Shown piece by piece: positions 1 through 64,000 of a DNA stretch of 64,000 bases. Within the stretch, counting starts at the first letter, position 1; each line of letters begins with the position of its first letter. Made by a program: the position numbers and the translations under genes. Below the pieces are notes generated by a model. It ran no database searches and was not told the DNA's origin. It saw only the letters and a program-made list of their open reading frames with translations. This DNA is from Mucilaginibacter arboris (lineage in GTDB: Bacteria > Bacteroidota > Bacteroidia > Sphingobacteriales > Sphingobacteriaceae): the NCBI RefSeq assembly GCF_009754915.1, contig NZ_WPIK01000006.1, forward strand, positions 124,001-188,000. Direction: 5' to 3'.

Positions 1-354
1 GATATGCGCAAATTTGCCGATCTGCCTTTTGCTTCTACGCTTTGCGGTTCTTGCTCAAACGTTTGTCCGGTAAAGATCAATATCCACGAGCAATTGTATA
101 AATGGCGGCAGGTTTTGGTGAAAGAAGGTTATGTAGGGACAACGAAAAAACTGGGCATGCAGGCCATGACTTTAACTTTATCTTCGCCCGGATTTTTTAA
201 AACCGCAGGAAAAGTGGGCCGTTTTGTGATGAAATATGCTCCTTTTGCAGTAAGTAATCCTTTAAACCCATGGTATAAACAGCGCGAAATGCCTGCGCCG
301 CCCAAAGAATCTTTTGGCGAATGGTATCAGAAGAACAGAAATCATGCAAAATAG
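1..354 (+). CDS. lutB: Lactate utilization iron-sulfur protein LutB, C-terminal part (5' end outside window)
   Basis: The reading frame is open from the first base, so the gene starts upstream of the window and only about the last 117 residues are seen. The visible CGSCSNVCPVKI stretch is a 4Fe-4S ligand set (CxxCxxxCP) typical of the C-terminal ferredoxin-like part of LutB/YkgF. In the family, LutABC oxidises L-lactate to pyruvate, and LutB carries electrons from the cluster domain. The following gene overlaps it by 11 bases and is LutC, which supports the operon and the call. The methionine at base 4 is internal, not a start. Confidence 0.9.
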   Translation, partial: DMRKFADLPFASTLCGSCSNVCPVKINIHEQLYKWRQVLVKEGYVGTTKKLGMQAMTLTLSSPGFFKTAGKVGRFVMKYAPFAVSNPLNPWYKQREMPAPPKESFGEWYQKNRNHAK

Positions 355-940
355 CCGCGACAGGATTTTAGCTGCAGTAGCTGCAAATAAACCGGATTTA
401 CTGCCCTTGCCGGAAATTCCGGTATTTAGTCCTGAAACAGAGGATGCTTCTTTTATCCTACAAAAATTTCACGCTACAGCTACCACCATCGGTAGTAAGA
501 TTTTTATGGTGAAGGATTTCGAAGAAATTAAAGCGATGGTTTCTGAACAGTTTCGCGAAGGCCGCATCGTTACCACTATTCCTGAATTAGCTGATATTGC
601 TGAAACTGATTTAAAAACTATTCCTGATCCACATACTTTAGAAAACATTGAATTACTAATTATGCGGGCACTTTTTGGCGTTGCAGAGAATAGTGCGGTT
701 TGGGTAACAGAAGATTTGATGCAGCAACGTGCCGCCCCTTTTATTTGTCAGCATTTGGCAGTTGTTTTAAATGCTGCAGATATTGTACCAACCATGCACG
801 AAGCGTATGAACGTATTGGTTCTGCTGATTATGGTTTTGCTACTTTTATTGCTGGCCCGTCTAAAACTGCTGATATTGAGCAATCTCTGGTGCTTGGCGC
901 CCATGGGCCACGTAGCATGACTTTATTTGTGTTGGAATAG
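344..940 (+). CDS. lutC: Lactate utilization protein C (LUD domain)
   Basis: This 198-residue protein has the LUD-domain pattern: a glycine-rich stretch near the C-terminus (residues about 174-195, including FIAGPSKTADIE and VLGAHGPR). It is the third component of the LutABC lactate oxidation complex. I chose the ATG at 344, which overlaps the end of lutB by 11 bases; a TTG at 314 in the same frame would add ten residues not expected in the family. Bases 444-457 carry a reverse copy of the interspersed word GRTAAAAGAAGCAT, read here as D-A-S-F-I in a poorly conserved part of the protein. Confidence 0.88.
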   Translation: MQNSRDRILAAVAANKPDLLPLPEIPVFSPETEDASFILQKFHATATTIGSKIFMVKDFEEIKAMVSEQFREGRIVTTIPELADIAETDLKTIPDPHTLENIELLIMRALFGVAENSAVWVTEDLMQQRAAPFICQHLAVVLNAADIVPTMHEAYERIGSADYGFATFIAGPSKTADIEQSLVLGAHGPRSMTLFVLE

Positions 941-1088
941 GTTTGAGTATCATGATTTAGGTATCAGCCTTCAAATAAACTGATACCTTAAACCTGGCAC
1001 CCTTCTTCACTATTTTTCGTTTTTCTAAAACCCCCTCTGTTTCCTGGTGTTATCTTTTCTGAACATCATCATTAAAAAAAACAGTATT

Positions 1089-1463
1089 ATGATTAGCGAC
1101 GAAATTAAAAAAGTAACAGATACCGTAAAAGATACTGTATCACCTTATACCGATGAAATTAAAAAAGCAACGGACACATTAAAAGATACCTTGTTACCTG
1201 AAAACCCGAATGCCAATGTTGGCAAAACGGACCGGATTATTTCTATTGGTACAGGTGCTTATATTTTTTTCAAAGGTATTACCAATTTATTCTCCCATCC
1301 GATTTTAGCTTTAACTGAAGCCGGTATTGGCGCAGCCTTATTGCACCGTGGCATTACCGGAACTTGTTCTATCAAAAAAATAATTGATGATTTGGATGAA
1401 ACAGATGCAACAAACTCTCCGATTGTTCATGCTTATCCATCTACAACAGTTCCCCAATTGTAA
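1089..1463 (+). CDS. Small membrane protein with DUF2892/YgaP-like transmembrane domain
   Basis: About 124 residues from the ATG at 1089; an upstream in-frame start at 1047 adds an unlikely leader. The N-terminal third has two near-identical amphipathic blocks (EIKKVTDTVKDT and EIKKATDTLKDT), then the core NVGKTDRIISIGTGAYIFFKG followed by a second hydrophobic segment ending in GITGTCSIKKI. The N-x-G-x-x-DR start, two hydrophobic helices and a TG-x-C end are the hallmarks of DUF2892. The function in the family is unknown. It is followed by a strong symmetric terminator shared with the opposing gene. Confidence 0.7.
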   Translation: MISDEIKKVTDTVKDTVSPYTDEIKKATDTLKDTLLPENPNANVGKTDRIISIGTGAYIFFKGITNLFSHPILALTEAGIGAALLHRGITGTCSIKKIIDDLDETDATNSPIVHAYPSTTVPQL

Positions 1464-1470
1464 AAGTAAT

Positions 1471-1524
1471 CATGGGCATAAAAAAAGTCATTTCCAATTG
1501 GAAATGACTTTTTTTATGCCCATG
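1471..1524. terminator. 54-bp perfect palindrome, bidirectional terminator
   Basis: Two perfect 27-base arms meet with no spacer at CCAATTGG. Each arm holds the run TAAAAAAAGTCATTTCC. Runs of seven A and seven T flank the stem, so it can act as an intrinsic terminator in both directions. It sits between the convergent genes ending at 1463 (+) and 1542 (-). Confidence 0.85.
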
Positions 1525-1541
1525 ATTTTAGTTTTCAGGAT

Positions 1542-2420
1542 TTATAAAGCACCTTCTGCAAAAGTATTTCCTTGCTTGATATCGCCGGTTTCGTAACCTT
1601 TTTTAAACCAGTACATGCGTTGGGCAGAAGTACCATGTGTAAAAGAATCCGGTGAAACATGGCCGGTAGCTTCCTGCTGCAAACGGTCATCTCCAATAGC
1701 ATTGGCTGCTGTTAATGCCGATTCGATATCACCTGGCTCAATTACACTTTGGTTATCGCTGTTTTTCATTTGTGCTTCATAATGCGCCCAAACACCTGCA
1801 TAAAAATCTGCCTGTAACTCCAGCTTCACAGACATTTTGTTGTAATCTGTTTCGCTCATTTGCTCCCGCATTTGATCCATTTTTGCAGAAATGCCCAGCA
1901 GGTTTTGTACATGATGCCCAACTTCGTGTGTAATTACATAAGCTTTTGCAAAATCGCCGCCGGCATGAAAGCGGTTTGACAATTCATCAAAAAAAGAAAA
2001 ATCAAGATATACTTTACGATCAGCAGGACAATAAAACGGGCCAGTTGCAGAACTTGCCATACCGCAGCCAGAGGCATCTACTTCATTTTGAAAATGTACT
2101 AATTTGGGTTTTTCATAAGTTTTGCCCATATCACTAAAAATCTTTGTCCAAATCGTTTCGCTATCGTGCAAAATTACCCGCGAAAAATGAAGGTTAACGC
2201 TATCACTTGAACTAAGCGGTTGCTGTACGCTTTGCGTGGTTTGCTGCTGGCTTCCTACTCCTGCCTGATTTAGCAGTTGTGTAGGATTATAACCCGTAAA
2301 CAGGTAAATAACAAAACCAACAATCCCAATGATGCCGCCCCCAATGCCCAAGCCGCTGCCGCCACCGCCAGATCCGCCATCTTCAACATTGTCACTTTCG
2401 TCTCGTCCTAACCAACGCAT
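1542..2420 (-). CDS. Neutral zinc metallopeptidase, YpfJ family
   Basis: 292 residues from the ATG at 2420, giving the family N-terminus MRWLGRDESDNVEDGG; an earlier start at 2456 would add twelve atypical residues. After a Gly-rich linker there is one transmembrane helix (GGGIIGIVGFVIYLFTG), then the metallopeptidase domain with the zinc motif HEVGHH at about residue 163 and a downstream ELQADFYAG stretch holding the likely third ligand. The family is membrane-anchored and its physiological substrates are poorly known. An inverted pair of the interspersed motif separates it from the upstream asparaginase gene, so it is probably transcribed alone. Confidence 0.85.
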   Translation of the reverse strand: MRWLGRDESDNVEDGGSGGGGSGLGIGGGIIGIVGFVIYLFTGYNPTQLLNQAGVGSQQQTTQSVQQPLSSSDSVNLHFSRVILHDSETIWTKIFSDMGKTYEKPKLVHFQNEVDASGCGMASSATGPFYCPADRKVYLDFSFFDELSNRFHAGGDFAKAYVITHEVGHHVQNLLGISAKMDQMREQMSETDYNKMSVKLELQADFYAGVWAHYEAQMKNSDNQSVIEPGDIESALTAANAIGDDRLQQEATGHVSPDSFTHGTSAQRMYWFKKGYETGDIKQGNTFAEGAL

Positions 2421-2483
2421 AATCTTAATTTTAAATGTTTTGAAATTCGATAACAACCTTAAACCTTACAGGTTTTATAGTAC

Positions 2484-2527
2484 ATGCTTCTTTTATCAAT
2501 ATAAAATTGAGGCGATAAAAGAAGCAT
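2484..2527. terminator. Inverted pair of the ATGCTTCTTTTATC motif (hairpin)
   Basis: ATGCTTCTTTTATC at 2484-2497 and its exact reverse complement GATAAAAGAAGCAT at 2514-2527 form a perfect 14-bp stem with a 16-base loop. It lies directly after the asparaginase gene (minus strand) and before ypfJ, as expected of a terminator. Confidence 0.75.
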
Positions 2528-2530
2528 CAA

Positions 2531-3550
2531 TTAACTAATCGTGATTTCCCCGCATAAACTGCTTTCTACCAAACGGGCAATTTCTGCCGGATCATCGTAC
2601 CGTCCTAAAAGGTACATCAGTTTGGTTACTGCAGATTCAAACGTCATGTCATAACCACTTAAAACGCCCATATCTTTTAATTGCTTGCTGGTTTCGTAAC
2701 GGCCCAGTTCTACCGTTCCAACTTTACACTGCGAAATATCCAGGATAATTTTACCTTTTTTAATAGCTTTTTTTAAGGATTTGATAAACCAATCATCCGT
2801 TGTGGTATTGCCTGCGCCAAAAGTTTCCATTACAAAAGCTTTTGCATCGGCTTTTAAAATACTTTCTACTGTTTTCTGACTGATGCCGGGATACAGCTTC
2901 AACACGGCAATATCCGTGTACATGTTTTTATGGACTTGAAAAGGTTTTTCTACAGAATTTAAAATAAAAGCTTCGTTAAAGCTGAGATGAACGCCAGCTT
3001 CGGCCAAAACAGGATAATTAGGCGAACGGAAAGCTTCGAATTTGGATGAATTGTATTTGAAGGAACGGTTTCCGCGAAATAACTGCGAATCAAAATAAAT
3101 ACAAACTTCCGGAACTAAAGCTTTACCATCTTTTTGGGAAGCAGCAATTTCCAGCGAAGTAATCAGGTTTTCTTTGGCATCCGTTCTGATTTGACTAATG
3201 GGCAATTGCGAACCGGTTAGCACAACTGGTTTGCCCAAACCTTCCAGCATAAAACTTAATGCCGAAGCGGTAAAAGCCATGGTATCAGAACCATGCAGGA
3301 TGACGAAGCCTTCATAATCGTTATAATTTTTTTCTATTAATGAAGCAATTTCTACCCAAATGGCAGGCTTCATGTTAGAAGAATCAATGATCGGATTAAA
3401 AGAATGAACCGTTAACCGGTAATTAAGGCGTGCAAGTTCGGGTACATTCAGCAGGATCTGGTTAAAATCAAACGGCCGCAACATGTGTGTTGCCGGGTCG
3501 TCAACCATTCCAATGGTTCCGCCTGTATAGATGATGAGGATATTCGTCAT
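2531..3550 (-). CDS. ansA: Type I L-asparaginase (cytosolic)
   Basis: 339 residues, the usual length of AnsA-type enzymes. The first catalytic threonine motif TGGTIG begins at residue 9 and the second motif HGSDTM is near residue 84; TGSQLP follows near residue 112. It hydrolyses L-asparagine to aspartate and ammonia. There is no signal peptide, so it is the cytoplasmic type I enzyme rather than the periplasmic type II. It is followed by the motif hairpin at 2484-2527 and preceded, 48 bases away, by a TatD gene on the same strand. Confidence 0.93.
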   Translation of the reverse strand: MTNILIIYTGGTIGMVDDPATHMLRPFDFNQILLNVPELARLNYRLTVHSFNPIIDSSNMKPAIWVEIASLIEKNYNDYEGFVILHGSDTMAFTASALSFMLEGLGKPVVLTGSQLPISQIRTDAKENLITSLEIAASQKDGKALVPEVCIYFDSQLFRGNRSFKYNSSKFEAFRSPNYPVLAEAGVHLSFNEAFILNSVEKPFQVHKNMYTDIAVLKLYPGISQKTVESILKADAKAFVMETFGAGNTTTDDWFIKSLKKAIKKGKIILDISQCKVGTVELGRYETSKQLKDMGVLSGYDMTFESAVTKLMYLLGRYDDPAEIARLVESSLCGEITIS

Positions 3551-3598
3551 AAAATAAGCGTTGACTCGATATACATTTTAAATTTAAACTCTTTCACC

Positions 3599-4369
3599 CT
3601 AAATCCCGAAAACTTTTTCTGAATTCAGAGTGGTAATTTCGGCTATTTTTTTAACCGGTTGCTGATGCAAGTCGGCTACTTTTTGTGCAATATAAGTTAA
3701 ATAAGCGCTTTCGTTTGGTTTCCCCCGAAAAGGGACCGGCGGCAAATAAGGAGAATCGGTTTCGAGCACTAAATGTTCTAAACCAATTTGCTGCACAACC
3801 TTATCTAAACCAGCATTTTTATAAGTAACTACGCCACCAATCCCAAGATAAAGCCCAAGTTCGATAATTTGATTGGCTTGTTCTAAATCGCCGGAAAAAC
3901 AATGAAAAATCCCTCTTAAATTGCTGCTGCTTTCTTCCTTTAATATCGAATAAACCTCGTTAAAAGCAGCACGGCAATGAATAACGATGGGCAGGTTTGC
4001 TTCTTTTGCCCAATTAATTTGTGTGCTAAAAGCTTTTTGCTGTTCTTTCAGCAGGTTTTGCTCCCAGTATAAATCAATCCCAATCTCACCAACGGCATAA
4101 ATCTTCTGGTTATTATCCCAGCTTTCTTTAACAGCTTGCAGTTCTGTTTCCCAGTTTTTAGTAACACTGCATGGATGCAAGCCCAACATCGGAAAACAAT
4201 ATTGAGGATAAGTTTTAACCAAATCAGCAATCATCGGGACAGAAGCTGCATCTACATTTGGCAAAAACAAACGCGTTATTTGGTTATCTAAACAACGCTG
4301 CATCATGGCATTTCTTGCTGCCTCATCTGCCTCATAATATAAATGGGTGTGCGTGTCTGTTAAAACCAT
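3599..4369 (-). CDS. TatD-family metal-dependent hydrolase (DNase)
   Basis: 256 residues, typical for TatD/YcfH. Metal ligands are visible in order: DTHTHL at the N-terminus, GEIGID near residue 93, IHCR near residue 130, HCFSG near residue 154 and ETDSPYLPP near residue 203. The family are divalent-metal 3'-5' exonucleases or deoxyribonucleases. It lies upstream of ansA on the same strand and behind the terminator of the FKBP gene. Confidence 0.92.
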   Translation of the reverse strand: MVLTDTHTHLYYEADEAARNAMMQRCLDNQITRLFLPNVDAASVPMIADLVKTYPQYCFPMLGLHPCSVTKNWETELQAVKESWDNNQKIYAVGEIGIDLYWEQNLLKEQQKAFSTQINWAKEANLPIVIHCRAAFNEVYSILKEESSSNLRGIFHCFSGDLEQANQIIELGLYLGIGGVVTYKNAGLDKVVQQIGLEHLVLETDSPYLPPVPFRGKPNESAYLTYIAQKVADLHQQPVKKIAEITTLNSEKVFGI

Positions 4370-4381
4370 TGTTGTAAAACT

Positions 4382-4416
4382 AAAAAAAAATGCCTCCTGT
4401 TGGTTACAGAAGGCAC
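4382..4416 (-). terminator. Intrinsic terminator after the FKBP gene at 4424-5434
   Basis: On the minus strand TGCCTTCTGT and ACAGGAGGCA form a stem with one mismatch and a short loop, followed by nine T residues. Confidence 0.8.
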
Positions 4417-4423
4417 GTTTTGT

Positions 4424-5434
4424 TTATTTTTTCTTTGCAGAAACCGGCTTTTTTACCGGTTTTTTACCCGATGCTTTTTTTACCGGTGTTTTTTTGATAA
4501 CCGAAGGATGTTTTCCGGCTTTGATGCTTAACAATTCTACATCAAAAACCAAAGGGCTGTAGGGCGCAATATCCGGCCCGGACTGGTTAGGGCCGTAAGC
4601 TAATTTTGAAGGAATAATTAATCGTGCTTTAGACCCTTGGTTCAGCAATAAAAAACCTTCGTCCCAACCCGGAATTACATCACCATTTTTAACTACAAAC
4701 TGAAAAGGTTCATACGGACGGCCTGGTTGCAAAACGCCGGCTTTCTGCGCTTCTTCCTGTAAATTCGCATCAAAAACTTTTCCATCCAAAGTACGGCCAA
4801 TGTAATTAACCAGCAAAGTATCGCCAGGTAAAGGTTTTGGTTTTGCCGATGGCGTAATAATTTGATAATACAAACCAGAAGGGACAGCTTTAACGGCAGG
4901 ATGCAAACTGGCAACATATTTAGCAATGCGGGCAGGCTCCTGCGCTTTTAATTCATCAAGAGATGCTTTGATTTTTGCTTCTGCTGCTTTCTTCTCTGCA
5001 ATGGCTTCATCCAGCGATTGTATCCTTTCAATCTTCAATGTATAAATAACGGAAGCATTTTTAGCTAAAAAAGGCGGCCTGTCCTGTTCGCGGTTTTTGA
5101 ACAAAGAGTCGGAAGGAATAATAACCCGTACGCTGTCGTTTAAGGCAAGCTGAGGAAAAATATCCATCAAATCATCAATTGTTTGCGGAGGCTGAACTTG
5201 TGCAGTAAAAGGTTTCCCTCGCTGATAGCTGCTCATTAACAAAGAATCCCGCTCTGTTTTAATAGCAAGGTTAAACGTAATGACATCGTTTAGTTTGATG
5301 CGATCTCCAGGATGCGCATTGATAATTTGATAGCGTGCCCCTTTTGCTGTAGTTTTTACAACAGCATTTTGAGCCTGTGCCCATCCGTAAACGGCAAAAA
5401 GCAGTAAACCGGAAATGAGAAAACGTAATTTCAT
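4424..5434 (-). CDS. Secreted FKBP-type peptidyl-prolyl cis-trans isomerase
   Basis: 336 residues with a signal peptide (hydrophobic core LISGLLLFAVYGWAQA). The middle part is a divergent FKBP-like domain (about residues 35-140), and the second half (about 195-310) is a standard FKBP domain with GDTLLVNYIGRTLDG, VIPGWDEGF and LIIPSKLAYGP. The C-terminal 30 residues are Lys-rich (KKPVKKPVSAKKK), which is unusual. It should assist folding of exported proteins by proline isomerisation. It is a tandem paralogue of the next gene upstream on the same strand, with which it shares the same two-domain layout. Confidence 0.88.
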   Translation of the reverse strand: MKLRFLISGLLLFAVYGWAQAQNAVVKTTAKGARYQIINAHPGDRIKLNDVITFNLAIKTERDSLLMSSYQRGKPFTAQVQPPQTIDDLMDIFPQLALNDSVRVIIPSDSLFKNREQDRPPFLAKNASVIYTLKIERIQSLDEAIAEKKAAEAKIKASLDELKAQEPARIAKYVASLHPAVKAVPSGLYYQIITPSAKPKPLPGDTLLVNYIGRTLDGKVFDANLQEEAQKAGVLQPGRPYEPFQFVVKNGDVIPGWDEGFLLLNQGSKARLIIPSKLAYGPNQSGPDIAPYSPLVFDVELLSIKAGKHPSVIKKTPVKKASGKKPVKKPVSAKKK

Positions 5435-5441
5435 GTGATTT

Positions 5442-5471
5442 AAAAAAGCCTCCGCTGTTTAGGCGAAGGCT
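5442..5471 (-). terminator. Intrinsic terminator after the FKBP lipoprotein gene
   Basis: On the minus strand AGCCTTCGC and GCGGAGGCT pair with one mismatch and are followed by six T residues. It separates the two FKBP paralogues, so the second probably has its own promoter. Confidence 0.8.
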
Positions 5472-5485
5472 GTATTTTGATTTTT

Positions 5486-6487
5486 TTACTTTCTTGCTGC
5501 CGGGTTTGCTGGCGCCTGTTGTGGCATTTGCGGCATTTGTGGCAGCACTTTTTTAGGTGCATTAGGATCCGGGTGGATGATATTTTTTAGTTCCACATCA
5601 AAAACCAATGGCGAAAAAGGTGCGATTGGGCCATAACCCTGCTCGCCATAAGCTAAAGAAGAAGGGATGATAAACGTAGCTTTCTCGCCTTTGCTTAACA
5701 ATTGCAAACCTTCGTCCCAGCCCGGTATCACTGCTTTTTTACCAACTTCAATTTTAATGGGCTGGTAAGGGCGCATTTTATCATAAAGCGGCGCGCCGGC
5801 TTTTTGTGCTACTTCTTTCACGCTGGTATCAAATACTTTTTCTTTGCTGTTCATCAATTTGCCGGTGTAATCTACTACCGCTGTATCGCCAACAGCAATT
5901 TTTTCACCAGTGCCAGGTTGTGTAATTACATAATTTAAGCCTGAAGGCGTAGTTATAACCTTCAAATTTTTGTCTGTAATATATTTTTTAATTTTAATTG
6001 GCTCAGCAGCTCTGGATTTATCAGCTTCAGCTTTAAAAAACTGTGATATTTTTTCCTGGAAAGCTTTGTCTGGCATATTGCCCTTCGCTAATACCTTTTC
6101 AATTTTAAGGGTATAAACGAAGTATTTACCTTTAAAACCTGGAGGTTTAGGCTGTCCGCTTCTTTTTACCAAAGTATCTGCATCAATTTTTAAAGTTGCA
6201 CTATCGCCCTCGCTCAGCATCATTAAACCAGTGTATAAATCACCTTTGTACATGGGTTTAGCTACCAGTAACTGAGACGGACGGCCCATATCATAAGAAT
6301 TGAAAAGCACAGAATCTTTATCTGTTTTGGCAATTACATTTACGCTTACAAAATCGCCGGTTTTAATAGTTGCACCAGGTGCGTCTGTATAAATTTTGTA
6401 TTCAAGGCCATTATCGCCTTTTTTAAAGCCGTTACAGCCTGCAAAAGCAAGCGCTGCAACTGTTAAAAAAACTAAGTTTTTCTTCAT
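5486..6487 (-). CDS. FKBP-type peptidyl-prolyl isomerase, lipoprotein
   Basis: 333 residues. The N-terminus MKKNLVFLTVAALAFAGC carries a lipobox (AFAGC), so it is predicted to be an envelope lipoprotein. A divergent FKBP-like domain covers about residues 25-140; the canonical FKBP domain follows (GDTAVVDYTGKLMN, VIPGWDEGLQLL, FIIPSSLAYGEQGYG). The tail is Pro/Gln/Ala-rich. Its start lies two bases after the stop of nrnA, so the two are co-transcribed. Whether the N-terminal domain is catalytic cannot be told from sequence. Confidence 0.9.
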   Translation of the reverse strand: MKKNLVFLTVAALAFAGCNGFKKGDNGLEYKIYTDAPGATIKTGDFVSVNVIAKTDKDSVLFNSYDMGRPSQLLVAKPMYKGDLYTGLMMLSEGDSATLKIDADTLVKRSGQPKPPGFKGKYFVYTLKIEKVLAKGNMPDKAFQEKISQFFKAEADKSRAAEPIKIKKYITDKNLKVITTPSGLNYVITQPGTGEKIAVGDTAVVDYTGKLMNSKEKVFDTSVKEVAQKAGAPLYDKMRPYQPIKIEVGKKAVIPGWDEGLQLLSKGEKATFIIPSSLAYGEQGYGPIAPFSPLVFDVELKNIIHPDPNAPKKVLPQMPQMPQQAPANPAARK

Positions 6488-6489
6488 TG

Positions 6490-7500
6490 TTATTGTGTTA
6501 AAAGATTTTTATATTCGGGTAAAAGTGTTTTAAACTGATGGATTACTTGTTCTAATGTACTTTCTGATTGTCCGCCGGCCGCATTGCGATGGCCGCCGCC
6601 ATGAAAGTAATTTTTACAGATTTCATTAGCCGGAAAAGTTCCGGAAGAACGCAGCGAAAGCTTTACTTTATCTGTACGTTCGATAATAATTGCAGCTAAA
6701 CGGATGCCGGTAATAGATAAAGCATAATTTACAATACCTTCTGTATCACCGGTAATAATGTTAAAACGGTTCAGTTCATCGCGTGTAATTGCAATCATTG
6801 CGGTATTAAATTCTGGTAGGATTTCGAGTTTTTCGCTCAGGCAATAACCCAGAAAACGCAATCGGTTTTCGGTAGAATGATCATAAACCAATTGGTGGAT
6901 AGCTGCATTATCAGCGCCCAGATCAATTAAATCAGCAGTAATGCGATGGACATTAGCAGTAGTAGTCGGGAAACGGAACGAACCAGAATCCGTCATAATA
7001 CCTGTATATAAACAAGTTGCCACATCGGCATTAATACTTCTTTTATCACCTAAAAGTTCGGCAATAAATTCATAAACCAACTGTGCTGCAGAACACGCTT
7101 TGGTATTCCAGTGGCGAAAATCATCAAAATTTTCAGGATCGAGATGATGGTCGATCATGATTTTTTTTGCTGATGATGCTTTCACCAATTCGCCTAATTC
7201 ATTAATACGGGAAAGCGAATTGAAATCAAGGCAAAAAATCAAATCCGCCTGTTGTACCCATGCCGCTGACTGTTCTTTTTTTTCTGTGTAGATGATCACA
7301 TCCGCATTGCCAGGCATCCATTGTAAAAAATAAGGATAATCTGTTGGTGTAATTACCTGCACGTTGTGCTGCTTTTGCCTAAGGTAATGAAATAAACCCA
7401 AGGAAGAACCCAAGGCATCGCCATCAGGTTTATGATGCGTGGTAATAACAATTTTTTGAGGCTGGGCCAGTAATTCCTTCAGCTCGGCAAGGTTTAACAT
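6490..7500 (-). CDS. nrnA: DHH-family phosphoesterase, bifunctional oligoribonuclease/pAp phosphatase
   Basis: 336 residues. DHH-family motifs are visible: HHKPDGDALGSSLG near residue 22, LDFNSLSR near residue 90, IDHHLDPE near residue 117, and the DHHA1 end with the GGGHRNAAGG loop near residue 307. NrnA-type proteins degrade 2-5-nt RNAs and dephosphorylate 3'-phosphoadenosine 5'-phosphate. A -7 promoter box (TAGCTTTG on the minus strand, 7522-7529) lies 21 bases before the ATG. A one-mismatch copy of the interspersed motif sits inside at 7034-7047. Confidence 0.9.
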   Translation of the reverse strand: MLNLAELKELLAQPQKIVITTHHKPDGDALGSSLGLFHYLRQKQHNVQVITPTDYPYFLQWMPGNADVIIYTEKKEQSAAWVQQADLIFCLDFNSLSRINELGELVKASSAKKIMIDHHLDPENFDDFRHWNTKACSAAQLVYEFIAELLGDKRSINADVATCLYTGIMTDSGSFRFPTTTANVHRITADLIDLGADNAAIHQLVYDHSTENRLRFLGYCLSEKLEILPEFNTAMIAITRDELNRFNIITGDTEGIVNYALSITGIRLAAIIIERTDKVKLSLRSSGTFPANEICKNYFHGGGHRNAAGGQSESTLEQVIHQFKTLLPEYKNLLTQ

Positions 7501-7570
7501 CTACTCTTTTAAAACGGAATGCAAAGCTAAATAAATAAATGAATTTCAGGTCCTTTTATTCAAACTTGGT

Positions 7571-7600
7571 TTTGGTTTCCTGTCAAAAAACCTACTTTTG
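7571..7600 (+). promoter_or_regulatory. Bacteroidota-type promoter of ndk
   Basis: TTTG at 7571-7574 and TACTTTTG at 7593-7600, 18 bases apart, match the -33 TTTG / -7 TAnnTTTG consensus. The ATG follows 23 bases after the -7 box. Confidence 0.8.
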
Positions 7601-7623
7601 CGCTCAATTGATAAATAAATTTT

Positions 7624-8043
7624 ATGGAAACCAACAAAACTTTCACGATGATTAAGCCGGATGCTGTTGCAAATCAACACATTGGTGCTATTTTAAATAA
7701 GATTACCCAGGCCGGTTTTAAAATCGTTGCCTTAAAATATACTTCTTTATCTCCTGAACTGGCCGGAAAATTTTACGCTGTTCACGCCGAACGTCCTTTT
7801 TATAAAGATTTATGCAGCTTTATGTCTTCCGGACCAATTGTAGCTGCTATTTTAGAAAAAGACGATGCAGTTGCTTCTTTCCGTAAACTGATTGGTGCAA
7901 CCAACCCCGCACAAGCAGAAGAAGGTACAATCCGTAAAGAATTTGCAGAATCTATCGAGAAAAATGCTGTTCACGGTTCTGATTCTGATGAAAATGCTCA
8001 AATTGAAGGCAACTTCTTTTTCTCTGCTTTTGAAAGATTTTAG
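7624..8043 (+). CDS. ndk: Nucleoside diphosphate kinase
   Basis: 139 residues, normal for the family. It has the N-terminal MIKPDAV motif, and the phosphohistidine is His117 within NAVHGSDS. It transfers the gamma phosphate of ATP to nucleoside diphosphates through this histidine. It is monocistronic: its own promoter lies just upstream and the motif-type hairpin at 8119-8160 lies downstream. Confidence 0.97.
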
Positions 8044-8045
8044 GT

Positions 8046-8059
8046 GATAAAAGAAGCAT
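8046..8059 (+). repeat. GATAAAAGAAGCAT interspersed motif, exact copy
   Basis: It begins three bases after the ndk stop codon. A second copy lies at 8119-8132. Confidence 0.85.
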
Positions 8060-8069
8060 TGCTTTCCTG

Positions 8070-8234
8070 CTGTCATTTCGATGAATGAGAGAAATTCTTC
8101 AAATAACAAGTTTTAGGTGATAAAAGAAGCATCGTGTTCAGGTAAGATGCTTCTTTTTTTATTTAGAAACATCATTAACTAATTCAAGTAATTGTTGGTT
8201 CAATGAAGATTTCCCCCTTCGGTCAAAATGACAG
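8070..8234. repeat. Composite intergenic inverted repeat (TCATTTCGA family)
   Basis: The arm at 8070-8101 begins CTGTCATTTCGATGAA, and the arm at 8204-8234 ends CTTCGGTCAAAATGACAG. They are imperfect reverse complements. Arms of this kind (TGTCATTTCGA near a GAGAAAT block) recur in Bacteroidota intergenic regions. The hairpin encloses the motif terminator at 8119-8160, so one repeat is nested in another. Confidence 0.6.
8119..8160 (+). terminator. ndk terminator built from the AAAAGAAGCAT motif
   Basis: GATAAAAGAAGCATC and GATGCTTCTTTTTTTAT form a long stem around a short loop and end in a T-run. The left arm is an exact motif copy (8119-8132). Confidence 0.8.
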
Positions 8235-8241
8235 AAAAAAC

Positions 8242-8532
8242 TTATAACAAAATAATCTCTGTTATCAATTCCGTTTCTGCCTGTTCGTTTATTTTAGCAA
8301 TAATTTCTTCGCGCATCCGCAGCAATTCGTTTTTTATAACAGAAGAATCCATTCGGATAAACAACTTCCGATTTAAAATAAAAAGTTCTTTAGTTCTGTT
8401 TGCAGCAGGTTTTCCAACCAGATCTGCCCAGTTGGCTATTACGGCCGTTTCATCAAACTTTCGCTTGATTTTGTAAACTTTAAGCATCAGGCCTAAAGCT
8501 TCTTTTAACGTTTTATCGTTTGTGCGGCCCAT
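8242..8532 (-). CDS. DUF721 / DciA-like protein
   Basis: 96 residues with the DUF721 pattern: DETAVIANWADLVGKPAANRT, then LFIRMDSSVIKNELLRMREEI. Distant relatives (DciA) load the replicative helicase, and small DUF721 proteins next to recF are common in this phylum. It starts 20 bases inside the 3' end of recF, so translation is probably coupled. The helicase-loading role is inferred from the family. Confidence 0.8.
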   Translation of the reverse strand: MGRTNDKTLKEALGLMLKVYKIKRKFDETAVIANWADLVGKPAANRTKELFILNRKLFIRMDSSVIKNELLRMREEIIAKINEQAETELITEIILL

Positions 8533-9625
8533 CTACCTGTCCTTTATGTACGTTAAAAATAGTTACTTCTACACCAATTTTATCAAAAATATCCTGCATT
8601 CTTGCTGCACTTGTATCGGTAATAAAAACCTGGCCGAAGTTATTATCAGAAACCATCTGCATTAGTTTATGAACGCGCTTTTCGTCTAATTTATCAAAAA
8701 TATCGTCTAAAAGAAGCAATGGTTTAAAGCCTTTTTGCTGATATAAAAAACTGTATTGCGCCAGTTTTAGCGCCACCAGGAAAGATTTTTGCTGACCTTG
8801 TGAACCAAACTTTTTCATCGGCATTTGGTGGATGGAAAATTGCAAATCATCTTTATGGATGCCAACACTTGTTCGCTCTAAAACCCGATCTCGTTCTGTT
8901 GATTTTTTAAGTAAAAAAGCAAAATCATCCTGCAACAACTGCGAATCGTAAACCAGCTCTACGCGCTCGGCATCTTCACTCAAATACTGATAATGCTGGT
9001 TAAAAATCTCCGTAAAGGTTTCCATAAAAGCTTTCCTTTTTTGGAAGATGATGTTGCCCGAAGCAACCAATTGCTCATCAAAAACCTCTAACAATTGCGG
9101 ATCGTACTTTCCGGTTTCGGCAATGGTTTTTAACAGGATATTCCTGTTAAGCAGGGTTTTGTTGTACAAAATCAACCCATCTAAATACTGATGATCGGTT
9201 TGCGAAATCACATTATCCACAAACTTCCGGCGCTCCTCGCTCCCTTCCATAATTAGCGTAATATCATACGGCGAAAGCATCACCAGCGGAAACAAACCAA
9301 TATGGTCTGCCAATCGCTGGTATTCTTTTTTATTGCGTTTAAATTGCTTTTTTTGATTGCGTTTGATGGCGCAGGCAACTGTATCTTTTTGTTCTTCTTT
9401 GATAAATACGCCGTTTACCATAAAAAAATCTGCGCCTTGCAAAATTTGCTGACTATCAATTGGATTGAAGTAGCTTTTGCACAAGGAAAGATAATGGATA
9501 GCATCTAACAAATTAGTTTTTCCGGCGCCGTTATCACCGGCAAAAACAGTAACGCCAGACTGAAAGTTAAGGTCAGCCTGCATATAATTCTTAAAATTAA
9601 GCAGGGAAAGCTGTGCTAAATACAT
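8513..9625 (-). CDS. recF: DNA replication and repair protein RecF
   Basis: 370 residues from the ATG at 9625; a TTG 21 bases earlier would add seven residues before the usual start. The Walker A motif GDNGAGKT is at residues 30-37, the signature region is near KKFGSQGQQKS, and Walker B is in LLLLDDIFDKLD. RecF helps load RecA at gapped DNA together with RecO and RecR. A -7 box (TACCTTTG, minus strand 9635-9642) ends only nine bases before the ATG, so the 5' leader must be very short. A near-copy of the interspersed motif lies at 8709-8720. Confidence 0.95.
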   Translation of the reverse strand: MYLAQLSLLNFKNYMQADLNFQSGVTVFAGDNGAGKTNLLDAIHYLSLCKSYFNPIDSQQILQGADFFMVNGVFIKEEQKDTVACAIKRNQKKQFKRNKKEYQRLADHIGLFPLVMLSPYDITLIMEGSEERRKFVDNVISQTDHQYLDGLILYNKTLLNRNILLKTIAETGKYDPQLLEVFDEQLVASGNIIFQKRKAFMETFTEIFNQHYQYLSEDAERVELVYDSQLLQDDFAFLLKKSTERDRVLERTSVGIHKDDLQFSIHQMPMKKFGSQGQQKSFLVALKLAQYSFLYQQKGFKPLLLLDDIFDKLDEKRVHKLMQMVSDNNFGQVFITDTSAARMQDIFDKIGVEVTIFNVHKGQVDGPHKR

Positions 9626-9634
9626 GTCGGGCTT

Positions 9635-9663
9635 CAAAGGTAACAATCCTGTGCTTTATGCAA
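9635..9663 (-). promoter_or_regulatory. recF promoter
   Basis: On the minus strand TTGC (9660-9663) and TACCTTTG (9635-9642) are spaced 17 bases apart, matching the -33/-7 consensus. Confidence 0.65.
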
Positions 9664-9710
9664 TATAACGGCAATAGAAAACAGCCTTTAAAATTCGCGC
9701 AAAATAGGTG

Positions 9711-9740
9711 TTGCTAAACATGGTTAAAACTGTATTTTTG
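9711..9740 (+). promoter_or_regulatory. Promoter of the TPR protein gene
   Basis: TTG at 9711-9713 and TATTTTTG at 9733-9740 match the -33/-7 pattern; the ATG is at 9763. Confidence 0.65.
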
Positions 9741-9762
9741 CACACTAAAATTTTGGATACAA

Positions 9763-10461
9763 ATGTCAATTAATCAACCAAATACTAAAGTTGCCACCGA
9801 GATAAAAACTCCGGCAGAAGCAAAACCATTAGCGCAAACCGGAAATTTTGTAAGAGAAAACCAAAAAAGCCTGACTTTTATTATCAGTGCTGTTCTGGCT
9901 TTGATCGTGATTTATTTTGCTTATCAAAAATTTTATCTCGCTCCGCGTGAGGTTGAGGCGGCCAACCAAATGTATGTTGCACAGGATTTCTGGGACAAAA
10001 AGCAATGGGACAAAGCCATTAATGGTGACGCGGGTTATCCGGGTTTTGCAAAAATTGTGGATGAATACAGCAATACCAAAGCAGCTAACTTAGCTTATTA
10101 CTATTTAGGTGTTGCTTATTTAAATAAAGGCGACTACAAAAAAGCAGTTGATAATTTAACTAATTACCGTGGTGATGATTTAATTATTGCCGCACAGGCT
10201 TTAGGAAACACCGGGGATGCTTATGTGGAAATGAAAGACTACGATAAAGCTGCTACTTATTATAAAAAAGCTGCCGATAAAGGCAACAACAGTTTTGTTT
10301 CTCCTATGTATCTTAAAAAACTGGCTCTGGTTTACGAAGCGCAAAAAAACTATAACGATGCTTTGGATGCATACAAAAAAATTAAAACTGATTATCCCGA
10401 AAGCAATGAAGCCGGCAGCATCGATAAATATATAGCAAGGGCAGAAGCACAAAAACAATAG
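9763..10461 (+). CDS. Membrane-anchored tetratricopeptide repeat protein
   Basis: 232 residues: a short cytoplasmic N-terminus, one transmembrane helix at about residues 36-54 (LTFIISAVLALIVIYFAY), then TPR-like repeats (for example LAYYYLGVAYLNKGDYKKAV, ALGNTGDAYVEMKDYDKAA, KLALVYEAQKNYNDALDAY). The layout resembles YfgM, an ancillary protein of the Sec translocon, but the similarity is by architecture only. Partner proteins cannot be named from the sequence. It may be co-transcribed with ribH, although a motif copy lies in the gap. Confidence 0.8.
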   Translation: MSINQPNTKVATEIKTPAEAKPLAQTGNFVRENQKSLTFIISAVLALIVIYFAYQKFYLAPREVEAANQMYVAQDFWDKKQWDKAINGDAGYPGFAKIVDEYSNTKAANLAYYYLGVAYLNKGDYKKAVDNLTNYRGDDLIIAAQALGNTGDAYVEMKDYDKAATYYKKAADKGNNSFVSPMYLKKLALVYEAQKNYNDALDAYKKIKTDYPESNEAGSIDKYIARAEAQKQ

Positions 10462-10478
10462 CAGGCAAATTTTTGCCC

Positions 10479-10492
10479 GGTAAAAGAAGCAT
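10479..10492 (+). repeat. GGTAAAAGAAGCAT interspersed motif, exact copy
   Basis: It lies between the TPR gene and ribH, in the context TTTTTGCCCGGTAAAAG, which resembles the longer intergenic form of the element. Confidence 0.85.
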
Positions 10493-10524
10493 CAGGTAAA
10501 TTCTTCCACAACAAATCTCCTTTA

Positions 10525-11019
10525 ATGGCCTCTCAACTTAAAAATTTATCTGATTTCTCGCATACGGTTATACCATCTGCTGCTCCTTATCGTTTCGGTA
10601 TTGTTGTTGCAGAATGGAATGCAGATGTAACACGTGCTTTATTGGAAGGAGCTTATCAAACTTTAATTAAGCATGGTGCAAAAGAAGAAAACATACAAAC
10701 TTACCCGGTTCCGGGAAGTTTTGAGTTAACTTCCGGAGCTGATTTATTGCTGAAACAAGGAAACCTTGATGCCGTAATTTGTTTAGGATGTGTAATACAG
10801 GGAGAAACCCGACACTTTGATTTTATTTGCGATGCAGTAGCCAATGGCGTAAGCAATGTTGCTATAAAATACTCAAAACCGGTAATATTTGGTGTATTAA
10901 CTACCGATAACCAGCAACAGGCTTTGGACCGATCAGGCGGCAAACACGGCAACAAAGGAGATGAGGCAGCGATAACAGCTATAAAAATGGCAGAATTGAC
11001 TGTAACCTTAAACGGATAA
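10525..11019 (+). CDS. ribH: 6,7-dimethyl-8-ribityllumazine synthase
   Basis: 164 residues with the family motifs PVPGSFELT, CLGCVIQGETRHFDFI (catalytic His in TRHFD) and PVIFGVLTTDNQQQALDRSGG. It condenses 5-amino-6-ribitylamino-uracil with a butanone phosphate, the next-to-last step of riboflavin synthesis. The other rib genes are not in the window. Confidence 0.97.
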   Translation: MASQLKNLSDFSHTVIPSAAPYRFGIVVAEWNADVTRALLEGAYQTLIKHGAKEENIQTYPVPGSFELTSGADLLLKQGNLDAVICLGCVIQGETRHFDFICDAVANGVSNVAIKYSKPVIFGVLTTDNQQQALDRSGGKHGNKGDEAAITAIKMAELTVTLNG

Positions 11020-11063
11020 AACAGGTATTATTTAATTTTAAAGAGATTATAAAATTTACCAAA

Positions 11064-11171
11064 ATGAGAAAACTTATTTTACTTGCTGCCCTGGCTGCTA
11101 CATTAACAGGTTCTTTATCTTCTTGCTCTTCCAAGCTTTGCCCGGCTTACGGCAACAGCCACCACAGATAA
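11064..11171 (+). CDS. Small predicted lipoprotein, 35 residues
   Basis: ATG at 11064, preceded by an A-rich stretch. The 35 codons encode a charged start (MRKL), a hydrophobic core (ILLAALAATLTG) and a lipobox-like LSSC, leaving a mature peptide of about 15 residues that begins CSSKLCPAYG. Very short lipoproteins with a CPAYG-like end are frequent in Bacteroidota. The function is unknown. It lies 44 bases after ribH on the same strand. Confidence 0.6.
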   Translation: MRKLILLAALAATLTGSLSSCSSKLCPAYGNSHHR

Positions 11172-11205
11172 TCGGCGTACTGTCAATTTGCTAAATTTTT
11201 AGGGT

Positions 11206-11219
11206 GATAAAAGAAGCAT
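11206..11219 (+). repeat. GATAAAAGAAGCAT motif inside the ytxJ promoter
   Basis: This exact copy ends five bases before the -7 box TACTTTTG at 11225-11232, so it occupies the -33/-7 spacer. Confidence 0.85.
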
Positions 11220-11224
11220 CCTTG

Positions 11225-11232
11225 TACTTTTG
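11225..11232 (+). promoter_or_regulatory. -7 promoter box of ytxJ
   Basis: TACTTTTG matches TAnnTTTG and ends five bases before the ATG at 11238, which implies an mRNA with almost no leader. Confidence 0.6.
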
Positions 11233-11237
11233 CAAGT

Positions 11238-11567
11238 ATGAATTGGATTAATCTTACCTCCGAAGAACAAATAAAGGCTATTAAAGCCGCAAAAGGTTAC
11301 AGCATCATTTTTAAACACAGCACACGGTGCTCCATCAGTATGATGGCCAAAAGAAGGTTTGAGTTAGACGGAAACTTGTTTGATGAAAACACGCCGCTTT
11401 ACTTTTTAGACCTGATTAAATACCGCGAATTATCAGCCAAAGTAGCTGAAACTTTTAACGTTCACCATGAATCTCCTCAATTGCTCCTGATTAAAGACGG
11501 CGAGTGTATTCTGAACCAATCCCATTCTTCTATTTCTGCCGAAGAAGCAGTGGAAGTAATGCAATAG
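11238..11567 (+). CDS. ytxJ: Bacillithiol-system redox protein YtxJ
   Basis: 109 residues. The motif IFKHSTRCSIS places the family's single redox cysteine at Cys31 in a thioredoxin-like fold, and the cis-Pro region is HESPQLLLIKDG. YtxJ proteins are monothiol bacilliredoxins thought to remove bacillithiol from proteins, so this organism probably makes bacillithiol. Its promoter box lies five bases from the start codon. Confidence 0.88.
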   Translation: MNWINLTSEEQIKAIKAAKGYSIIFKHSTRCSISMMAKRRFELDGNLFDENTPLYFLDLIKYRELSAKVAETFNVHHESPQLLLIKDGECILNQSHSSISAEEAVEVMQ

Positions 11568-11675
11568 GTTGATGGTTGAGGGTTCATAGCTTATGGTTTA
11601 TGGCGCATAGCTGATGGCTCATACCTCATCGCTCCTACCCTCTACCTCAAACCCCATACCCCCTACCTCATCCAA
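11568..11675. repeat. Purine/pyrimidine-asymmetric imperfect hairpin element
   Basis: The left half is G-rich with repeated words such as GATGGTTGAGGG, and the right half is C-rich with CTACCTCA and CCTACCTCATCC. The halves are loosely complementary. Related elements lie at 30562-30620, 44941-45085 and 47370-47455. Here it separates ytxJ and the OsmC gene, which converge. Confidence 0.5.
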
Positions 11676-12077
11676 CTACCAGCCGAAACTTACAGTCTTT
11701 TTAATATCCGGGTTCAGGCTCAAATATACAGGGCAGGTTAAAGCTGCCCTTTCTAATATCTTTTGCTGTTTGTCTGTGTAAGTTTCCGGGAATTTTAAAT
11801 TAACAACAATTTCTCCTACCCTACGCGGGTTGGCAGCCATAATTTTAGTAATGCTGCAAGTTGTATGATCAATATTGATCTGATGCTCCCGGGCAGCAAT
11901 GCCCATAATGGTTAACATACAGCTTCCTAAGGCAGCAGCTAATAAATCCGTAGGCGAAAAAGCTTCGCCTTTTCCCTTGTTATCAACAGGCGCATCCGTT
12001 AAAATTGCTGTACCGGATTGTACGTGTGTTGCCTCTGTTCTTAATGTTCCCTGATATACGGTTTCTATTGTTGCCAT
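11676..12077 (-). CDS. OsmC-family peroxiredoxin-like protein
   Basis: 133 residues. The family pattern is visible: FSPTDLLAAALGSCMLT with the first redox cysteine near residue 52, and ALTCPVYLSL with the second near residue 114. OsmC/Ohr proteins reduce organic hydroperoxides through this Cys pair. The sequence does not show which hydroperoxide is used. It faces ytxJ across an intergenic hairpin element. Confidence 0.88.
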   Translation of the reverse strand: MATIETVYQGTLRTEATHVQSGTAILTDAPVDNKGKGEAFSPTDLLAAALGSCMLTIMGIAAREHQINIDHTTCSITKIMAANPRRVGEIVVNLKFPETYTDKQQKILERAALTCPVYLSLNPDIKKTVSFGW

Positions 12078-12179
12078 CGTTCATATAATTTCTATTGGCA
12101 AATTAAATAAATTGTAGTCAGTTGACCGTCATTAACCTTTTGTTAAAGCACTATTTTCTGTAAATAAAACGGAATTACT

Positions 12180-12187
12180 TAGTTTTG
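12180..12187 (+). promoter_or_regulatory. -7 promoter box of lipA
   Basis: TAGTTTTG lies four bases before the ATG at 12192, so transcription should begin at or next to the start codon. Confidence 0.6.
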
Positions 12188-12191
12188 TAGT

Positions 12192-13070
12192 ATGATAGAT
12201 TTACCAGTAGTTCCTGCTGTTCAACCTCAGCGTAAACCAGATTGGTTAAGAGTAAAATTACCTGTTGGCAAAGAATATGCACATGTTAGAGGGCTTGTAG
12301 ATACACATAAATTACATACCATTTGCGAAAGCGGCAATTGCCCGAACATGGGTGAATGTTGGGGCGCTGGTACAGCTACTTTCATGATTTTGGGAAAAAT
12401 CTGTACCCGTTCCTGTTCTTTTTGTGCTGTAGCAACAGGCCGGCCTTTAGCTGTTGACCTGGATGAACCGGAACGTGTAGCAAACTCTGTAAAACTGATG
12501 CAGGTAAAGCATTGCGTAATTACTTCTGTTGATCGGGATGATTTAAAAGATGGCGGTTCCATCATTTGGGCAGAAACCATTAATGCCATCCGCAGGGAAA
12601 GCCCTGAAACTACTTTAGAAACCTTGATTCCTGATTTCAGAGGGATTTGGACGAACTTAGACCGTGTACTGGCGGTACAGCCGGAAGTAGTTTCCCATAA
12701 TTTAGAAACCGTAAGGGAACTAACCAAAGAAGTAAGGATCCAGGCAAAATATGACCGCAGCCTGGAATGTTTAAGCCGGATTTCTGCTGCTGGTGTGCGT
12801 ACCAAATCGGGCATCATGTTAGGTTTAGGCGAAAAGGAACACCAAGTTTTGCAAGCGATGGACGATTTATTGCAAGCAGGCGTTCACATTCTTACCTTAG
12901 GGCAATATTTACAGCCATCCAAAAACCATCATCCGGTTTTAGACTGGATACACCCGGACCAGTTTCAATTTTATAAAACAATAGGATTAGAGAAGGGTTT
13001 CAAGTATGTAGAAAGCGGGCCGTTAGTCCGTTCTTCTTATCATGCTGAGAAACACTTATTTGATTTTTAA
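12192..13070 (+). CDS. lipA: Lipoyl synthase (radical SAM)
   Basis: 292 residues, full length. The auxiliary 4Fe-4S ligands are Cys45, Cys50 and Cys56 ([12 protein letters not shown]), the radical-SAM ligands are Cys71, Cys75 and Cys78 (CTRSCSFC), and the C-terminal [10 protein letters not shown] holds the conserved serine. It inserts two sulfurs into protein-bound octanoyl groups to make lipoamide. lipB is not in the window. The promoter position suggests a leaderless mRNA. Confidence 0.97.
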
Positions 13071-13093
13071 CATTTCCGTAACCTGCTAATTCC

Positions 13094-13645
13094 TTGATCA
13101 AGAAACGTAAAATATCACTTTCTGAGGAAGAACTTATTACAGCCCTGCAACAACATGAAAAAATAGCTGCAGAAGCTTTGTATGACATGTACTCATCTTC
13201 GCTATTTGGCGTTATTATCAGGATAGTCCAAAATAATGAACTGGCAGAAGACATATTACAAGAAACATTTGTAAAAATCTGGAACTCGTTTCCTTCCTAC
13301 AGTTCTGATAAAGGGCGCCTTTTTACATGGATGGTGAATATTGCACGTAATCTTTCTATAGATAAAATCAGGTCTAAAGATTATAAGAACCAAACCAAAA
13401 ACCATGAACTCGAAATAAACGTAACTTCTATTGATGCAAGCAGGAACACTACTTACAGGCCTGAACTTTTGGGTGTTAAAGATTTATTAGATAAGTTAAG
13501 GCCTGAGCAAAAAGTAATCCTGGACCTGGTATATTTTAAAGGATATACACATTTGGAGGCAGCTGACGAGTTAAGTATTCCTCTGGGAACTATTAAAACC
13601 CGTTTAAGAATGGCCATAATCCAGCTTAGGAAATATTTTAATTAG
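13094..13645 (+). CDS. ECF-type RNA polymerase sigma factor
   Basis: 183 residues from a TTG at 13094; no ATG exists before conserved sequence. Region 2 is LAEDILQETFVKIWN with GRLFTWMVNIARNLSIDKIR, and region 4 is LDLVYFKGYTHLEAADELSIPLGTIKTRLRMAI, a helix-turn-helix for the -35 element. It lies 23 bases after lipA and one base before an anti-sigma gene, the usual ECF layout. The activating signal cannot be inferred. Confidence 0.9.
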   Translation: MIKKRKISLSEEELITALQQHEKIAAEALYDMYSSSLFGVIIRIVQNNELAEDILQETFVKIWNSFPSYSSDKGRLFTWMVNIARNLSIDKIRSKDYKNQTKNHELEINVTSIDASRNTTYRPELLGVKDLLDKLRPEQKVILDLVYFKGYTHLEAADELSIPLGTIKTRLRMAIIQLRKYFN

Positions 13646-13646
13646 A

Positions 13647-14648
13647 GTGGAAGATATAAAGCAATATATTGAATCAGGCATACTAGAACTTTATATTCTG
13701 GATACGTTAAATCCGGAAGAAAAGCTCGAAGTAGAAAGCATGGCTGCTAAGTATCCTGCTATTCAAAAAGAGCTGGACGAAATTAGCCAAGCAATGGAGC
13801 TTTATGCAGAACAAAATGCAGTTGAACCATCTGAAAATTTAAGAGAAACCGTTTTAAACCAGTTAATTGGTACTACGCAAGAACCTGTTTCGGTCCCACA
13901 AAAAAACATTTCAGAAAATAAAAAAGTAATTCCGTTACAAGCTGCCAAACAAACTTATTTTTATAAATATGCTTTTGCTGCCAGTATTGCTTTGCTGCTG
14001 GTTAGTTTAGCTGCCTTGTTTAATATGTATAACCGTTTGCAGGAATCGCGTCAGCAACTGGTTACCCTTCAGTTACAGAACCAAAAATTTGCCAATCAGG
14101 TCAATTTTCAGGAAAGTCAGCTTAATCAATACAAACAGCAATCAGGCGGAACAGCTTTACAAAAGCCTGTTTTTGTGGATAGTGTTACCGTAAAAGGAAA
14201 AACCAATACTCCGGGGTTAATTGCTATGCAATCGGAGTTAAAGCAATCTAAAAAAAGGATACTGGCTTTAGAACTGCAAAATAAAGACCACGAAAAGGAA
14301 TTGAATGCCTTTTCTGATCCTGATACCAGATTTATAAAACTAAAAGGCGTAAAAGATTCTTCTTCTATGCTGCTTGCCTGGAACCCGGAGAAAAAACAAT
14401 TATGGATCAATAAAAAAGCATCCACTTTACCTGCGAACGACCAGCAGCATCAGTATCAGTTATGGGCAATACGTAAACTTAAACCGATTAGCTTAGGTGT
14501 ATTTGATGTTCGTAAAACTGATTCGATTATGGAAAAAATGGCATCTATTGATAAGGCATCTGCTTTTGCTGTAACTTTAGAACCACGCGGAGGAAGCGAA
14601 AAACCAACTATGAAGCAAATGATGGTGATGGGATTTGCACATAAATAG
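13647..14648 (+). CDS. Membrane anti-sigma factor (RskA-like)
   Basis: 333 residues from a GTG at 13647, one base after the sigma-factor stop. The N-terminus (residues 1-75) resembles the zinc-less anti-sigma domain (ELYILDTLNPEEKLEVESMAA). A transmembrane helix is at about 108-128 (FAASIALLLVSLAALFNMY), then a coiled coil (LQESRQQLVTLQLQNQKFAN), then an RskA-type periplasmic domain (LLAWNPEKKQLWI, YQLWAIRKLKPISLGVFD). It should hold the upstream sigma factor inactive at the membrane. Such proteins usually release the sigma factor after proteolysis. Confidence 0.85.
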   Translation: MEDIKQYIESGILELYILDTLNPEEKLEVESMAAKYPAIQKELDEISQAMELYAEQNAVEPSENLRETVLNQLIGTTQEPVSVPQKNISENKKVIPLQAAKQTYFYKYAFAASIALLLVSLAALFNMYNRLQESRQQLVTLQLQNQKFANQVNFQESQLNQYKQQSGGTALQKPVFVDSVTVKGKTNTPGLIAMQSELKQSKKRILALELQNKDHEKELNAFSDPDTRFIKLKGVKDSSSMLLAWNPEKKQLWINKKASTLPANDQQHQYQLWAIRKLKPISLGVFDVRKTDSIMEKMASIDKASAFAVTLEPRGGSEKPTMKQMMVMGFAHK

Positions 14649-14672
14649 CAGTTTCCCGAAAGAATAATACTT

Positions 14673-14703
14673 AAAAACGATGAGCTTTCTCAGCCGTTTT
14701 TTT
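14673..14703. terminator. Likely shared terminator of the anti-sigma and nnrDE genes
   Basis: AAAACGATGAG and CTCAGCCGTTTTTTT pair around CTTT with mismatches. It lies between convergent genes and overlaps the last codons of nnrDE. Confidence 0.45.
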
Positions 14704-16198
14704 GTGCAATTATTTTGGCTAATGTTACCGGAACCTGTGCAGCAACCTGAGCTGCTAAAACTACAGATGAACGGTTGTTTAAGGCCAGTTCATCCCCTGC
14801 TTTTCCATGGAGGTACACACCAAGCAAAGCAGCTTCAGCAGGCGCATATTTTTGTGCTATAAAAGAAGTAATAATACCTGTCAGCACATCTCCCATTCCG
14901 CCAGATGCCATTGCCGAATTGCCGGTTGGATTAAAATATTGACTTCCTTCCGGAGTAGTAATAATGGTATATTGATTTTTAAGAACGATAATTATTTTTT
15001 TCTCTGCCGCTTGTTTTTTGGCAGTTTCCAGCCTTTCCCACCAGGATGTATGAGCGCCAAACAAACGATCAAATTCTTTTACATGAGGTGTGATGATAGA
15101 ATTTTCAGGAATCGATTGCCACCAATCCGAATTTTCAGAAAGCATATTTAAAGCATCTGCATCCAGCACAACCGACTTTTTAAAATTAGCAAACAGCGCT
15201 TCCATTAATGCAGTAGAATCTTTTCCCAATCCCGGACCTGCACCAATTACCGTAAATTTATCCCATTCAATTTCGGGCATTTGCTTTTCTTCCCTTACAA
15301 TTGCCATCACTTCCGGAATTAATGAATTTAACGCAGTTAAACCCGGAGCCGGAATACAAACCGTTGTTAAACCTACACCTGCATAAGCTGCTGCAGAAGA
15401 GCAAAGCAAAGCGGCTCCCATTGTTTTTGCCTGGCCTGCAATTAACAAAGCATGCCCAAATGTTCCTTTATGCTCAAATTTTTTGCGTGGCCGTACTGTT
15501 TTTACCACATCTTTTTCTTCAATCAACTCAAAATTGCTATCTAAGTTTTGAATGAAGTTTTCATCCAAACCAATATCAACCACCACAAAATCATCCATAA
15601 AAGAAGCTGATTCGGGCAATAAGAAATTGAGTTTTGGTCGCTGAAAAGTGATTACCAAATCTGCTTTTAAAACTATCGCATCTTTATCAATCACGCCTTC
15701 CGTTAAAAGTCCGGTTGGAACATCTACTGCAATAACCTTTTTTTCAATATTATTTAAATGTTTCACCAAATCAGCATAAGCACCACTTAGAGGTTTATTC
15801 AAACCGCTTCCCAATAAAGCATCAATGATAACGTCAGCGTTTTCTTCTGGGAAATCTCCTGCTTTTAACTCTATAAAAGGAACAGATGCTTCTTTTAACC
15901 GGGTAAAATTGGTATCAAAATCAGCAGTTGCATGATCTGAAAAGCGTGCTATTTTTACATCGATATTTTCATACTGATTCGCTTTTAACAAACGGGCAAT
16001 TGCTAAACCATCTCCGCCATTATTTCCCGTTCCGCAATAAACAGCTATCGAAATATTTTTATCAGGAAAATGATTGCAAAAGAAGCATACAAAGGCTTTG
16101 GAAGCACGTTCCATCAAATCAACTGAAGCAATGGGTTCTGTGCTGATAGTATGCGCATCGACTTCGTGCATTTGTGCAGAGGTTATTAGTTTTAACAT
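14690..16198 (-). CDS. nnrDE: Bifunctional NAD(P)H-hydrate epimerase / ADP-dependent dehydratase
   Basis: 502 residues. The N-terminal epimerase domain (about 1-215) contains YCGTGNNGGDGLAIAR, and the C-terminal kinase-like dehydratase domain (about 225-500) contains GAGPGLGKDS and SGGMGDVLTGII. It repairs hydrated NADH and NADPH. An exact reverse motif copy at 15886-15897 is read as LKEAS, and near-copies lie at 14840-14850 and 16078-16088. The gene is separated from uvrA by a perfect motif hairpin. Confidence 0.93.
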   Translation of the reverse strand: MLKLITSAQMHEVDAHTISTEPIASVDLMERASKAFVCFFCNHFPDKNISIAVYCGTGNNGGDGLAIARLLKANQYENIDVKIARFSDHATADFDTNFTRLKEASVPFIELKAGDFPEENADVIIDALLGSGLNKPLSGAYADLVKHLNNIEKKVIAVDVPTGLLTEGVIDKDAIVLKADLVITFQRPKLNFLLPESASFMDDFVVVDIGLDENFIQNLDSNFELIEEKDVVKTVRPRKKFEHKGTFGHALLIAGQAKTMGAALLCSSAAAYAGVGLTTVCIPAPGLTALNSLIPEVMAIVREEKQMPEIEWDKFTVIGAGPGLGKDSTALMEALFANFKKSVVLDADALNMLSENSDWWQSIPENSIITPHVKEFDRLFGAHTSWWERLETAKKQAAEKKIIIVLKNQYTIITTPEGSQYFNPTGNSAMASGGMGDVLTGIITSFIAQKYAPAEAALLGVYLHGKAGDELALNNRSSVVLAAQVAAQVPVTLAKIIAQKNG

Positions 16199-16236
16199 AA
16201 ATTCCTAACAACTGATTTTGCAGCAATGTTTATAAA

Positions 16237-16278
16237 AAGCGAATGCTTCTTTTATGCCGATAAAAGAAGCATTCGCTT
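16237..16278. terminator. Perfect 19-bp hairpin made of two opposed motif copies
   Basis: The arm 16237-16255 (AAGCGAATGCTTCTTTTAT) and its exact complement at 16260-16278 flank a GCCG loop. Each arm contains the 12-base motif core plus matching flanks. It lies after uvrA on the minus strand and before nnrDE. Confidence 0.8.
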
Positions 16279-16304
16279 GTATTATTAGTTTTAAAAGGGA
16301 TGAA

Positions 16305-19154
16305 TTAAACAACCACGTTCATTTCCTTCTGCAAAAACTTTCCCGTAAAACTTTCTTTCACTTTGCATAAATCTTCAGGGGTTCCAGAAAATAAAATTTT
16401 GCCACCACCAGATCCACCTTCAGGTCCAAGATCAATTACATGATCTGCTACTTTTATCACATCTAAATTATGTTCGATTACCAAAACCGTGTTGCCTTTA
16501 TCAACCAGTAAATTTAAAACGCCAAGTAATACGTTGATGTCTTCAAAATGCAAACCTGTTGTTGGTTCATCCAAAATGTAAAATGTATTGCCAGTATCTT
16601 TTTTAGAAAGTTCTGTTGCTAATTTTACACGTTGTGCTTCTCCTCCGGAAAGCGTTGTAGAAGATTGACCCAGGGTAATATAACCTAAACCAACATCCTG
16701 TAAAGTTTTAATTTTTCGGTAGATAGAAGGAATCGGCTCAAAAAAAGCACAGGCATCTTCAATGCTCATATCCAAAACATCACTGATGGATTTACCGCGA
16801 TAACGAACTTCTAAGGTTTCACGGTTGTATCTTCTTCCACCGCAAACCTCGCATGGGACTTGTACATCGGGCAAAAAGTTCATTTCGATCAGTTTTACAC
16901 CTGCACCCTGACAAGTTTCGCAACGTCCGCCTTTCACGTTGAAGGAAAAACGGCCGGGTTTATAACCACGAATCCGTGCTTCAGGCAAACCAACAAAAAG
17001 AGCGCGAATATCAGAAAAAACGCCTGTATAAGTAGCCGGATTAGAACGCGGCGTACGTCCAATTGGTGTCTGGTCAATTTCAATTACTTTATCAATATTT
17101 TCCAACCCTTCAATTTTGCCATAAGGTAAAGGCTGCTTTTTTGCACGAAAGAAATGATGATTTAGAACCGGATACAAAGTTTCTGTAATCAAGCTCGATT
17201 TTCCACTGCCGGAAACCCCGGTAATTCCAATTAACTTTCCTAACGGGAAATCAACATTTACATTTTTTAAATTATGCCCGGATGCTTTTTTTATCGATAA
17301 AAATTTGCCATTGCCTGCTCTTCTTTTCTCTGGGATGGCAATTTCCTTGCTTCCGTTCAAATAAGAAGTAGTAAGCGTTTGCTGGTGCATCAATTGCTGC
17401 GGTGTACCTTGTGCAACTACTGTTCCGCCGTGTACGCCGGCTGCCGGCCCCATATCAATTACATAATCTGCTTCCAGGATCATGTCTTTATCATGTTCAA
17501 CAACTAAAACTGTATTGCCGAGATCGCGCAGGTTTTTTAGAGCATGAATCAATCGGTCGTTATCACGCTGATGTAAACCGATGCTTGGCTCATCCAGAAT
17601 GTACATCACATTCATTAACTGTGAACCAATTTGCGTTGCCAAGCGAATACGCTGCGCTTCTCCGCCAGAAAGCGTTCTTGCCGTACGATCAAGCGTTAAA
17701 TAACTTAAACCTACATCTAGCAAAAAACCGATGCGGGCACGTATTTCTTTTAAAATTTCTTTGGAAATGATGTTCTGGCGTTCGCTGATCCGTTCTTCCA
17801 AACCCTGAAACCAGGAATTAAGTGTAACAATATCCATTGTAGCCAAATCGAAAATGCTTTTGCCATCAACCTTAAAATTCAAAGATTCTTTTTTAAGGCG
17901 TGCGCCGTTACATTCGGGGCAAACTTTTACTACGCGATAATTGTCCAGGTCGCCGCTGTCATCGTCAGTTCTGCGTTCCTGCTGCTCTTCCAGCATTTTA
18001 ATAATACCATCAAAACTGATCTGGTAATTCTGGACATTGTATTTATTGTATTCCACCGGAACGGTAATCATATCAGGAGAACCGTTTAAGATAATTTTTA
18101 CAATATCCGGCGACAGCTTTTCGATTGGCGTAGCAAGCGAAAATTCATACTTTTTACCCAGCGCTTTTAAAACCTGAAACATCCAGGTTTCGCGGTATTC
18201 GCCAAGCGGTGCCAAACCACCGTTTAAAATACTTAGTTTACGGTCCGGTATAACAGAATCTTCTTCTACCTCCGAGATATAACCCAAACCGCCGCAACGC
18301 GGACAAGCGCCATAAGGCGAATTAAAAGAGAATGTATTAGGCTGAGGTTCGTCGTAAGAAATACCGGAAACCGGGTCCATTAAAAATTTGCTGTAATAGG
18401 AAACGTTGTTTTGCTGATCTGCAACGCGGATAATTCCTTTAGCTACTTTTAAAGCGGTTTGAATGGAAGTTTGCAGCCGTTTTTCATCTTTTTCGGTGAT
18501 AACCAAGCGATCAACCACAATATCAATATCATGGATTTTATAACGGTCGAGTTGCATTTTTGGCTCTACATCTTGTATCGCGCCATCGATCCAAACTTTT
18601 AGATAACCTTGCTTGCGTATCTGCTCAAACAATTCGCGGTAATGCCCTTTCCGGCCTTTAATTACCGGTGCTAAAATATTTATCGGTTGTCCGTTAAACT
18701 TCTCTAAAATGGTACGAAAAATCTGGTCTTCTGAAAATCGCTCCATCTTCTCTCCGGTAACATACGAATAAGCATCGCCAGTACGGGCAAAAAGCAGACG
18801 CATAAAATCGTAAATCTCCGTAATCGTTCCAACTGTAGAGCGCGGGTTTTTACTGGTAGTTTTTTGTTCGATGGCGATAACAGGACTTAATCCGGAAACT
18901 TTATCTACATCCGGCCGTTCCATTCCGCCCATAAACTGGCGCGAATAAGCCGAAAAGGTTTCCATGTAACGGCGTTGTCCTTCGGCATAAATCGTATCAA
19001 AAGCCAGGGAAGATTTTCCGCTTCCGCTTAAACCTGTAATAACTACTAATTGGTTACGCGGAAAAGAAATATCAATATTTTTAAGATTATGTACCCGGGC
19101 ACCAAATACTTCTACCTCACTTTGCTCGCCCAGATCAATCGCTTTTTCAGCCAT
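16305..19154 (-). CDS. uvrA: Excinuclease ABC subunit A
   Basis: 949 residues. There are two ABC ATPase modules, with Walker A motifs GLSGSGKSSLAFDT near the N-terminus and GVSGSGKSSLITET in the second half, and signature motifs LSGGEAQRIRLA and LSGGEAQRVKLA. Zinc-type CxxC pairs are visible (CPRCGG, CPECNG, CETCQG, CEVCGG). It scans for bulky DNA damage and loads UvrB. A -7 box TATTTTTG (minus strand 19212-19219) lies 57 bases before the ATG. Confidence 0.97.
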   Translation of the reverse strand: MAEKAIDLGEQSEVEVFGARVHNLKNIDISFPRNQLVVITGLSGSGKSSLAFDTIYAEGQRRYMETFSAYSRQFMGGMERPDVDKVSGLSPVIAIEQKTTSKNPRSTVGTITEIYDFMRLLFARTGDAYSYVTGEKMERFSEDQIFRTILEKFNGQPINILAPVIKGRKGHYRELFEQIRKQGYLKVWIDGAIQDVEPKMQLDRYKIHDIDIVVDRLVITEKDEKRLQTSIQTALKVAKGIIRVADQQNNVSYYSKFLMDPVSGISYDEPQPNTFSFNSPYGACPRCGGLGYISEVEEDSVIPDRKLSILNGGLAPLGEYRETWMFQVLKALGKKYEFSLATPIEKLSPDIVKIILNGSPDMITVPVEYNKYNVQNYQISFDGIIKMLEEQQERRTDDDSGDLDNYRVVKVCPECNGARLKKESLNFKVDGKSIFDLATMDIVTLNSWFQGLEERISERQNIISKEILKEIRARIGFLLDVGLSYLTLDRTARTLSGGEAQRIRLATQIGSQLMNVMYILDEPSIGLHQRDNDRLIHALKNLRDLGNTVLVVEHDKDMILEADYVIDMGPAAGVHGGTVVAQGTPQQLMHQQTLTTSYLNGSKEIAIPEKRRAGNGKFLSIKKASGHNLKNVNVDFPLGKLIGITGVSGSGKSSLITETLYPVLNHHFFRAKKQPLPYGKIEGLENIDKVIEIDQTPIGRTPRSNPATYTGVFSDIRALFVGLPEARIRGYKPGRFSFNVKGGRCETCQGAGVKLIEMNFLPDVQVPCEVCGGRRYNRETLEVRYRGKSISDVLDMSIEDACAFFEPIPSIYRKIKTLQDVGLGYITLGQSSTTLSGGEAQRVKLATELSKKDTGNTFYILDEPTTGLHFEDINVLLGVLNLLVDKGNTVLVIEHNLDVIKVADHVIDLGPEGGSGGGKILFSGTPEDLCKVKESFTGKFLQKEMNVVV

Positions 19155-19211
19155 ACTTTAGTTCAGAAGATTATCTACTAATCCTAATAAATTGTTTTTG
19201 TTTAACTCGCG

Positions 19212-19219
19212 CAAAAATA
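19212..19219 (-). promoter_or_regulatory. -7 promoter box of uvrA
   Basis: The minus strand reads TATTTTTG, an exact TAnnTTTG match, just after the upstream terminator. Confidence 0.55.
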
Positions 19220-19221
19220 AG

Positions 19222-19260
19222 CAAAAAAGGCCATCCCTGTTTAGGGACGGCCTTTTTTGC
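19222..19260. terminator. Bidirectional terminator between the transglycosylase gene and uvrA
   Basis: AAAAAAGGCCATCCCT and AGGGACGGCCTTTTTT pair with one mismatch around a short TTT-containing loop, with A- and T-runs on either side. Confidence 0.85.
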
Positions 19261-19281
19261 TTTGTGCTCCTTATGTAATGT

Positions 19282-20034
19282 TTAATTAAATGCCACCGAG
19301 TCTGGCTCGATGGATTGATAACCCAATTCTCCAGGCCGGGTAATCATTTGCTTAACAGCAACCAGATCATAAATATACCTTCCTGTTTCATGGTTTAAAT
19401 GCAAACGAAAGTAGTTGTGCTTTTTCTGCTTTTTCATTTGCCGGGCTAACTTAATAGAACCGTTGTTGTAGGCGGCTGCAACCAATGTCCAATTATGAAA
19501 CTCTCCGTACAGTTCCCGAAGGTAACGGCAAGCTGCAACAGTAGACTTTTTGAGGTTAAGGCGCTCATCATGGGCAGAATTAACTTTTAAGCCATAAGTA
19601 CGGGCCGTTCCGGGCAAAAACTGCCACAAACCTTTTGCACCTTTTGGCGAAACGCCTGCTTCGAGGTTTGATTCTACAATCGGAATGTACTTAAAATCAT
19701 CAGGGATACCATAATGTTTAAGAATTGGCTCGATTACAGTAAATAATTTTGCAGCGCGATAATGCAGCTTGTTAGTTTGCAGCCTCTTAAAGCTGTGCTG
19801 CTTTAGTGAATGCTCTAATTTTACGGCCACTTTCGGATCATGTACCGGTACGGGCTCATTGGCAAAATTCAGTTCATTCGATGCATCAGGAGCCTCGGAA
19901 ACAACAACATCATTATCTCCTTTAGGCTGCGCTTTTTCTACTGTTTTTTTTAGCGTTGTACTGTAGATAAACAACTTTGACATTACAAACAGCACCACTA
20001 TTACGGAGCACGTAATTAAGTGTTTTTTGTACAT
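19282..20034 (-). CDS. Lytic murein transglycosylase, SLT domain
   Basis: 250 residues with an N-terminal signal-anchor (ITCSVIVVLFVMSKLFIY). The SLT domain begins near residue 95; the likely catalytic Glu is Glu121 in IPIVESNLEAGV, followed by GAKGLWQFLPGTARTYGL and LVAAAYNNG. It should cleave the glycan strand of peptidoglycan to give anhydro-muropeptides. It is shorter than MltD and has no LysM domain. The gene stands alone behind a strong terminator. Confidence 0.88.
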   Translation of the reverse strand: MYKKHLITCSVIVVLFVMSKLFIYSTTLKKTVEKAQPKGDNDVVVSEAPDASNELNFANEPVPVHDPKVAVKLEHSLKQHSFKRLQTNKLHYRAAKLFTVIEPILKHYGIPDDFKYIPIVESNLEAGVSPKGAKGLWQFLPGTARTYGLKVNSAHDERLNLKKSTVAACRYLRELYGEFHNWTLVAAAYNNGSIKLARQMKKQKKHNYFRLHLNHETGRYIYDLVAVKQMITRPGELGYQSIEPDSVAFN

Positions 20035-20275
20035 AGTCCCTTTGGTTTTAGTTATTAAATATTGATTAACTGCCGCAAAGATAGATTTATAAATCAGAAT
20101 ATCAAATACTTACAAAAACATCGGGAAAAATACCCTGTAAAAACAGCTTCAAATACAGCTAAAAAATACTTTTCCACATCCTCTAAATCCTTGTTTTAAA
20201 AAGGATTAATTTGCCAGAGAAGGCTTAAAAGGCTACCTTTACATCCCCCGATAAAAAACGGGCAATTGTTAAAAA

Positions 20276-21601
20276 ATGGCTTACAAAAAACAAGGGAACA
20301 GTCGTGACGACAAATCCGCCGGACCAACCAGAAGAACTGGTAAACCTTCCACCGGCAGAAGCTTTTCTTCATCTTCAAAAAATGAAAACATTGGAGGAGA
20401 AGGCAGCTTCAAAAGAAAACCTTCCGCTTTCGGCGCACCGAAAAAATCTTTTGGTGGTGCAAAAGAAGCATCCGTAGAAAAAAGGTTTGGCAAGCCCTCC
20501 GCAGAAAACAACCGCTTTAAAAGCCGTAACAACAGCAATGCTTCTTTTACCGGCAAAAAATTGGCAGACGATACCAAACCTTTCCGTAAAAGCAGCACCG
20601 AAGGCAAGCCGTTTAAAGAACGTAGTTTCTCTGTCAAACCAGCTTCCGGCAGCGGCAGCGAAAGGCCTTTCAGAAAAAGAAATTCAGAGGGTTTTCAGGA
20701 AGGGCGTTCAAGGGAAAAATCATACAAAAGCAGCAATTCTGAAGGCAGGCCTTACCAAAAAGATTTTAGCGGAAGCGACAAACGCTACGTTAAAAACGGC
20801 GAAGAAGCAGGCGCCGATAAAAAACCGGTTATGCGTTCGCGCAATAAAACGGCAGAAAGCGGCAGTAGCAGCAGCAAAGACAAAGGCTTGATCCGCTTAA
20901 ACCGGTACATTGCCAATGCCGGGATTTGTTCGCGCAGAAAAGCGGATGAACTGATTGAAGCAGGCGTAGTTTCTGTAAACGGCGAAGTAGTTTCTGAACT
21001 GGGTGCGAAAATTGACCCGATAAAAGATGTAATCCGCTATAACGGTGAAACTTTGAAGCGCGAAAAAATGGTTTACGTGCTGCTGAACAAACCAAAAGAT
21101 TATATTACAACTACGGATGACCCGCAGGAACGCCGCACGGTAATGCAACTGGTAGAAAAAGCAAGCCGCGAACGGATTTATCCAGTTGGACGCTTAGACC
21201 GTAATACGACCGGACTTTTACTGATGACGAACGATGGTGAACTGGCCGAAAAGCTTTCGCATCCGCGCAGTAACATTACCAAAATTTACAATGTTGAGCT
21301 GGACAAAAGCCTGACTCAGGGCGATTTAAATAAAATTACTTACGGTTTAGAACTGGAAGATGGTTTGATTAAACCGGATGCAGTTTCTTATGTTACAGGC
21401 GGAAGTAAACGCGAAGTTGGCATCCAGATACACAGTGGTAAAAACCGGATTGTACGCCGTATTTTTGAACATTTAGGTTACGAAGTGGTAAAGTTGGACC
21501 GTGTGATCTATGCAAACCTTACCAAAAAAGATTTAACCCGTGGCCGCTGGCGTTACCTTGACGAAAAAGAAGTTATCCAGCTAAAACACTTAATGAAATA
21601 A
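20276..21601 (+). CDS. 16S/23S rRNA pseudouridine synthase, RluB/RsuA family, with long disordered N-terminus
   Basis: 441 residues. The first 200 are low-complexity, rich in Ser, Lys, Arg and Gly, and predicted disordered. An S4 RNA-binding domain follows (IRLNRYIANAGICSRRKADELI), and then the catalytic domain with YPVGRLDRNTTGLLL (catalytic Asp). It makes pseudouridine in rRNA; RluB-like is most probable, but RsuA or RluF cannot be excluded. A reverse motif copy at 20538-20551 reads NASFTG in the disordered part, and an 11-base match is at 20461-20471. Confidence 0.88.
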   Translation: MAYKKQGNSRDDKSAGPTRRTGKPSTGRSFSSSSKNENIGGEGSFKRKPSAFGAPKKSFGGAKEASVEKRFGKPSAENNRFKSRNNSNASFTGKKLADDTKPFRKSSTEGKPFKERSFSVKPASGSGSERPFRKRNSEGFQEGRSREKSYKSSNSEGRPYQKDFSGSDKRYVKNGEEAGADKKPVMRSRNKTAESGSSSSKDKGLIRLNRYIANAGICSRRKADELIEAGVVSVNGEVVSELGAKIDPIKDVIRYNGETLKREKMVYVLLNKPKDYITTTDDPQERRTVMQLVEKASRERIYPVGRLDRNTTGLLLMTNDGELAEKLSHPRSNITKIYNVELDKSLTQGDLNKITYGLELEDGLIKPDAVSYVTGGSKREVGIQIHSGKNRIVRRIFEHLGYEVVKLDRVIYANLTKKDLTRGRWRYLDEKEVIQLKHLMK

Positions 21602-21609
21602 AAAACACG

Positions 21610-21640
21610 GCCGCTTTGCTAAAACCAAAGCGGCTTTTTT
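21610..21640 (+). terminator. Terminator of the pseudouridine synthase gene
   Basis: GCCGCTTTG and CAAAGCGGC form a perfect 9-bp stem followed by six T residues. Confidence 0.9.
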
Positions 21641-21674
21641 ATGTAAGTTTGATTTATAAACCATTCATTCTATC

Positions 21675-22823
21675 ATGACAACTAAAAAAATATTGTATGC
21701 ACTGCTGCTTGCCTGGCTGATGCCGGGATTTTTATTGGCGCAAAACGAATCGCCCCGCTTTTATCATTTGCTCATTGGTACTTATACCAACGCAACAAGC
21801 AAAGGCATTTATGTATATCAATTTGATACTAAAACAGGTACAGTGACTTACGAACAAGTAGCAGCAGGCGTAAAAGATCCTTCTTACCTGACTGTTTCTG
21901 CTGATAACCGTTTTGTTTATGCTGTAAATGAAAGCCATAATCCGGTCGGCGATAGCGTAAGCGCTTTTAAATTTGATAGCCGCTCCGGAAAGCTTACTTA
22001 TATCAATAAACTTTCTACTTACGGAACCGACCCTTGTTACGTTAGCGTTGATAAAAACAACAGAAACTTGTTTGTTGCCAATTATTCCAGCGGAAGTTTG
22101 ATTGCCTATTCTTTAAACCGGGATGGCAGTATTGCTGATACATTGCAAACTATTCATCACTCTGGCGGAAGTGTGGATACCACCCGGCAGAAAACGGCGC
22201 ATGTTCATGCAGTGGTTTTATCTCCCGATCAAAAATATTTGTTTGCAGATGATTTGGGGACCGATAAAGTTTACCAGTACGTTTATCAACCTAATAATAA
22301 ACAACCTTTAACGCCTGCTGCACAGCCAACTGTTGCGGTTAGGCCTGGCAGCGGCCCACGCCATTTGGTTTTTAGTGCCGATGCCAAACATGCTTATCTT
22401 ACCCAGGAAATGGGCGCTTTGGTTACTGCTTTTAATTATGCTGATGAAAAATTAAACCCTATACAAACTATTGCGATGGAAAGCAGTGATTTTAAAGGCC
22501 AAAACGGTGCGGCAGATTTACACCTTTCCTCGGATGGTAACTTTTTGTACGCTTCCAACCGCGGCCAGGCAAATGATTTGATAGTGTATAAAGTAAACAA
22601 AACAAGCGGACAATTAAGCTTTGTAGAAAGGCAATCGTGCTTAGGAAATGGGCCGCGAAACTTTGCAATTGACCCAAGCGGCAACTTTTTGCTGGTTGCC
22701 AATCAAAACTCGAATGATATTTACACCTTTAGCATCAATAAAACTACCGGCAAATTAACCCGGACAGGTTCTAAATTAGAACTTAGCCATCCGGTTTATT
22801 TAAAATTTGTTCCGATAAAGTAA
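21675..22823 (+). CDS. Secreted lactonase-family seven-bladed beta-propeller
   Basis: 382 residues with a signal peptide (LLLAWLMPGFLLAQN). The blades carry repeated IYVYQFDTKTG, DPSYLTVSADNRFVYAVNE and GPRHLVFSADAKHAYL patterns, as in the 6-phosphogluconolactonase (Pgl/YbhE) family. The exported location argues against a role in the cytosolic pentose phosphate pathway; many secreted members are of unknown substrate. Degenerate motif copies lie just after the stop. Confidence 0.85.
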   Translation: MTTKKILYALLLAWLMPGFLLAQNESPRFYHLLIGTYTNATSKGIYVYQFDTKTGTVTYEQVAAGVKDPSYLTVSADNRFVYAVNESHNPVGDSVSAFKFDSRSGKLTYINKLSTYGTDPCYVSVDKNNRNLFVANYSSGSLIAYSLNRDGSIADTLQTIHHSGGSVDTTRQKTAHVHAVVLSPDQKYLFADDLGTDKVYQYVYQPNNKQPLTPAAQPTVAVRPGSGPRHLVFSADAKHAYLTQEMGALVTAFNYADEKLNPIQTIAMESSDFKGQNGAADLHLSSDGNFLYASNRGQANDLIVYKVNKTSGQLSFVERQSCLGNGPRNFAIDPSGNFLLVANQNSNDIYTFSINKTTGKLTRTGSKLELSHPVYLKFVPIK

Positions 22824-22856
22824 GCATCAATTTTTATCCGGTAAAAGAAGTACCGG

Positions 22857-22910
22857 GGAAAAGGCCAGGATAAATGGGGAATGTTTTTCCCGTTTATCCT
22901 GGCCTTTTTG
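22857..22910 (+). terminator. Long terminator hairpin after the lactonase gene
   Basis: AAAAGGCCAGGATAAA and TTTATCCTGGCCTTTTT form a perfect stem of about 16 bp around a short inner loop. Confidence 0.85.
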
Positions 22911-22954
22911 CTTTACAGGAGTTCCAATAACTGTAAAAGCTGGATGGCTTGATT

Positions 22955-23590
22955 ATGGCTAAACAGCCGGAAACCGCTATCGCATTGAAAACAAAAGTTA
23001 ATGAGTTGCCCGAAAAAGATACCTTAAACGAAAGTTGTTTCTGGCGGCTTGATTTATACACCGGCAAATTGCACTGGTCCGACGGGCTTTGCCAGTTATT
23101 AGGACTTTCCCAACCTTATACACCAACACTTGAAAAGTTAATTGAGTATTATCAGCCTGAAAAAAACATCCGCCCGGCTTTTAACCGCGCTATTCACCAG
23201 GGCATACCTTTTGAACTGGAACTGCCCGTGCTTACTGCTTATGATAAAGTAATTTCCGTTTATACTTTGGGCAGCCCGGTTTATGACGATTACGGAAAGT
23301 GCATTGCCGTAAAAGGTATTCTGCTTACCAGTTTGCAACAGGAAAAAGATTCAAAATCAAGTGTTTATATTTTGGAAAGTATTGAAGAACAGCATATAAT
23401 GTTAGAAAACTTTTCGCGGATTGTTTCGCACAACCTGCGTTCGCATACCAGCAATTTACAAATGGTACTTGAATCCATCAACCAGAAAACTTCTTCTAAA
23501 CAGATGCGAGATATGATCGGGAACATCAAAACCATCAGCAGCAACCTTAATCAAACGGTGGGTTACCTCAACACGCTCATCAAAATATAA
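22955..23590 (+). CDS. PAS domain protein with HisKA-like phosphoacceptor helix but no ATPase domain
   Basis: 211 residues from the ATG at 22955. A PAS-like domain covers about residues 25-128 (FWRLDLYTGKLHWSDGLCQLLGL). An H-box-like helix follows, ENFSRIVSHNLRSH, with His159, and the protein ends after the second helix of the dimerisation domain. No N, G1 or G2 box for ATP binding is present before the stop. A response regulator starts 27 bases downstream. It may be phosphorylated in trans, act as a phosphatase or simple adaptor, or be a remnant of a full kinase. Confidence 0.75.
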   Translation: MAKQPETAIALKTKVNELPEKDTLNESCFWRLDLYTGKLHWSDGLCQLLGLSQPYTPTLEKLIEYYQPEKNIRPAFNRAIHQGIPFELELPVLTAYDKVISVYTLGSPVYDDYGKCIAVKGILLTSLQQEKDSKSSVYILESIEEQHIMLENFSRIVSHNLRSHTSNLQMVLESINQKTSSKQMRDMIGNIKTISSNLNQTVGYLNTLIKI

Positions 23591-23617
23591 TATACTTCTT
23601 TTATCAACCTAAAATTT

Positions 23618-24004
23618 ATGCCTTTATTAAAAACTATTGCAGTTGTAGATGATGACCCAATTTATATCAACGCATTAAAAAACCTGTTAAGTTCCTGGCA
23701 GGTTGCCAATCCATTTTTATTTTTTACGAGCGGAAAAGAAGCCCTGGATTTTTTACTGGTAAAAGAAGCATTGGCACTGCCGGACGTTTTGCTGCTGGAC
23801 CTGAACATGCCGCTAATGAATGGCTGGAAATTTTTAGAAAACCTCGAACCAGTTTTGCCACAACTGCAAAAAAAAATCAACATTTATTTGGTTAGTTCTT
23901 CTATTTGGGAGGAAGACCTCAAACGCGCCAAAAAAAATAAACTGATTAAAGAATTTATTACCAAACCTGTTTTTAAAGAGAAACTGCTGGAAATTTTAGG
24001 CTGA
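23618..24004 (+). CDS. Single-domain response regulator
   Basis: 128 residues forming one receiver domain: acidic pocket VVDDDP (residues 9-14), phosphoacceptor Asp61 in LLLDLNMPLMNG, and conserved Lys in FITKPV. There is no output domain (Rcp1/CheY-like). It probably works with the truncated sensor just upstream. An exact motif copy at 23758-23771 is read as LVKEALAL, and a two-mismatch near-copy lies at 23733. Confidence 0.9.
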   Translation: MPLLKTIAVVDDDPIYINALKNLLSSWQVANPFLFFTSGKEALDFLLVKEALALPDVLLLDLNMPLMNGWKFLENLEPVLPQLQKKINIYLVSSSIWEEDLKRAKKNKLIKEFITKPVFKEKLLEILG

Positions 24005-24080
24005 GGTAAGTTCCTTACATCAAAAGCCCAGGAACAAGCGTTATCTATTTTAACAGGATTTGTTACTTTTGATGTTGTTT

Positions 24081-24569
24081 ATGACGAGAAATTCAAAGCT
24101 TCTGTTGCTGTTAATTTTGCTGATAGCTGTTTTTGCTGTTAATTCCTGCAAAAAAGACGAGCAAAGCTCTATCAGCGATTTTTTAACCCGTAGTACCTGG
24201 AACTTAGCTTTACTGCAACGTTTTAAGTATGTAAACGAAGCATTGGTAAAAACCGATACTATACAAGCAGGCTGTACTTTAAACCAGACGCTTTTATTTA
24301 ATGCTGATAATACTTATAATTTCAATAACTATAGCTGTAAAACAGGCTTATTAAGTTCAACCTGGTCTTTTACTCCTGATATGTTGTATTTGAATTTAAA
24401 TTCAGTTATCAGCCAAACTTCTCCTACATTTAGTAGCAAGCAAAACGTTGCCCGGATTATTAACCTCGGCCAGTATTCTTTATCTTTTGATGCCGGAGAT
24501 GTAAACATCGTTCATAAACCAACCGATACCGTTGTAATATACCGGTATGGTTTCATCCACAGCAAGTAG
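24081..24569 (+). CDS. Predicted lipoprotein, lipocalin-like
   Basis: 162 residues from the ATG at 24081; upstream in-frame starts at 24060 (TTG) and 24072 are possible. The hydrophobic leader LLLLLILLIAVFAVNSC ends in a lipobox-like NSC followed by KKDE. The mature part is about 140 residues of alternating hydrophobic strands with TRSTWNLALLQRF and LLFNADNTYNF, as seen in lipocalin-like lipoproteins of this phylum. The ligand and function are unknown. purN follows 30 bases later. Confidence 0.65.
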   Translation: MTRNSKLLLLLILLIAVFAVNSCKKDEQSSISDFLTRSTWNLALLQRFKYVNEALVKTDTIQAGCTLNQTLLFNADNTYNFNNYSCKTGLLSSTWSFTPDMLYLNLNSVISQTSPTFSSKQNVARIINLGQYSLSFDAGDVNIVHKPTDTVVIYRYGFIHSK

Positions 24570-24599
24570 TTAACCGCAATTGCCTTACCTCAAATAAAT

Positions 24600-25205
24600 A
24601 TGGTTGCACCAACCGTTCCTTTAACAACAGTAAAAAAACGGATTGCCATTTTCGCTTCCGGCTCTGGTTCTAACGCTCAAAAAATAATGGAGCATTTTAA
24701 AAAGAACGACTTTGCAGAAGTAACGCTTATTTTAACCAATAACCCGGAAGCTTACGTTTTACAGCGCGCTGATAATTTTGAAATCCCAACCCATATTTTT
24801 AACCGGAAAGCTTTTTACCAAAGTGATGAAGTGCTTAAACTGCTCGAAAGTTTAAAGATCGACCTGATTGTGCTGGCCGGTTTTCTGTGGCTCATCCCAT
24901 CGAATTTATTAGAAGCTTTTCCAAACCGCATCATCAACATCCATCCTGCGCTTTTACCAAATTATGGTGGAAAAGGCATGTATGGCGATTATGTACACCA
25001 AGCCGTTTTAGCAGCCGGCGAAAAGGAATCCGGCATTACCATTCATTTTGTAAACAAGCATTTTGATGAAGGCGAAATTATCCAGCAATTTCGTTTTAAG
25101 ATAGAGCCAAATGATCAGTTAGAAAATGTGCGTTTTAAAATTCAGCAGTTGGAGCATTTGCATTTTCCGAAAGTGATTGAGAATTTGGTTAAGAAGCTGA
25201 AGTGA
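24600..25205 (+). CDS. purN: Phosphoribosylglycinamide formyltransferase
   Basis: 201 residues. Motifs visible are IFASGSGSNAQKI (substrate phosphate loop), LAGFLWLIP, and the catalytic INIHPALLPNYGGKGMYG. It formylates GAR with 10-formyl-THF in purine synthesis. purH lies 2.7 kb downstream with accessory genes between. The last 174 bases of this gene, plus its terminator, are repeated downstream at 25844-26055 and, in degenerate form, at 26744-26820. Confidence 0.95.
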   Translation: MVAPTVPLTTVKKRIAIFASGSGSNAQKIMEHFKKNDFAEVTLILTNNPEAYVLQRADNFEIPTHIFNRKAFYQSDEVLKLLESLKIDLIVLAGFLWLIPSNLLEAFPNRIINIHPALLPNYGGKGMYGDYVHQAVLAAGEKESGITIHFVNKHFDEGEIIQQFRFKIEPNDQLENVRFKIQQLEHLHFPKVIENLVKKLK

Positions 25206-25211
25206 TTTATG

Positions 25212-25241
25212 ATACTGTTTTTACCGATATAAAAACAGTAT
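25212..25241. terminator. purN terminator: ATACTGTTTTTA hairpin
   Basis: ATACTGTTTTTA and TAAAAACAGTAT form a perfect 12-bp stem with a six-base loop. Related hairpins occur at 26026-26055, 26787-26816, 55098-55123 and 56041-56072. Confidence 0.75.
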
Positions 25242-25299
25242 TTAAAATTTTAAGTAGATTTGAATATACAGGAATTGTAACCTTATTAATAAAATCAAA

Positions 25300-25509
25300 A
25301 TGAAAGTTTTAATAGAAATCCCGGACGATAAAGCCTCTTTTGGGATGAAAGTTTTAAAAAGCCTTTCTTTCGTTAAAAAAGCCAAGCCAATTTCTGTTGA
25401 TAGTGTTACACTTTGGGAGGATTTAAAAGACGCTGCCGAAGAAGTACGTTTGCATAAACAAGGAAAAATCAAGCTAAAAACTGCCCAGGAGCTTTTAGAT
25501 GAGTTATAG
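25300..25509 (+). CDS. Probable antitoxin of a type II toxin-antitoxin pair
   Basis: 69 residues. It overlaps the following toxin gene by 11 bases. The N-terminal MKVLIEIPDDKASFGMKVL strand/helix could bind DNA, and the C-terminal LWEDLKDAAEEVRLHKQGKIK with an ELLDEL end is a charged helix of the type that wraps toxins. I do not recognise a named antitoxin family; the call rests on size, order and the downstream RelE/ParE protein. It lies between two copies of the purN 3' end. Confidence 0.7.
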   Translation: MKVLIEIPDDKASFGMKVLKSLSFVKKAKPISVDSVTLWEDLKDAAEEVRLHKQGKIKLKTAQELLDEL

Positions 25510-25834
25510 TATTATCCCAACTAATGGTTTTGAAAAAGAACTTAAACGGTTAGTCAAAAAATTTCCTTCTTTAAAAAATGAATATGCTGAATTGATTGGC
25601 CAGACTTCGCAAAACCCAGAATTAGGTATTTTCTTGGGTAATAATTGCTATAAAATCAGATTAGCTATTAACAGTAAAGGAAAAGGCAAAAGCGGCGGCA
25701 CAAGGGTAATTACTTACCTATACATCGCAACGGAAACAGTTTATTTGCTCACTATTTATGATAAAGGCGAAAAAGCTGACTTGAAACCCAATGAACTTAA
25801 AGAAATGGTTGGAAGCCTTGAACTGGATGTATAA
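25499..25834 (+). CDS. RelE/ParE-family toxin
   Basis: 111 residues with the ParE/RelE layout: N-terminal NGFEKELKRLVKKFPSLKNEY helices, then KIRLAINSKGKGKSGGTRVI and strands TVYLLTIYDKGEKADL. In the family these are mRNA endonucleases or gyrase poisons; which applies is not visible. It is translationally coupled to the antitoxin (11-base overlap). Its stop codon lies directly against the second purN 3'-end copy. Confidence 0.82.
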   Translation: MSYSIIPTNGFEKELKRLVKKFPSLKNEYAELIGQTSQNPELGIFLGNNCYKIRLAINSKGKGKSGGTRVITYLYIATETVYLLTIYDKGEKADLKPNELKEMVGSLELDV

Positions 25835-25843
25835 AAGAATCGG

Positions 25844-26017
25844 GGCATTACCATTCATTTTATAAACGAGTGTTTTGATAAAAGCGTAATTATCAAGCAA
25901 TTTCGTTTTAAGATCGAGCCAAATGACCAATTGGAAAAAGTACGCTTTAAAATTAAGCAGTTGGAACATCAGCATTTTCCGAAAGTGATTGAGAATTTGA
26001 TTAAGAAGATGAAGTGA
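25844..26017 (+). pseudogene. Second copy of the purN 3' end (fragment)
   Basis: 58 codons align without gaps to the last 58 codons of purN (25032-25205). I count 21 differences in 174 bases (about 88% identity). The frame is intact, ending in the same TGA, but there is no start or N-terminal domain, so it cannot be a working transformylase. The hairpin after purN is also repeated (26026-26055). It brackets the RelE/ParE pair together with the real purN. Confidence 0.9.
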
Positions 26018-26025
26018 TTTTTGTG

Positions 26026-26055
26026 ATGCTGTTTTTATGGTGATAAAAACAGTAT
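26026..26055. terminator. ATGCTGTTTTTAT hairpin following the second purN end
   Basis: ATGCTGTTTTTAT and ATAAAAACAGTAT pair with one G-T wobble around GGTG. It was copied along with the purN fragment. Confidence 0.7.
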
Positions 26056-26067
26056 TGATTTATTTTA

Positions 26068-26382
26068 CTAAATAAGCTGCGGCTCCCAAAATACTTTCAC
26101 TTCTTTCACATCAACCCTTTTTCGTGCCTGTGCTAAATCATAACTTTCTTGAACACGTAACCAAAATTCGGGCGTTGTATTTTTAAAACCGGCGGCTAAC
26201 TTCAAAGCCATTTCAGAACTGATGCCCTGTTTGCCGTTTATAATTGCCGAAAGGGTTTTACGGGTTGTTTGTAAGCCTTCAGCGACTTCTGTAATGGTTA
26301 AAACCTGTCCGGTTTGTTCGCGCAAACCTTCTATCGTTTCTAAAATTAATTCTCCCGGATGCGCAGGATCAAACATTGCCAT
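26068..26382 (-). CDS. higA: HigA-type antitoxin (XRE helix-turn-helix)
   Basis: 104 residues with the HigA/VapI pattern: HPGELILETIEG near the start, a helix-turn-helix ITEVAEGLQTTRKTLSAIINGKQGIS, and the end FKNTTPEFWLRVQESYDLAQA. It neutralises HigB and represses the operon. The toxin gene precedes it by 19 bases, the normal higBA order. Confidence 0.92.
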   Translation of the reverse strand: MAMFDPAHPGELILETIEGLREQTGQVLTITEVAEGLQTTRKTLSAIINGKQGISSEMALKLAAGFKNTTPEFWLRVQESYDLAQARKRVDVKEVKVFWEPQLI

Positions 26383-26401
26383 AATACTCCTCCTAATTAA
26401 A

Positions 26402-26680
26402 TTAATGATAATCTATATAATCCACATCCGTAACATCTTCACCCTTAAAACGAAAAATAATGCGGAAGTTTTTGTCGACCTTAACGCTCCAAAAGTCTTT
26501 CAAATTTCCCGAAAGCTTATGCAAATTGTAACCTGGAACATTCATTTCTATAGGCGAAGCTGCATTATCCAAACGAGTTAAAATCCGGCGAATTTTAGCA
26601 ACCTGTTCTGGTATTAATTTAGAAGCATTTCCATTTTCATAAAATTGCTTTAGTCCTTTGTGGTTAAAGCTTATGATCAT
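26402..26680 (-). CDS. higB: HigB-type toxin (RelE-like mRNA interferase)
   Basis: 92 residues from the ATG at 26680, giving the family start MIISFNHKGLKQFYENG; a TTG six bases earlier is less likely. The core LHKLSGNLKDFWSVKVDKNFRIIFRFKG is the HigB/RelE beta-sheet with the basic active-site surface. In the family it cleaves mRNA on the ribosome. The promoter -7 box ends three bases before the ATG and an operator palindrome overlaps it. Confidence 0.92.
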   Translation of the reverse strand: MIISFNHKGLKQFYENGNASKLIPEQVAKIRRILTRLDNAASPIEMNVPGYNLHKLSGNLKDFWSVKVDKNFRIIFRFKGEDVTDVDYIDYH

Positions 26681-26683
26681 GCA

Positions 26684-26704
26684 CAAATGTAACGCATAGC
26701 GTTG
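26684..26704 (-). promoter_or_regulatory. higBA promoter and operator
   Basis: The minus strand reads TACATTTG (26684-26691), an exact -7 box. It abuts the inverted repeat AACGC-ATA-GCGTT (26691-26703), a likely HigA-binding site for autorepression. Confidence 0.75.
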
Positions 26705-26743
26705 CAGATAACAAATTTATTTTTCTTTGCTTACTTAATTAAA

Positions 26744-26820
26744 ATAATTGAAAGTTTGGCTAAAAAGGTGAAGTGTTTTCCTGTTGATGCTGTTTTTAGG
26801 ATAGTAAAAACAGTATTGAT
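26744..26820 (+). repeat. Third, degenerate copy of the purN tail with its hairpin
   Basis: ATAATTGAAAGTTTGGCTAA and the following AAGGTGAAGTG align with the last codons of purN; the stop has mutated (TGA to TGT). The hairpin at 26787-26816 (ATGCTGTTTTTA / TAAAAACAGTAT) follows. It brackets higBA on the far side. Confidence 0.75.
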
Positions 26821-26821
26821 A

Positions 26822-27455
26822 TTATTCATTATACCGTACAATGGTATTTGAACGAATTTTTCCAGTATGACCATCAATTACCAGCATTCTTCTGCCAGCA
26901 CTGTATAAATTTAATAAATTTGGATTTGCGGGAATCCAAACTTGATATTCTATTGGAACTGAATCACGTATTACCAAAGTTCTGGATACATAAACAGTTA
27001 TATTCTCCTTCATAATATCGATATTAAACTCATTATTAATTTTAGCAGCTAAATCATAAATAGAAAATTCAAATGTGGGCTGACCGAGATCAATCTCCTT
27101 AATTACATTGCCGTTACCATCATAAACCTTTTTAGCCCCTATTGGAATTCCGTAAAATACTTCTACTGAACTTTGTATGGCTCCATTAGATCTATCGTAA
27201 ATATTTTTTGTTTTTAAAAGGAGTGCCTTTTAGTTTTATATCTTCAACGGAAGTATCTCTCATTCTAATTTGCCTTACACTATTTCCATTTGGCAAAGTA
27301 AAATTAGCCTCACCATTAATTTGTATTTCATCAAAGCTTTTGTTGCCCAGCTTTGCCATTTTTATTGGCTCTTTGTTGTTAAAAAAAGACGGCTTTTGCT
27401 GTGCTTCACAATTTAAAACACTTAACACCAATCCTAAAAAAATTACTTTTTTCAT
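26822..27455 (-). pseudogene. Secreted protein of unknown function, broken by a frameshift
   Basis: The first frame (27455 to 27192) begins with a signal sequence (MKKVIFLGLVLSVLNCEAQQ) and stops after 87 residues. The -1 frame then runs without a stop from about 27215 to 26822, encoding KNIYDRSNGAIQSSVEVFYG and on to GHTGKIRSNTIVRYNE. The switch lies at an A6 run inside TTTTAAAAACAAAAAATATT; removing one A joins the parts into about 210 residues. It could be a real mutation, a sequencing error, or less likely programmed slippage. I recognise no domain. Confidence 0.7.
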
Positions 27456-27578
27456 TTGTCAAATTTCAATTAATCATTTTTAGTTGGATAACATTGTAGT
27501 TCCATCTTTTGAACTTAGCATTTTTTAATAATGGAGTTGTTTAAACTTTTTTTCTGGCCCTCTTTTTTTGGGGGGTAG

Positions 27579-27592
27579 ATGCTTCTTTTATC
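27579..27592 (-). repeat. ATGCTTCTTTTATC motif, exact reverse copy
   Basis: It lies in the gap between the frameshifted gene and purH, preceded by a G6 run. Confidence 0.85.
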
Positions 27593-27657
27593 ACCTAAAA
27601 AATGTTGACCATTGTTTTTTTGATCGATTAAATGTAAACACCAATTTTTACCCGGTA

Positions 27658-27708
27658 AATCACTAAAGACCTATAAGGTTTTGAAAACCTTATAGGTCTT
27701 TAGTGATT
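27658..27708. repeat. 51-base near-seamless palindrome
   Basis: Two perfect 25-base arms (AATCACTAAAGACCTATAAG then GTTTT) flank a single central G. It sits between two tandem copies of the ACACCA...TTTTACCCGGTAAA element and interrupts the first one. Confidence 0.9.
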
Positions 27709-27745
27709 AAATACAAACACCAGTTTTACCCGGTAAAAGAAGCAT
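27709..27745 (+). repeat. Longer intergenic form of the motif element
   Basis: ACACCAGTTTTACCCGGTAA followed by AAGAAGCAT. The same arrangement is at 41936-41968 and, reversed, at 47331-47363; a truncated copy is at 27630-27659. Confidence 0.8.
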
Positions 27746-27896
27746 AGGCACCAAACCTGGGCATGCCCAAGAATCAAATTTAAATCGGTACCAAAAAGTT
27801 TAAACAACCTCAATATTTCATAGTAAAAAATCAAATAGCTTTTATTACGATACTTCTTTTATCAATCTAAAACCTTTAACAAAGCATTAAAATTTT

Positions 27897-27904
27897 TACC
27901 TTTG
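27897..27904 (+). promoter_or_regulatory. -7 promoter box of purH
   Basis: TACCTTTG, with TTTA at 27875-27878 as a weak -33 box 18 bases upstream; the ATG is at 27923. purH therefore has its own promoter after the accessory patch. Confidence 0.6.
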
Positions 27905-27922
27905 CGGCTCATTTTACTGTTC

Positions 27923-29449
27923 ATGAGTCAGCCTGTTAAAATAAAAAATGCTTTAATTTCTGTTTATTACAAGGATAATTTAGAACCAATTATTCATGAA
28001 TTAAACCGCTTAAACGTAAAAATATACTCTACCGGCGGCACAGAAACTTTTATACGAAATTTGGGTGTTGATGTTATTCCAGTGGAAGATTTAACCTCTT
28101 ATCCTTCTATTTTAGGTGGCCGCGTTAAAACACTTCACCCTAAAATATTTGGCGGCATTTTAAACCGTCGCGGGCACGAAGGCGACCAGCAGCAAATCGA
28201 AGAATACGAAATTCCGGAGATTGATTTAGTGATTGTTGATTTATATCCTTTTGAAGAAACCGTTGCTTCCGGTGCTTCGGAAGAAGATATTATCGAAAAG
28301 ATTGACATCGGCGGCATTTCCCTGATCCGCGCAGCAGCTAAAAATTTTAAAGACGTGCTTCTTTTAGCCTCTAAAAATGATTACATTGAGCTGGAAAATA
28401 TCCTGAAAACACAAAACGGCGAAACTACTTTTGAGCAGCGCAAAGCTTTTGCCCGCAAAGGTTTTCATATTTCTTCGCATTATGATTCGGCTATCTTCAA
28501 TTACTTCAACCGCGAAGAACCTTTACAAATTTTTAAACAAAGCATTGAGCCTGCACAAATTTTACGTTACGGGGAAAACCCGCATCAGCAAGGCGTTTTT
28601 TACGGCAACTTAAATCAGCTTTTTGATAAGTTGGGCGGAAAAGAATTATCTTACAATAACTTAGTAGATGTTGATGCTGCCGTTGCTTTAATCGATGAAT
28701 TTGAAGAACCAACCGTAGCAATTTTAAAACATACCAATGCATGCGGAATTGCCAGTAAGGCAACAATTTTACAAGCGTGGACTACTGCTTTGGCCTGCGA
28801 TCCCGTTTCTGCTTTTGGCGGCGTCATTATCACCAACAAAGAACTGGATGCAGCTACAGCAACAGAAATAAGCAGATTATTCTTCGAAGTATTGATTGCC
28901 CCGGCATATAGTGAAGAAGCTGTAAAAATCTTAACAGCTAAAAAGAACCGTATTATCTTGGTGCGTAAACCTGTCGAGCTTCCTAAAAAATTGTTCAAAA
29001 CGCTTTTAAATGGTGTAATTGAGCAAGATAAAGATCTTTCGATAGAAGGGCCGGAACAAATGCAAACGGTTACAACCAAACAACCAACAGAACAAGAATT
29101 AAAAGATTTGTTTTTCGCCAATAAAATAGTAAAACATACCAAATCAAACACAATTGTGTTAGCTAAAAACAGCACATTAATTACAAGCGGCGTTGGCCAG
29201 ACTTCGCGTGTGGATGCTTTAAAACAGGCAATTGTTAAAGCAGAAAGTTTTGGTTTTGATTTGAAAGGTTCGGTCATGGCTTCTGATGCGTTTTTCCCTT
29301 TTCCGGATTGTGTAGAAATTGCCGCAGATGCAGGAATTTCGGCTGTTTTACAACCCGGAGGTTCTATAAAAGACCAGGATTCGATCCAAATTGCAAACCA
29401 AAAGAACATCGTGATGGTAACAACCGGCGTTCGTCATTTTAAACATTAG
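27923..29449 (+). CDS. purH: Bifunctional AICAR transformylase / IMP cyclohydrolase
   Basis: 508 residues from the ATG at 27923; an in-frame start at 27902 overlaps the promoter and is rejected. The N-terminal MGS-like cyclohydrolase domain has STGGTETFIRNLG and GRVKTLHPKIFGGIL, and the transformylase domain contains LRYGENPHQQG and KHTNACGIAS. It carries out the last two steps of IMP synthesis. A one-mismatch motif copy lies at 28355-28366 (read VLLLAS). Confidence 0.96.
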   Translation: MSQPVKIKNALISVYYKDNLEPIIHELNRLNVKIYSTGGTETFIRNLGVDVIPVEDLTSYPSILGGRVKTLHPKIFGGILNRRGHEGDQQQIEEYEIPEIDLVIVDLYPFEETVASGASEEDIIEKIDIGGISLIRAAAKNFKDVLLLASKNDYIELENILKTQNGETTFEQRKAFARKGFHISSHYDSAIFNYFNREEPLQIFKQSIEPAQILRYGENPHQQGVFYGNLNQLFDKLGGKELSYNNLVDVDAAVALIDEFEEPTVAILKHTNACGIASKATILQAWTTALACDPVSAFGGVIITNKELDAATATEISRLFFEVLIAPAYSEEAVKILTAKKNRIILVRKPVELPKKLFKTLLNGVIEQDKDLSIEGPEQMQTVTTKQPTEQELKDLFFANKIVKHTKSNTIVLAKNSTLITSGVGQTSRVDALKQAIVKAESFGFDLKGSVMASDAFFPFPDCVEIAADAGISAVLQPGGSIKDQDSIQIANQKNIVMVTTGVRHFKH

Positions 29450-29533
29450 TAGTAAACAGGTAAAACTGTTTAAGTAATTCTTTTAAGCGCTTTTTTTTCG
29501 TAAACTTTGCAGCTAATACTGAAATAAAACCAA

Positions 29534-30556
29534 ATGGGTCTATTTAATTTTTTTACGCAGGAAATTGCCATTGATCTTGGCACTGCAAATACCCTGATTA
29601 TACATAATGATAAAGTGGTGGTGGATGAACCCTCCATCGTAGCGTTTGATCGAACGACTAATAAAATAATTGCTATAGGGCGCCAGGCCATGCAAATGGA
29701 AGGCAAAACCCATGATAATATTCGTACTGTTAGGCCATTAAAAGATGGTGTAATAGCTGATTTTAATGCCTCGGAACACATGATCCGCGGCATGATCAAA
29801 ATGATCAACAAAGGCAAAGGCTGGTTTTTTCCCTCACTTCGGATGGTAATTTGCATTCCTTCCGGCATCACTGAAGTTGAAAAACGTGCCGTACGTGATT
29901 CCGCAGAAATTGCAGGTGCAAAAGAAGTATATCTGATTTACGAACCAATGGCTGCGGCCGTAGGGATCGGCATTGATGTGGAAGAACCTATGGGCAACAT
30001 GATTATTGATATCGGCGGCGGAACGACTGAAATTGCTGTTATTGCGCTTTCTGGTATTGTTTGCGATCAGTCGATTCGTGTAGCCGGAGATAATTTTGAT
30101 TCTGATATTGTGCAATATATCCGCCGTCAGCATAACATTATGATTGGCGATCGTACGGCTGAAAAAATTAAGATTGAAGTTGGTGCAGCTTTGCCGGAAT
30201 TAGCTGATCCTCCGGCAGACTTTGCCGTACAAGGACGTGATTTAATGACTGGTGTTCCAAAACAAATCACGGTTTCCTACACAGAAATTGCACATTGCCT
30301 GGATAAATCCATTTCTAAAATTGAAGAGGCTATCTTAAAAGCTTTGGAAATTACACCTCCGGAGCTTTCTGCAGATATTTATCAAACGGGAATTTATTTA
30401 ACCGGCGGCGGGGCTTTGCTTCGCGGATTAGATAAACGTGTTGCAGCAAAAACAAAATTACCCGTACACGTAGCGGAAGATCCACTTCGTGCCGTAGTTC
30501 GTGGCACAGGTACAGCTTTAAAAAATATCGGAAGTTTTAAATTTTTAATGCAGTAA
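29534..30556 (+). CDS. mreB: Rod shape-determining actin homologue MreB
   Basis: 340 residues, normal length. Actin-fold nucleotide motifs are visible: IDLGTANTLI (phosphate 1), IDIGGGTTEIAVI (phosphate 2) and the adenosine motif LTGGGALLRG. It polymerises under the membrane and guides elongasome enzymes. It heads the block mreB-mreC-mreD-mrdA-rodA. TAAACTTTG at 29501-29509 is a near match to a -7 box. Confidence 0.97.
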   Translation: MGLFNFFTQEIAIDLGTANTLIIHNDKVVVDEPSIVAFDRTTNKIIAIGRQAMQMEGKTHDNIRTVRPLKDGVIADFNASEHMIRGMIKMINKGKGWFFPSLRMVICIPSGITEVEKRAVRDSAEIAGAKEVYLIYEPMAAAVGIGIDVEEPMGNMIIDIGGGTTEIAVIALSGIVCDQSIRVAGDNFDSDIVQYIRRQHNIMIGDRTAEKIKIEVGAALPELADPPADFAVQGRDLMTGVPKQITVSYTEIAHCLDKSISKIEEAILKALEITPPELSADIYQTGIYLTGGGALLRGLDKRVAAKTKLPVHVAEDPLRAVVRGTGTALKNIGSFKFLMQ

Positions 30557-30561
30557 AAGAA

Positions 30562-30620
30562 GTATTGGGTTTCCAGTTGCCAGTTGTGAGTTACCGGTAA
30601 CAGGCAACCTGCAACTCGCA
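30562..30620. repeat. Word-repeat hairpin element between mreB and mreC
   Basis: CCAGTTGCCAGTTGTGAGTT and its loose complement, GGCAACCTGCAACTCGCAAC, face each other. A one-mismatch motif copy (AGTAAAAGAAGTAT) lies at 30552-30565. Confidence 0.55.
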
Positions 30621-30633
30621 ACTCTTAATTTCC

Positions 30634-31461
30634 ATGCGTAACCTCCTGATTTTTATTTCGAAGTACAACGCATTTTTTTTGTTTATCATTTTTGAAGTTA
30701 TTTCCCTAATTACTTTTATCAAATACAATAATTTTCAAAAAGCTACTTTTATCAGTTCATCCAACGAATTGGTTGGTAACGTTTACCTTAAAGTAGATCA
30801 GCTTACGGATTATTTAAAATTAGGTATCATAAACGATAGCCTGGCCAGGGAAAATGCCCGTTTGCGCAATCAGCTTAAATCTTCTTTTTATGTAGATTCT
30901 TCCTCGTTAAAAACAGTAACCGACACTGTTTATAAACAACAATACACCTACATTTCGGCCAGGGTAATCAATAATTCTTTTACCCGGCGTAATAATTACC
31001 TTACTATTAACCGTGGCAGTAATGCGGGCATTACCAAAGGAATGGGCGTAATTTGCAGTTCGGGCGTAGTGGGTATTGTTACTTTTACCGGGCCTAACCT
31101 GGCAACCGTGCAATCTTTGCTGCATGAAAACACCCGTATCAGTGCTATGCTCACAGATTCTAACAATGTAGGTTCGTTAATTTGGGACAATAACCTCGAC
31201 CCAACCAAAGCCATGCTCATTAATTTTATGAAGCAGGCTAAAATTAAAGTTGGTACGCCGGTTGTTACTTCCGGTTATTCGCTTTTTCCGGCAGGGACCA
31301 TGTTAGGGCATATTAGTAAACTGGATGCTAAAGACAGCAACAACGGAACCGGCATTGAAGTGAACCTATCGGTCAATTTCAGTAACCTGCAATATGTTTA
31401 TGTGGTTACCAATAAACTGGCGCAGGAACAGCAGAGTTTGGAGGCTCAGGAAAAGCAGTGA
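30634..31461 (+). CDS. mreC: Rod shape-determining protein MreC
   Basis: 275 residues: a transmembrane helix at about 12-30 (NAFFLFIIFEVISLITF), a coiled coil (about 60-90), then the beta-rich MreC domain with GSNAGITKGMGVICSSGVVG. It is the bitopic periplasmic scaffold linking MreB, MreD and PBP2. Its stop overlaps the mreD start (GTGA). Confidence 0.95.
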   Translation: MRNLLIFISKYNAFFLFIIFEVISLITFIKYNNFQKATFISSSNELVGNVYLKVDQLTDYLKLGIINDSLARENARLRNQLKSSFYVDSSSLKTVTDTVYKQQYTYISARVINNSFTRRNNYLTINRGSNAGITKGMGVICSSGVVGIVTFTGPNLATVQSLLHENTRISAMLTDSNNVGSLIWDNNLDPTKAMLINFMKQAKIKVGTPVVTSGYSLFPAGTMLGHISKLDAKDSNNGTGIEVNLSVNFSNLQYVYVVTNKLAQEQQSLEAQEKQ

Positions 31462-31973
31462 GCAGAAGCATTCCATTCAACATATTGCGTTTTATCGTGC
31501 TGGTATTTATACAAGTGTTTTTGTTAAAAAATATTTCGTTGTACCACGTAGTTACGCCTTATTTTTATATCCTGTTCATACTTCTTTTACCGTTTAATAT
31601 TCCTAATTTTTTATTGTACCTGCTGGCGTTTGTAATGGGCATTACTATTGATGCTTTTTATGATACTCCGGGATTACATGCTGCATCCTGTGTTTTTTTA
31701 GCTTATGTCCGGATCATCTTTATTAGTATAACCGTACAAAAGGAAGGTTTTGATAACGAACCCGAACCAACTTTAGGGTTAATGGGTTTCAGATGGTTTT
31801 TTTTATATGCTTTGATTTTAACATTTTTGCATCATTTCTTTCTGCTAAACCTGGAATCTTTCCATTTATCAGAAATCCTGTTTACCACCACCAGGGTCAT
31901 CTTCAGCACCCTGTTTACGGTTATGTTAATGTTAATCTCCGGTTTAATGTTCTTTAAGAAAAAAGTACGTTAA
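31458..31973 (+). CDS. mreD: Rod shape-determining protein MreD
   Basis: 171 residues starting at GTG 31458, overlapping mreC by four bases. It has about five hydrophobic helices (for example FIVLVFIQVFLLKNISL, FLLYLLAFVMGITIDAFYDT, LFTVMLMLISGLMFF), the MreD topology. It stabilises the elongasome in the inner membrane. A one-mismatch motif copy lies at 31578-31591. Confidence 0.9.
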   Translation: MSRSIPFNILRFIVLVFIQVFLLKNISLYHVVTPYFYILFILLLPFNIPNFLLYLLAFVMGITIDAFYDTPGLHAASCVFLAYVRIIFISITVQKEGFDNEPEPTLGLMGFRWFFLYALILTFLHHFFLLNLESFHLSEILFTTTRVIFSTLFTVMLMLISGLMFFKKKVR

Positions 31974-33961
31974 TGAATAGTTTTTTTGAAAGGCGATATG
32001 TCATCCTGGGCATTTTCATTGTGATCATACTCATGCTGATCGGCCGCTTGTTCTACATTCAAATAGTGGATGACAAATATCTGGCTTTTGCTCAAAACAA
32101 TGTGATACGCAGGTTTATCAAATATCCTGACCGCGGTGCTATACTTGACCGGCACGGAAAAATATTAGTGCAAAACGAGCATGTTTATGATATATTGGTG
32201 ATCCCGAAACAGGTGCATGAATTTGATACGCTTGAGTTTTGCAGATTATTACAGATCGATAAAAAAGGGTTCGACCAGCGTTTGCAAAAAGCTAAAATCT
32301 ACTCTAATTTCCGGCCATCCATTTTTGAAAAACAGTTATCAGCACGGCTTTACAATTCTTTCCAGGAACACTTGTTTGAGTTCCCGGGCTTTTTTGTACA
32401 GCCACGTTCGGTAAGAACTTATCCTGATTCTGTTGCTGCACAATTTTTAGGCTATATAAGTGAAGTAAACGATAAGATTATAGAAAAATCTAATGGTTAT
32501 TATCATCCAGGGGATTATATTGGTTTTAGCGGAGCTGAAAAAGCTTATGAAAGTGTTTTACGCGGACAACGTGGTGTAGAAAACCTACTGGTTGATTCGC
32601 GAAATGTACCGAAAGGAAAATATTTGAACGGCAGGTATGATACAGCAGCAGTAGCCGGAGAAAGGCTGATTTCTTCTTTAGACCTCCGCATTCAAAAACT
32701 TGGGGAAAAGTTGATGCAAAACAAGGTAGGCAGTATTGTAGCGATTGAACCGTCAACAGGCGAAATTCTGGCATTTGTAAGTAGCCCTACTTATGACCCG
32801 AATGAATTAGTTGGGCGCGAGCGGGGCAACAACATTTCGGCCATGTACAAAAACCCGTACAATCCTTTATTTATCCGCCCGATACAAGCTTATTATCCGC
32901 CAGGTTCGTCTTTTAAGCCACTTGCTGCGCTCATTGCTTTACAGGAAGGCATCATTACGCCGCAAACCACTTTCTTTTGCGCGGGCGGTTACCAGGCGGG
33001 TTCGCATTGGGTAGGCTGTACGCACCATCATGGCGTAACAAATTTAAGTTATGGGATTGAAGGTTCGTGTAATACTTATTTTTGCAATGTTTTTAATAAA
33101 GTAATAAGCCAGCCGGGCTACCCGAATATTACAGCCAGTTATCTTAATTGGAAAAATAAGGTCAACAAGTTTGGATTTGGTATAAAACTGGATGTTGACC
33201 TTCCAAATGAGAAAAGAGGTTTTGTACCTGCCCCGGCCTGGTATAACAACAGGTATGGTAAAAACCATTGGCGTGCCAATACAATTATTTCGCTGGCTAT
33301 TGGCCAGGGCGAGTTACTGGCCACGCCATTGCAAATGGCCAATATTGAGTGTACTATTGCTAACCGTGGCTTTTATTACCGGCCACATCTAATTAAGTCT
33401 ATCGGTGATAAAGATGTTATAAAACCGGAGTTTAAAGAAAAAATAAATGTAGGCATTGATTCCAATTATTACGAGCCGGTAATTAATGGTATGCAAGCTG
33501 TAGTAGAACGCGGAACAGCAGCAGCTTCACGAATACCCGGAATTGTGATGTGTGGCAAAACCGGAACGGCGCAAAACCCTCATGGCGAAAACCACTCTGT
33601 TTTTGTTGCTTTCGCCCCGCGGGACAATCCTAAAATTGCTATTGCAGTTGTGGTAGAAAATGCTGGACAAGGTGCTTCCTGGGCTGCCCCGATTGCTTCT
33701 TTTATCATAGAAAAATACTTAAAGGATACTATCAGCCGCCGTCCGTCAGGTATCAACCCTAAAAAATATATGGAAGCTAACTTGCTGCCGCCGCTTCCCG
33801 GCAGTAAACCTAAACCCTCTTATAAGTATCTGCCTAAAGATTCATTGAAAAAGAACCAGGCCGACAGCAATAAAAGAAACATCAAAAGCGACAGCGGCAA
33901 AAAAACCATACCAAAGCTTGCTTTAAACATAGTTAATTCAAAAAGAAAGGAAGATGAATAA
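31973..33961 (+). CDS. mrdA: Penicillin-binding protein 2 (peptidoglycan transpeptidase)
   Basis: 662 residues. One N-terminal transmembrane helix (VILGIFIVIILMLIGRLFYI), a PBP dimerisation domain, and a transpeptidase domain with the active serine in PGSSFKPLAAL near residue 313, an SxN-type motif (GSCNTYF) and KTGTAQNPHG near residue 529. It cross-links peptidoglycan during elongation. The stop of mreD and the start overlap (TAATGA). The 60-residue C-terminal tail is Lys/Ser-rich. A one-mismatch motif copy at 33693-33706 reads IASFI. Confidence 0.96.
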   Translation: MNSFFERRYVILGIFIVIILMLIGRLFYIQIVDDKYLAFAQNNVIRRFIKYPDRGAILDRHGKILVQNEHVYDILVIPKQVHEFDTLEFCRLLQIDKKGFDQRLQKAKIYSNFRPSIFEKQLSARLYNSFQEHLFEFPGFFVQPRSVRTYPDSVAAQFLGYISEVNDKIIEKSNGYYHPGDYIGFSGAEKAYESVLRGQRGVENLLVDSRNVPKGKYLNGRYDTAAVAGERLISSLDLRIQKLGEKLMQNKVGSIVAIEPSTGEILAFVSSPTYDPNELVGRERGNNISAMYKNPYNPLFIRPIQAYYPPGSSFKPLAALIALQEGIITPQTTFFCAGGYQAGSHWVGCTHHHGVTNLSYGIEGSCNTYFCNVFNKVISQPGYPNITASYLNWKNKVNKFGFGIKLDVDLPNEKRGFVPAPAWYNNRYGKNHWRANTIISLAIGQGELLATPLQMANIECTIANRGFYYRPHLIKSIGDKDVIKPEFKEKINVGIDSNYYEPVINGMQAVVERGTAAASRIPGIVMCGKTGTAQNPHGENHSVFVAFAPRDNPKIAIAVVVENAGQGASWAAPIASFIIEKYLKDTISRRPSGINPKKYMEANLLPPLPGSKPKPSYKYLPKDSLKKNQADSNKRNIKSDSGKKTIPKLALNIVNSKRKEDE

Positions 33962-35216
33962 TCAGCGTAGCTTTTTTTATAATGTTGATTGGTTTACAGT
34001 TGTTCTTTATCTTATCCTTTGCATCATTGGTTGGTTCAATATTCATTCGGCTATTTATGATGAAGACCATCCAAGTATTATCGACCTAAGTACCAATTAC
34101 GGCAAACAGTTTCTTTATATTGTTTCCGGAGTGGTGCTGGCAACGGTTATCCTGCTGATGGAAAGCCGTTTTTTCAGTGCTTTAGCACCTGCTGTTTATG
34201 TCATGGTTGTTATTTTACTGGTCCTTGTTTTGGTAATTGGGCGAAACGTAGGCGGAAACCAGGCATGGATTCCTTTAGGCGGCGGTTTCCGGTTACAGCC
34301 ATCAGAATTTGCAAAATTTGCTACCTGCTTAATGCTTGCCCGCTATTTAAGCGGAACAAACATTAAAGTAACTGACACAAAATCTTTTTTTATTGCGGCA
34401 GCCATTATTGCTTTCCCGATGGTGCTGATTATTTTACAGCCTGACGCCGGTTCAACCCTGGTATTTTGTTCGCTTATTTTTGTGCTGTACCGGGAGGGGA
34501 TTTCACCGCTTTTCCTGGTTATTACCGGTTTGATTATTACTTTGTTTATCCTTACTTTATTAGTAAACCAGTTCTACCTGGTTGCTGTGCTTGTAGTTAT
34601 AGCCGGTGCTTTAATTTATTTTTTCCGCCGCAACCAGGCTTTAATTGTTACGGTTTCCGTTGGTTTTGTTATTTGCGTTGCCATGATCTTCAGCGTAAGT
34701 TTTCTCTACCATCATGTACTGAAACAGCATCAAACCGTTAGGATTGATGAATGGTTGGGTATTACTACCGATCCGCGCGGAATTGGGTACAATGTTAATC
34801 AGTCTAAAATTGCAATTGGTTCGGGTAAACTCTGGGGAAAAGGCTATTTAAAAGGCACACAAACTAAATTCTCTTTTGTGCCCGAGCAAAGTACCGACTT
34901 TATTTTTTGTACCATTGGCGAGGAATGGGGTTTTGCCGGAACGCTGAGCGTGCTCATCATTTACCTGATCCTGCTGTTCCGGATTGTATTTATTGCAGAA
35001 CGGCAACGTTCCAATTTTTCCAGGATTTACGGTTATGGCGTTGCATCAGTTATCTTTTTTCACGTTTTTATCAACGTAGGCATGACCATCGGTTTGGTTC
35101 CAGTTATTGGCATACCGCTGCCATTAATTAGTTATGGTGGCTCGTCTTTATGGAGTTTTACCATTCTGATCTTTATCCTGCTTAAACTGGATTCCAACCG
35201 GATGGGGCTTGTTTAA
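33954..35216 (+). CDS. rodA: SEDS peptidoglycan glycosyltransferase RodA
   Basis: 420 residues with about ten transmembrane helices, overlapping mrdA by eight bases. SEDS-family motifs include GGNQAWIPLGGGFRLQPSEF, LLIILQPDAG-like LIILQPDAGS, and the C-terminal GIPLPLISYGGSS. It polymerises glycan strands together with PBP2, encoded just upstream. Confidence 0.95.
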   Translation: MNNQRSFFYNVDWFTVVLYLILCIIGWFNIHSAIYDEDHPSIIDLSTNYGKQFLYIVSGVVLATVILLMESRFFSALAPAVYVMVVILLVLVLVIGRNVGGNQAWIPLGGGFRLQPSEFAKFATCLMLARYLSGTNIKVTDTKSFFIAAAIIAFPMVLIILQPDAGSTLVFCSLIFVLYREGISPLFLVITGLIITLFILTLLVNQFYLVAVLVVIAGALIYFFRRNQALIVTVSVGFVICVAMIFSVSFLYHHVLKQHQTVRIDEWLGITTDPRGIGYNVNQSKIAIGSGKLWGKGYLKGTQTKFSFVPEQSTDFIFCTIGEEWGFAGTLSVLIIYLILLFRIVFIAERQRSNFSRIYGYGVASVIFFHVFINVGMTIGLVPVIGIPLPLISYGGSSLWSFTILIFILLKLDSNRMGLV

Positions 35217-35231
35217 TCCTTATTTTTTGCC

Positions 35232-35245
35232 GGTAAAAGAAGCAT
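35232..35245 (+). repeat. GGTAAAAGAAGCAT motif, exact copy
   Basis: It lies between the convergent rodA and 35281-36279 genes. Confidence 0.85.
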
Positions 35246-35280
35246 GGGTTTTAGCAGGTGATCCATGAATAACAACTCAT

Positions 35281-36279
35281 TTAAGAAAACCTTTTGCGCA
35301 ATAGACCGTAAAATTTTTCGGTTGTAGCTGGTTTGTCTTTCCAATTATTTTTAGCAGCATAATTGATTTTAAGAAAATTTTCTGCCTGCTCAAAATTGGT
35401 ATAACGGTTTAAAATATTAATAGCTTCAGAATAAGCCAGGTTATAGCCATTAAATAATTCCCTTACAAAAAGCAGTTTATCGTTTAGGGTAATTAATGAT
35501 GGAAGGTCCTGGCCTGGTTTTGTTGCCATTTGGGTTTCTGCAACTTGGGTTTGGTCCAAACCTTTTTGTGCAGCAATGCGCTGGTTAAGCGTTAAAACCT
35601 GTTCACTTTCCGGCTTTACCGGTTCTGGTTTTATCGTTTCAGGCTGTGGTTCCGGTTTTACCGGTCCTGGTTCAATCATAAATTTTTCAGGCTGAAGTTG
35701 GGGCAACGCAGGTACTTCAACTTGCGGCTGAGCTGCTGCGGGTTTAACTTCCGGCTCACTAATAACCACATCCTCCACAACCGGTATTTCAGGTGTTGTA
35801 AATTTTTGCCTGGTAAAATAAGCATCCTCTGCTGCAACAGGAAGCTCTTCTGCTTGCTGTTGTGGCATCGTTTCCGGCAATACAAATGTTTCGTGCTTTA
35901 TTGTTGCTGCCATTGGTATTTCCTGCAATTCCGCTTCGGTTTTTTCTGCAGGAACAGCATCTTTTATTTTAAACGGAACAGTATCTTCAGCAGAAACCAA
36001 ATGCTCTTCTTCACTAAAATAATCTGGTATTTCCGGCCTTTGCCCATACACTTTTTCTACCGGCAATACAAGCGGGGCTGGCGGTAAAGCAACAGGTTTT
36101 GCTTGTCCTTGTATCTTTTTCAGTATCTCAATATGGTCTGTCAAAAAATGGGCATTAGCCATAAAAAGCTCCAGTTCAAGCACATTAAAACTATCGGCAG
36201 AAGCTTCCAGGTAACTGTATTGTTCTTTCAATTCTGCAATAATCCCGCCTATTTTTTTTAATATTTCCTGCTGATTCAT
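35281..36279 (-). CDS. Hypothetical protein with central Pro/Glu-rich linker
   Basis: 332 residues, not recognised. The first 50 residues are predicted helical (QEILKKIGGIIAELKEQYSY), the middle 180 are rich in Pro, Glu, Gln and Val with repeats of the type KPEPQPETIKPEPVKPE, and the last 80 form a conserved-looking helical block (LNDKLLFVRELFNGYNLAYS). There is no signal peptide or membrane segment. Such a layout suggests two small domains joined by a flexible linker. A one-mismatch motif copy at 35812-35825 reads DAYFT. Confidence 0.75.
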   Translation of the reverse strand: MNQQEILKKIGGIIAELKEQYSYLEASADSFNVLELELFMANAHFLTDHIEILKKIQGQAKPVALPPAPLVLPVEKVYGQRPEIPDYFSEEEHLVSAEDTVPFKIKDAVPAEKTEAELQEIPMAATIKHETFVLPETMPQQQAEELPVAAEDAYFTRQKFTTPEIPVVEDVVISEPEVKPAAAQPQVEVPALPQLQPEKFMIEPGPVKPEPQPETIKPEPVKPESEQVLTLNQRIAAQKGLDQTQVAETQMATKPGQDLPSLITLNDKLLFVRELFNGYNLAYSEAINILNRYTNFEQAENFLKINYAAKNNWKDKPATTEKFYGLLRKRFS

Positions 36280-36364
36280 AAACTTAGTATAAAGAAGATG
36301 TTGATAAATCCACTCTCAAAAATAGTATTTAATTCTGATATTCGGCCTTCAACCATAGCTGCAA

Positions 36365-36961
36365 ATGTTGTTTAACGAAGACGTTTTTAAAAGGAGAAAT
36401 GAGTATGGCGGGAGTATAGAAGTTATTTGTGGATCGATGTTTTCAGGAAAAACAGAAGAGCTGATCAGGCGGTTAAAACGCGGACAAATAGCAAGGCTGT
36501 CTGTAGAAATTTTTAAGCCTAAAACAGATACACGTTATGATGAAACTGCTATTGTATCGCACAATGCAACAAGCATACCTTCCACACCGGTAGAAAACGC
36601 CTCTACCATATTGCTTTTAGGCAGTATGGCACAAATTGTAGGCATAGATGAAGCACAATTTTTTGATGACGAGCTGCCAGAAGTTTGCAATAAACTGGCC
36701 AATAAAGGTATCCGTGTAATTGTTGCTGGCCTCGACATGGATTATACGGGAAAACCTTTTGGGCCAATGCCTGCAATTATGGCAATGGCCGAATCTGTTA
36801 CCAAAGTACATGCAGTTTGTGTAATTTGCGGCCAGCCGGCTTTATATTCATACAGAATTATTGAAAACGATACAAAAATTTTGTTGGGAGAAAAAGAAAG
36901 TTATGAACCACGTTGCAGAAGATGCTTTTTATTGGGTAAAAAAGTAAATCCTGACACCTGA
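36365..36961 (+). CDS. tdk: Thymidine kinase
   Basis: 198 residues, type II TK. P-loop GSMFSGKTEEL near residue 23, catalytic Glu in GIDEAQFFDD near residue 98, thymidine-binding VAGLDMDYTGKPFGP, and a zinc lasso with CVICG and CRRCF. It phosphorylates thymidine for salvage. Confidence 0.96.
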   Translation: MLFNEDVFKRRNEYGGSIEVICGSMFSGKTEELIRRLKRGQIARLSVEIFKPKTDTRYDETAIVSHNATSIPSTPVENASTILLLGSMAQIVGIDEAQFFDDELPEVCNKLANKGIRVIVAGLDMDYTGKPFGPMPAIMAMAESVTKVHAVCVICGQPALYSYRIIENDTKILLGEKESYEPRCRRCFLLGKKVNPDT

Positions 36962-36964
36962 ACT

Positions 36965-37414
36965 TTAGCTTTTCTGTAAAAGTAATTCCAGGTTTTTAAC
37001 GTCTGTTTGTATAGTTTCCAAATGTTCTGTTAATAAAGAACGGAGGTCTGCCGGTACTTCTTTATCATCTAAAATATCCTGGTAAGCATTAATCGCGGCT
37101 TTATCTCCGTTAATGCAACTGTTTATGGCTACACTATCGCTTCGGTTAGATAGCGTTCCTTTGATATCCAGCCAGGCACGATGTAAAGTACCGGCAAAAC
37201 CACCTTCGTGTGCTGGTTTTTCTATACCCTGACCGCTCAAATAATTTCTGATTGCTTCCGCTTGTATGTTACGGCTTGTTGCAGCCTGCTCAAATTGTGC
37301 TAACAAACCTTTGCTGCTAACCATTTCGGCAGCTTTGGTATAACCTTCTTCCCCATCCACTCCAATTACCACTAAATGTTGTAAATGGTTAATTAAATTT
37401 TCATTTAAACTCAT
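36965..37414 (-). CDS. DUF2383 / PA2169-type four-helix bundle protein
   Basis: 149 residues. It has the pattern LINHLQHLVVIGVDGEEGYTKAAEMV, SHEGGFAGTLHRAWLDIKG-like HEGGFAGTLHRAWLDIKG, and ECEGGD-like NSCINGDKAAINAYQDILDD, matching DUF2383, a ferritin-like family. The family function is unknown; stress roles have been suggested elsewhere. It converges on tdk with three bases between stop codons. Confidence 0.82.
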   Translation of the reverse strand: MSLNENLINHLQHLVVIGVDGEEGYTKAAEMVSSKGLLAQFEQAATSRNIQAEAIRNYLSGQGIEKPAHEGGFAGTLHRAWLDIKGTLSNRSDSVAINSCINGDKAAINAYQDILDDKEVPADLRSLLTEHLETIQTDVKNLELLLQKS

Positions 37415-37580
37415 AATACTATTTTTGATACGGTTAGTTATTCTTACTATTATCAGTTTTAACTATAAACAATAAATTTGGTTTGCAATTGTGCAGCTTT
37501 TAATTTTTAAACTGATTTAGATACGATAAAATTAAATTCTAAAATTGGAAATACTTCTTTTAGCAGCTAATTTATATCCA

Positions 37581-37616
37581 TAAAAAAAGTACTGATAAAA
37601 TTCTATCAGCACTTTT
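37581..37616 (-). terminator. Terminator of the glycosyltransferase gene
   Basis: On the minus strand AAAGTGCTGATA and TATCAGTACTTTTTTT pair with one wobble and end in a T-run. Confidence 0.8.
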
Positions 37617-37642
37617 GCAAGTATAAACCTTATTTATAATTG

Positions 37643-38779
37643 TTAGCTTGCAATTGAAATTTTTTGTTTGTCTTTGATACAATTTTGGATACAAGTAATC
37701 ATACTTGCACAAGTATTGTCCCATGAGTTTTTACTTAAAAAAGTATCAACTTTAGATAGCCATTCTTTATTGTTTTTATTATTTAATTCCAATTCAATGG
37801 CATCAATAAAATCTTCAGCTGTATAACCAATATGTACTAACTTATTTTTACCATAAGGATTAATTACATCACGGATAGCAGTAGAAACAACAGGTTTGCC
37901 GGCAGCTAAATATTCGGGTGTTTTTGTCGGGCTGATAAATTTGGTAGAATCATTCAGCATAAACGGGATCAAAGCTACATCCCACCCAGATAAATAGGCA
38001 GGAAGTTGCTCATAACTTTTTTGTCCTAAATAATGAATGTTTGTATTTTGAGGTAAAAGTGCACGGTTAATTTTTAACACCGGGCCAATTAACATGAAAC
38101 TCCAATTTGGCCTTGCATCAGCAATTGTACGGATTAATTCAATATCAAAACGTTCATCAATTACACCATAAAACCCAAGTTTAGGATTTGAAATATTAGC
38201 CTGGTCTTCTGGTTGAACTTTGTTTGTTCTAGCTTTTACAAAATGAATTTTATCTATACTGCTTGGAAAAGCATGAATATTTGAATGTTGATGTTTTTTA
38301 GCTTCGTATAAAGAATGGCCTCCTGTAAATACCACATCAGATTTTGCCATCAATCTTTTTTCCAAATCTTTTAATTCAGCAGGTGCATTTTTAAATAAAG
38401 ATAGTTCATCCATACAATCATAAACAATTAACGCCGGGTTAAGCTGCTCTGTAAACGACAATGCCATTGGTGTATAATACCAGAAAAGGAAATCTTCACC
38501 ATCTTCCTTTTCCATAAATTTATCCATCAACTGTTTCATTACCAACTTTTCTTCTGCTTTTGATAATCCGGCGGGAATATGAGGAACAACTACCCACAAG
38601 TTAGGCAAGCGTTTAGATAAATGTAAATACGCCTCGTCCTCTGCATCGTGCATTGGTTCCTCTAAAAAATAAGTACTGAACATTTCTGAAAATCTTGTTA
38701 ACAAATGTTGCGGACGCTGATAAACAAAATCCCATCTTAAATGTGAAAGGCAAAGCAGTTTGGCGGGTAATTTTTTCAT
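37643..38779 (-). CDS. Glycosyltransferase, GT-B type
   Basis: 378 residues. The N-terminus (CLSHLRWDFVYQRPQHLLTRF) is typical of a group of GT4-like transferases in Bacteroidota. The C-terminal half has a Rossmann-type donor domain (LGFYGVIDERFDIELI, FMLIGPVLKINRALLP, VALIPF, SPTKTPEYLAAGKPVVST), where the PEYLAAGKPVV segment contacts the nucleotide sugar. Donor and acceptor are unknown. The gene is alone, with gene-free DNA upstream. Confidence 0.85.
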   Translation of the reverse strand: MKKLPAKLLCLSHLRWDFVYQRPQHLLTRFSEMFSTYFLEEPMHDAEDEAYLHLSKRLPNLWVVVPHIPAGLSKAEEKLVMKQLMDKFMEKEDGEDFLFWYYTPMALSFTEQLNPALIVYDCMDELSLFKNAPAELKDLEKRLMAKSDVVFTGGHSLYEAKKHQHSNIHAFPSSIDKIHFVKARTNKVQPEDQANISNPKLGFYGVIDERFDIELIRTIADARPNWSFMLIGPVLKINRALLPQNTNIHYLGQKSYEQLPAYLSGWDVALIPFMLNDSTKFISPTKTPEYLAAGKPVVSTAIRDVINPYGKNKLVHIGYTAEDFIDAIELELNNKNNKEWLSKVDTFLSKNSWDNTCASMITCIQNCIKDKQKISIAS

Positions 38780-39220
38780 ATTGTATTGGATGATAATTAT
38801 AGGGTTAACATATTAAAAATAATTTTGTTCGATACCAGCGGTATTTTTTTACAGTTTAATAATGATTAAATAACTTTCACTATTTACTATACAAAAGGAA
38901 TGTACAAGTGAAATTATAAGTGAGATGGTAAGATGCTGTAAAGCAATAATTTATCTCAGTATCAACTGCAAAGATTAATTTGGTTTACAATATACAAATT
39001 ATTTTTTAATTATGTATGCTTTTGCCACGAAAAAAGATATGCAAGGTTGTTTTTATGTATATACAACTATTGTAATAATAATAAGATCAGGCAAGCGTTT
39101 GTTTTAAAAGATAAAAAACTGTGCCGCTAAAATTTATTATAGAAATTTAATTTGGATTCTATAAACAAACTTGTTGGGTTTGTTTGCTTTTTAAAATTTA
39201 ATCCTGAAAATAATACAACG
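38780..39220. other. Gene-free AT-rich interval
   Basis: No ORF of note and no exact motif copy. Near 39166-39190 an imperfect stem (ATAAACAAACTTG / GGGTTTGTTTGC) followed by TTTTT could serve as a terminator for mutS. No convincing -7 box was found for the gene starting at 38779. Confidence 0.5.
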
Positions 39221-41833
39221 TTAATTTCCTTTAATTAAACGTTGTATTTCATCTAATTTCATCAAAGCTTCTACCGGTGTAAGTGTATTTACATCCAACG
39301 CATTTAATACATCCCGAATTTTAATAAGCACCGGGTCATCAATAGAAAACATTTGCAATTGCACAGCTTGTTTCTGTACTTTCTTAATACTTTCTTTAAT
39401 GTTTTCCCCGCCGGTCCGTTCTGCTTCCAGCTTCTTTAAAATTTCTCCGGCACGCGATAAAACTTTTGGCGGCATACCGGCCAACTTGGCTACGTGGATA
39501 CCAAAACTGTGTTCACTTCCTCCCGGAACTAACTTCCGCAGAAAAATAATTTTTTGCCCGGTTTCTTTTACAGCAACATTAAAGTTTTTGATGCGGTAAA
39601 AAGAGCTTGCCAGTTCATTCAATTCATGATAATGTGTGGCGAAAAGCGTTTTAGCTTTTTCCGAAGGATGATTGTGCAAGAATTCTGCAATAGACCAGGC
39701 AATAGAAATGCCATCGTAGGTAGAGGTGCCGCGGCCGATCTCATCCAGCAAAACCAGGCTTCTGCTGGAGATATTGTTGAGGATGCTGGCCGTTTCGTTC
39801 ATCTCCACCATAAAAGTAGATTCGCCGGAAGACAAATTATCGGATGCACCAACGCGCGTAAATATTTTATCAACCAAACCAATGCGTGCTTCTTTTACCG
39901 GCACAAAACAGCCAATTTGTGCCATCAGCACAATCAGTCCGGTTTGACGGAGAATGGCAGATTTACCAGCCATGTTCGGGCCGGTTATAATGATAATCTG
40001 CTGCGTTTCCGAATCCAGAAAAACATCGTTGGTGATATATTCTTCGCCCAAGGGCAGATTTTTTTCGATTACCGGGTGCCGGCCGCCTTTAATATCAATC
40101 CGGTCACCTGCATCAACTACCGGCTTTTGATACCGGTTTTTCTTTGCAAGTTGGGCAAAACAAAGCAACACATCCAACTTGGCCAGAATCCGTGCATTTA
40201 ACTGAATAGGTTTTATATAAGAACTAATGCTGTGAAGCAAATGCTGGTACAAGCGTGTTTCTATGGCAAATATCTTTTCTTCTGCACCCAAAATTTGCTC
40301 TTCGTATTCTTTTAGTTCCGGCGTGATGTAACGTTCTGCATTAACCAGTGTTTGTTTCCTGATCCATCCTGAAGGCACTTTATCTTTGTGCGTATGCGTT
40401 ACCTCCAGATAATAACCAAAAACGCTGTTAAAAGCAACTTTTAACGATGGGATCCCGGTTTCTTCTGCTTCGCGGCGTTGTATTTCAAGCAGGAAATCTT
40501 TTCCGCCAAAAGCAATTTTACGCAGGTGATCCAGTTCTTCATCCACGCCATCGGCAATTACTGCACCTTTTGCAATTTGAACAGGCGGTTCCGGAAAGAT
40601 TTCTTTTTCTATTTTTTCCCGGATCAACTGGCAAGGATTTAACTGCTCCGCCAACTGCTGCAAAAATAAATTATCCGTCTGCCCGCATAAGTCTTTTACT
40701 TCTGCCGTGGCCAGCAATGCCCTTTTTAGCTGTATGATTTCGCGGGGATTAGCTTTTTGCAAACCGATCTTAGAGATCAGCCTTTCCAGGTCGCCTATTT
40801 GTTTAATCTGGTGCAGCAGGCTTTCTGCCAATGCTTCTTTTACCTGCAAAAAATCAACAACTTCCAGCCGTTCCTCAATTGGTTTCAGTTCTTTTAAGGG
40901 CATCAATATCCATTTCCGAAGCAGCCTTGCGCCCATTGGCGAAGCCGTTTGATCGAGCACCTGAAAAAGCGTGATGGCGTTTTCGTTACCAGAATCCAAT
41001 AGCTCAAGGTTACGAACGGTAAAACGGTCCAGCCACATGTATTTTTGATGTTCTATCCTGCTGATGCCGGAAATATGCTGCAAATTCCGGTGCTCCGTTT
41101 CGTTGATGTAATACAAGGTTACACCTGCGGCAACTATGGCTGATGGCAAACGGTCAATGCCAAACCCTTTTAAATTCTTCACTTCAAAATGCTTTAGCAG
41201 CGTTTCTGAAGCAAAATCGAAGGTAAAAGCCCAATCATCTAAGGTATAAGTATAAAAACCTTCGCCAAAAGCTTCTGTAAATTCTTTTTGTTTTTGTTTG
41301 GAGAAGATGATCTCGTTGGGCCGGAAACTTTGCAGCAGCTGATCGATATATTCCTGATCGCCTTGCGCCGCCAAAAATTCTCCGGTAGAAATATCCAGCA
41401 AAGCCAAACCAATCTGGTTCTTTTCAAAATGCAGCGTTGCTACATAATTGTTTGATTTTTGGCTGAGGATATTATCATTGTAAGAAACGCCTGGCGTAAC
41501 CAGTTCTGTAACGCCTCTTTTAACGATGGTTTTTGTTGCTTTCGGATCTTCCAATTGATCGCAGATGGCAACACGCTGACCGGCACGGACCAATTTAGGC
41601 AGATAAGTATCCAGCGAATGGTGCGGAAAACCAGCTAATTCAATAGAAGTACCCGATCCATTTGCCCTTTTGGTGAGGATGATCCCCAGAATACGGGAAG
41701 TGGTAACAGCATCTTCACCAAAAGTTTCATAAAAATCGCCTACCCGAAATAACAACAAAGCGCCGGGATATTTAGCCTTGATCTGGCTGTGCTGCTGCAT
41801 TAAAGGTGTTTCTGCCGAAGTCTTCTTTCCCAA
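39221..41833 (-). CDS. mutS: DNA mismatch repair protein MutS
   Basis: 870 residues. The mismatch-contact motif is [19 protein letters not shown] near residue 30, Walker A is GPNMAGKS near residue 616, and [14 protein letters not shown] is Walker B. It binds mismatches and recruits MutL. Exact motif at 40831-40844 reads QVKEALAE, and another at 39886-39899 (one mismatch) reads VKEARIG. MutS limits recombination between diverged DNA, which matters if the motif proves to be an uptake signal. Confidence 0.97.
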
Positions 41834-41935
41834 ATTTTAAACCAATTAAGCAGTAAAGTTAACCGATCAAAAGTTTTTTACAGCAGATGTGAAAAAATAG
41901 TGGGTAAAAACAGCATCAACTTAAATAGCTGCTAA

Positions 41936-41968
41936 CCAACACCAACTTTTACCCGGTAAAAGAAGCAT
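41936..41968 (+). repeat. 33-base intergenic form of the motif element
   Basis: CCAACACCAACTTTTACCCG followed by GTAAAAGAAGCAT. It differs at one base from the reverse complement of 47331-47363. A sister word (GTAAAAACAGCAT) lies just upstream at 41903-41915. Confidence 0.85.
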
Positions 41969-41975
41969 TACCAAA

Positions 41976-43592
41976 TTACTCTCCTTTTCCTTTTCCTAAT
42001 GTTTCAAAAGGCAAAACACCTGCCCGCTTAGTCCAGGCAGTATATAAAATATCCAGCTCTTTTACTTTTTCGGGATTTGATGCGCTTAAGTCGTTCAGTT
42101 CAGACCGGTCATTTTCCATATTGTATAAATGCCAGTTTTTTTCGGGATAATTGGAAACCAGCTTCCACTCGCCCTGCCGAACTGCGCGGTTTCCTTCATG
42201 CTCAAAAAATAAGGCCTGGTGGCCTTTCCACGCTTGTCCTTTAAAAAGCGGGACTAAACTGATACCTTCAGTAGCAGCAATTTTATTTTGGTGATAAGTT
42301 TTTGGATAAGCAACTCCTGCCAGATCTAAACAGGTTGACATCAGATCAATAATATGGGCAGGCGCGTTTACCTGGTTTCCCGGTTTTACAATTCCCGGAC
42401 CGTAAGCAATAAAAGGAGTAGCTGTGCCGCCTTCGTATTCCCAATGTTTAAATAAACGGAAAGGTGCATCGCTCAGGTTAGCGCCGGCAAATTCGTAAGA
42501 GGTAAACGAAGTTGGATCGCTGGAAGGTTTCCTGCTGGCTTCTATGATAGAAGGCAAAAAGCCCGGGCCTTTAATGCTTTCGCTGCTGGCGCCGTTATCA
42601 GACAGGAACATAATGACCGTGTTTTTATCTTCACCTAAATCCTTTAAGGTTTGGCGCAACCGGCCGATGTTCTGGTCCATCCGATCGATCATCGCGCTAT
42701 AAACCGCCATTTTATCATCCCAGCGAACTTTTTCTTTCTCCGTTAAAGTTTCCCAGGCCGGTACATGTTCATCACGCGGAGAAAGTTTGGTGTTTTTATT
42801 GATGATGCCGTATTCCAGCAATTTCTGGTAGCGTTTCTCGCGTAGCTTGTCCCAGCCTTCCATAAATTTGCCTTTGTATTTGGCAATATCTTCCGGTAAA
42901 GCCTGCAACGGCCAGTGCGGGCATTGATAAGCCAGGTACAGAAAAAAGGGTTTGTCCGTTTGCTTGTTTTGCCGGATAAATTTAATGGCGTAATCGGTAT
43001 AAGCGTTGGTAGAATAATAACCCTTGCCCGGAGTAAAAGGCTGATCTTCTAAAGCAATGGTTAATTTTTGATTGGGGCGATAAGGATAATCAGAAAAATA
43101 ACTGCTGGCGCCATCGATCAAACCGAAATAATGATCGAAACCCCTTTTAACCGGCCAATGTTCCGGCGCCTGGCCAACATGCCATTTGCCAGCCATTAAT
43201 GTATTATAACCGCCTGCTTTTATGGCTTCGGCAATGGTTACGCAATTCTGGTTTAAATAACCCTGGTAAGCAGGTTGCGGCCTTGTGTTCATCATATCGC
43301 CAACGCCTGCCTGATGCTGGTACAAACCGGTAAGTAAGGAAGCGCGCGTTGGGCAGCAGCGGGAAGCGTTGTAAAATTGCGTCATTTTCAATCCGCCTTT
43401 GGCCATTTCGTCCAGGTTTGGTGTTTGCACATCCGAACCAAAACAACCAATATCCGAATAACCCATATCATCTGCCAGGATAATAATGATGTTTGGCTTT
43501 TTTTGAGGTGGTTCTGGAAGAGAAAAACTTAAAAACAAACCGCTTATAAACAGGAGCACCAAGCTTGACAGGATGATTAATCTGGCTTTCAT
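41976..43592 (-). CDS. Secreted type I sulfatase
   Basis: 538 residues with a signal peptide (LIILSSLVLLFISGLFLSF). The metal site DDMGYSD is at residues 41-47 and the sulfatase signature RCCPTRASLLTG places the formylglycine precursor at Cys79 (C-x-P-x-R). GKWHVG and FLSDNGASS follow. It should hydrolyse sulfate esters in the periplasm or outside after activation by a formylglycine-generating enzyme not seen here. The substrate is unknown. Confidence 0.93.
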   Translation of the reverse strand: MKARLIILSSLVLLFISGLFLSFSLPEPPQKKPNIIIILADDMGYSDIGCFGSDVQTPNLDEMAKGGLKMTQFYNASRCCPTRASLLTGLYQHQAGVGDMMNTRPQPAYQGYLNQNCVTIAEAIKAGGYNTLMAGKWHVGQAPEHWPVKRGFDHYFGLIDGASSYFSDYPYRPNQKLTIALEDQPFTPGKGYYSTNAYTDYAIKFIRQNKQTDKPFFLYLAYQCPHWPLQALPEDIAKYKGKFMEGWDKLREKRYQKLLEYGIINKNTKLSPRDEHVPAWETLTEKEKVRWDDKMAVYSAMIDRMDQNIGRLRQTLKDLGEDKNTVIMFLSDNGASSESIKGPGFLPSIIEASRKPSSDPTSFTSYEFAGANLSDAPFRLFKHWEYEGGTATPFIAYGPGIVKPGNQVNAPAHIIDLMSTCLDLAGVAYPKTYHQNKIAATEGISLVPLFKGQAWKGHQALFFEHEGNRAVRQGEWKLVSNYPEKNWHLYNMENDRSELNDLSASNPEKVKELDILYTAWTKRAGVLPFETLGKGKGE

Positions 43593-43640
43593 TGAATAGG
43601 TTTATTGGAACGATGCCCTAAAATACAAAAAGAAATGGTT

Positions 43641-43654
43641 GATAAAAGAAGCAT
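43641..43654 (+). repeat. GATAAAAGAAGCAT motif, exact copy
   Basis: It lies between the divergent sulfatase and galK genes, 36 bases from the next copy. Confidence 0.85.
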
Positions 43655-43676
43655 CTTAGCAACCACACCTGTTGTT

Positions 43677-43704
43677 ACCGATTTTTACCTGGTAAAAGAA
43701 GCAT
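43677..43704 (+). repeat. GGTAAAAGAAGCAT motif with partial palindromic flank
   Basis: ATTTTTACCTGGTAAAAG precedes AAGCAT, a variant of the longer intergenic element. Confidence 0.8.
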
Positions 43705-43789
43705 CGGCTTTCTCTAAAATTTGATCAAGCAAACAAGAAAATCATTATTTAAAAATCATTCAATCTGATTTTATTACCATCTTTGGTTT

Positions 43790-44941
43790 ATGAAACCTGA
43801 TCTTCAACAAAAATTCACAGCGCTTTTTAATCAACCCGCAACCCGCAGTTTTTTTGCCCCCGGCCGTGTAAACCTTATTGGCGAACATATTGATTATAAC
43901 GGCGGCCTGGTTTTGCCATGTTCCATTACCTTCGGTACCAATTTGCTGGTTGCAGAAAACAAGGAAGGTATTTTCCGTTTCAGAAGCCTGGATTTTGAAG
44001 ATCAGTTGGATATTCCGATGCAGGGCGCTTACACCAAAAAAGGCAAAGAATGGTTTAATTATCCCCTTGGGGTAATGCAGCAGTTTTTACTGCACAACAA
44101 GCAGCTTAAAGGTTTGGATATGTTGTTTAAAGGCGATGTGCCGATTGGTTCCGGCCTTTCTTCATCGGCTTCGATAGAAATTGTTACTGCTTTTGCTTTG
44201 AACGAAACCTATCAGTCCGGCTTTTCTAAACTGGAGCTGGTGCAGATGTGCAAAAAGGTGGAAAATGATTTTATCGGCGTAAACAGCGGCATTATGGACC
44301 AGTTTGCGGTTGCTTTTGGGGAGAAGGACAAAGCCATCGAACTGAATTGCGATACGCTGGATTATAAAATTGTGGATTGCAAGTTGCAGGATTATGTGCT
44401 GGCGATCATCAACACCAATAAACCGCGAAAACTTTCTGAATCTAAATACAACGAGCGTGTGGAAGAATGCCAGACGGCTTTAAAAGACCTGCAAAAAGAA
44501 CTGCAGATAGATAATTTGTGCGATATCGATACGGCCACTTTTAACAAAAACGAAGGGTTGATCGAAAATGAAACGGTTAAAAAACGAGCCCGGCACGTAA
44601 TTGAAGAAAATGATAGGGTAAAAGAAGCAACGCATGTTTTAGCTGATGGAAATTTAAAAAGGTTTGGCGAATTGTTATACGCTTCCCATGCTTCGCTGAA
44701 AGATTTGTACGAAGTTACCGGCAAAGAACTGGATACCATTGTGGAGTTTTGCAAAACGCAGGAAACCGTTGCCGGCGCCCGCATGACGGGCGCAGGATTT
44801 GGCGGCTGTGCCATTGCCCTGGTTAAACACGATGCTTATGATGATTTCGCTAAAAAACTTACCCGCTATTACACAGAAAAAGTGGGTTACGAACCTGCCG
44901 TTTACCATTCTTTAATTGGCGATGGGGTGAAGGAGGAGTGA
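43790..44941 (+). CDS. galK: Galactokinase
   Basis: 383 residues, GHMP family. The N-terminal galactose motif is GRVNLIGEHIDYNGG, the ATP loop is PIGSGLSSSASIEI, and the C-terminal motif is GARMTGAGFGGCAIAL. It makes galactose-1-phosphate. No other Leloir gene is adjacent. A -7-like box (CATCTTTG, 43778-43785) ends four bases before the ATG. A one-mismatch motif copy at 44617-44630 reads RVKEAT. Confidence 0.96.
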   Translation: MKPDLQQKFTALFNQPATRSFFAPGRVNLIGEHIDYNGGLVLPCSITFGTNLLVAENKEGIFRFRSLDFEDQLDIPMQGAYTKKGKEWFNYPLGVMQQFLLHNKQLKGLDMLFKGDVPIGSGLSSSASIEIVTAFALNETYQSGFSKLELVQMCKKVENDFIGVNSGIMDQFAVAFGEKDKAIELNCDTLDYKIVDCKLQDYVLAIINTNKPRKLSESKYNERVEECQTALKDLQKELQIDNLCDIDTATFNKNEGLIENETVKKRARHVIEENDRVKEATHVLADGNLKRFGELLYASHASLKDLYEVTGKELDTIVEFCKTQETVAGARMTGAGFGGCAIALVKHDAYDDFAKKLTRYYTEKVGYEPAVYHSLIGDGVKEE

Positions 44942-45085
44942 GAGGTCGGAGGTGCGGGGAGCTGCACAACGCAATTCAAACCCGCTTTTCCGTTTCGCTA
45001 AAGCTTTTCGCTCCGTTTCAATCTTCACACTTCGCTCCCGCTCTTATTCCCTGGTCCTCAAACCTCGTACCTCTCACCTCTCACC
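44941..45085. repeat. Purine/pyrimidine-asymmetric imperfect hairpin
   Basis: The left part GTGAGAGGTCGGAGGTGC and the right part CTCGTACCTCTCACCTCTCA are largely complementary. The middle repeats words such as CGTTTCGCTAAAGC and TTCGCTCCGTTTC. Confidence 0.55.
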
Positions 45086-45089
45086 CACC

Positions 45090-45623
45090 ATGCGCAAACT
45101 TAAACTCGAAGAATTAGGAAGGGTTGATGTAGCCGCTTTTAAACAGCAGGAAAAATTACCGGTAACCGTTGTTTTAGATAGCGTACGGAGCATGCACAAT
45201 GTAGGTTCTGTTTTTCGCACTGCTGATGGTTTTGCGGTTGAACAAATCATCCTTTGCGGCATTACGGCACAACCGCCTCACCGAGAAATTGAGAAAACGG
45301 CTTTGGGTGCCACGCAATCTGTCAGCTGGTCTTATTTTAGTACGGTAAAAGAAGCATTGCAGCAACTGCGCGAAAAAGGTTACCAGATCATCGCTGTTGA
45401 ACAGGCCGAAAACAGCATCAGCTTAAACGAATATCAACCCGAAAACGACAAAAAGTACGCGTTGATTTTTGGGAACGAGGTGAACGGCGTAAGCGATGAA
45501 GCCATGCAAATGATTGATGCCTGCATCGAAATCCCGCAGTTTGGCACCAAACACTCTTTTAATATCGTGGTTTCTGCCGGTATTGTTTTGTGGGATTTTT
45601 TTGCGAAATTGAATCTGAAATAA
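45090..45623 (+). CDS. TrmH/SpoU-family RNA methyltransferase
   Basis: 177 residues from the ATG at 45090; the in-frame extension back to 44952 runs through the repeat element and is rejected. SpoU motifs are LDSVRSMHNVGSVFRTADGF, ALIFGNEVNGVS and IPQFGTKHSFNIVVSAGIVLWDF, which form the knotted SAM site. It methylates 2'-hydroxyls of tRNA or rRNA; the target is not evident. An exact motif at 45344-45357 reads TVKEALQQ. Confidence 0.9.
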   Translation: MRKLKLEELGRVDVAAFKQQEKLPVTVVLDSVRSMHNVGSVFRTADGFAVEQIILCGITAQPPHREIEKTALGATQSVSWSYFSTVKEALQQLREKGYQIIAVEQAENSISLNEYQPENDKKYALIFGNEVNGVSDEAMQMIDACIEIPQFGTKHSFNIVVSAGIVLWDFFAKLNLK

Positions 45624-45766
45624 ATCAAGACTGATTTTACGATGGAATAGAGAGAATACTTAGTCTGGTGCCTTTGCTATTAACCGGTTTTGTTATGAAA
45701 CCGATAATGATAATTAATTAATATAGATTTCATGATTTTATCTACTCATGTTAAAATAAATTAGTT

Positions 45767-46618
45767 ATGTTAAATCCAATAAAGCTATTTTATAAGTATC
45801 ACAGCAAAATAACCTTAATCGCCCTATTATTAACTGTTTGCTTTTTTGCAAATGCACAAAAGCTACCCAATAAACAGGAAGTGAGTTTACGGGCACCGGC
45901 TGGTATAAGAATTGATGGCAAAGCAACCGAATGGGGCAACAAATTCCAGGCTTATAACCATGCTACAGAGATTTTTTATACGATAGCAAATGATGATGGT
46001 AATATTTATCTGGTAGTAAAAGCAATAAAACCTGATATCATCAATAAAATACTATTGGGCGGAATCACCTTTACGGTTAGTAGTTCAGGTAAAAAAAACG
46101 ATAAAGAAGGTGTAGCTGTTACCTTCCCTACATTCTATAAAAACAAGCGTCCTTACATAAATCTAAAGAACAGGCCTGAACTTACTAAAGATACAATGAT
46201 GAACAAAATGCAGGCTGATTCTTTTATGCGTGTAGTTAACAAAGAGCTTACTGACAAATCAAAGGAGATCGAAATTGAAGGGGTAAAATCAATACCGGAT
46301 AGTGTTATTTCTATATATAATGCGGAAGGATTTAAAGCAATCGCTCTTTTTGACAAGCAAATAAATTACACATCTGAATTAGCTATCCCTATAAAATATT
46401 TGGGTTTATCAATAGATAAACCTATTATGTTCAAATATAATATTAAGCTTAATGGTGCTACAGCGAATGGTGCCCGCATGAAACTGACCAATAACGGGAA
46501 ATATATAATAGTAACCAGGGGCAATGATGCTGCATATGCTATCCCCTCATCACCCGAATATATGTCATATTCATCTTCAACCGATCTTTCGGGAGAATAT
46601 ACCCTGGCGAAGAAATGA
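45767..46618 (+). CDS. Secreted protein of unknown function, possible CBM9/DOMON-like fold
   Basis: 283 residues with a signal peptide ending near FANAQ. The segment IRIDGKATEWGNKFQAYNHATEIFYTIANDDGNIYLVVKA resembles the start of carbohydrate-binding family 9-like domains (IDGxxxEW then strands). The remainder is beta-rich, with no catalytic motif that I recognise. It precedes a DUF3052/YdeI protein by 49 bases on the same strand and may be co-transcribed. Confidence 0.6.
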   Translation: MLNPIKLFYKYHSKITLIALLLTVCFFANAQKLPNKQEVSLRAPAGIRIDGKATEWGNKFQAYNHATEIFYTIANDDGNIYLVVKAIKPDIINKILLGGITFTVSSSGKKNDKEGVAVTFPTFYKNKRPYINLKNRPELTKDTMMNKMQADSFMRVVNKELTDKSKEIEIEGVKSIPDSVISIYNAEGFKAIALFDKQINYTSELAIPIKYLGLSIDKPIMFKYNIKLNGATANGARMKLTNNGKYIIVTRGNDAAYAIPSSPEYMSYSSSTDLSGEYTLAKK

Positions 46619-46667
46619 TAATGTTATTTATAATTTGAAATTTCCATATTACAAACAACAAGACAAA

Positions 46668-47330
46668 ATGGATACAGCAGAAATAAACAGCTTAGCAAAA
46701 AAACTACTGATAAAAACAGCACAACACTGGTTGTTTATTAATCCGCCAGAAGGTTTTGCAGATAGTTTTGCTCAGCTTAATGTCAAAGCAAAAACCATTG
46801 TTTCACCGGAAGAGAAATTTGATGGCGTCTTGCTTTTTTTGAAGAATAGTACAGAATTGAAGCAGGGTTTACCAAAAATAATTTCTGCTTTAAAACCCGA
46901 AACTGTTGCCTGGATTGCTTATCCGAAAAAAAGTTCGGGCATTATTTCTGATCTGGAAATGACAGGCAACTGGCAGGAAACCGAAAAGTATGGTTTACAG
47001 GTTGTTTCTGCTGCTTCTATTGATAAAACCTGGACAGCTTTGCGTTTGCGGCCAAAAGAACAGGTTAAAGAATCTAAAATATCAAATGATGCCATCCAAA
47101 ACAACGAGCTTAATCAATTTATTGATACTAAAAACCGTATTGTTTATTTGCCGGAAGATGTAAAACAAGCTCTGGAAAAAGAACCCGATGCTTTTTCTGC
47201 TTATGAAAAACTGGCTTACAGCCACAAAAAGGAGTACCTGGTGTGGATACTTACAGCTAAACAAGAAAAAACCCGGACAAGCCGGGTTCAAAAAATGATT
47301 GAGAAGTTACTGGAAACGAAGCAAGTTTAG
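46668..47330 (+). CDS. DUF3052-like plus YdeI/OmpD-associated domain protein
   Basis: 220 residues from the ATG at 46668; the longer frame back to 46524 overlaps the previous gene by 95 bases and is rejected. The N-terminal part ([39 protein letters not shown]) resembles DUF3052. The C-terminal 60 residues ([20 protein letters not shown] then [21 protein letters not shown]) match the YdeI/OmpD-associated family. Both have unknown molecular function. A sister word (GATAAAAACAGCAC) lies inside at 46709-46722. Confidence 0.75.
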
Positions 47331-47363
47331 ATGCTTCTTTTACCGGGTAAAAGTTGGCGTTGG
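47331..47363 (-). repeat. 33-base intergenic form of the motif element, reverse
   Basis: ATGCTTCTTTTACCGGGTAA followed by AAGTTGGCGTTGG. It starts immediately after the stop of the YdeI gene. Confidence 0.85.
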
Positions 47364-47369
47364 AAGCCT

Positions 47370-47455
47370 CACTCTGCCCTCTCCAAAAGAGAGGGAGTCA
47401 AAGTTCGCTATCTTTCTACCGTTAACCTTTTACCTTTCTACCTTTTACCTTCGCT
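47370..47455. repeat. Word-repeat element before gltD
   Basis: Pyrimidine-rich words repeat: CTACCGTTAACC, TTTACCTTTCTACC, TTTTACCTTCGC. An internal short inverted repeat (CTCTCCAAAAGAGAGGGA) precedes them. Confidence 0.45.
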
Positions 47456-48932
47456 ACAAATCCATCTGGTACTCGTTAATGGCATCTTTGCTTTCCAGTT
47501 CAGAATACCCCATTAAAAATTCATCGACTTTGCGGGCCGCTTCACGTCCTTCGGAAATTGCCCAAACCACTAATGATTGGCCGCGGCGCATATCGCCGGC
47601 AGTAAAAACTTTATTTACATTGGTACGAAAAACGCCTTCTTTGGCTTTCACGTTTTTTCGTTCGTCCAGCTCAACACCTAACTGTTCAAGCAAACCCGAA
47701 TGCTGCGGATGAACAAAACCCATCGCTAAAAACACACGCTGACAAAGAATTTCCCGTTCAGAGCCTTCAATTTCTTTGAACTTTACCGGCCGGCCTAAAA
47801 AATCTTTTTCCCATTCAACATCGGTAACAACTAATCCTTTTAAATTGCCATTTTCATCACCAATAAAACGTTTAGTGTTAATGCCCCAGAAACGTTCGCA
47901 GCCTTCTTCATGCGAACTGGTCGTTTTTAAAACCATGGGGAAACTTGGCCATGGCATAGCCAACGTACGTTCTTTAGCTGGTTGGAACATTACTTCAAAC
48001 TGTTTGATGGAACGTGCGCTCTGACGGTTGGAAGTGCCCACACAATCCGACCCGGTATCGCCACCGCCAATAACAATTACATCCTGACCGGTAGCCGTAA
48101 TATTTTCACCGGTAAAAGAAGCATTGCTTACGCGTTTGTTTTGCTGCTTTAAAAATTGCATAGCAAAATATATTCCCTTTAGCTCTCTGCCTGGAATAGG
48201 CAGATCGCGCGGAATGGTAGAACCGCCCGAAAGAACAACGGCATCAAAATTGCGCAACAGTTCATCAGCCTGAATGTCTTTTCCTACTTCTGTATTGCAT
48301 TTAAAAGTAATGCCGTCGTCCTTCATTACTTCGAGCCGACGATCAATTATTGTTTTTTCTAATTTAAAATCAGGAATACCGTAACGAAGTAAACCGCCTG
48401 GTTGATCGTCACGTTCAAAAACGGTAACTAAATGGCCTGCTTTATTCAATTGTGCCGCGGTAGCAAGTCCAGCCGGTCCGGAACCAACTACGGCAACTGT
48501 TTTGCCCGACCGTATTAACGGAGCTGTTGGTTTTACATAACCTTTGGCATAAGCTATTTCGATGATGTGCTTTTCTATTTCCTCAATTACTACAGCCGGT
48601 TTATTGATTCCTAAAACACATGCCGACTCGCATGGAGCCGGGCAAATACGGCCGGTAAACTCCGGAAAGTTATTGGTAGAAGATAAGATTTGATACGCTT
48701 CTTCCCATTTCTTTTTGTAAACCGCATCGTTAAACTCAGGAATAATGTTGCCCAGCGGACAACCTGAATGACAAAACGGAATGCCGCAATTCATACATCT
48801 GGCCGATTGCTGGTTCAGTTTTTCGTCGGAATAAGTACCAACAAACTCGTGATAATTTTTTACCCGTTCCTGGGGCGCTATTTTTGGCGGAAGTTCTCTT
48901 CCAAACTCTTTAAATCCGGTATCTTTTCCCAT
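47454..48932 (-). CDS. gltD: Glutamate synthase, small (beta) subunit
   Basis: 492 residues. N-terminal iron-sulfur ligands are [17 protein letters not shown] and [12 protein letters not shown]; the FAD-binding [10 protein letters not shown] and the NADPH-binding [12 protein letters not shown] follow. It passes NADPH electrons to GltB. It starts seven bases after the gltB stop, so the two form an operon. An exact reverse motif copy at 48111-48124 reads NASFTGEN in a variable loop just before the second nucleotide-binding domain. Confidence 0.96.
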
Positions 48933-48939
48933 TTTTTAA

Positions 48940-51900
48940 TCAGATGGTTAAGGGTTCTTTTTGTTGTAAAACTTTTTTGTACTCTTTCGGGAATACTTTA
49001 ATAAACTGATAAGAAGCTACTGGCCATTCGCTTAACAGTTGTTTAGCAACTTCGCTTTGGGTTAACTGAACGTGTTTGCGTAGTAACGTGATGATTTCTT
49101 CTTCATCCTGAGCAGATAAAGTGTCTAAATCAACCATTTCCTTATTGCAGTTCTCGCGGAAAGAATGATCTGCATCATAAACCCAGGCAATACCGCCGCT
49201 CATGCCGGCAGCAAAATTACGCCCGGTTTTTCCGAGGATTAAAGCACGTCCGCCAGTCATATATTCGCAACCATGATCGCCTACACCTTCAACCACGGCA
49301 GTAGCGCCAGAATTACGTACGGCAAAGCGTTCTCCTGCTTGTCCGCGGATAAACATTTCTCCCGAAGTAGCTCCGTAAAGCACCACATTGCCTACAATAA
49401 TATTTTCTTCTGCTATAAACTTGCTTTCTTTAGAGGGATAAATTGCGATTTGTGCACCGCATAGTCCTTTTCCAACGTAATCATTAGCTTCTCCTTCCAG
49501 TTCAAAAGATAGTCCTTTTGTTGAAAATGCGCCAAAACTTTGTCCGGCAGAACCCGTAAATTTATAATTGATTAAGCCTGAAGGTAAGCCGGCAGAACCA
49601 TAAAGTTTAGAGATTTCGTTGGATAATAATGTCCCAACAGTACGGTCAGTATTTTTAACGGTAAAAGAAGCATATACCGGCATCTGATTTTCCAGGGCTG
49701 GTTTAGCCTGCTCCAACAGTTTCCAGTCCAGAATATCTTCCATGCCATGGTCCTGCTTTTCGCTGTTGTACAAAGTCATGCCGCGCGTATTGCTAACAGG
49801 ATGTAACAAGGCAGAAAAATCAACAGTTTTAGCTTTCCAATGCGTAACGTTTTCACGTACTTTCAAAAATTGAACCCTGCCAACCATTTCATTTATGGTC
49901 CTGAAACCTAACTCGGCCATAATTTCCCGTAGTTCTTCTGCCAGAAACTGGAACAGGTTTACTATATGTTCTGGCTTGCCGCTAAACAATTTTCGCAGAT
50001 CAGGATCCTGGGTAGCAACACCAACCGGACAAGTATTTAAATGACATTTCCGCATCATGATACAACCGCCTGCAACCAATGCTGCAGTTGCAACGCCCCA
50101 TTCTTCTGCGCCAAGCAAAGCAGCAATTGCTAAATCTTTACCTGTTTTTAACTGTCCGTCTGTTTGCAGCACTACACGGCTCCTTAATTTATTACGTACT
50201 AAAGTCTGATGTGCTTCGGATAAACCTAATTCCCAAGGTAAGCCAGCATGTTTTACAGAACTGATTGGTGAAGCACCAGTTCCGCCATCGCTTCCGGCAA
50301 TTAAAATTACATCAGCATGGGCTTTTGCAACACCGGCGGCAATCGTTCCGACACCAGCTTTAGAAACTAATTTTACGTTGATTCTTGCTGCACGATTAGC
50401 ATTTTTCAAGTCGAAAATCAATTGCGCCAAATCTTCAATAGAATAAATATCATGATGCGGCGGCGGAGAAATCAAGCCTACCCCAGGCGTAGCATGGCGT
50501 ACTTTTGCAATCCAGTTATCTACTTTATGGCCAGGCAATTGTCCGCCTTCCCCAGGTTTTGCACCTTGCGCCATTTTAATCTGCAACTCATCCGCATTGG
50601 TTAAATAATTTGAAGTTACGCCAAAACGGGCAGAGGCAATTTGTTTGATGGATGAACGCATAGAATCTCCATTCTCTAATGGCACATATCTTATTTCATC
50701 TTCTCCGCCTTCCCCTGTATTGCTTTTCCCGCCAATACGGTTCATTGCAATAGCAATTGTACTATGTGCTTCGTGAGAAATAGAACCGAAAGACATCGCT
50801 CCGGTTGCAAAACGCTTCATAATGTTTTCTGCAGGTTCTACTTCATCAATAGAAATTGCTTCACGGTGATGGGCAAAATCCAGCAAACCACGAATGGTGT
50901 ACATCCGGTCTGTTTGCTCATTAATCAGTTTTGCATAATTCTTATAAACCTCGTAATCGTTAGTACGGGTAGCATGTTGCAGCAAATGCACCGTTTGCGG
51001 ATTGAATAGATGTGCCTCGCCCCTGCGTTTCCATTGATAGATACCGCCTTCAGGCAATAACTGATCTTCCTTTTTAGAGCTTCTGAAACCGTTAACATGT
51101 TTACACAATGTTTCGCGGGCAATTTCATCCAGGCCTAAACCACCAATACGGGTAATTCCACCAGTAAAATACTGATCTACAACTTCTTTATTAATTCCCA
51201 GGATTTCAAAAACCTGAGAACCATGATATGACTGCAGCGTTGAAATCCCCATTTTAGAGAAAATCTTGAGCAAGCCTTCGCAAATTGCTTTGATATAGTT
51301 TTTAGAAAGAGATGGTACATCCAGTGAACTTTCCATCTTTCCTTCCTGAGATAAAGTATTGATCGTAGCCAGCGCCAGATAAGGGTTGATTGCAGTTGCC
51401 CCAAAAGCCAGCAAACAAGCAAAATGGTGAACCTCCCAAACATCTCCAGCTTCTATAACCAAACCTACCGCTCCGCGTAAACCTTTTTTAATGAGATGGT
51501 GATGAATAGCAGAAACAGCTAACAGAGAAGGTATTGGTGCATGTTCAGAATCTACTGCACGGTCTGATAAGATTAACACTTCAAACCCATCCTGAACAGC
51601 ATCTTCTGCATAACGGCATAAACGGTTTAACCCGTTTGCCAATGATCCTGGCAAACCATCAGCTTTAAAGTAAGTTTGAAGCGTTTTAGCATGAAACAAA
51701 CCTGTATCAATACTTCTTAACTTCTCCAGTTCATAATCATGCAAAATAGGCTGATTATGCTCCACACAATGGCAGTGCATTTTATCTTCGTCCAGTAAAT
51801 TACCATTGTTACCAATAAAAGTAGCCAGGCTCATCACCAATCTTTCACGGATTGGATCAATTGGCGGGTTAGTTACCTGCGCAAAAAACTGTTTAAAGTA

Positions 51901-53460
51901 GCTGGAAATATGCTGAGGACGATCTGATAATACCGCTAACGGTACATCAGTTCCCATAGAGCCAATTGGTTCTTTACCATCGGTTGCCATCGGTTTAATA
52001 ATCGTTTCAATATCCTCACGCGAGTACCCGAAAACCTGCTGATACTTAAAAACAGAAGCTTTTGATAAATTAGTGAAGGAAACACGTGGTTCTGCAAGTT
52101 CATCCAGCTTAATTTTATAATTCTCCAACCACCGGCCATAGGGCTGGCGGGAGGTAATTTGTTTTTTTATTTCATCATCTGTAATGATTTTTCCCTGAGT
52201 AGTATCTACCAGGAACATTTTACCCGGCTGCAAACGGCCTTTTTTAATTATGGTCGATTCATCCAAAGGCAAAACTCCTGCTTCTGAAGCCACGATCACC
52301 CGCCCGTCATTGGTAACTGCGTAACGTAATGGACGCAAACCGTTCCGGTCTAATAACGCGCCTATAATTTTACCATCGGTGAAATTTAAAGCAGCAGGCC
52401 CGTCCCAAGGTTCCATTAAAGTGGCATGATATTCGTAAAATGCCCTTTTTAACGGGTCCATTTGTTCGTTTCCGTCCCAGGCTTCCGGAACCAGCATCAT
52501 CATTACATGGGGCAACGAACGGCCAGAGTGCATTAAGATTTCAACTACGTTATCTAAACAGGCTGAATCCGACTGGTTATTGTCAATTACCGGAAACAAA
52601 ATCTCCATCTCCTCTTTAGTAAAAAACGGAGAAACATAAGATTGAATGCCCGAATAAAACCAGTTTAAATTACCGGTTAAAGTATTGATCTCGCCATTAT
52701 GGGCTAAAAAACGAAATGGCTGGGCAAGTTTCCAGGAAGGAAAGGTATTGGTAGAAAACCGGGAATGGATCATCCCAAATCCGGATGAAACGCGTTCATC
52801 ACGTAAATCAGTAAAATACTGGCGCACCTGATAGGTGGTTAACTGGCCTTTATAAACAATAACTTTACAGGAAAACGAAGTAAAGTAAAAATGCTCTGCG
52901 CCTGTTTTAATAGTTTCGTTAACTGTTTTGGTAATAAACCGGCGCAATACGTATAATTTACGTTCAAAATCATCTGCATGGTGTATATGTGCTGGCCGTG
53001 CCACAAAAAGCTGTTCAACTGTTGGTTCGGCTGCCCGGGCTGTTTCGCCAATGCAGGAAGAATCGACAGGAACTTTACGGTAACCTAAAATGGTTAACCC
53101 TAATTTACCGCAGCATTGCTGAATAATATTATGGCATACTTTTTTTACACCAGAATCTTTAGGTAAAAAAAGCATCCCTACACCATACTCACCCGGTTCT
53201 TTTAAAGAAATTTCATCTGTTGTACATTCTTCGAGTAAAAACTCATGCGGAATCTGCATTAATATCCCCGCACCATCTCCCGAATCAGGGTCGCAGCCAC
53301 ACGCGCCCCGATGCTCCATGTTTTCAAGCATGGTAAGCGCATCAGCTATAATATGATGCGATTTATGCCCATTAATATGTGTTATAAATCCGGTACCGCA
53401 AGCATCGTGCTCAAATTGAGGGTCGTACAATCCCTGCTGGTCAGTTTCAGTTTGCTTCAT
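48940..53460 (-). CDS. gltB: Glutamate synthase, large (alpha) subunit
   Basis: 1506 residues. A 20-residue propeptide precedes the class II amidotransferase cysteine in DACGTGFI (Cys21). The FMN synthase domain has GEGGEDEIRY, KPGEGGQLPGHKV and the 3Fe-4S ligands in GGCIMMRKCHLNTCPVG; the C-terminal beta-helix has AGMSGGIAWVYD. It forms two glutamates from glutamine and 2-oxoglutarate. Motif copies: exact at 49660-49673 (YASFTV) and one mismatch at 53162-53175. Confidence 0.97.
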   Translation of the reverse strand: MKQTETDQQGLYDPQFEHDACGTGFITHINGHKSHHIIADALTMLENMEHRGACGCDPDSGDGAGILMQIPHEFLLEECTTDEISLKEPGEYGVGMLFLPKDSGVKKVCHNIIQQCCGKLGLTILGYRKVPVDSSCIGETARAAEPTVEQLFVARPAHIHHADDFERKLYVLRRFITKTVNETIKTGAEHFYFTSFSCKVIVYKGQLTTYQVRQYFTDLRDERVSSGFGMIHSRFSTNTFPSWKLAQPFRFLAHNGEINTLTGNLNWFYSGIQSYVSPFFTKEEMEILFPVIDNNQSDSACLDNVVEILMHSGRSLPHVMMMLVPEAWDGNEQMDPLKRAFYEYHATLMEPWDGPAALNFTDGKIIGALLDRNGLRPLRYAVTNDGRVIVASEAGVLPLDESTIIKKGRLQPGKMFLVDTTQGKIITDDEIKKQITSRQPYGRWLENYKIKLDELAEPRVSFTNLSKASVFKYQQVFGYSREDIETIIKPMATDGKEPIGSMGTDVPLAVLSDRPQHISSYFKQFFAQVTNPPIDPIRERLVMSLATFIGNNGNLLDEDKMHCHCVEHNQPILHDYELEKLRSIDTGLFHAKTLQTYFKADGLPGSLANGLNRLCRYAEDAVQDGFEVLILSDRAVDSEHAPIPSLLAVSAIHHHLIKKGLRGAVGLVIEAGDVWEVHHFACLLAFGATAINPYLALATINTLSQEGKMESSLDVPSLSKNYIKAICEGLLKIFSKMGISTLQSYHGSQVFEILGINKEVVDQYFTGGITRIGGLGLDEIARETLCKHVNGFRSSKKEDQLLPEGGIYQWKRRGEAHLFNPQTVHLLQHATRTNDYEVYKNYAKLINEQTDRMYTIRGLLDFAHHREAISIDEVEPAENIMKRFATGAMSFGSISHEAHSTIAIAMNRIGGKSNTGEGGEDEIRYVPLENGDSMRSSIKQIASARFGVTSNYLTNADELQIKMAQGAKPGEGGQLPGHKVDNWIAKVRHATPGVGLISPPPHHDIYSIEDLAQLIFDLKNANRAARINVKLVSKAGVGTIAAGVAKAHADVILIAGSDGGTGASPISSVKHAGLPWELGLSEAHQTLVRNKLRSRVVLQTDGQLKTGKDLAIAALLGAEEWGVATAALVAGGCIMMRKCHLNTCPVGVATQDPDLRKLFSGKPEHIVNLFQFLAEELREIMAELGFRTINEMVGRVQFLKVRENVTHWKAKTVDFSALLHPVSNTRGMTLYNSEKQDHGMEDILDWKLLEQAKPALENQMPVYASFTVKNTDRTVGTLLSNEISKLYGSAGLPSGLINYKFTGSAGQSFGAFSTKGLSFELEGEANDYVGKGLCGAQIAIYPSKESKFIAEENIIVGNVVLYGATSGEMFIRGQAGERFAVRNSGATAVVEGVGDHGCEYMTGGRALILGKTGRNFAAGMSGGIAWVYDADHSFRENCNKEMVDLDTLSAQDEEEIITLLRKHVQLTQSEVAKQLLSEWPVASYQFIKVFPKEYKKVLQQKEPLTI

Positions 53461-53908
53461 CAGTAAAATAGGAACAAGTAAAATATTGCTTATTAGACGA
53501 ATATAAGCGTACTGAAAGAAATTATCAGCATCTATATTACTTTTTATACATTTATTAAAATTTAAAATTTAAAACCAATTATTTTAATCAAATAGCAATA
53601 AAAGTTAATTAAATTTATTATATTGATAATACTAAATTTATAAACATTAGTTATTATAAAAGCTAAAACTTCAGGTCCAGGATAAAAATAAGCATGATTA
53701 AGACGGTTAGGCCAGGGCAAAATTATTTTTCTTAGCGTTTACAGGAGCTTAAGCAGTAAAATTCATAATTAAAAAAACTTTAAAAGTTAATTTTACTTAT
53801 ATTAAATATAAGCAATCAGTTTAGCAAACCTACTTGCAATTCCTTGAAATAATATTAGCCGTATTTAAACCTAACGAAGCGAACGCTAACAAATTAAATT
53901 AAAAAGCT
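53461..53908. other. Gene-free AT-rich interval between divergent gltB and ssb
   Basis: It should hold both promoters, but no clean TAnnTTTG box was found. A degenerate motif (GATAAAAATAAGCAT, one insertion) lies at 53684-53698. Nothing else was seen. Confidence 0.5.
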
Positions 53909-54280
53909 ATGTCTGGAATTAACAAAGTGATTTTAGTAGGGCATTTAGGTAAAGATCCTGAATACAGGCACCTGGAAGATGGAGTGGCAGTAGCTAGTTT
54001 TCCTTTGGCTACGTCGGAAATTGTATTAAAAGACGGTAAAAGAACAGAATTGACCGAATGGCACAATATTGTTTTATGGAGAGGGCTTGCTGATATTGCA
54101 CAGCAAATGTTAACCAAAGGAAAATTAGTTTACATAGAAGGAAAACTAAAAACCAGGTCTTTTGAATCAAGGGAAGGAGTAAAAAAATTTACCACAGAAA
54201 TAGTGGCAGAAAATTTTAAACTACTTGGCCGTAAAACAGATTTTACCAGTATTGAAGCTTTTGAACCTACAAAAGGATAA
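53909..54280 (+). CDS. ssb: Single-stranded DNA-binding protein lacking the acidic C-terminal tip
   Basis: 123 residues. The OB-fold covers nearly the whole protein (NKVILVGHLGKDPEYRHLEDG, LTEWHNIVLWRGLADIAQQML, KGKLVYIEGKLKTRSFESREG). It ends FEPTKG, without the acidic DDDIPF-like tip that recruits partner proteins, so it may be a secondary SSB like tail-less competence SSBs of other phyla. A full-length SSB would be expected elsewhere in the genome. Confidence 0.9.
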   Translation: MSGINKVILVGHLGKDPEYRHLEDGVAVASFPLATSEIVLKDGKRTELTEWHNIVLWRGLADIAQQMLTKGKLVYIEGKLKTRSFESREGVKKFTTEIVAENFKLLGRKTDFTSIEAFEPTKG

Positions 54281-54287
54281 TATTAAA

Positions 54288-54335
54288 CAGTATTAAAATG
54301 ATCAGGCAACATATTACCCGATCATTTTAATACTG
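54288..54335 (+). terminator. Terminator-like hairpin after ssb
   Basis: CAGTATTAAAATGATC and its exact complement GATCATTTTAATACTG form a 16-bp stem with a 16-base loop. It lies between convergent genes. Confidence 0.7.
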
Positions 54336-54340
54336 TGGCA

Positions 54341-54496
54341 TTACTCATCATCTCCTTCTTCTGGCCCAGGTTCTAAATTCTCTGTATCGGGTGTAACCGT
54401 AGGAATTTCTTTGGCAAGTTCTTCATTATCCTTGTCTTGTTCTTGGGTTGAATCCGGTCTTGTTTCCTGATCCTGATTTTCGGGAACTATTTCCAT
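54341..54496 (-). CDS. Small acidic protein, 51 residues, unknown
   Basis: ATG at 54496, stop TAA at 54341. The peptide is very acidic and polar (MEIVPENQDQETRPDS at the start, EPGPEEGDDE at the end) with no hydrophobic segment, so it is probably disordered. It is bounded by the ssb hairpin on one side. No function can be assigned; the uninterrupted frame, clear start and defined ends support a real gene, but conservation must be checked. Confidence 0.45.
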   Translation of the reverse strand: MEIVPENQDQETRPDSTQEQDKDNEELAKEIPTVTPDTENLEPGPEEGDDE

Positions 54497-54556
54497 GTTA
54501 TTTTATTTTAGCTGTTATACTTCTAACACGGATATTTTACCTGATTGTTTTAGCCG

Positions 54557-54570
54557 GATAAAAAAAGCAT
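54557..54570 (+). repeat. GATAAAAAAAGCAT motif variant, one mismatch
   Basis: The context TTTTAGCCGGATAAAA resembles the longer intergenic element. Confidence 0.6.
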
Positions 54571-54626
54571 GCCCGTGTTTTTCTTAAATTTTAAGAAACG
54601 GGGAAAAACAACGCCAGTTTGTGGAA

Positions 54627-54974
54627 TTATTGATATACTGCTACTTTTTGAACAGCCGGAAAGCTGTTTGCAAAAAGATTAATTTCCCTGATCTTAAAAG
54701 AAAAAACCGTACTTCCGTCCGGCTGGGTTTCACGCTCTTTTATAGAATCGCAAAGCAAACGGATGCGGTCGTCCCATACCTCTATATCAAAGGCATAACA
54801 GCCTTCTTGATGCTGAGGTACAAATAGTTGCATACTTTCGCGCGGGGCAGTTACACTAATTACATCATCAATTTTAAAGTTAGCAGGATAATGAAAAGTT
54901 AAGGGAACAACAGTTCCATCAGGCAGGTTTTGTGTTGTTTGATTAATAATTTTATCAGAAATTTTTGAATTCAT
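54627..54974 (-). CDS. Hypothetical protein, 115 residues
   Basis: Not recognised. Beta-rich composition with no signal peptide; segments include LPDGTVVPLTFHYPANFKIDDVI-type strands (PDGTVVPLTFHYPANFK), LFVPQHQEGCYAFDIEVWDD and STVFSFKIREINLF. The gene stands alone between the small acidic ORF and the trp operon terminator. Confidence 0.65.
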   Translation of the reverse strand: MNSKISDKIINQTTQNLPDGTVVPLTFHYPANFKIDDVISVTAPRESMQLFVPQHQEGCYAFDIEVWDDRIRLLCDSIKERETQPDGSTVFSFKIREINLFANSFPAVQKVAVYQ

Positions 54975-55068
54975 GGGATTGATTTTAAAAGTTATAGAAC
55001 TTTAAATTGCAAGTATTAAACCATACTTGGATTTACCGGAAAATGATAGAGGAAAATTATTTTGATTT

Positions 55069-55095
55069 TAAAAAACCCTCAACCGGTTTTGAGGG
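55069..55095 (-). terminator. Terminator of the trp operon
   Basis: On the minus strand CCCTCAAAACCGGTTGAGGG forms a 6-bp stem with a GC-rich base, followed by six T residues. The second hairpin at 55098-55123 lies just before it. Confidence 0.85.
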
Positions 55096-55097
55096 AT

Positions 55098-55123
55098 GCT
55101 GTTTTTACAAGACAAAAAACAGC
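55098..55123. repeat. GCTGTTTTT hairpin of the sister-motif family
   Basis: GCTGTTTTT and AAAAACAGC pair around a short loop; it is related to the hairpins after purN. Confidence 0.6.
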
Positions 55124-55215
55124 AAAGCACTTTTATCTTTTTTGTTCGGGGCAAAGATAAAAATAATTGTGTACAAAGTACACTAAGTAGTTATTTATTG
55201 TTTAAAAATGACAAT

Positions 55216-56004
55216 TTAAACAATAACCCCTTCATTCTTAATCCGATCAATAAAAGCAGGGATTTTATTCAGGTAATCCTTTTCCGAAGCTAACATCTTT
55301 ACAAAAGCACTGCCTACAATAGCTGCGTTGGCATATATACAGGCTTTTGAAAACGCAGCGTGACTGGAAATACCAAAACCAATAACGGTCGGATTTTTCA
55401 ATTTCAGGTTTTGGATGCGTTCAAAATAGCGTTCGACGTTTTCGGAAACTTCCAGGTTTTTACCAGTAATGGAAGAAGAAGAAAGCAGGTAAATAAAGCT
55501 CTGGCTTAAATTATCAATCTTTCGGATCCGTTCTTCCGATGTTTGCGGCGTGACCAGGAAAATGTTGCTTAGGTTATTCTCCAAAAAATACTGCTTGTAC
55601 AAACTTTCATATTCGTACATCGGCAAATCCGGAATTATTACACCATCAGCACCAACTTCAACTGCTTTTTTACAAAATTTTTCTACGCCATATTGTACTA
55701 CCGGGTTAAAATAACCCATTAACAAAACAGGAATCGAAACACGTTTACGCAGATCTTTTAATTGTTCAAACAAAACATTCAGGTTCATCCCGTTTTCCAG
55801 AGCAGTCTGAGAACTATGCTGAATCGTCGGCCCGTCAGCCAGAGGATCTGAATACGGAAAACCGATTTCCAGAAAATCTGCACCTGCTTTTTCTAATGCT
55901 TCGGCAATATTAACCGTAGCATTTAACTCTGGAAACCCAGCCGTATAATAGATAGATAAGAGGTTTTCTTTCCTGGTGGAAAAAAGCTGGTTCAGCCTGT
56001 TCAT
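55216..56004 (-). CDS. trpA: Tryptophan synthase alpha subunit
   Basis: 262 residues from the ATG at 56004 (MNRLNQLFSTRKEN); an in-frame start at 56043 lies inside a hairpin and adds 13 atypical residues. Catalytic residues lie in LEIGFPYSDPLADG (Glu, Asp). It cleaves indole-glycerol phosphate to indole, which is channelled to TrpB. It is the last gene of the operon. Confidence 0.95.
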   Translation of the reverse strand: MNRLNQLFSTRKENLLSIYYTAGFPELNATVNIAEALEKAGADFLEIGFPYSDPLADGPTIQHSSQTALENGMNLNVLFEQLKDLRKRVSIPVLLMGYFNPVVQYGVEKFCKKAVEVGADGVIIPDLPMYEYESLYKQYFLENNLSNIFLVTPQTSEERIRKIDNLSQSFIYLLSSSSITGKNLEVSENVERYFERIQNLKLKNPTVIGFGISSHAAFSKACIYANAAIVGSAFVKMLASEKDYLNKIPAFIDRIKNEGVIV

Positions 56005-56040
56005 GCTTTGTGTTGATGTTAAAAGTAGAAAATTGCTTGG

Positions 56041-56072
56041 CATACTGTTTTTATGCCAGTAAAAACAGTATG
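56041..56072. repeat. CATACTGTTTTTA hairpin between trpB and trpA
   Basis: CATACTGTTTTTA and TAAAAACAGTATG form a perfect 13-bp stem around TGCCAG. It is the sister-motif hairpin inside an operon, two bases after the trpB stop, where it might limit read-through or serve as a processing site. Confidence 0.75.
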
Positions 56073-56074
56073 GT

Positions 56075-57256
56075 TTAAAATCCGAAATGGTTAATGTAAG
56101 TCGTCAAATCTTTATCACCTCGGCCAGAAAGACAAACTACTACAGTTTCATCTCCTTTAAATTTCATTTTTTTAAGCTGGGCCAATGCATGGGCAGTTTC
56201 TATCGCCGGAATAATCCCTTCCAAACGGGAACATTCCAAACCTGCTTCCATGGCTTCATCATCTGTAATGCTTACGTATTCTGCCCGTTTAATTTTATGA
56301 AGGTGTGCATGTTGCGGACCGATCCCGGGATAATCTAAACCGGCAGAAATAGAATAAGGTTCTACCACTTGTCCGTCATCGGTTTGCATTAAAATCGTTC
56401 GGCTGCCATGCAAAACACCTTCTTTACCTAAAACAGAAGTCGCTGCAGATAAACCGGAATCAATCCCTTTTCCGGCAGCTTCCACCGCAACTAATTTTAC
56501 GCTTTCATCATCCAAAAAGTGATAAAACATACCCATTGCATTACTTCCTCCGCCAACACAGGCAACCGCATAATCCGGCAGTTCGCTCCCGGTTTGTTCT
56601 AATAACTGTTTGCGGGTTTCTTCGGAGATGATGGATTGAAAACGGGCAACCATTTCCGGATAAGGAAACGGTCCAACTACAGAACCGATAATATAATGCG
56701 TATCTTCCGGATTGTTGATCCAATCGCGCATCGCTTCATTGGTTGCATCTTTTAACGTTTTGCTTCCTGAAGTTGCCGGAATTACCGTTGCGCCTAACAT
56801 TTTCATCCGGGCAACGTTTGGTGCCTGGCGTTCAATATCCACTTCGCCCATATAAACAACACATTCAATATTTTTTAGCGCACAAACAGTTGCGGTTGCT
56901 ACGCCGTGTTGCCCTGCTCCTGTTTCGGCAATAATCCTTGTTTTACCTAAACGTTGTGCTAATAAAATTTGCCCGATTGCATTGTTAATTTTATGTGAAC
57001 CGGTATGGTTTAAATCTTCCCGTTTAAAATAAATGTTTGCGCCATACAATTCCGAAGTACGTTTTGCGAAATATAAAGGAGAAGGACGGCCAACATAATC
57101 GCGCATTAATTGATTAAATTCATTGATAAAAGAAGCATCCGTAGTAATAGCCAGATATTGCTGCCTTAATTCCTCAATATTCGGGTAAAGCATTTCGGGA
57201 ATATAAGCGCCACCGAAATCGCCGTAATAACCTTGTTCATCAACTCCGTATTTCAT
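56075..57256 (-). CDS. trpB: Tryptophan synthase beta subunit
   Basis: 393 residues. The PLP lysine is Lys89 in [14 protein letters not shown]; the phosphate loop is [13 protein letters not shown]. It makes tryptophan from indole and serine. An exact motif copy at 57125-57138 is read TDASFINEF in the variable stretch just before the conserved YVGRPSPLY. Confidence 0.97.
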
Positions 57257-57271
57257 CTTCTTGAGGTTTTA

Positions 57272-57910
57272 TTATGAAGGAAGCTTGCTGTTTTGCAACT
57301 TTATCAGTTCAAAAGTCCTGCTTAATTTTTCTAAATCTTTTAATCCCGGTGATATTTCAAACCGGCTGTTTAAATCTACACCGTAAAATGCCGGATGTTT
57401 CAGTTTCAAAACACTTTCTATATTTTCTTCACTTAAACCGCCGCTAATAAAAAAGGGCACTTTTAAATGATAATTCTGAAGGATTTGCCAGTTAAAAACC
57501 TCGCCTGATCCGCCATGAGCAGTAGTTTTGGTATCGAACAAAAAGAAATCAACACAATTAGCATAAGGTTCTAATCTGCTAAAATCAAAAGTATCATCAA
57601 CACCAAAAGCTTTAATTACTTCTGTTTGAGTTTTTAAAGCCCCACACATTTCCGGCACTTCGTTTCCATGAAGCTGCACAGCATCAAGCTGATATTTCTG
57701 GATGATACTTTTGATTGTACTAAAGTCTTTATCCACAAAAACACCTACTTTTTTTGCCGGTAAACGAAGTTCGGTCAACTCTTTGTTTGGCTCATAACCC
57801 ACAAAACGCGGCGAATGCGGATAAAAAATAAAGCCCAGATAATCTGGTTGCAAAGCTGCAACTGCCCGGACGTTTTCCGGAAACTTCATACCGCAAACTT
57901 TAATTTTCAT
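57272..57910 (-). CDS. trpF: Phosphoribosylanthranilate isomerase
   Basis: 212 residues. Motifs are IKVCGMKFPENV (catalytic Cys), VGVFVDKDF and the C-terminal phosphate site FFISGGLSEENI with GVDLNSRFE. It isomerises PRA to CdRP. It lies nine bases after trpD and fifteen before trpB. Confidence 0.94.
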   Translation of the reverse strand: MKIKVCGMKFPENVRAVAALQPDYLGFIFYPHSPRFVGYEPNKELTELRLPAKKVGVFVDKDFSTIKSIIQKYQLDAVQLHGNEVPEMCGALKTQTEVIKAFGVDDTFDFSRLEPYANCVDFFLFDTKTTAHGGSGEVFNWQILQNYHLKVPFFISGGLSEENIESVLKLKHPAFYGVDLNSRFEISPGLKDLEKLSRTFELIKLQNSKLPS

Positions 57911-57919
57911 AACGTTTTG

Positions 57920-58909
57920 TTATTGTTCCAACAATGTTTTAAAACTGTTTAACGCCTTCTTACTTTGCAAAGATACACTTGCTTCGTTATAACTGTCTGC
58001 AAATGTTTTTTCGGGATGAATTGTTTTGATGGCCATAGCAGCATTACAAAGCACTACGCTGGTTTGTGCTTCGGTTGCTTCGTTATTTAAAACTGCTGTA
58101 AAAACTGCTGCTGCTTCGGGGACCGTATGGCCGCTGCTAATTTGTGCAGGATGAAGTTTTTGAAGATCAAGCTCATTCAATTTATAAATCCGTTCGCCTG
58201 CATTAGAAAAAGCTTTGAAATCGCAGGTTAAAGAAATCTCATCATATCCATCCAAAGCATGAACAATAGTATAATTTTTATCAGTTTTTTGATAGAGATA
58301 AGCATAAACGCGGGCAAGCTCTAAACTAAAAACGCCAACCATCTGGTTTTTTGGCTTTGCCGGGTTAACCATTGGCCCAAGCATATTAAAAAAGGTTTTT
58401 ACAGCCAGTTCTTTACGGATGGGTGCAATAATTTTCATGGCCGGGTTAAACAATGGCGCATGCAAAAAGCAAATGCCGGCGGTATCAATGCTTCTTTTAA
58501 GCCGGTCAATTTCGTTGGTAAACTGATAACCGAGATATTCCATCACATTAGAAGAACCAGACCCGGAAGAAACGCCATAATTACCATGTTTGGCTACTTT
58601 ATAACCAGCGCCGGCAACTACAAAAGAAGCCAGTGTAGAAATATTGAAAGTATCTTTACCATCGCCGCCTGTACCGCATAGATCGATCAGGTTTTCTGTT
58701 TCTAAATCTACCGGCACGCATAATTCCAGCATCGCATCGCGAAAACCTTCCATTTCATCAACCGTGCTGCTGCGCATACAATAGGCGGTGATAAAAGCAG
58801 CCATTTGAGATGGGTTGTATTTGCCCCTGGCGATGTTGATCAGGATATTTTTAGACTCTTCTTTACCGAAGCTCCTGTTTTCAAATAAATGATTTAAGAT
58901 GGCTTTCAT
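57920..58909 (-). CDS. trpD: Anthranilate phosphoribosyltransferase
   Basis: 329 residues. Key motifs are DLCGTGGDGKDTFNIST (PRPP binding) and VAKHGNYGVSSGSGSSNVMEYLG. It joins anthranilate to PRPP. It is the first gene of this trp cluster, which lacks trpE, trpG and trpC. An exact 12-base motif core at 58488-58499 is read in a third frame (LKRSID). Confidence 0.96.
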   Translation of the reverse strand: MKAILNHLFENRSFGKEESKNILINIARGKYNPSQMAAFITAYCMRSSTVDEMEGFRDAMLELCVPVDLETENLIDLCGTGGDGKDTFNISTLASFVVAGAGYKVAKHGNYGVSSGSGSSNVMEYLGYQFTNEIDRLKRSIDTAGICFLHAPLFNPAMKIIAPIRKELAVKTFFNMLGPMVNPAKPKNQMVGVFSLELARVYAYLYQKTDKNYTIVHALDGYDEISLTCDFKAFSNAGERIYKLNELDLQKLHPAQISSGHTVPEAAAVFTAVLNNEATEAQTSVVLCNAAMAIKTIHPEKTFADSYNEASVSLQSKKALNSFKTLLEQ

Positions 58910-58920
58910 ATCTGCTTAAC

Positions 58921-58933
58921 CTGCCATTGGCAG
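58921..58933 (-). promoter_or_regulatory. Small inverted repeat at the trpD translation start
   Basis: CTGCCATTGGCAG is a 13-base inverted repeat lying 11 bases before the trpD ATG (58909). It could hide the ribosome-binding region. Confidence 0.4.
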
Positions 58934-58976
58934 CTCTAATCGTACAATTATTGGATTTCGTTTTCTTCTGGCAAAT

Positions 58977-59000
58977 AAAAAAGGTTGCTGCTGGCAACCT
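58977..59000 (-). terminator. Leader terminator (attenuator candidate) of the trp operon
   Basis: On the minus strand AAGGTTGC-CAGCA-GCAACCTT is a perfect 8-bp stem with a five-base loop followed by TTTTTTATTT. It lies about 70 bases before trpD in the direction of trp transcription. No minus-strand gene lies upstream. Confidence 0.8.
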
Positions 59001-59334
59001 TGTCTTACAAAATCCTATTTTTATTGCAAGTTTTAATTATTAGTATGATTCTTTAATCTGAACCAAGATAGCAAATATCAAAAAAAATATAAGGATTACA
59101 AAGACGAACACCGGTTACAGGCCAAACAATTATGATGAAGGACCGGATGAAAAGGATTTAAAACGCTAACACCATCAAACCAATTGTAACTGCATAAAAC
59201 AGATTTTACTGTGAGCCTGTTTAAATTTTATTCAACGTATTGCCGATACTTCTTTTATCCGGTAAAATCTGTGATGTCCCTGTAATTTTTAATTTAAAGA
59301 TTATTCAGGCATTAACTTTTTATCGATAAAAGAA

Positions 59335-59348
59335 GCATTGTATTTCTT
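59335..59348 (+). repeat. GATAAAAGAAGCAT motif, exact copy
   Basis: It lies about 95 bases upstream of the Kir channel gene. Confidence 0.85.
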
Positions 59349-59441
59349 ATGATAAAAATTTTAACAGGCTCTGTTTTTACAGCCTTATAATTTTGACACC
59401 ATTGCTTTTTTAACCGGTAAAAAAAGCATAGAGATGCAACT

Positions 59442-60392
59442 ATGTCTTCAAAAAAATATAAAATTCAGGACGACCTGGGCTTAGGTTTACAGCCTGTGGT
59501 AAAAAACCAGCGGGTAATAAACCGCGATGGCTCTTCTAATATCCGCCGTACCGGAACGCCTTTTTTTCGCACGGCAGATACTTATAATGCTTTGATTACG
59601 ATGTCGTGGAGTGCCTTTAACCTGCTGGTTTTCTCTGCTTACCTGCTTATCAATGTACTTTTTGCGCTTGTTTATCTTGCATTAGGGATTGAAAATTTAG
59701 ACGGAATCAGACCAGGGCATTCTGCTTTTATGCACTTTATGGATGCTTTTTTCTTTTCGGCACAAACTATTTCTACAGTTGGTTACGGTCACATCAGCCC
59801 GGCTGGCATAACAACCAGTTTTGTTGCTGCTTTAGAATGTTTAATCGGCCTGCTCAGTTTTGCTTTGGCTACAGGCTTACTTTATGGGCGGTTTTCGCGG
59901 CCTTCTGCAAAAATCCGTTACAGTAAAAATATAATTGTTGCGCCTTATTGGGATATAACCGGTTTGATGTTTAGATTAGCTAATTACCGCAGCAACCAGT
60001 TAATCGAGCTGGAAGTGAGCATAATGCTAACTTATAATGCAACGGTTGACGGAAAAGTTATACGGCAATTTGTGCCCTTAGAACTGGAAAGGAACAGGAT
60101 TAGCCTGCTTACCTTAAGCTGGACAGTTGTGCATCCGATTACCGAAGACAGTCCGCTGAAAACCATGGGGCCAGATTTTTTAAAAACCAGCAAAGCAGAA
60201 TTTATTGTGATGCTGAAAGCTTTTGATGACAGCTTTTCGCAAACGGTACATTCCAGAACTTCTTATAAGGATGAAGAATTGGTTTGGGGCGCACAGTTTA
60301 TATCTGCCATTTCCCTGGATGAAATGGGTGTAAATGTATTGGATTTAACTAAAATCGATGCTTTACAAAAAGTCAGTTTACCTGCAGGATAA
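59442..60392 (+). CDS. Inward-rectifier potassium channel (KirBac family)
   Basis: 316 residues. Two transmembrane helices (about 60-80 and 125-145) flank a pore loop with selectivity filter TVGYG at residues 112-116. The C-terminal cytoplasmic beta domain includes KNIIVAPYWDITGLMFRLANYRSNQLIE, as in Kir channels. It should pass potassium and be gated by the cytoplasmic domain. No neighbouring gene suggests a partner. Confidence 0.93.
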   Translation: MSSKKYKIQDDLGLGLQPVVKNQRVINRDGSSNIRRTGTPFFRTADTYNALITMSWSAFNLLVFSAYLLINVLFALVYLALGIENLDGIRPGHSAFMHFMDAFFFSAQTISTVGYGHISPAGITTSFVAALECLIGLLSFALATGLLYGRFSRPSAKIRYSKNIIVAPYWDITGLMFRLANYRSNQLIELEVSIMLTYNATVDGKVIRQFVPLELERNRISLLTLSWTVVHPITEDSPLKTMGPDFLKTSKAEFIVMLKAFDDSFSQTVHSRTSYKDEELVWGAQFISAISLDEMGVNVLDLTKIDALQKVSLPAG

Positions 60393-60657
60393 ATAGCTTT
60401 TTAGCTTAAATATTCTCTTACAACCCCATAACCAGCAATTAATTAAACTTATTTCCTGCCGGATGGAATTATTACTTAAATTTTATCCTTAAAAGAAGTA
60501 TAGATATAAAAAAACGTAGTTACAATTTTAATATTTATACGAAAAACGATATAAATATAACATTTTGTTAAACTTTTGGCAATAAAACTTAAAATTTTCA
60601 GTTTACTACATAAGTTTAACATAATTTAACACGCTAACTCGTTTAACTAATTAAAAA

Positions 60658-63600
60658 ATGAAAAAAAATATACATTTATGCATGATTTTCCTGTTTTTAT
60701 TTGCTTCGCAAGTTTATGCGCAAAATCATACAATTACTGGAACAGTTATTGCCAAAGAGGACGGATTACCCTTGCCTGGTGTAAGTGTACGTGTGGCAGG
60801 AACAACAGTTGGTACAGTAACCGGGCCAGACGGTAAATATTCCATTTCCGCATCTGACAATAATGTACTTGTATTTACTTTTATCGGCTATGATGTGCAA
60901 CAAACAAATGTTGCCGGCAAATCTGTTATTAATATTACGCTGCAGAGCGGTAATACACAACTAACTGAGGTTATTGTAACAGCTTTAGGCATCCGGAGAG
61001 AGAAAAAGGCATTAGGCTATGCTGTACAGGATGTTAAAGGTGATGACTTAATTGCCGCCGATCAATCTGATCCTTTAAAAGCATTAAGCGGTAAGGTTGC
61101 AGGCGTACAAATTACGGCATCCGGAGGCACACCCGGCGCTGGTGCTTATATCCAGTTAAGAGGCCAAAACTCTTTAACAGGCGATAACCAGCCTTTATTT
61201 ATTGTTGACGGCGTTCCAGTAGATAATTCCCAAAACTATTCCGGCGACCCTTCCCAGGGGAAGAACAATTTATTGCAAGGCGCTGCCAATACTAACCGGG
61301 CTGCTGATATTAACCCAAATGATATAGAAAGCATATCCGTATTAAAAGGGCCGTCTGCGGCCGCTTTATATGGTTTTCGTGCTGCCAATGGTGCTATTAT
61401 CATTACCACTAAAAAAGGTGCAATGGGTAAACCTCAGGTCGATTTTAATACAGGTGTATCTTTTGATGTAGTAAATAAGTTACCTAAACTGCAAAACCAA
61501 TATGTAAAAGGGCTTAATGGCCAGATTTATCCCTACAGTTCAACCAACCGTTACTCTTGGGGGGCAAAAGCAGATACTTTATATTGGACAGGTGTTCCGA
61601 ACCAATATGATGTTCATGGAGACCTGGTTGGAAAATCAAGCCCATTAGCTAAGATCCCTTTTACACCTTATGATAATTTAAATAACTTTTTTAAAACTGG
61701 CGTTACTTATAATAACTCTGTTAGTTTAAGCGGAGGAAATGATGCAGCTACTTACAGAACATCAGTTACTAATGTTTATCAAACTTCAATAATCCCTACT
61801 CAATATTATCAGAGAACTTCAGTTGCATTTTCCGGCCAGTTAAAAATTTCATCAAAAATAAAAGCTTCAACCAGCCTGACTTATACTTCCAGTGATGGCA
61901 ATATTGCCCAGCAAGGCAGTAACCTTTCTGGTATTATGTTAGGTTTAACCCGGACCCCGATATCCTTTGATAATTCTTTTGGCAGAAAAGACCCAACAGA
62001 TCCGGCTGCCTATCTATACCCGGATGGCAGTCAAAGGTCATACAGAAACGGAACCTACGACAATCCGTACTGGACAATTAATCAAAATCCATACACTACC
62101 AACATAGGCCGTCTGTTTGGCAATGTTCAGTTGGATTATAACATTGGCAATGGTTTTAGTGCGCTTTATAGGTTAGGTACTGATACTTATAATGACAACC
62201 GGCATCAATTGTATGAGATTAATTCTGGCGCCTATCCGGGTGGAAGAATATTTGATGACCGCTATACTTACAGAAGCTTAAACTCTGATTTAATATTAAG
62301 TTATACTAAAAAATTCGCCCAGGATTTCCAGTTCGATGCTAAAATAGGAAATAACTTTTATGGTTATAAACTGGATGAACTATACACCCAGGGAGATGGA
62401 TTGGTAGCGCCAGGTTTTAACAATATTGCCAACGCAAGCAGCATTATATCTACCAATCCGATTACAAACTTCAGGACGGCAGCCGTATATTATGATTTAA
62501 ACTTAGGGTATAAATCATTATTATACCTGGAAACCACCGGAAGGAATGACTGGGGATCGACCCTGCCAAAAGGTAAAGATTCATTCTTTTATCCTTCTGC
62601 TAACTTAAGTTTTGTGTTTTCAGAATTAGGCGACCTTAAAAACAGCGATGTTTTAAGTTTTGGTAAAATCCGTTTATCAGCAACACAAGTTGGTAAAGTG
62701 CCGGATCCTTACAGAACATCCAGCTTTTATACACCAACTACCTATACAGATGGATACACTACCGGCATATCTTATCCAAGCAACGGGCAAGCCAGCTACG
62801 GTTTAATTAATGTGTTAGGTAATGCTAATTTAAAACCAGAGAGAACAAACTCATTTGAGATTGGTACACAATTAGCTTTTTTTCGGAGCAGGCTGGGCAT
62901 AGATGCAACCATTTACCACAGTAAAGGAACTGATTTATTGGTTACAGCCCCTATCTCAGGTTCTACAGGTTATCAATATCTTACCCTAAATTCCGGTTCG
63001 ATCAGGAATAATGGCTTTGAACTTCAGGTAAATGGTTCCCCTGTTAAGAACAATAATTTTACCTGGAATTCATTTGTCAATTTTAGCCTGAACAGAAATA
63101 AAGTTTTGGCCCTGGCCGAAGGTGTAAACCAGATTACCCTAAATGGTTTTACCGGAACTGTTATTGCACAGATCCCTGGTGCCCCTGCTGCTTCCATTTA
63201 TGGCTACGGATATGTTAGGGACAACAATGGCAACATTGTTGTAAGTGATGTGAAGAATACCAATGGAAGCAACATAAGCGATATTACTGGCTATCCCATC
63301 AGCAACACCAATGTTCAAAAGATCATTGGAAATACCAATCCCAGGTTCCTGATGGGTTTTGGCAATACTTTTACCTATAAAAAAATCTCGTTATATACCC
63401 TTGTTGACTGGAAGTTTAAAGGAGATATCTGGGATGGCACCAGAGGGTCTTTAGCTGCTATCGGCACCTCGGATGCTACCAGTAACAGAAATACCAATAC
63501 TGTTTTTGGCGGCGTTTACGGTCACCTGGATGCCAATGGCAACCTGGTACATTACAACAGCTCAGGCCAGGAAGTTGCAGGCGGCGGGGCAGCCAATACT

Positions 63601-63930
63601 TCAAGTGTTCCATTAGACCAGGGATGGTTCCAGGGCGATGGCGGCGGCTTTGGAAATATCAACGAACAGTTTATTGAAGATGGCTCTTTTGTAAAACTTC
63701 GGGAAGTTTCTTTATCCTACGATTTTAAAAGTTTATTCTTTGGTAAATCAAGTAATTTTATAAAAGGCTTTACAATAGGTGCCTTTGCAAGAAATATTAT
63801 TATCTGGACACCTTATAAAGGAATTGACCCCGAAACCAGCTTAACGGGTGCAACAAGTGCACAAGGGATTGATTACTTTAATAACCCGGGAACTTCAAGC
63901 TATGGTATTAATTTAAAAGCCCGGTTTTAA
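60658..63930 (+). CDS. SusC/RagA-family TonB-dependent outer-membrane receptor
   Basis: 1090 residues with a signal peptide ending near QVYAQ. A carboxypeptidase-D-like regulatory domain (about 24-105, GTVIAKEDGLPLPGVSVRV) is followed by the TonB box region and plug (ALGIRREKKALGYAVQDV; plug end AALYGFRAANGAIIITTKKG) and a 22-strand barrel ending in FNNPGTSSYGINLKARF. It should import glycans or peptides as a complex with the following SusD protein. The ligand is unknown; no glycosidase is present in the window. Confidence 0.96.
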   Translation: MKKNIHLCMIFLFLFASQVYAQNHTITGTVIAKEDGLPLPGVSVRVAGTTVGTVTGPDGKYSISASDNNVLVFTFIGYDVQQTNVAGKSVINITLQSGNTQLTEVIVTALGIRREKKALGYAVQDVKGDDLIAADQSDPLKALSGKVAGVQITASGGTPGAGAYIQLRGQNSLTGDNQPLFIVDGVPVDNSQNYSGDPSQGKNNLLQGAANTNRAADINPNDIESISVLKGPSAAALYGFRAANGAIIITTKKGAMGKPQVDFNTGVSFDVVNKLPKLQNQYVKGLNGQIYPYSSTNRYSWGAKADTLYWTGVPNQYDVHGDLVGKSSPLAKIPFTPYDNLNNFFKTGVTYNNSVSLSGGNDAATYRTSVTNVYQTSIIPTQYYQRTSVAFSGQLKISSKIKASTSLTYTSSDGNIAQQGSNLSGIMLGLTRTPISFDNSFGRKDPTDPAAYLYPDGSQRSYRNGTYDNPYWTINQNPYTTNIGRLFGNVQLDYNIGNGFSALYRLGTDTYNDNRHQLYEINSGAYPGGRIFDDRYTYRSLNSDLILSYTKKFAQDFQFDAKIGNNFYGYKLDELYTQGDGLVAPGFNNIANASSIISTNPITNFRTAAVYYDLNLGYKSLLYLETTGRNDWGSTLPKGKDSFFYPSANLSFVFSELGDLKNSDVLSFGKIRLSATQVGKVPDPYRTSSFYTPTTYTDGYTTGISYPSNGQASYGLINVLGNANLKPERTNSFEIGTQLAFFRSRLGIDATIYHSKGTDLLVTAPISGSTGYQYLTLNSGSIRNNGFELQVNGSPVKNNNFTWNSFVNFSLNRNKVLALAEGVNQITLNGFTGTVIAQIPGAPAASIYGYGYVRDNNGNIVVSDVKNTNGSNISDITGYPISNTNVQKIIGNTNPRFLMGFGNTFTYKKISLYTLVDWKFKGDIWDGTRGSLAAIGTSDATSNRNTNTVFGGVYGHLDANGNLVHYNSSGQEVAGGGAANTSSVPLDQGWFQGDGGGFGNINEQFIEDGSFVKLREVSLSYDFKSLFFGKSSNFIKGFTIGAFARNIIIWTPYKGIDPETSLTGATSAQGIDYFNNPGTSSYGINLKARF

Positions 63931-63947
63931 CAATAAATACTATTATC

Positions 63948-64000
63948 ATGAAACTTCATATCAAAAATATATTTACAAAAGCTGCTGTACTATTTGCTAT
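63948..64000 (+). CDS. Start of a SusD/RagB-like lipoprotein gene (cut by window end)
   Basis: ATG at 63948, 17 bases after the SusC stop. The visible codons MKLHIKNIFTKAAVLFA are a signal-peptide start. SusD identity is inferred from position only. Confidence 0.65.
   Translation, partial: MKLHIKNIFTKAAVLFA

Follow-up and report, generated by a model that had tools for sequence, protein, structure and literature searches.

The leader of the trpDFBA operon in the window, that is, in the whole 64-kb stretch of DNA that was analysed, is probably a degenerated ribosome-mediated attenuator, in which the leader peptide has been lost and no antiterminator better than chance was found, and which would now act as a fixed, tryptophan-blind terminator. 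The operon and its upstream neighbour were found to be arranged as follows.

57920 to 58909, minus strand: trpD, anthranilate phosphoribosyltransferase, the first gene of trpD-F-B-A (PF00591, PF02885)
57272 to 57910, minus strand: trpF (PF00697)
56075 to 57256, minus strand: trpB (PF00291; the name was taken from the operon context)
55216 to 56043, minus strand: trpA (PF00290)
59442 to 60392, plus strand: gene of an inward-rectifier-type K+ channel, the divergent syntenic neighbour (PF17655, PF07885)

The minus strand upstream of trpD was found to contain a hairpin composed of AAGGTTGC, CAGCA and GCAACCTT, followed by the U-run TTTTATTT and by a spacer of 63 nt up to the ATG of trpD at position 58909 (minus strand).

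58973 to 59001, minus strand: intrinsic terminator, a perfect 8-bp stem at 58981-59001 followed by the U-run at 58973-58980
58921 to 58933, minus strand: inverted repeat CTGCC-AAT-GGCAG, probably due to chance

When the intergenic region was dinucleotide-shuffled 2000 times, a perfect 8-bp stem followed by at least five T in eight nucleotides appeared in 42 of the shuffles. No copy of the hairpin with up to three mismatches was found elsewhere in the 4.16-Mb window genome, and an origin from a dispersed repeat was ruled out by this single copy. No gene runs into the terminator because the neighbour at 59442-60392 is divergent, which ruled out a terminator serving an upstream gene; an intrinsic terminator precedes the first structural gene, as in an attenuator. 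The first-pass annotation, which had described an attenuator-like terminator in a trp leader without a Trp leader peptide, perfect and with nothing upstream to terminate, was accurate in this. The inverted repeat, to which it had ascribed a possible translational layer, does exist, but the translational layer was rejected, since 141 of 1000 shuffled versions of the 63-nt spacer contained one or more repeats of this kind (stem of 5 bp, loop of 3-8) and the repeat is missing from the congener G002.

Upstream of the terminator, a putative promoter with the layout TTTG-N19-GATATTTG was found to span 59102-59072 (minus strand), followed by a leader of 70 nt.

59099 to 59102, minus strand: -33 element TTTG of the putative promoter
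59072 to 59079, minus strand: -7 element GATATTTG of the putative promoter; relatives contain catatttg at the same place
59002 to 59071, minus strand: leader body of 70 nt, located where relatives encode a WWW peptide, lacking an ATG and any usable Trp codon
59023 to 59030, minus strand: remnant of an antiterminator arm, CTTGCAAT in the window, GCGGCAAT in G002 and AAGGCAAT or similar in relatives

The promoter is a match to the consensus given in PMC7366714, with TAnnTTTG at -7 and TTTG at -33, and from this unmapped match the start of transcription is expected at about 59065-59067. No leader ORF with an ATG, GTG or TTG start and at least two Trp codons was found within 600 nt of the window trpD, and the short leader ORF with tandem Trp codons of an attenuator is thus missing, as had been claimed. 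The sole TGG between the promoter and the terminator was located 6 nt past the -7 box, and its in-frame TTG start codon falls inside this box (the frame was read by eye). A functional leader peptide that escaped notice because of an unusual start codon is hardly credible: frames with ATT, ATC, CTG or TTG starts do exist in the leader, but none that begins downstream of the promoter box contains Trp, and the leader of G002 contains no TGG at all. On these frames, an overlooked Trp ORF starting at a codon other than ATG was rejected.

The structure upstream of trpD in relatives, which had been put forward as a check, was determined in a sample of 110 loci, consisting of the best 80 of 585 confirmed places and 30 further loci, so that more distant relatives are under-sampled; the removal of four duplicates (L096, L097, L098 and L106) before counting left 106 distinct trpD loci. 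In 60 of the 106, trpD was found to be preceded by the divergent K+ channel gene, which indicates that the same locus was compared. A leader ORF of 6-45 codons with WW or WxW, followed by a terminator within 90 nt, was present in 97 of the 106 loci and in none of 106 dinucleotide shuffles under the same rule. The leader peptides of relatives were found to carry WWW, WW or WxW, typical ones being MKTINNNWWWLNEIS (L084) and MIIKNLNNNWWWHNEIR (Pedobacter), and the distance from leader stop codon to terminator had a median of 41 nt among the 97 attenuator-bearing loci. When the transcript was folded up to the terminator loop, the 5′ arm of the terminator paired upstream with a median probability of 0.34 in the free transcript vs 0.85 with a ribosome on the Trp codons (the footprint being modelled as a simple cut 13 nt past the start of the last Trp codon in the first Trp run), and the upstream pairing increased in 97 of 97 loci. 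The working state of this attenuator is itself a prediction, namely that a stalled ribosome favours the antiterminator and switches the genes on, as in a classical ribosome-mediated attenuator. A ribosome-mediated trpDFBA attenuator is general among the Sphingobacteriaceae examined.

Nine of the 106 loci failed the leader rule. The upstream sequence of L039 and L100 was merely 204 and 183 nt long, L066 contained a WWW leader followed by an imperfect stem that the terminator rule missed, L081-L083 belong to the genus of the window, and L109 and L110 to other families. The remaining locus, L077 of the Sphingobacteriaceae (duplicated as L106; G009:C174), was found to contain neither a Trp leader nor TGGTGG near trpD, which is possibly an independent loss.

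The Trp leader before trpD was absent in all three of the examined genomes of the window's genus (the window genome, G001 and G002). In the tree of the TrpD protein, these were found to form one group (100/100) within a supported clade that also contains Mucilaginibacter (99/90), with the window and G001 as sisters and G002 outside; the TrpD proteins of the window and G002 share 89% amino acid identity. Because the genus forms a single clade inside the Mucilaginibacter group, the absence of the leader is a loss. The descent from an attenuator is indicated by the position, the promoter box, the terminator core GGTTGC and the neighbour gene, all held in common with relatives. The promoter and the terminator were found to be retained in the window and in G002 with a shortened leader between them, the distance from box to terminator being 70 nt (window) and 58 nt (G002) vs a median of 102 nt in relatives (5-95%: 93-116), which fits a deletion of the leader-peptide cistron. 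No terminator was found within 600 nt upstream of the G001 trpD, and this genome (L083 / L117, C111, trpD at 13788) was observed to contain a TAGCTTTG box about 25 nt before trpD (read by eye). G001 is apparently the end stage of the decay.

The terminator 5′ arm of the window paired upstream with a probability of 0.40 vs a shuffle mean of 0.48, and an antiterminator exclusive with the terminator was thus not found. In G002, where the antiterminator arm is still recognisable, the value was 0.58 vs a shuffle mean of 0.36, with 23% of the shuffles reaching 0.58 (300 mononucleotide shuffles of the leader body only were used for each genome). In the window, the predicted partner of the arm remnant is now 59004-59010, with which it would form a small hairpin (59004-59030). 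A search for TRAP (PF02081) gave no match in the window genome, with the Bacillus subtilis control found, and a search for TrpR (PF01371) likewise gave none, with the E. coli and B. subtilis controls found; Rfam gave no match at the gathering score in the whole 64-kb window and two matches, both at chance level, in the leader region at E up to 5. TRAP attenuation and TrpR repression were rejected since neither protein is encoded, and a T-box, a riboswitch or any other Rfam family since none reached the gathering score. The earlier proposal that the leader would need a protein, tRNA or small-molecule sensor was not supported: relatives contain the classical leader-peptide device at precisely this position and the peptide was lost in the window's genus, so no alternative sensor needs to be invoked, and none of those searched for was found. 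A regulated attenuator without a peptide, in which an RNA-binding protein, a ligand or a trans RNA controls the retained terminator, would be consistent with the conservation of the terminator past the peptide loss and with the competing arm that still forms in G002. It is nevertheless improbable, as antitermination in the window is no better than in shuffles, the leader body is identical at only 38 of 60 positions between the window and G002, and the sensors named above are missing.

The conservation of the terminator rests on the same genome pair, window vs G002. The stem and U-run were found to be identical at 23 of 24 positions, the sole change turning a U-A pair into U-G, and the promoter block at 28 of 31, vs 1 of 5 in the terminator loop, 26 of 45 in the spacer from terminator to ATG and 228 of 424 (54%) at the four-fold degenerate sites of trpDFBA. 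In G001 the contig ends after trpD, and its rows for trpF, trpB and trpA, which are not orthologues, were left unused. The stem and U-run differed from the four-fold sites with p = 2e-5 and from the rest of the leader (65 of 110 identical) with p = 3e-4, and for this reason the terminator may be under selection. A useless remnant would be expected to drift, and the terminator may thus have a role beyond passive braking. Provided that one loss of the peptide preceded the separation of the window and G002, the terminator has been kept ever since; a single loss in the ancestor of the genus is the parsimonious reading, not a proven one, and independent later losses would weaken the argument for selection.

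These identities bear on two further explanations. According to the first, the terminator is a neutral relic in decay and trpD transcription starts at a newer promoter further downstream; in its favour, the loss of terminator and leader in the sister G001, the TAGCTTTG box near the G001 trpD and a sigma-70-like match at 58947-58974 in the window could be cited. This explanation appears unlikely, since stem, U-run and promoter block are far more alike than the neutral sites, while sigma-70 sites numbered 4 vs a shuffle mean of 5.8 and sigma-70 is not the promoter type of Bacteroidota. According to the second, the promoter, the leader of about 90 nt and the terminator make up the gene of a trans-acting small RNA, and trpDFBA depends on read-through for its expression. 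The conserved parts are indeed a promoter and a terminator, and rnTrpL of Sinorhizobium, an attenuator RNA acting in trans, offers a parallel, but the leader body is poorly conserved between the congeners and lost in G001, which makes such a gene very improbable. It is conceivable, though doubtful, that selection has kept the terminator in at least two species, either setting a fixed ratio of expression between the two trp operons or ending a new small RNA. The attenuator would in that case have been re-used as a constant gain setter, and the stages of decay would be represented by the intact relatives, by the peptide-less leaders of the window genome and G002, and by G001, in which the device is gone.

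The preferred reading, a degenerated attenuator, would run as follows. The element descends from a classical trpDFBA attenuator, composed of a promoter, a leader peptide with tandem Trp codons, an antiterminator and a terminator, and the leader-peptide cistron would have been deleted in the ancestor of the window's genus, so that a promoter and a terminator with a shorter, non-coding leader between them are left in the window genome. This descent, the loss of the peptide and of an antiterminator beyond chance, and the retention of promoter and terminator are shown by the sequences, while the use of the promoter, its start site, the share of read-through and the missing response to tryptophan are predictions. 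Transcription would start near 59066 and some of the transcripts would end near 58975, with a constant share reading into trpDFBA without an input from tryptophan at this operon. As there is no ribosome to stall and no antiterminator beyond chance, the terminator would be a fixed, tryptophan-independent brake. Tryptophan sensing would then fall to the separate trpE-G-C operon, in which a leader peptide is still present.

The genes trpE, trpG and trpC were found on contig C1 of the window genome (G000), with their leader at L115 4390-4540 and the attenuator itself at L115 4390-4535. The trpE leader peptide was found to be MMNQNHNNNWQSLPKRKAGWCF in the window genome, where it persists together with its own terminator, MIDQNHINSWQKLPKREAGWCF in G002 and MIDQKHNNNWRSLPKRKAG in G001. 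The trpE sample comprised 27 of 30 loci, L144, L146 and L147 being omitted as broken, partial or a different enzyme, and a control site of WW or WxW was present in 22 of the 27 leaders (counted by eye); the leaders without it were the three of the window's genus, L137 and L145. A single Trp was observed in the leader of the window's genus (L115, L119 and L120) where most relatives carry WW or WWW. When stalling was modelled, 5′-arm pairing increased in the window genome (0.16 to 0.59) and in G001 (0.25 to 0.64), and was nearly flat in G002 (0.54 to 0.58). The window genome keeps a separate, weaker attenuator at its trpE-G-C operon. From the single-Trp trpE leaders and the modelled stall responses, tryptophan attenuation appears to have been relaxed in the genus at both trp operons, and lost at trpDFBA.

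A separate observation concerns a dispersed motif, ATGCTTCTTTTA, which was found at 51 places in the window with at most one mismatch vs 1.1 expected, for example at 59246-59257 (plus strand), 59327-59338 (minus), 59418-59429 (minus), 58488-58499 (plus) and 57127-57138 (minus). Its 14-mer form ATGCTTCTTTTACC, again with at most one mismatch, was present in 1938, 2143 and 1209 copies in the three genomes of the window's genus vs 0-13 copies per genome in 38 other genomes of the family and class. On contig C1 of G000 (397 kb; L148-L167), the 12-mer was counted 283 times, a density of about one per 1.4 kb, with both strands represented and no regional skew; 145 of the 283 were intergenic, though 87.5% of the contig is coding, and close pairs were in excess. 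The consensus was ATGCTTCTTTTAYC, followed by the presence of an A/T tract at +18 to +24. The motif is similar to the DNA uptake sequences that are dispersed in Neisseriaceae and Pasteurellaceae; a literature search on uptake sequences gave none for Bacteroidota among the papers listed. This genus-specific motif is possibly of more interest than the trpD terminator.

According to PMC2965389, its authors knew of no leader-peptide system beyond Proteobacteria and Actinobacteria before the Firmicutes case that they describe. Clues to leader-peptide attenuation upstream of amino-acid operons of Flavobacterium are given in PMC9723704, and leader genes are treated broadly in PMC4833913. No description of the trpD attenuator of Sphingobacteriaceae or of its loss was found in the literature covered, from which subscription journals were mostly absent, and no trp attenuator of Bacteroidota turned up among the papers listed. 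Trp-leader attenuators on the two split trp operons are widespread in Sphingobacteriaceae, and the window's genus is a clear-cut example of sensor loss by a classical attenuator inside one genus, with the nearest relatives intact and with the trpE-G-C attenuator, its peptide still present, as an internal control in the same genome.

Ribosome-mediated trp attenuators occur in Escherichia coli and also in Corynebacterium and Streptomyces. The window leader shares with the trpL-type attenuator of E. coli a promoter, a short transcribed leader and an intrinsic terminator before the trp genes, but lacks a leader peptide, Trp codons and an antiterminator that exceeds chance. The trpE-G-C attenuator of the same genome likewise serves the tryptophan pathway and has its own terminator, whereas it keeps a single-Trp peptide and switches in the folding model. 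With the TRAP-controlled trp leader of Bacillus subtilis, the window has in common a leader terminator without a sensing peptide, but its genome lacks a TRAP homologue and no (G/U)AG repeats were seen on reading the window leader. A T-box leader also contains a terminator ahead of an amino-acid operon, whereas the window gave no T-box match in Rfam and its leader is merely about 90 nt long. As with rnTrpL of Sinorhizobium meliloti, a terminated trp leader transcript would be released; rnTrpL, however, encodes a peptide, and an action in trans of the window leader is hypothetical.
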